Assembly: GCA_041486365.1 (NCBI GenBank)
Contig: JBGPLH010000035.1
Coordinates: 1 to 16,550, forward strand
Direction of reading: 5' to 3'
DNA: 16,550 nt
Origin: JBGPLH01 sp041486365 [NCBI: Thermodesulfobacteriota bacterium]
GTDB taxonomy: Bacteria; JAUYMQ01
In this document: in pieces, positions 1 to 16,550 of the stretch
Numbering within the stretch: the stretch's first letter is position 1
Layout of the letters: each line of letters opens with the position of its first letter
Notes under the pieces: generated by a model
The model's input: only the letters and a program-made list of their open reading frames with translations
The model's database searches: none
Told to the model about the DNA's origin: nothing
Position numbers and translations under genes: made by a program

Positions 1-2
1 GG

Positions 3-833
3 CGGGTGATCGAGAGTCTGGGCGGTCGGGCCCAGGAGATCGGCGAGATCCTGAACGTGATCGACGAGGTGGCGGAGGAGACGAACCTTCTGGCGCTGAA
101 CGCCGCGATCATCGCCGCCCAGGCGGGGGAGCACGGGCGGGGTTTCTCGGTGGTGGCCGACGAGATCAAGGACCTGGCCGAGCGGGTGGGGTCGAGCACG
201 AAGGAGATCGGCAAGCTGATCCGGGCCGTGCAGGAGGAGTCGGGCAACGCGGTGAGCGCGGTGCGGCGGGGCTCGGAGATGGTGGCGACGGGGGTGAAGC
301 TCTCGCGGGAGGCGGGGAGCGCGCTGGAGGGGATCACGGCGAGCGCCCGGCGCTCCGGCGAGATGGTGGGCGAGATCGCCGCCGCCACGACGGAGCAGTC
401 GAAGGGATCGATGGGCGTCATGAGCGCCATGGAGCGCGTGCGTGAGATGACCACGCAGATCCGCTCGGCGATGGAGGAGCAGGCGCACGGGTCGGAGCAG
501 GTGATGCACGCATCCGAGTCGATGCGCGAGGTGGCGAAGCAGGTGCGGGAGACGATCCGGGAGCAGGCGCGGGGGTCGGGCCGGATCACCGCGAACATCG
601 AGAACATCCGGGAGATGGTCGACCAGATCAACCACGCGATCCAGGAGCAGCGGCGGGGAACGGAAACCGCCGTGATGGCCCTGGAGCGAATCCGCGACCG
701 CACCGAGCGGAACGTCGGCGCCGCCTCCCAGATGAGCGAGGCGGTGAAGGCGCTCATCGAGCAGGCCGAGGTGCTCAAGGCCGAGGTGAGCCGGTTCAAG
801 TTCGAGCGGCCTGTCGAGAACGCCGCCGCGTGA
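3..833 (+). CDS. Methyl-accepting chemotaxis protein, C-terminal part (5' end outside window)
   Basis: This is the cytoplasmic signalling domain of a chemoreceptor. It controls CheA kinase through CheW and is methylated by CheR and demethylated by CheB. The reading frame is open to the left edge, so the sensor, any membrane segments and the HAMP region are missing; a GTG at 6 is an internal codon. The hairpin tip is unmistakable ([11 protein letters not shown], then [21 protein letters not shown], about residues 25-60 of the visible part). At the tip the usual NAAIEAARAGE reads [11 protein letters not shown]. After the tip about 210 residues of uninterrupted heptad coiled coil follow, unusually long for a C-terminal arm, including four 28-residue repeats. 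The protein ends in [13 protein letters not shown], without a CheR-binding pentapeptide of the NWETF type. CheR and CheB lie downstream in the same direction. Family assignment is secure; the ligand is unknown. Confidence 0.95.
390..725 (+). repeat. Four tandem 84-bp (28-residue) coding repeats in the MCP
   Basis: The units are 390-473, 474-557, 558-641 and 642-725. Each encodes 28 residues with the pattern xEQxxGSxxVxxAxExIREMxx followed by QIRxAI. The period is exactly four heptads, with no insertion between units. Conservation is at protein level; the DNA has diverged, so this is an old duplication or strong structural constraint rather than a recent expansion. Confidence 0.8.
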
Positions 834-931
834 GCTTGCGAGCGAGGCGAGGGCCGAACTAGTCCAGGAGCCCAACCAGCCCAAGGTCCCGAGGGGGGTG
901 CGGGCCTGGAACATCCAGAACGGGGAGTCCC

Positions 932-2014
932 ATGATCGTCGCGTGTCCTTCCTGCAAGGCGAAGTTCCGGATAGATGAATCGCGGATCCAGCCGCCCGGT
1001 GTCCGGCTCCGGTGCGCCCGCTGCGAGACGATGTTCGCCGTGCGAAAGCGCGTCGTTGACGCCGCGCCCGTGGTGGAGCGGGAGACGGCGGACGCCGCCG
1101 CCGCGCGTGCGGACATTGCGGCCGCGGGGCCCAAGATCCTCATCGCCCACGAGAGCATGGCGTTCCTCACGGGCGTGCGAGCCCAGCTGGAGCGGGAAGG
1201 GTACGAGGTGCTCGCCGCCCGGGACGGCGTCGAGGCACTCATGCGCATTCAGCGCGAGCTGCCGCGGGCCGTGGTGATCGATACCGCGCTCCCCAAGATG
1301 TACGGCTTCGAAATCTGCGAGTTCCTGAAGCGCAACGAGAGCCTCCGCGGCATTCGGGTGGTGCTCGTGGCCTCGGACAATGGCAGGGCGCGGTACAAGC
1401 GGAACCCCGGGAACCTCTACGGGGCGGACGATTACCTCGAGATCCACGACATCCCGAGCGCGCTGCCGGGGATTCTGCGCCGACTTCTCGGCGAGGAGCC
1501 GGCCGCGACGCCCTCCGGGCAGGAGGCGGAGAGTGCGAAGGCCGGGTCCGGCGATGTGTCGCCGGAGAGGGCGGAGAGTCGCGCCGCCCCGGGCGAGCTC
1601 CACGCCCGGAAAACCCCGCCACCCGCTCCGGCCGCGGCGGTGCGGCCCGCGCGGGCGCCGGCGGCCGACGACGGCCTCGAGCCGGAGCGTGAGAAGGCGC
1701 GGCGGCTCGCGCGGATCATCGTCAGCGATATCGCGCTCTACAACGAATCGGTGATTCAGGAGGGAGTCCGGAACGGCCGGCTCCTGGAGATGCTGCGCGA
1801 TGACCTCGAGGAAGGCTATCGCCTCTTCCGGACACGCGTCCCCGCCTCGATCGCGGAGGAGCGGGACTACGTCCGGGAGGCGCTGATGGCCCTCATCGAG
1901 AAGAAGCGCCGGGCCGCGGCGGACGCGGGCGGCGCTCCCGGCGCGCCCGCGGGAGAGGCGTGGGACCGGGGCGACGGGTCGTCCGGCGCCGGGGTGGAAG
2001 ATGATTCGTTCTGA
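932..2014 (+). CDS. Zinc-ribbon (MJ0042-type) plus degenerate receiver-domain protein
   Basis: A 360-residue cytoplasmic protein in the chemosensory operon. Residues 1-35 form an MJ0042-type zinc ribbon (C5, C8, C28, C31). Residues 67-185 are a CheY-like receiver whose phosphoacceptor aspartate is D117 (VVIDTALPKM). The receiver is incomplete: the acidic pair reads H73-E74, the Thr/Ser switch position is A147, and the invariant Lys after GADDYLE is I171. Phosphorylation-dependent switching is therefore doubtful. An Ala/Pro/Arg-rich linker (about 185-250) leads to a helical C-terminal domain starting KARRLARIIVSDIALYNESV, a segment I recall from other deltaproteobacterial zinc-ribbon proteins. 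The start is ATG with GGGGAG four bases upstream. The 3' end overlaps the HEAT gene by 14 bp, so the two are probably translationally coupled. Precise role unknown. Confidence 0.85.
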   Translation: MIVACPSCKAKFRIDESRIQPPGVRLRCARCETMFAVRKRVVDAAPVVERETADAAAARADIAAAGPKILIAHESMAFLTGVRAQLEREGYEVLAARDGVEALMRIQRELPRAVVIDTALPKMYGFEICEFLKRNESLRGIRVVLVASDNGRARYKRNPGNLYGADDYLEIHDIPSALPGILRRLLGEEPAATPSGQEAESAKAGSGDVSPERAESRAAPGELHARKTPPPAPAAAVRPARAPAADDGLEPEREKARRLARIIVSDIALYNESVIQEGVRNGRLLEMLRDDLEEGYRLFRTRVPASIAEERDYVREALMALIEKKRRAAADAGGAPGAPAGEAWDRGDGSSGAGVEDDSF

Positions 2015-4019
2015 GGAGATGCGGGCGCGGCTGCGCGACCCGGACGAGGAGCGGCGGCGGCAGGCCGTCGAGTCGATCGCCGGCCTCCGGGAGGACGGTG
2101 CGCTCGACCTCCTCGTCCAGGCGCTCGGGGACGAAAGCTGGCGCGTCCGCAAGACCGCCGTCGACGCGATCCTGTGCCTGGGGGACGTGGCCCTGGTGGT
2201 TGACGCCCTCGTGGGCGCTCTGAACGCCGATGAGAACGCGGGGCTCCGCAACTCGGCGGTGGAGGCGCTGATCCGCGTGGGCGAGCCGGCCGTGCCGGCC
2301 CTCCTCAAGAAGTCCGCGGATCCGAGCGCCGACGTCCGCAAGTTCATCATCGACGTTCTCGGCGGGATCGGCGACGCGAGCGCCCTGGGTGCCCTCGTCG
2401 AGGCGCTCGGGGACCCCGACGAGAACGTGCGGTCGGCGGCCGCCGAGAACCTCGGCTTGATCGGCGGCGAGGACGCCGTCCGCGCATTGCGCGCGAACCT
2501 CGATCGCGACGATCTGCTGCTCCAGTACACGTCCCTGCAGGCCCTCGCCCGGATCGGCCGCGGGATCCCCCTGGATAGCCTGATCCCGCTCCTCGGTCGC
2601 CCGCTCCTCCGGAAGGTCGTCTACGAGTGCCTCGCCTACGTGCCCGCGCTGCGCGCCGTCGATCTCCTGCTGGAGGGCATGCGCGATCGCTCCCGCGCCA
2701 ACCGGGCCGCGGCCGCCATGGCGCTCGTGAAGATCGCGGGCGCGGGACCGGAGCTCGCCCGGATTGTTGCGGAGCGGCTCCGCGGCATGCGCGACCAGGT
2801 CGACGTGGCCGAGCTCGTGGAGGATCTGCGCACGCCGAGCCTGAATCGTCGGATCGGCTTCGTGCAGATCCTCGGGTTCCTCGGGGGCCCGGCCGCCGTG
2901 CTGGTTCTGCTCTCAGCCGCGGAGGACGAAGGCATGCGCGGCCACGCGATGGACGCGCTCGTCGGGATGGGCGGGGAGGCCGCCGCGGTGCTGCTCGAGC
3001 GGTACGGCGAGCTGGAGGGAGAGAGCCGCGCGATCGCCTGCGCGGTGCTCGGGGACCTTGGCGCTTCCCAGGCAGCCGGGGCGCTGGCCGGATCGGTCGA
3101 CGATCCGTCGCCGGAGGTGCGCGCCGCCGCCGCGGGGGCTCTCGGCAAGATCGCCGCCATCGGAAACGCGGCGCGCCTGTTGCCCCTGCTGGACGACCCC
3201 GTGGAGGAGGTGCAGGACGCCGCGGTGACAGCGCTCGCCCGCGCGGCGGCGGCGGATCCCTCGGTGATTCTCGAGGCGCTCGCATCTCCCGACGCGGAAG
3301 CCGGCGCCACCTTCCGCGCGAACCTCGCGCGGGTGCTCGGCGAGTGCCGGGCCGCCGCCGGGGCCGATGCGCTTCTCCTGCTGGCGAAGGACGAGGACAA
3401 GCGGGTGCGGCGCTCGGCGCTCGAGGCGCTCGGGCGGATCGATTTCGGACGCTTCACGGAGGCGTTCACCGTCGCGCTCACCGACGAGTGCCCCGAGGTG
3501 CGGCGCGTGACGGCGGAGATGTGGGGCGCGAACCATCCGCCGCGGGCCCTGGACAACCTCGGGCGCATGCTGCGGGATGAGGACCTCTGGGTGCGCTGTG
3601 CGGCCATCCGGGGGCTGGGCGAGAGCGGGGACTCGGCGGCGCTACCGGTGCTGCGCGCATCCGCGGACGCGGTGGACGGTATCGAGCTGATCACGGGGAT
3701 CGAGGCGATCGCGCGGCTGGCGGGCGCGGCAGCGCTCCCCGACCTGCGCGCCCGGCTCGGGCATGAGGACCCCGAAGTGGTGAAAGTCGCGCTCGACCTG
3801 ATCGCGCGGCTCGAACCGGCGGCGGGGGAGGAGGTGGCGGCGGAGGTGATCGCGCTGCTCGATCACCACGATCCGGAGGTGCGCTTCGCGGCGGTTCGCT
3901 TCGCGGCGGAGCGCCCGGGGATGCATGCGCTGCCTGCGATGCGCCGTCGCCGGGACGAGGAGCGGGACCCCGCGGTGCGCGAGGCACTCCTGTGCGCGCT
4001 GGAACGACTGGAGCGGTAG
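2001..4019 (+). CDS. HEAT-repeat protein of the chemosensory operon
   Basis: A 672-residue protein made almost wholly of PBS-lyase-type HEAT repeats with a period of about 31 residues. Recurrent signatures include VRKTAVDAI, LRNSAVEALIRVG, VRKFIIDVLGGIG, VRSAAAENLGLIG and VRAAAAGALGKIA; by length about 20 units fit. No signal peptide, membrane segment or catalytic domain is visible, so it should be a cytoplasmic alpha-solenoid that binds proteins. Its position between the zinc-ribbon/receiver gene and cheR, with a 14-bp overlap at its 5' end, suggests it acts with this pathway, for example as a scaffold or as an adaptor for one of the receivers; that is inference. The start is taken as ATG 2001 with GGTGGAAG just upstream; an in-frame ATG at 2019 is possible. 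Similar repeats occur in phycobilin lyases, but nothing in the context supports that role. Confidence 0.85.
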   Translation: MIRSEEMRARLRDPDEERRRQAVESIAGLREDGALDLLVQALGDESWRVRKTAVDAILCLGDVALVVDALVGALNADENAGLRNSAVEALIRVGEPAVPALLKKSADPSADVRKFIIDVLGGIGDASALGALVEALGDPDENVRSAAAENLGLIGGEDAVRALRANLDRDDLLLQYTSLQALARIGRGIPLDSLIPLLGRPLLRKVVYECLAYVPALRAVDLLLEGMRDRSRANRAAAAMALVKIAGAGPELARIVAERLRGMRDQVDVAELVEDLRTPSLNRRIGFVQILGFLGGPAAVLVLLSAAEDEGMRGHAMDALVGMGGEAAAVLLERYGELEGESRAIACAVLGDLGASQAAGALAGSVDDPSPEVRAAAAGALGKIAAIGNAARLLPLLDDPVEEVQDAAVTALARAAAADPSVILEALASPDAEAGATFRANLARVLGECRAAAGADALLLLAKDEDKRVRRSALEALGRIDFGRFTEAFTVALTDECPEVRRVTAEMWGANHPPRALDNLGRMLRDEDLWVRCAAIRGLGESGDSAALPVLRASADAVDGIELITGIEAIARLAGAAALPDLRARLGHEDPEVVKVALDLIARLEPAAGEEVAAEVIALLDHHDPEVRFAAVRFAAERPGMHALPAMRRRRDEERDPAVREALLCALERLER

Positions 4020-4077
4020 GGGCAGAGCGGGTGAAACGGAACGACGGGGAAACCCCCCGGCCAACCGCAGGACGAGC

Positions 4078-4974
4078 ATGAGCTTCGAGGCCTTCAAGCC
4101 CAATGCGCCCGAGACGCCGGCTGGCGAGCCGTTGGGGATGAACGACGAGGATTTCCGCCTGTTCCGGGACTTCATCCGGGCGCAGTGCGGGATCTACTTC
4201 GGCGATTCATCGAAGTTCATCCTCGAGAAGCGGATCGGGCGGCTGCTCCAGCGGCACCGCCTGCGCCGATATCGCGACTACTACTACTACCTCCTGTACG
4301 ACCGGCGCCGGGGCGAGGAGCTCGCCGAGGTGGTCGACGCGATCACGACGAACGAGACTTACTTCTTCCGGGAGGATCGTCAGCTCAAGGCCTTCTCGGA
4401 CGAGATACTTCCCGAGCTGCACGCGCGGAAGCTCGCCCGCGGCGACCGGTCGCTTCACCTCTGGAGCGCCGGCTGCTCGACCGGCGAGGAGCCCTACACA
4501 CTCGCGGCGCTGATTCTAGAGTCGCGCCTGTTCGCCGGCTGGCGGGTGGAGATCTTCGCCAGCGACATCAACCGGCGCGTGTTGCAGGCGGCGCGCAAGG
4601 GGATCTACGGCGCATCGTCCTTCCGCGTGGCCCCGCGCGAAGCCGTGGAGCGCCACTTCATCGAGAAGGACGGGAAGTGGCGGATCTCGGACGAGATCAA
4701 GCGGTACGTTTCCTTCAGCCATCTGAACCTGCTCGACCGGACGAAGATCGGGCTGCTCGCCACGATGGACGTGATCTGCTGCCGGAACGTGATCATCTAC
4801 TTCGACGCCGAGGCGAAGAAGGAGGTGATCCATGGATTCCACGAGAAGCTCGCGCCGGGCGGATACCTGATGCTCGGGCACTCGGAATCGCTCATCAACA
4901 TCTCCGCCGCCTTCAAGCTGCGGCACTTCAAGAATGATCTCATCTACCAAAAGCCGGGGAAGCCGACGCCATGA
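4078..4974 (+). CDS. cheR: Chemotaxis protein methyltransferase CheR
   Basis: Transfers methyl groups from S-adenosylmethionine to glutamates of chemoreceptors, the adaptation arm of chemosensing. The 298-residue product has the helical CheR N-domain (DFRLFRDFIRAQCGIYF) and the classical catalytic domain. Visible motifs are TTNETYFFRE, the SAM-binding LWSAGCSTGEEPYTLA, FASDINRRVL, FSHLNLLDR, DVICCRNVIIYFD and GYLMLGHSES. Length fits a plain CheR with no TPR or fused domain. The start is ATG 4078 with AGGA five bases upstream; the frame is open further left but that stretch lies inside the HEAT gene, and ATG 4138 is a weaker alternative. The stop overlaps the cheB start in an ATGA, so cheR and cheB are coupled. 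The likely substrate is the MCP at the left edge. Confidence 0.97.
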   Translation: MSFEAFKPNAPETPAGEPLGMNDEDFRLFRDFIRAQCGIYFGDSSKFILEKRIGRLLQRHRLRRYRDYYYYLLYDRRRGEELAEVVDAITTNETYFFREDRQLKAFSDEILPELHARKLARGDRSLHLWSAGCSTGEEPYTLAALILESRLFAGWRVEIFASDINRRVLQAARKGIYGASSFRVAPREAVERHFIEKDGKWRISDEIKRYVSFSHLNLLDRTKIGLLATMDVICCRNVIIYFDAEAKKEVIHGFHEKLAPGGYLMLGHSESLINISAAFKLRHFKNDLIYQKPGKPTP

Positions 4975-6065
4975 CGAACGATTTCAGGCCAAGGAAGATC
5001 CGCGTGCTGGTGGTGGACGACTCAGCCTATAACCGGCGCATGATCACGAAGATCCTCGAGCGATCGCCCTTCATCGAAGTGGTGGGGTCCGCGGGCGACG
5101 GCGAGGAGGGCTTGCGCCGCGCCCTCGAGAAGAAGCCGGACCTGGTGACGCTCGACCTCGAGATGCCTCGGATGGACGGCTTCAGCTTCCTGAGGATCCT
5201 GATGGCGCGCCAGCCGCTCCCGATCCTCGTCGTGAGCTCGCGGAACGAGGGGGCCAGCGTGTTTCGCGCGCTGGAGCTCGGCGCGGTCGACTTCATCGCC
5301 AAGCCGACGCGCGGGATTTCCAGCGAGCTGGAGACGATCGCCGAGGAGCTGCTCACCAAGGTCCTCTCGATCCGCCAGTTGAGGCTCGACAACGCGCAGA
5401 ATCAGTTCGACTACGCGGCCCACGGACGGAGCGCGCCACCGCCGCCGACCCCCGAGGCGCCCCCGCGGGAGCCCGGTTTCCTGGCCCCGGCGGGCATCGT
5501 GGCGATCGGCTCGTCCACGGGGGGGCCCGGGGCCCTGACTTCTATTCTGTCGAGCATTCCCGCACATCTGCCGATAGGGTACCTCGTGGCCCAGCACATG
5601 CCGCCGGGCTTCACCCGCCCCTTCGCGGAGCGGCTCGACCGATTCACGGAGCTCTCGGTGCGGGAGGCCGCGGGGGGCGAAATGCTCCGGGCGGGACAGG
5701 TGCTGATCGCGCCCGGCGGGATGAACCTGACCGTGGAGCGCCGGGGCGCCGAGGTGGCCGCGGTCCTCTCCAAGCGGAGCGGGGCGGACCGCTACGTCCC
5801 GTCCGTGGACGCGCTGCTCCGGTCGGCCGCGCGGGCCTACGGGCCGGCGTGCCTCGGCGTGATCTTGACGGGCATGGGAGACGACGGGACGGAAGGGGTG
5901 CTCGAAGTGAAACGCCGCAAGGGGATCACGATCGCCGAGTCGGAGGAGTCCAGCGTGATCTTCGGCATGCCGAGGAAGGCGATCTCCAGCGGGGCGGTGG
6001 ATCACGTGCTGCCGCTCGACAAGATCAGCGGCGCCATCGTGTCGCTGTTCTCCAAGGGGAACTAG
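4971..6065 (+). CDS. cheB: Chemotaxis response regulator protein-glutamate methylesterase CheB
   Basis: Removes methyl groups from receptor glutamates (and deamidates glutamines) when phosphorylated by CheA. Residues 9-125 form a complete receiver: D16-D17, phosphoacceptor D62 (VTLDLEMPRMDG), S89 and K111. A Pro-rich linker (about 150-170) joins it to the C-terminal esterase with the catalytic triad S182 (GSSTGGPG), H209 (AQHMPPGFT) and D305 (TGMGDDG). The length of 364 residues is normal. ATG 4971 overlaps the cheR stop by four bases, with GGGGAAG seven bases upstream. All catalytic and phosphorylation residues are present, so the protein should be active. Together with CheR it forms the adaptation pair for the receptor of this operon. 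Confidence 0.97.
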   Translation: MTNDFRPRKIRVLVVDDSAYNRRMITKILERSPFIEVVGSAGDGEEGLRRALEKKPDLVTLDLEMPRMDGFSFLRILMARQPLPILVVSSRNEGASVFRALELGAVDFIAKPTRGISSELETIAEELLTKVLSIRQLRLDNAQNQFDYAAHGRSAPPPPTPEAPPREPGFLAPAGIVAIGSSTGGPGALTSILSSIPAHLPIGYLVAQHMPPGFTRPFAERLDRFTELSVREAAGGEMLRAGQVLIAPGGMNLTVERRGAEVAAVLSKRSGADRYVPSVDALLRSAARAYGPACLGVILTGMGDDGTEGVLEVKRRKGITIAESEESSVIFGMPRKAISSGAVDHVLPLDKISGAIVSLFSKGN

Positions 6066-6072
6066 AACGCCG

Positions 6073-6094
6073 CCCACCCGGACGGCCGGGTGGG
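6073..6094 (+). other. Intercistronic hairpin between cheB and the GAF gene
   Basis: A perfect 9-bp GC-rich stem (CCCACCCGG / CCGGGTGGG) closed by the tetraloop ACGG. It begins seven bases after the cheB stop and ends 16 bases before the next ATG, just ahead of the GGGGAG ribosome-binding site. No T-run follows, so it is not a typical intrinsic terminator. A role in mRNA stability or in tuning translation of the next gene is inference. Confidence 0.6.
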
Positions 6095-6110
6095 ATCGGG
6101 GAGACATCGC

Positions 6111-6947
6111 ATGGACAAACCGGATCGTCCGGACGACAGGTATTCGATCACGACCCGGGCGGAGGAGTTCCTCCAGGTCTTCAAGCGGGGCGCCGAATTC
6201 ACGCAGGAGCTGCTCCGGGAGAACGAGCGCCTGCGCTACCGCCTGGTGCAGCTGGAGGAGAATCTCCGCGAGGCGGAGAAGGCGCCGGTCACGGGAACCG
6301 AGGAGGAGCTGATCCACCGGATCCGTGAGCTGGAGGACGAGCGGCATCACCTCCTGAGTAAGTTCAAGGAGGTGGAGGCGGAGAACAAGGACTTCGCCAA
6401 CCGCTACCTGGAGGTCGAGGAGGAGAACAACAACCTCGCGAATCTCTACGTGGCGAGCTATCAGCTACATTCCACGCTGGACTTCCGTGAGGTGATGCAG
6501 ATCATCCTCGAGATCGTGATCAACCTGATCGGCGCCGAGGAATTCGGGGTCCTGCTGCTCGACGAGAAGACGAACGAGCTCAGGGCCGTCGCCACGGAGG
6601 GGATCCGCAAGGAGGACATCCCGGCCGTGAAGCTCGGCGAGGGACGGATCGGGCGGGCCGCGAAGGAAGGGACGAACCATTTCCCGCAGAAGATCGCCCA
6701 CGAGGGCCCCATCGACCCCCTGGACCCGATGGTCTGCATCCCGCTGAAGATCAAGGAGCACGTGATCGGGGTCATCGCGATCTACAAGCTTCTCCTGCAG
6801 AAAGAGAAGTTCACCCCGCTCGATCTGGAGCTGTTCACGCTGCTCGCGGGCCACGCGGCCACGGCCACGTTCGCCTCGAAGCTCTACTCCGAATCGGAGC
6901 GGAAGCTGTCCACAATCCAGGGGTTCATCGATCTGCTGACCAAGTAG
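6111..6947 (+). CDS. Coiled-coil and GAF domain protein of the chemosensory operon
   Basis: A 278-residue soluble protein. Residues about 18-115 are strongly charged heptad coiled coil (for example ELEDERHHLL and LEVEEENNNLANLY). Residues about 120-268 form a GAF domain starting at SYQLHSTLDFREVMQIILE, with VRLG-like core strands and a typical IPLKIKEHVIGVIAIYK segment. No histidine kinase, GGDEF or receiver domain follows, so it has a sensing or dimerising input without a visible output enzyme. GAF domains bind small ligands or mediate protein contact; the ligand here cannot be read. The start is ATG 6111 with GGGGAG seven bases upstream; a GTG 21 bases earlier lies in the hairpin and is unlikely. 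It stands 45 bp after cheB and 60 bp before the cheY-like gene, suggesting that it feeds or modulates the same pathway. Confidence 0.85.
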   Translation: MDKPDRPDDRYSITTRAEEFLQVFKRGAEFTQELLRENERLRYRLVQLEENLREAEKAPVTGTEEELIHRIRELEDERHHLLSKFKEVEAENKDFANRYLEVEEENNNLANLYVASYQLHSTLDFREVMQIILEIVINLIGAEEFGVLLLDEKTNELRAVATEGIRKEDIPAVKLGEGRIGRAAKEGTNHFPQKIAHEGPIDPLDPMVCIPLKIKEHVIGVIAIYKLLLQKEKFTPLDLELFTLLAGHAATATFASKLYSESERKLSTIQGFIDLLTK

Positions 6948-7007
6948 GCGCACGCCCCGCGTCCGACGAGGGTCAACGCCGACCCGCGCGAAGAAGGAAG
7001 AAGAGCC

Positions 7008-7382
7008 ATGTCGCACAAGGTCCTCATCGTCGAAGACTCCGCCACGATGCGCCAGCTGATCGGGTTCGCGCTCAAGCGCATCCAGGGCGTCGAGATCACC
7101 GAGGCCCAGGACGGGATGGACGGCCTGAAGAAGATCTCGAGCGACAAGTACGATCTCGCCCTGATCGATATCAATATGCCGCTGCTCGACGGCCTCAAGC
7201 TGGTGAAGCTCATCCGGAGCGATCCGCGCTGCAAGGACATCCCCATCGCGATGATCACGACGGAGGGGGCCCGGGAGGATCGCGAGCGGGCGCTTCAGCT
7301 CGGCGCCAACGAGTACCTCACCAAGCCGATCCAGCAGGTGGAAGTGGTGCGCATCGCGCGGTCCCTCCTCGGCATCGGCTGA
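7008..7382 (+). CDS. CheY-like single-domain response regulator
   Basis: A 124-residue stand-alone receiver, the usual size for CheY. All functional residues are there: the acidic pair E9-D10, phosphoacceptor D54 (LALIDINMPLLDG), switch residue T84 (AMITTEG) and K106 (YLTKPIQ). It should be phosphorylated by a CheA-type kinase and pass the signal to a motor or other target. The start is ATG 7008 with a strong purine-rich ribosome-binding stretch (GAAGGAAGAAGAG) directly upstream. It is the last gene of the chemosensory cluster, and the next gene is leuS. In contrast to the receiver at 932-2014, nothing in the phosphorylation site is degenerate, so this is the best candidate for the phosphorylated output of the operon. 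Whether it drives flagella, gliding or another output cannot be decided here. Confidence 0.93.
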   Translation: MSHKVLIVEDSATMRQLIGFALKRIQGVEITEAQDGMDGLKKISSDKYDLALIDINMPLLDGLKLVKLIRSDPRCKDIPIAMITTEGAREDRERALQLGANEYLTKPIQQVEVVRIARSLLGIG

Positions 7383-7422
7383 GCCACCCTCCGCAGGAAC
7401 TCTCGACAGGACCTCCCCGTTC

Positions 7423-7453
7423 CACGCCCCGTTGAAATCACGGCCGGGGCGTG
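7423..7453. repeat. Inverted repeat between the cheY-like gene and leuS
   Basis: The arms CACGCCCC (7423-7430) and GGGGCGTG (7446-7453) are perfect 8-bp complements separated by 15 bases. The loop contains the candidate -35 box of leuS and the right arm runs into its extended -10. It could be a protein-binding site over the promoter, or a weak end-of-operon hairpin for the chemosensory transcript; no T-run follows on either strand. Confidence 0.45.
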
Positions 7454-7460
7454 CTACGAC
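7432..7460 (+). promoter_or_regulatory. Candidate sigma-70-type promoter for leuS
   Basis: TTGAAA (7432-7437) is followed after 17 bases by TACGAC (7455-7460), and TG at 7452-7453 makes an extended -10. The -35 matches five of six consensus bases; the -10 is weaker. The predicted leader to the leuS start is about 160 bases and contains a GC-rich hairpin (7536-7541 with 7556-7561). No T-box motif is seen. Confidence 0.5.
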
Positions 7461-7628
7461 TCTGCCGTCACAATCCCCCGACAACCCTGGGTTTTCGCGC
7501 CATCGGCGGGCGTCATCGCGCCGCCCGTTCCGGGACCCCGGCGCGCCGCCCCCGCCCGGGGTTCGCCCGCGTCCATGCGCCGGGCGGGCGTGGCGGGCCG
7601 CGGCCGGCCATGGATGGATGGGAGAACG

Positions 7629-10115
7629 GTGGAAGAGCGCTACCAGCCCCGATCGATCGAAGCAAAATGGCAGCGCATCTGGGAAGAGCGCGGCCTCTTC
7701 GCGCCCCGTCCCGGCGGCGAGAAGTTCTACCTTCTCGAGATGTTTCCCTACCCCTCCGGGCGCATCCACATGGGGCACGTCCGCGTGTACGCCATCGGCG
7801 ACGCCATCGGCCGCTCGCTCTGCATGAAGGGGCGCCGGGTGCTTCACCCGATGGGCTGGGACGCCTTCGGGCTGCCCGCCGAGAACGCCGCGATCCAGCA
7901 CCGGACCCACCCGGCCCAATGGACCCGTGAGAACATCGCTTACATGCGCGGGCAGCTCCGACGCCTCGGGCTCTCCTACGACTGGTCCCGGGAGATCGCG
8001 ACCTGCGATCCCGCCTACTACAAGTGGGAGCAGTGGATCTTCCTGCGCAAGCTCGAGCGCGGTCTCGCCTACCGGTCCGACGCTTACGTGAACTGGTGCG
8101 AGCACTGCGAGACGGTGCTGGCCAACGAGCAGGTCGAAGGGGGGCTGTGCTGGCGCTGCGAGGGGCCGGTGGGACAGAAGCGGCTCTCCCAGTGGTTCCT
8201 CCGAATCACGGCCTATGCGGAGGAGCTGCTCGCCGGGTGCGATCACCTGCCGGGCTGGCCCGAGCGCGTGCTCACGATGCAGCGCAACTGGATCGGCAAG
8301 AGCACCGGCGCGGAGATCGACTTCAGGCTGGAGGGACGCGACGGCGCGATCCGGGTATTCACGACGCGGCAGGACACACTGTTCGGCGCGACGTTCATGA
8401 GCCTGGCGCCGGAGCACCCTCTCGCGGTGGAGCTCACGCGCGGCACCGCGTGCGAGGCGGAGGTGAAAGCCTTCATCGACCGCGTCGTGGTGCAGGACAA
8501 GTTCAGGCGAGGCGCGGAGGACTACGAGAAGGAAGGGATCTTCACGGGCGCGTACTGCCTGAACCCGATGACCGGCGGCCGCATGCCGATCTACGTCGCG
8601 AATTTCGTCCTCATGGACTACGGCACCGGCGCGGTCATGGCCGTGCCGGCCCACGATCAGCGCGACCTCGACTTCGCGCGCAAGTACGGTCTCCCGGTGA
8701 TCGTCGTCGTGCAGCCGGAGGGGGCGCGCCTCGATTCGCCCACGATGGCGGAGGCCTGGACCGGGCCCGGCGTCATGGTGAACTCGGGCCCCTACGACGG
8801 CATGACCAGCGAAGCGTTCAAGCGGGCGATCGTGGATGATCTCGAGCGGACGGGGCGCGGCAAGGCCAGCGTGAACTACCGCCTGAAGGACTGGGGCGTC
8901 TCCCGCCAGCGCTACTGGGGCGCGCCGATCCCCGTGATCCACTGCGGCCGCGACGGGATCGTGCCGGTCCCAGACGGCGATCTTCCCGTGCTGCTCCCCA
9001 CCGACGTGGCCCTCACCGGACACGGCGTCTCCCCGCTCGCCTCCCTCGAGTCCTTCGTCCACACCCGCTGCCCGAAGTGCGGCGGCGCGGCGCGGCGGGA
9101 AACTGACACGTTCGATACCTTCATGGAATCGAGCTGGTACTTCCTGCGCTACCTCGATCCGCACAACGACGGCGCTCCCTTCGACCGGGAGAAGGCCGAC
9201 GCCTGGATGCCGGTGGATCAGTACATCGGCGGCATCGAGCACGCGGTGCTCCACCTGCTGTACGCCCGGTTCTTCACCAAGGTGCTCCGCGATCTCGGGC
9301 TCTTGGGCGCGGGCGAGCCCTTCGGGAACCTCCTCACGCAGGGAATGGTCCGCAAGGAGAATCCGAAGACCGGCAAGATCGAGAAGATGTCGAAGTCCAA
9401 GGGGAACGTGGTCGATCCGGAGGAGCTCATCGAGCGCTACGGGGCGGACACGGCGCGCCTCTTCATCCTCTTCGCGGCGCCGCCGGAGAAGGACCTCGAG
9501 TGGAGCGACACGGCGGTGGAAGGGGCTTTCCGTTTTCTCTCGCGGGTCTGGCGCCTGGTGGCGCAGACGCGCGACGCGATCGCGGGGGTGGCGCCCACCC
9601 CCGCCGGATCGGCGCTCACGACGGCCCAGGCGGCGCTGCGCCGGCGCGTTCACCAGACGATCAAGCGGGTCTCCGACGATCTGGACGGCCGCTTCCATTT
9701 CAACACCGCCCTCTCCTCGATCATGGAGCTCACCAACGCACTCTACGCATACGAGGACGACGGCTCGCCCGCCTCGCGCGCGGTGCTCCGGGAGGCCATC
9801 GAGGCCCTGCTCGGGTGCCTCCACCCCTTCACGCCCCACGTGACGGAGGAGCTGTGGGAGGCGCTCGGCCACGACCGCACGCTCGTCGAGACGGCGTGGC
9901 CCGCGCCCGACCCGTCGGCGCTCGAGGCCGACGACATCACGATCGTCGTGCAGGTGAACGGACGCCTGCGGGACAACATCCGCGTGCCGCGGGATGCGAC
10001 GAAGGAGCAGGTCGTGGAGATCGCCCTCGCGAGCGAGAACGTCCGGCGGCACGCCGGCGGAGCGGTGAAGAAGGAGATCTACGTGCCGGGGAAGCTGCTC
10101 AACCTGGTCGTGTGA
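7629..10115 (+). CDS. leuS: Leucyl-tRNA synthetase
   Basis: Class I aminoacyl-tRNA synthetase that charges tRNA-Leu. The 828-residue product is full length. The HIGH motif is HMGH at residues 47-50 ([11 protein letters not shown]) and the KMSKS motif is at 586-590 ([17 protein letters not shown]). The zinc-binding insert has CEHC and CWRC. The CP1 editing domain has TTRQDT, where TTRPDT is usual, and [15 protein letters not shown], in which D346 corresponds to the E. coli editing residue D345. The C-terminal domain ends in [16 protein letters not shown] chose GTG 7629 because it gives the canonical N-terminus [14 protein letters not shown] and has GGGAG a few bases upstream. In-frame ATGs at 7614 and 7575 would add 5 or 18 residues with no clear ribosome-binding site. 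It leads the group leuS-lptE-holA. Confidence 0.98.
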
Positions 10116-10147
10116 GTCCGTCCCGGGGGTCCGTGGCGCGAATGAAT

Positions 10148-10163
10148 CGGGCGGACCCGCCCG
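10148..10163 (+). other. Small hairpin between leuS and lptE
   Basis: CGGGCG and CGCCCG form a 6-bp stem around a 4-base loop in the 97-bp gap after leuS. There is no T-run, so it is unlikely to terminate transcription. It may only reflect the high GC content. Confidence 0.3.
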
Positions 10164-10212
10164 GCAAGACCGGACGCGAACGAGGGTGTCACCCATGGGG
10201 AGGGAACGACGG

Positions 10213-10761
10213 ATGAGAACGGCATCTCCGGCAAGGCCCGTATCGGCGCGGATCGCGCCGTGGCTCGGGGCCGCGGCGATCCTTCTGGCGGCAGCCGGCT
10301 GCGGCTACCATTTCTCCCAGCGCACCGACGCGATCCCCGTCGAGCTGAAAACCGTGGCCATCCCGCTCTGGAAGAACGACACGGCCGAGCCGGGGATCGA
10401 GACGATCTTCACCAATGCGATGGTGAAGCAGTTCGCCAACCAGGGCTGGCTCGATCCGGTCTCCGTGAGCAAAGCGGACACCGTCCTGGAAGGGAAGATC
10501 GAGACCGTCGACGTGCAGCCGGTCTCCTTCTCGTCGGTGGCCATCGAGCTGGAGGACCGGGTGAGCGTGGTGGTGAGCGTGACGCTCCGGCGCAGGAGCG
10601 ACCAGTCCGTGCTCTGGTCGTCCAGCCGTGTCCTCGGCAGCGAGGTTTACGACTCCACGCCCGATTTCAACGTGAACCTCCGCAACCGGGAGCAGGCCCT
10701 CCGGAAGGTCGCCTCGGACATGGCCGCCTCGGTGCACGACCAGATCTTCCAGGTCTACTAG
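10213..10761 (+). CDS. lptE: LPS-assembly lipoprotein LptE
   Basis: LptE is the outer-membrane lipoprotein that plugs the LptD barrel and helps insert lipopolysaccharide into the outer leaflet. The 182-residue product has an N-terminal signal (basic start, then LGAAAILLAAAG) ending at the lipobox cysteine C30, followed by the family hallmark CGYHF. The -3 position of the lipobox is Ala rather than Leu, a tolerated variation. The mature part matches the family in style (KTVAIPLWKNDTAEPGIE, with a conserved late VASDMAASVHDQI). ATG 10213 is preferred because GGGGAGGGA lies eight bases upstream; a GTG at 10186 and an ATG at 10195 are in frame but the latter overlaps this ribosome-binding site. 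Sequence conservation in LptE is low, so the call rests on lipobox, CGYHF, size and the leuS-lptE-holA order. Confidence 0.85.
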   Translation: MRTASPARPVSARIAPWLGAAAILLAAAGCGYHFSQRTDAIPVELKTVAIPLWKNDTAEPGIETIFTNAMVKQFANQGWLDPVSVSKADTVLEGKIETVDVQPVSFSSVAIELEDRVSVVVSVTLRRRSDQSVLWSSSRVLGSEVYDSTPDFNVNLRNREQALRKVASDMAASVHDQIFQVY

Positions 10762-10766
10762 TCCGC

Positions 10767-10790
10767 GCGGTCCTCCGGCCGGGGGACCGC
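10767..10790 (+). other. Intercistronic hairpin between lptE and holA
   Basis: A 10-bp stem, GCGGTCCTCC against GGGGGACCGC, with one T-G wobble and a GGCC tetraloop. It starts five bases after the lptE stop and ends 18 bases before the holA TTG, just before the GGAG ribosome-binding site. No T-run follows. Its placement mirrors that of the hairpin at 6073-6094. Confidence 0.6.
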
Positions 10791-10808
10791 CGCGGCGGAG
10801 GCGAGGGC

Positions 10809-11996
10809 TTGAGACCATCCACCGGCGGGGGGAAAGACGGCGGAGGCGCCTCGAGCTTCGCTGCTCTCCGCCAGGCCCTCGCCTCCGGTCGTATCGCCCC
10901 GGTCTATTACCTCTACGGAGACGAACCGAGGCTCCGGGACGAAGCCCTCGCCGCCATTCGGGGCGCCCTCTTCGGCCGGGGAGGCGGCGCGGAGGCGTTC
11001 AACGTTGATCGGATCGACGCCGAGACCGTGGGCCCCGCCGAGGTCGTCGACGCCGCCAACCAGCTCCCCGTCCTCGCGCCCAGGCGTCTCGTCATCGTGC
11101 GCAGTGCCGAGCGTCTCCTCCGGGCCGACGCCGACGCGGGGCAGGAGGGCGCCTTCTCCCGCTACCTGAAGCAACCCTCCCCGCAAACCTGCCTCGTGCT
11201 CCTGGGTGAGAAGCCCGATGGGCGGCTTCGCCTCGCGAAGGAGATCGCCGCGGCGGGGGTGACCGTCGAGCTCGCCGTGCCGAAGGACCACGCGCTCGTC
11301 GCCTGGCTCCAGGAGGAAGCGGGCCGGCTCGAAAAGCGTCTGCATCCGGACGCGGCCGGCCTTCTCGTGGCCTTCTCGGGAAATGAGCTGACGGCCGCCT
11401 CGCAGGAGCTGGCGAAGCTCGCGGCCTTTGTCGGGGCCCGGAAGGAGATCCGGGTCGGCGATGTGGAGGAGGCGGTGAAGGATCGGGGGGCGGTGCAGAT
11501 CTGGGCCTTTCTCGACGCGCTGAAGGCACGGGACGCGGCGCGGGCGCTGGAGACCCTGGAGCGTTACCTCTCCGGCTTCCGTCGGCTCGACGACGCGCTC
11601 TTCCCGCTGCTCGGCATGCTGAGGGCGGAGCTGCGGATGCTGATCCAGGCGCGGGAGATGGAGGAGGAGAAGGGGCTCCAGGGCTCGGGGCTTGCGCTGG
11701 CGCTCTCGAAGGAATTCGGGATCAAACCTTTCCGCGCGGAGAAGGCGGTCGAGGGGGCCGCCCGCTTCTCGCGCCGGGAACTCGCATCCGCGCTGCGCCG
11801 GCTCCTCGGGATCGACCGGCGTCTCAAGTCCGGCGCCACCCCGCCGCGGCTCCTGCTCGACGCATGGGTGTGGCGGACCTGTGGAGCGGTCAGCGGGGCG
11901 GGCGGCGCGCAGCGCCGGGAGGCCGGGCCCCCCCCGGAACTGAGCCGCCCGGAAAGACCAGAGGCCGCACGCGGCGGCCCCTTCTTATCGCGGTGA
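10809..11996 (+). CDS. holA: DNA polymerase III delta subunit (clamp loader)
   Basis: HolA opens the beta sliding clamp within the clamp-loader complex at the replication fork. The product (395 residues) shows the family opening PVYYLYGDEPRLRDEALAAI near residues 30-50, then the inactive AAA+-like domain (NQLPVLAPRRLVIVRSAERLL, FSRYLKQPSPQTCLVLLGEKPDGRLRLAK in pieces), NELTAASQELAKLAAF, and the C-terminal helical domain (LSKEFGIKPFRAEKAVEGA). The start is TTG 10809 with GGAG eight bases upstream; the frame is open further left only as a shadow of lptE, and no ATG or GTG lies between the lptE stop and this codon. The last 35 or so residues are low-complexity and cross a C8 tract and a terminator-like hairpin, so the real end may be earlier, at TGA 11941-11943, if one C is surplus. 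Identity is fairly secure. Confidence 0.9.
   Translation: MRPSTGGGKDGGGASSFAALRQALASGRIAPVYYLYGDEPRLRDEALAAIRGALFGRGGGAEAFNVDRIDAETVGPAEVVDAANQLPVLAPRRLVIVRSAERLLRADADAGQEGAFSRYLKQPSPQTCLVLLGEKPDGRLRLAKEIAAAGVTVELAVPKDHALVAWLQEEAGRLEKRLHPDAAGLLVAFSGNELTAASQELAKLAAFVGARKEIRVGDVEEAVKDRGAVQIWAFLDALKARDAARALETLERYLSGFRRLDDALFPLLGMLRAELRMLIQAREMEEEKGLQGSGLALALSKEFGIKPFRAEKAVEGAARFSRRELASALRRLLGIDRRLKSGATPPRLLLDAWVWRTCGAVSGAGGAQRREAGPPPELSRPERPEAARGGPFLSR
11963..11988. terminator. Terminator-like hairpin at the holA/rpsT convergence
   Basis: GGCCGC (11963-11968) pairs with GCGGCC (11974-11979) around a 5-base loop, followed on the + strand by CCTTCTTATC. It sits between two converging genes and could serve both directions. 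As read, it lies within the last codons of holA. The T-tract is imperfect, so activity is uncertain. Confidence 0.5.
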
Positions 11997-12012
11997 ATGG
12001 TGGCAGGTCCTT

Positions 12013-12285
12013 TCAGCCCTTGGAGGCCTTCGGCCTGTTCAGCGCCTTCATAAGGCGCGACACCTTTCGGGCGACCCGCCGTCTGGAGACCACGCCCCGG
12101 GAGGCCGCCTTGTTCAGGGCCGCCTCGGCCTCGCGGGCCAGCGTGATCGCGTCCCCCGCGGCGCCCGTGACGGCGGTGCGCGCTCTCTTGAGCGCGGTCT
12201 TCATCGTGCTCTTGATCCGGACGTTCGCGGTGCGCCGCTTCTTGTTCTGCCGCGCGCGCTTTTCGGCGGATGCATGGTTTGCCAC
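12013..12285 (-). CDS. rpsT: 30S ribosomal protein S20
   Basis: S20 is a primary 16S rRNA-binding protein of the small subunit body. The 90-residue, Lys/Arg-rich, all-helical product matches the family from end to end: ANHASAEKRARQNKKRR at the start, then RIKSTMKTALKRA in the middle and KAASRGVVSRRRVARKVSRL near the end. Translation starts at GTG (complement of 12283-12285), with AGAGG about nine bases upstream on the minus strand. A non-AUG start is notable because E. coli rpsT also uses one (UUG), tied to autoregulation by S20. The gene is convergent to holA and divergent from murJ, and has its own candidate promoter at 12368-12396 and a small leader hairpin. Confidence 0.97.
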   Translation of the reverse strand: MANHASAEKRARQNKKRRTANVRIKSTMKTALKRARTAVTGAAGDAITLAREAEAALNKAASRGVVSRRRVARKVSRLMKALNRPKASKG

Positions 12286-12324
12286 GGATGGGGCCTCTCG
12301 TTCGGGAAGATGACGGGTCTCGGA

Positions 12325-12341
12325 TCGGACCGACTGTCCGA
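12325..12341 (-). other. Leader hairpin of rpsT
   Basis: TCGGAC and GTCCGA form a 6-bp stem with a 5-base loop inside the predicted rpsT 5' untranslated region, between the promoter and the ribosome-binding site. It may contribute to S20 feedback or mRNA stability; this is inference from position only. Confidence 0.4.
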
Positions 12342-12367
12342 CGCTCTTTCCGTCTCAGGGGCGCAGG

Positions 12368-12396
12368 AGTCTAGGCCATTTCCAAAGGAGGGTCAA
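12368..12396 (-). promoter_or_regulatory. Candidate sigma-70-type promoter for rpsT
   Basis: On the minus strand TTGACC (complement of 12391-12396) is followed after exactly 17 bases by TAGACT (complement of 12368-12373). This is the best-matching sigma-70 pair I find in the window: 5/6 and 4/6 consensus bases. Transcription would begin near 12361 and give a leader of about 75 bases. The -35 box abuts the murJ Shine-Dalgarno sequence (GGAGG, 12387-12391) on the opposite strand. Confidence 0.65.
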
Positions 12397-12404
12397 CCCG
12401 CCCC

Positions 12405-14036
12405 ATGGGATTCCCCACCGGAGGTGCCGTGCCGAGCCCGGGCAGGCGAGATCCGAGAGGCGGGATCGTCCGGTCCGCCTCCCTGATCAGCCTCGCCACG
12501 ATGGCCAGCCGGATCCTGGGCCTCGTCCGGGAACAGGTCGTCGCTTTTCTATTTGGCGCGGGCGTCGCCACCGACGCCTTCAACGTCGCCTTCCGGATCC
12601 CCAACCTCCTGCGCGATCTCTTCGCCGAAGGCGCCATGTCGGCCGCCTTCGTCCCCACCTTCACCGAGACGCTGACGAAGCGCGGGGAGGAGGAGGCCTG
12701 GCGACTCGCCAATCTCGTCATGAACGCGCTCCTCGTCATCGTGGGCGTGGTGGTCATCGCGGGGATGATCTGGTCCGACGCGATCGTGTCGCTGTACGCC
12801 CCGGGCTTCGCGAAGGTCGCGGGGAAGCTGGAGCTCACGATTCGCATGACGCGGATCATGATGCCCTTCCTCCTGCTCGTGGCGATCGCGTCCGCGGCGA
12901 TGGGGTGCCTGAACGCGCGCGGGCGGTTCTTCATTCCCGCACTGGCTCCCGCGATGTTCAACGTCGCCTCGATCGGGATCGGGGCCCTGATCTGGCTGCG
13001 GCCCCGGGGCTTCGGGCCCCAGCCCATCGTCTGGATGGCCATCGCCGCGGTGTTGGGCGGGGTAGGGCAGATCGTGATCCAATGGCCGATCCTCGCGAGG
13101 GAAGGATTTCGGTTCTCGCCGGTCCTGCGCCTGGGGGAGGTGTTCCGGGACCCGGGCGTCCGGCGGATCCTGCTCCTCATGTTCCCGGCGACGCTGGGCC
13201 TGGCAGCCACGCAGATCAACATCTTCGTGAACACCTATTTCGCCACGTCGATCCAGAGCGCGGTCTCCTGGCTCAACTACGCCTTCCGGCTCATGCAGCT
13301 CCCGATCGGGCTGTTCGGCGTGGCGATCGCCGCGGCCACCCTGCCGGCGATCTCCCGCCATGTCGCCCAGGGGGACCCGGTCCTGTTCGGGCGCACCCTC
13401 GGACGCTCCCTGCGGCTGGTCTTCGCGATCAACGTGCCCGCTGCCATCGGCCTGGCGGTGCTGCGCGTCCCCATCGTCCGGCTCATCTTCGAGCACGGTC
13501 GGTTTCACGCGGGCGATACCGCCGCCACGGCGGCGGCGCTGGCGTTCTACGCGATCGGGCTGTTCGCCTACTCCGGGCAGAAGGTGCTGGTGCCCGCCTT
13601 CTATGCCCTCAGGAAGACGCGGATCGCAGTAGCCATCTCGATCTCGAGCGTGGCGCTCAACATCGTCCTGAACCTCGCCCTGATCGGCCCGCTCGGCTAC
13701 CGCGGGCTAGCGCTCGCGACCTCGGTGACGAACCTGGCCAGCTTCCTCCTGCTCATCGCGTACATCCGGCGCGAGTCGGAGGATCTCGACCTTCCCGGCC
13801 TGGCCTGGACGCTGGCCAAGATCCTGATGGCGGGAGCCGCCATGGGGGCAGCGGCCGTGGCCGTCCAGGGGCTCCTCGAACAGGCCTTCGGCATCGGAGG
13901 CGCCCTCCGGCAGGCCGTGGTACTGGCGGTCTCCATTGGCACGGGGCTGGCGGTGCTCCTGGGTGTCTCCTGGGCGCTTCGCGTGGCGGAGGTCCGAGAG
14001 GCCGTCACGCGCGTGGTGGGCCGTCTGCGTCCCTGA
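12405..14036 (+). CDS. murJ: Lipid II flippase MurJ (MviN)
   Basis: Inner-membrane flippase that moves the peptidoglycan precursor lipid II to the periplasmic face. The 543-residue product has the MVIN-family N-terminus (ASRILGLVREQVVA, then ATDAFNVAFRIPNLLRDLFAEGAMS, then AAFVPTF) and alternating hydrophobic segments consistent with about 14 membrane helices. Arginines known to matter in E. coli MurJ have visible counterparts in GLVRE, NLLRD and AFRLMQLP (R295, equivalent to R270). The start is ATG 12405, with AAAGGAGG ending 13 bases upstream, a slightly long spacing. It is divergent from rpsT; no convincing promoter of its own is visible in the 119-bp gap. The C-terminus is complete, ending just before the AT-rich gap. 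Confidence 0.95.
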   Translation: MGFPTGGAVPSPGRRDPRGGIVRSASLISLATMASRILGLVREQVVAFLFGAGVATDAFNVAFRIPNLLRDLFAEGAMSAAFVPTFTETLTKRGEEEAWRLANLVMNALLVIVGVVVIAGMIWSDAIVSLYAPGFAKVAGKLELTIRMTRIMMPFLLLVAIASAAMGCLNARGRFFIPALAPAMFNVASIGIGALIWLRPRGFGPQPIVWMAIAAVLGGVGQIVIQWPILAREGFRFSPVLRLGEVFRDPGVRRILLLMFPATLGLAATQINIFVNTYFATSIQSAVSWLNYAFRLMQLPIGLFGVAIAAATLPAISRHVAQGDPVLFGRTLGRSLRLVFAINVPAAIGLAVLRVPIVRLIFEHGRFHAGDTAATAAALAFYAIGLFAYSGQKVLVPAFYALRKTRIAVAISISSVALNIVLNLALIGPLGYRGLALATSVTNLASFLLLIAYIRRESEDLDLPGLAWTLAKILMAGAAMGAAAVAVQGLLEQAFGIGGALRQAVVLAVSIGTGLAVLLGVSWALRVAEVREAVTRVVGRLRP

Positions 14037-14112
14037 CCGCCACGGAGTGGGCCCTCATCCGTCACTCTCTTTCCGCCAATCCTGCAAACGCCGTTACGGA
14101 GTTCTGAAAATA

Positions 14113-14136
14113 TTCAGTAACTTACTGAAATATAAT
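14113..14136 (+). promoter_or_regulatory. 17-bp palindrome abutting a perfect -10 hexamer
   Basis: TTCAGTAACTTACTGAA (14113-14129) is a perfect palindrome with 8-base arms around one central C. It is followed after one base by TATAAT (14131-14136). A third copy of the arm core, CTGAA, lies at 14104-14108 in inverted orientation. No good -35 box sits at the right distance; the palindrome takes up the spacer. This layout suggests a regulator-controlled promoter reading right, with a leader of more than 300 bases before the TPR gene. Confidence 0.45.
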
Positions 14137-14204
14137 AGCTTTATAAGTGCCTATTTCGTGTGCAATTTGCATGGCGTGCCGATCCAAAGGGCCTTGTCTG
14201 AATT

Positions 14205-14250
14205 GCTTCCACAGGGTCTTCCACAAGTTGCCCACAGAAGGTGTGGAAAT
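14205..14250. other. Cluster of four degenerate DnaA-box-like sequences
   Basis: GCTTCCACA (14205-14213), TCTTCCACA (14217-14225) and TTGCCCACA (14228-14236) on the + strand, and ATTTCCACA as the complement of 14242-14250. Compared with TTATCCACA they differ at three, two, two and two positions; three keep the core TCCACA. They lie beside the AT-rich island. Binding by DnaA is a hypothesis only. Confidence 0.35.
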
Positions 14251-14380
14251 CTCTGATTGAACCATCTTCAAGAAGCGACCCCGCCAACCCTCAGAATCGT
14301 AGGTGCTGGCCGTCCCTTCGTCCGAAACCTCTGACCGACCCTTTCCCTCAAGCCTCTGAAATGACAGGCCGATAGGAAAT

Positions 14381-14404
14381 CGGGAGGGTTTTTCGACCCT
14401 TCCG
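14381..14404 (+). other. Hairpin upstream of the TPR gene
   Basis: CGGGAGGGT pairs with ACCCTTCCG (9 bp including one G-T wobble) around the loop TTTTCG. No T-run follows. It could be a leader structure of the TPR gene transcript or a weak transcription pause site. Confidence 0.4.
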
Positions 14405-14467
14405 GCCCGCTCTTCGTTGGGGGAGAGCGCGAGCCCCGATGCTTCTCATTCACGAGGCGGCTCCTTC

Positions 14468-16453
14468 GTGCTTCGCCTGACCCGGATTGTCTGCCTGGCG
14501 CTCTGGGGAATCCTTGCCCTCGGCGCCGCGACCCATGCCCGCGGCGAAGAGCCGGGAGTGGCGGCGCTTTCCGCGAATGACAGGGCCACGTCACCGGCCG
14601 CGACGCTTCCTGCCCCGAGCCCGGAGGGCGGCGCGATGGCTTCGTCGCCGCCCACGCCCGCGCCGCCCGCGGAGGCGGACGGCGAGTGGCTCGTCGCGGG
14701 CTGGAAGCGCGTGCAGCGGGCGCAGACCCCCCTCCAGGTCGAAGCCGCGCTGCGCCGCATGGAGGCGGAGGGACTCTCTCGCGGCGTGCAGACGCTTCCG
14801 GCGCCCGCCCTGGCGCTGATCCGCGCGGACAGCTCGCCGCTCGCCTTCCCCGATCGCCTCGCGTGGGCCAAGCGGCTCGCGCGCCCGAGCGCCGTCGTGC
14901 AGTTCGCGGCCGCCCGCGCGGCGCTCGCGCGGAGACCCGCTGCGGCACCCGGGCTTTATTTCGACGCGCTGGAATCGCTCGGCCAGGATTTTGGATATCT
15001 CGCGGGCATCGCCTCGCGCCTCCTGCTCGTACTCACCGTGGGCGTCGCCCTGGCGTTCCTCGCCTTCGGGGGCGTGATGCTGAGCCTCTTCGGTGGTGGC
15101 GTGCTCCACGATCTCGGCCACCTGTTCCCCGTTCTGCTTCCCCGCGGGCTCGCCGTCGCGGCCGCGGTCGCGCTCGCGGGGATCCCGCTGATCTTCGGAC
15201 TGGGATGGGTCTGGCTCCCGGCGTTCTGGGTGATGGGCGTCTGGGGGAGCCTCCCCTGGCGGCAGCGGGGCGTTGCGCTCGCGTTCCTCGCTCTCCTGGC
15301 CGCGGCCATGCCCATCGCCTTCGCCGCCGCGTCGCTGCTCCCGAGCCCCGAATCACAAAGCGTGATGGCGGCGATCCTCCACGCCGAGGCGGGCACCGTG
15401 ACGACGCAGGAGCGCGCGCTGCTGGAGCGGGAGGCCGCCCGAGGGGAAGATCCGATCGCACTTTTCGCCTTCGCGGACGTGTCCCGGCAGGAGGGCAGGC
15501 CCGGTGCCGCCGAGCAGGCGCTGCGCCGGGCTCTCGCGCTGCGGCCCGACTGGACGGCGGCCCGGAACAATCTTGCGATCCTGCGGATCGATCAGAAGGA
15601 TCTTGCCGGGGCGGAGAACCTGCTCCGTGACGCGCTCCGCCGGGAGCCTCGCAGCGTGCAGGTCAACTACAACCTCTCGTATCTCTTCCGGCGGCAATTC
15701 CGGTTGCACGAGGCCGACGCGGCCTACCGCCGGGCCCGGGATCTGGACGCGGAGTCCGTGGATCGATTCACGGAGATGGCCGATCCGCTCGTGACCGACC
15801 GCAAGGGGAGCCTCGCGATCCCGGCGGGCCTCGGGCCGATCGATCTGTGGCGCCGGCGGCTCGCGCTAGACGCCTCCACGAGGCTCCTCGCGGAGCGGGT
15901 TGCGCAGCCGCTCCTGGGCCGCATCCCGCTCGTCACCGTCGCGCCGCTGGTGGTGCTGCTCGCGCTCGGCGGGATGGCGCTGGCCCGGTCCCGCGCCCAT
16001 CGAGGGAGCTCCGGCCGCTGCGTCCACTGCGGCATCGAGGTCTGCCCGGCCTGTTTCGGGACGCAGCTGCATCACGGCGTCTGCTTCCCCTGCCATGCGA
16101 TCTACACGCGGGGCGACAAGGTGGAGGTCATGGCCAAGCTGACGCAGGATCAGCGGGTGAAACGCTACCGGATCTCTATCCGGTGGCGGGTGCTCGCCGC
16201 GGGGGCGCTGGTCCCCGGCCTCGGACACCTGCTCCTCGGGGCCACGCTCCAGGGGACGGCGATCGTCGTGCTCGCCTGCGTGTCGGTCTACGCGCCGCTC
16301 GCCCTCCGGCTGTCGGGGGCCCTCGGGGGCCTCTGGTCCCCGCTCCAGGCGGCGCCGCTCGGCGGACTCCTCGCCGGCGTCGCGACGCTGGCCGCCGCGG
16401 CCGCCTTCGTCCTCGGCATGCGGGACCTCATGCGACGTCTCCGCCCCATCTGA
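14468..16453 (+). CDS. Multi-span membrane protein with TPR repeats and a triple-CxxC motif
   Basis: A 661-residue protein I cannot name. Layout: signal-type N-terminus (LRLTRIVCLALWGILALGAA); a Pro/Ala-rich region and helical domain to about 180; membrane helices at about 185-208, 228-261 (probably two) and 268-291; about three TPR units at 325-430 (for example EQALRRALALRPDWTAARNN, AENLLRDALRREP); another membrane helix at 486-507; a cysteine cluster C518, C521, C526, C529, C539 and C542 with H535 and H536, which looks zinc-binding; then two or three helices to the end. GTG 14468 is chosen because it starts the signal segment and has GAGGCGG upstream; TTG 14417 would prepend 17 polar residues without a ribosome-binding site. 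It is followed after 22 bp by a DUF4388 gene, probably in one operon. A role in assembling or sensing something at the inner membrane is a guess. Confidence 0.8.
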   Translation: MLRLTRIVCLALWGILALGAATHARGEEPGVAALSANDRATSPAATLPAPSPEGGAMASSPPTPAPPAEADGEWLVAGWKRVQRAQTPLQVEAALRRMEAEGLSRGVQTLPAPALALIRADSSPLAFPDRLAWAKRLARPSAVVQFAAARAALARRPAAAPGLYFDALESLGQDFGYLAGIASRLLLVLTVGVALAFLAFGGVMLSLFGGGVLHDLGHLFPVLLPRGLAVAAAVALAGIPLIFGLGWVWLPAFWVMGVWGSLPWRQRGVALAFLALLAAAMPIAFAAASLLPSPESQSVMAAILHAEAGTVTTQERALLEREAARGEDPIALFAFADVSRQEGRPGAAEQALRRALALRPDWTAARNNLAILRIDQKDLAGAENLLRDALRREPRSVQVNYNLSYLFRRQFRLHEADAAYRRARDLDAESVDRFTEMADPLVTDRKGSLAIPAGLGPIDLWRRRLALDASTRLLAERVAQPLLGRIPLVTVAPLVVLLALGGMALARSRAHRGSSGRCVHCGIEVCPACFGTQLHHGVCFPCHAIYTRGDKVEVMAKLTQDQRVKRYRISIRWRVLAAGALVPGLGHLLLGATLQGTAIVVLACVSVYAPLALRLSGALGGLWSPLQAAPLGGLLAGVATLAAAAAFVLGMRDLMRRLRPI

Positions 16454-16475
16454 CCTGACTGAGGAAAGGGATCCC

Positions 16476-16550
16476 GTGGCGCTCCAGGGAACGCTCCGAG
16501 ACTTCAGCATCGCCGAGATCTTCCAGCTGATCGGACAGCAGCAGAAGACC
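16476..16550 (+). CDS. DUF4388 domain protein, N-terminal part (3' end outside window)
   Basis: The first 25 codons of a gene cut by the right edge. GTG 16476 follows a strong ribosome-binding stretch (GAGGAAAGGG, 16461-16470). The translation begins ALQGTLRDFSIAEIFQLIG and continues QQQKT, the characteristic start of DUF4388 domains, which are common in deltaproteobacterial and related signalling proteins, often joined to receivers or other domains. It lies 22 bp after the TPR gene, so the two are likely cotranscribed. The rest of the architecture cannot be seen. Confidence 0.85.
   Translation, partial: MALQGTLRDFSIAEIFQLIGQQQKT

What the first reader, a model, noticed from the sequence alone, without database searches (positions are those of the whole stretch)
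390..725. Four 28-residue MCP repeats, each opening at a candidate methylation site
The C-terminal arm of the MCP contains four exactly 28-residue units. At each unit boundary there is an EQ pair inside a sequence resembling the receptor methylation consensus (two small residues, xx, E/Q-E/Q, xx, two small residues). [10 protein letters not shown] and [10 protein letters not shown] match it fully; [10 protein letters not shown] and [10 protein letters not shown] each miss one position. Four heptads between sites would put them on one face of the helix, 28 residues apart, whereas classical sites are 7 apart. This may be an expanded, periodic adaptation region.
Basis: partly seen in the sequence, partly recalled or inferred. 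Interest (0 to 1): 0.6.

Follow-up and report, generated by a model that had tools for sequence, protein, structure and literature searches.

The report
Chemoreceptor rod with repeated 28-residue blocks
The repeat is the lengthened stalk of a long-class bacterial chemoreceptor, built from 28-residue blocks that mainly seem to place a glutamine in the helix core, and it is not a row of four proven methylation sites.

Summary
In detail: the truncated MCP (window 3-833) has EQ pairs at residues 131, 159, 187 and 215, exactly 28 apart, and lag-28 similarity beats heptad-preserving shuffles (p 5e-5). The C-arm is 32 heptads long, which fits the known long MCP class 64H (40+24H). In 71 non-redundant 64H arms the Q of each pair sits in core position d (70, 59, 65 and 62 of 71; elsewhere at d almost never Q). 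EQ is thus a repeated core glutamine layer whose first copy corresponds to Tsr E465/Q466, not among the reported Tsr sites. Only the E has the heptad phase of a known site (Tsr E493). Full methylation consensus is rare at these units (1, 5, 7, 3 of 56). Consensus matches in the usual register lie on the other arm of relatives (55 of 56), which the window cuts off. Unit number varies: 40H, 48H, 56H, 64H and 72H receptors mostly carry 1, 2, 3, 4 and 5 units, and the partner arm, where measurable, grows by the same 28 (one extra residue in a subgroup). 56H and 72H are absent from the 12-class list I saw.

The parts
3..833 (+). C-terminal 276 aa of a methyl-accepting chemotaxis protein; the part before it (sensor, HAMP, N-arm) lies outside the window
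   Evidence: PF00015 E 2.1e-40; ORF open at the window edge
129..131 (+). Codon of the hairpin-tip glutamate (residue 43, equivalent of Tsr E391); offset 0 in this report
   Evidence: AGEHGRGF aligns with Tsr AGEQGRGF
393..476 (+). Unit 1 (tip+88 to +115); its EQ is the Tsr E465/Q466 equivalent
477..560 (+). Unit 2 (tip+116 to +143); its E (residue 159, in an E-E pair) lies at the distance from the tip expected of a 40H equivalent of Tsr E493 (102+14); best single C-arm methylation candidate, though E is at +116 in only 12 of 33 40H arms
561..644 (+). Unit 3 (tip+144 to +171)
645..728 (+). Unit 4 (tip+172 to +199); together with the tail it matches the Tsr arm end at a shift of 98 (14+84)
   Evidence: Tsr offsets 90-126 score best at shift +98
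729..833 (+). End of the C-arm and short tail; no NWETF-type CheR tether
   Evidence: translation; tether motif from PMC2577667 passage
932..2014 (+). Zinc-ribbon (MJ0042 type) plus receiver-domain protein
2001..4019 (+). HEAT-repeat protein
4075..4974 (+). CheR methyltransferase (start codon my choice within the ORF 3925-4974)
   Evidence: PF01739 E 1e-56
4971..6065 (+). CheB methylesterase
   Evidence: PF01339 E 3.4e-62
6090..6947 (+). GAF-domain protein, used to find related operons
7008..7382 (+). CheY-like receiver
   Evidence: PF00072 E 3.5e-28

Best explanation
This is the C-terminal arm of a class 64H (40+24H) chemoreceptor. Shown: relative to a 40H receptor the arm is longer by three 28-residue (four-heptad) blocks; each block opens with E at heptad c and Q at heptad d, usually followed by a small residue at g; in related receptors the opposite arm is longer by the same amount. 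Inferred: the blocks arose by repeated lengthening with a four-heptad unit, so that both arms keep register. The Q makes a polar core layer every fourth heptad that fixes register between the helices and keeps a very long bundle loosely packed enough to carry a signal. The added length sets the height of the receptor array and so sorts this receptor to its own CheA/CheW array. Adaptation by the operon's CheR and CheB most likely acts on the N-arm, whose blocks in relatives resemble Tsr methylation helix 1 (E304/Q311), with the c-position E of C-arm unit 2 as the best extra candidate.
For: C-arm length: 120 of 203 measured hairpins end at tip+222; 34H, 40H and 44H ones end at 117 (14), 138 (33) and 152 (7). 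Partner arm: distance from HAMP end to tip is 144 in Tsr, 137 for 34H (3 of 14), 158 for 40H (12 of 33), 172 for 44H (1 of 7), 214 for 56H (2 of 4), 242 or 243 for 64H (34 and 40 of 120) and 270 for 72H (11 of 13); for 48H it is 186 (2 of 2) when the last HAMP is aligned on its NSF/NAF motif. Unit number follows length: 40H 1 unit (31 of 33), 48H 2 (2 of 2), 56H 3 (3 of 4), 64H 4 (87 of 120; 26 have 3, 7 have 2), 72H 5 (13 of 13). Core layer: in 71 non-redundant 64H arms (of 120) Q occupies d at +89, +117, +145 and +173 in 70, 59, 65 and 62; at 18 other d positions there is one Q in all. Hydrophobicity by phase puts the core at phases 2 and 5 in Tsr, 40H and 64H; Q is phase 5, Tsr sites 297, 304, 311 and 493 are phase 4. 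N-arm blocks, by inspection: five in 72H, three in 56H, two in 48H and four in L008, a 64H, each with a motif like ETSSTIEQM, resembling Tsr LEETAASMEQL. N-arm consensus matches in 49 non-redundant full 64H hairpins: 56, of which 55 at phase 4; 1.14 per protein against 0.38 in heptad shuffles. AlphaFold model of the L008 hairpin: two helices, 2-230 and 232-454, mean pLDDT 86.5.
Against: The N-arm of this very protein is outside the window, so its length and sites are inferred from relatives. The MiST 64H profile was not available, so class is by measured length. pTM of the model is 0.37 and it is a monomer, so it says little about packing. Core burial of Q is deduced from sequence periodicity, not from a structure. 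33 of 120 64H arms lack Q in one or two units, and all four EQ are present in only 19 of 71. In 40H receptors 10 of 19 C-arm consensus matches are at phase 4, because an E often precedes the EQ there, so unit 1 can look like a proper site. In one search one of 20 C-arm consensus matches in 64H was at phase 4. Q is common at several other c positions (47 of 71 at +109 counting E/Q), and these were not analysed as sites. The phase of N-arm matches was corrected by one residue for the 243-type (27 of 49 hairpins), which assumes the extra residue lies between sites and tip. My arm-end score looks only at heptad-lattice positions. Eight of 203 arms got other lengths (30H, 32H, 38H, 50H, 54H, 58H twice, 62H); L112 and L166 look like miscalled ends, L095 and L164 look truly different, and one of four 56H calls (L194) has one unit.
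Confidence: 0.82

Rival explanations
1. One reading: each EQ is a methylation site with Q as acceptor after deamidation, giving a four-site C-arm adaptation ladder.
For: Two of four units match the published consensus fully; EQ conserved in homologues; CheR and CheB in the operon; others use the same consensus to predict sites (PMC6391922 passage).
Against: Q is in core position d, not c; full consensus in 1, 5, 7 and 3 of 56 homologous arms; the same EQ in Tsr (465/466) is not among its reported sites.
Confidence: 0.06
2. The c-position glutamates E131, E159, E187 and E215 are acceptors, so the C-arm carries a sparse 28-residue ladder of sites in addition to N-arm sites.
For: Same phase as Tsr E493; E conserved at these c positions (63, 56, 63 and 40 of 71) against at most 22 of 71 at 19 other c positions; Rhodobacter TlpT has sites at c found by mass spectrometry in DE and TQ pairs (PMC6829392 passages).
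Against: Tsr E465 has the same motif and phase and is not a reported site; the residue before E is not conserved as E/Q; no full consensus in that register at these units in 56 arms.
Confidence: 0.25
3. The 28-residue similarity is only generic coiled-coil periodicity.
For: Any MCP arm has heptads, and A, E, Q and S are common.
Against: Shuffles that keep heptad position do not reproduce it; copy number tracks arm length in 28-residue steps.
Confidence: 0.03

Closest known systems
MCP class 64H, formerly 40+24H
   Same: C-arm of 32 heptads; the class is recorded for Geobacteraceae and Desulfuromonas (PMC3543383 and PMC8235581 passages), groups that also hold related operons
   Different: No difference found; the N-arm of this protein could not be measured. 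That 40+24H and 64H are one class is my inference from the sum and the shared hosts
E. coli Tsr (36H)
   Same: Hairpin tip, EQxxG at E465/Q466/G469, heptad phases
   Different: Arm 14 residues shorter before unit 1 and 84 residues shorter after it; one EQ instead of four; the end-anchored equivalent of Tsr E493 (tip+200) is Q here, after S
Thermotoga maritima MCP structure 2ch7 (TM1143, 44H)
   Same: Best solved relative by sequence, E 1.4e-23; EQ-type pair at unit 1
   Different: In the aligned stretch (window residues 1-190) no EQ at the unit 2 position
Rhodobacter sphaeroides TlpT (36H)
   Same: Shows that acceptors at heptad c need not sit in a canonical E/Q pair (PMC6829392 passages)
   Different: Short class; not compared by sequence here

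Membership tests
MCP signalling domain | PF00015 over cut-off | tested here: met
   138.8 bits, cut-off 34.6
MCP class 64H (40+24H) | 32 heptads in the C-arm | tested here: met
   233 residues after the tip; tip-anchored without gaps against relatives whose arms end at tip+222
MCP class 64H (40+24H) | 32 heptads in the N-arm | not testable with these tools
   N-arm outside the window and no genome held; 242 or 243 in 74 of 120 64H relatives, motif not found in the other 46
MCP class 64H (40+24H) | Score with the MiST class profile | not tested
   Profile not held here; its existence from PMC6943060 passage
Classical methylation site | [ASTG][ASTG]xx[EQ][EQ]xx[ASTG][ASTG] | tested here: inconclusive
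   2 of 4 window units match; 1, 5, 7 and 3 of 56 homologous arms at the four units
Classical methylation site | Acceptor, typically the second of the pair, at heptad c | tested here: not met
   Second residue Q at phase 5 (core d); the first residue E is at phase 4 (c)
Classical methylation site | CheR-dependent methyl esterification | not testable with these tools
   Needs mass spectrometry
CheR-tethering receptor | C-terminal NWETF-like pentapeptide | tested here: not met
   Protein ends in [10 protein letters not shown]

The most novel reading that the evidence does not exclude
Long chemoreceptors are built from a paired 28-residue module: each step adds one block to both arms, with one core glutamine layer on the C-arm and one copy of methylation helix 1 on the N-arm, so rod length and number of adaptation sites rise together from 40H through 48H, 56H and 64H to 72H, a length beyond the class list I saw.
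Probability: 0.35. Interest if true: 0.6.

Novelty: new member of a known kind. Interest (0 to 1): 0.36.

Why it matters
It turns a possible new adaptation mechanism into a testable rule about receptor architecture: several length classes above 40H differ by whole four-heptad modules matched in both arms. If N-arm sites scale with modules, receptors of 1 to 5 modules would be a natural series for asking how site number and rod length tune adaptation. A 2019 paper states that methylation had been observed only in 36H and 44H receptors (PMC6829392 passage), so adaptation in 64H is open.

Tried and rejected
Protein-pattern scan of genome contigs with the C-arm gave 70 pattern hits and no confirmed relative; plasmid tblastn gave no match; viral contigs none. 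I then used part of the operon's GAF protein: 387 pattern hits, 229 confirmed, the best 80 kept. A closer relative of the window was sought with the HEAT protein in the phylum of G004 (genome of a Rokubacteria locus): only 2 genomes were searched and the best match was 34% identical, so the source lineage stays unknown.

I first took the EQ motif, from memory, for a methylation site; the real Tsr sequence and numbering showed it is E465/Q466, which changed the conclusion. A structure job was run on L008 because this protein's N-arm is missing; it gave helices only and no contacts. Fold search was not run, since a coiled coil would match other long helices.

Literature: ten searches. 56H was searched only and 72H; among titles listed there none was a paper on such an MCP class (one search listed 20 of 27, one search listed 15 of 86). 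A 28-residue module was searched (one paper, a linker) and repeats or duplication (one unrelated paper). The library lacks most subscription journals, so I do not claim that the module or these classes are unreported. Alexander and Zhulin 2007, the source of the classes, is not held; what I say of it comes through other papers. Papers seen as passages only: PMC3543383, PMC2577667, PMC8235581, PMC6943060, PMC7666581, PMC3945109, PMC9796306, PMC6391922, PMC1079850, PMC6829392; the rest as search listings.

Biases: the 13 72H hairpins are not a frequency and fall into 4 groups at 75% identity; I fetched 20 regions, about half picked because their match to the 64H profile began late, which suggested longer arms. 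One search used 244 of 253 loci (dropped: the Tsr locus L105 and the 8 loci of the HEAT search), found 207 hairpins and measured 203; four were dropped for short or masked arms. Hairpins with the same 100 residues round the tip are counted once, and my tip pattern misses divergent tips (in one search a similar pattern found 11 hairpins in 24 loci). The arm-end score is my own, looks only at heptad-lattice positions and does not use the EQ motif; units are counted by Q alone. For 48H the automatic HAMP motif hit only earlier HAMP copies (225 and 303); 186 comes from aligning the last copy afterwards.

Full report
What is there. [quoted passage not shown]; PF00015 E 2.1e-40). Downstream on the same strand lie a zinc-ribbon/receiver protein, a HEAT-repeat protein, CheR, CheB, a GAF protein and a CheY-like receiver, then leuS. 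The four EQ pairs are at residues 131, 159, 187 and 215, exactly 28 apart, and the periodicity is far above heptad-preserving shuffles.

Placing the units. I set offset 0 at the hairpin-tip glutamate (residue 43, Tsr E391). EQ then stands at +88, +116, +144 and +172. With the real Tsr sequence positions 297, 304, 311, 493 and 502 carry Q, E, Q, E and E, the sites given in PMC1079850, and the Tsr motif EQSRG is E465-Q466-S-R-G469, at +74. Tsr +60 to +90 fits the window equally well at shifts +14 and +42 (score 48 each) and less well at +98 (34) and +70 (22); the Tsr arm end (+90 to +126) fits best at +98 (37). So the window arm equals a Tsr-like arm plus 14 residues (as in 40H) plus 84 residues, three blocks of 28. 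That is 32 heptads, the length of class 64H.

Homologues. A scan with part of the operon's GAF protein returned 80 loci, mostly titled Nitrospirae, Desulfuromonadales, Geobacter or Deltaproteobacteria. HEAT-CheR-CheB-GAF are neighbours in 68 of 80, with the zinc-ribbon/receiver gene before them in 22; an MCP lies directly before HEAT in 39 and directly before the zinc-ribbon gene, as in the window, in 2 (L008, L079); leuS follows GAF within 3.5 kb in 22 (some loci are cut by contig ends). In 37 non-redundant arms (of 68) an E/Q pair is present at +88, +116, +144 and +172 in 100, 92, 95 and 59%.

Heptad register. Hydrophobicity by phase shows core positions at phases 2 and 5 in Tsr, 40H and 64H. 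Tsr sites 297, 304, 311 and 493 are at phase 4; PMC6829392 places such sites at heptad c, so phase 5 is d. E502 is at phase 6. In EQ the E is c and the Q is d. In 71 non-redundant 64H arms (of 120) Q fills d at +89, +117, +145 and +173 in 70, 59, 65 and 62; at 18 other d positions one Q occurs in all, and 58 to 71 of 71 are hydrophobic except at +61 (47), +75 (25) and +194 (5). E is frequent at c at the same four places (63, 56, 63, 40 of 71; at most 22 at 19 other c positions, though Q is common at some, such as +109). All four Q are present in 48 of 71 and all four EQ in 19 of 71. The array is thus a periodic core glutamine layer with a glutamate beside it.

Methylation. In 56 non-redundant 64H arms (of 87 at that point) the four units match it in 1, 5, 7 and 3, and never with the E as second residue; of 20 C-arm matches in all, 16 were at phase 5, 3 at phase 6 and 1 at phase 4. 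In 49 full 64H hairpins the N-arm has 56 matches, 55 at phase 4 after a one-residue correction for the 243-type; the C-arm has 22, of which 18 at phase 5 and none at phase 4. In 72H (4 non-redundant) all 14 N-arm matches are at phase 4 and all 5 C-arm ones at phase 5. In 40H (12) the N-arm has 8 of 9 at phase 4 and the C-arm 10 at phase 4 and 9 at phase 5; there an E often precedes the EQ, so unit 1 of 40H receptors could be a true site. That last point counts against a purely structural reading of the motif.

Ladder. Over 203 measured hairpins, arms ending at +138, +166, +194, +222 and +250 (40H, 48H, 56H, 64H, 72H) carry 1 (31 of 33), 2 (2 of 2), 3 (3 of 4), 4 (87 of 120) and 5 (13 of 13) Q units. 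The HAMP-to-tip distance, a separate measure of the other arm, is 158 (12 of 33), 186 (2 of 2, aligned afterwards), 214 (2 of 4), 242 or 243 (74 of 120) and 270 (11 of 13). 72H occurs in Geobacter and Geomonas genomes and others of their class, and in one genome titled Nitrospirae (L109, from the genome of L078). By inspection the N-arms show as many blocks of the methylation-helix-1 type. The MiST list of 12 classes contains 48H and 64H but not 56H or 72H (PMC6943060 passage); I cannot say that nobody has noted them.

Mechanism. Shown: length, copy number, register by periodicity, and conservation. Inferred: that blocks spread by duplication; that Q layers fix register and keep the long bundle dynamic; that length sets array height and so receptor sorting (an idea put forward for Geobacter classes in a PMC2577667 passage); that adaptation acts mostly on the N-arm. 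For this protein the N-arm is unseen.

Verdict. The modest new part is the ladder of modules with core glutamine layers.

Noticed in passing
L040:327-3209 and L070:111-2951: In Nitrospirota the operon's 64H receptor carries a phosphonate-binding type of periplasmic-binding domain (PF12974, E 2.3e-62 and 1.6e-62) after the signalling hairpin, an unusual place for a sensor domain. Only these two were scanned; 32 of 69 hairpins in the loci have at least 470 residues after the tip.
   Followed up: partly
L082, L109, L155, L234-L239, L242-L245: Receptors with 36 heptads per arm (72H) and five EQ units, longer than any class in the MiST list.
   Followed up: partly
L095 and L164: Receptors with tip sequence EYGKSFGVVA and about 192 residues after the tip, in which the third EQ is RQ; the length does not fit the ladder.
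   Followed up: no
L001:2118-3727: In Geobacter an AAA ATPase and a CheW lie upstream of the zinc-ribbon/receiver gene (starts near 4688) and no MCP was found there; the 0.96 kb between CheW and that gene was not examined.
   Followed up: partly
window 932-4019: A zinc-ribbon/receiver fusion (next to HEAT in 24 of 80 loci) and a HEAT-repeat protein (next to CheR in 70 of 80) accompany this chemosensory operon; roles unknown.
   Followed up: no
64H N-arms in the loci: HAMP-to-tip distance is 243 in 40 and 242 in 34 of 74 measured 64H receptors, suggesting a one-residue insertion in the N-arm of a subgroup.
   Followed up: no
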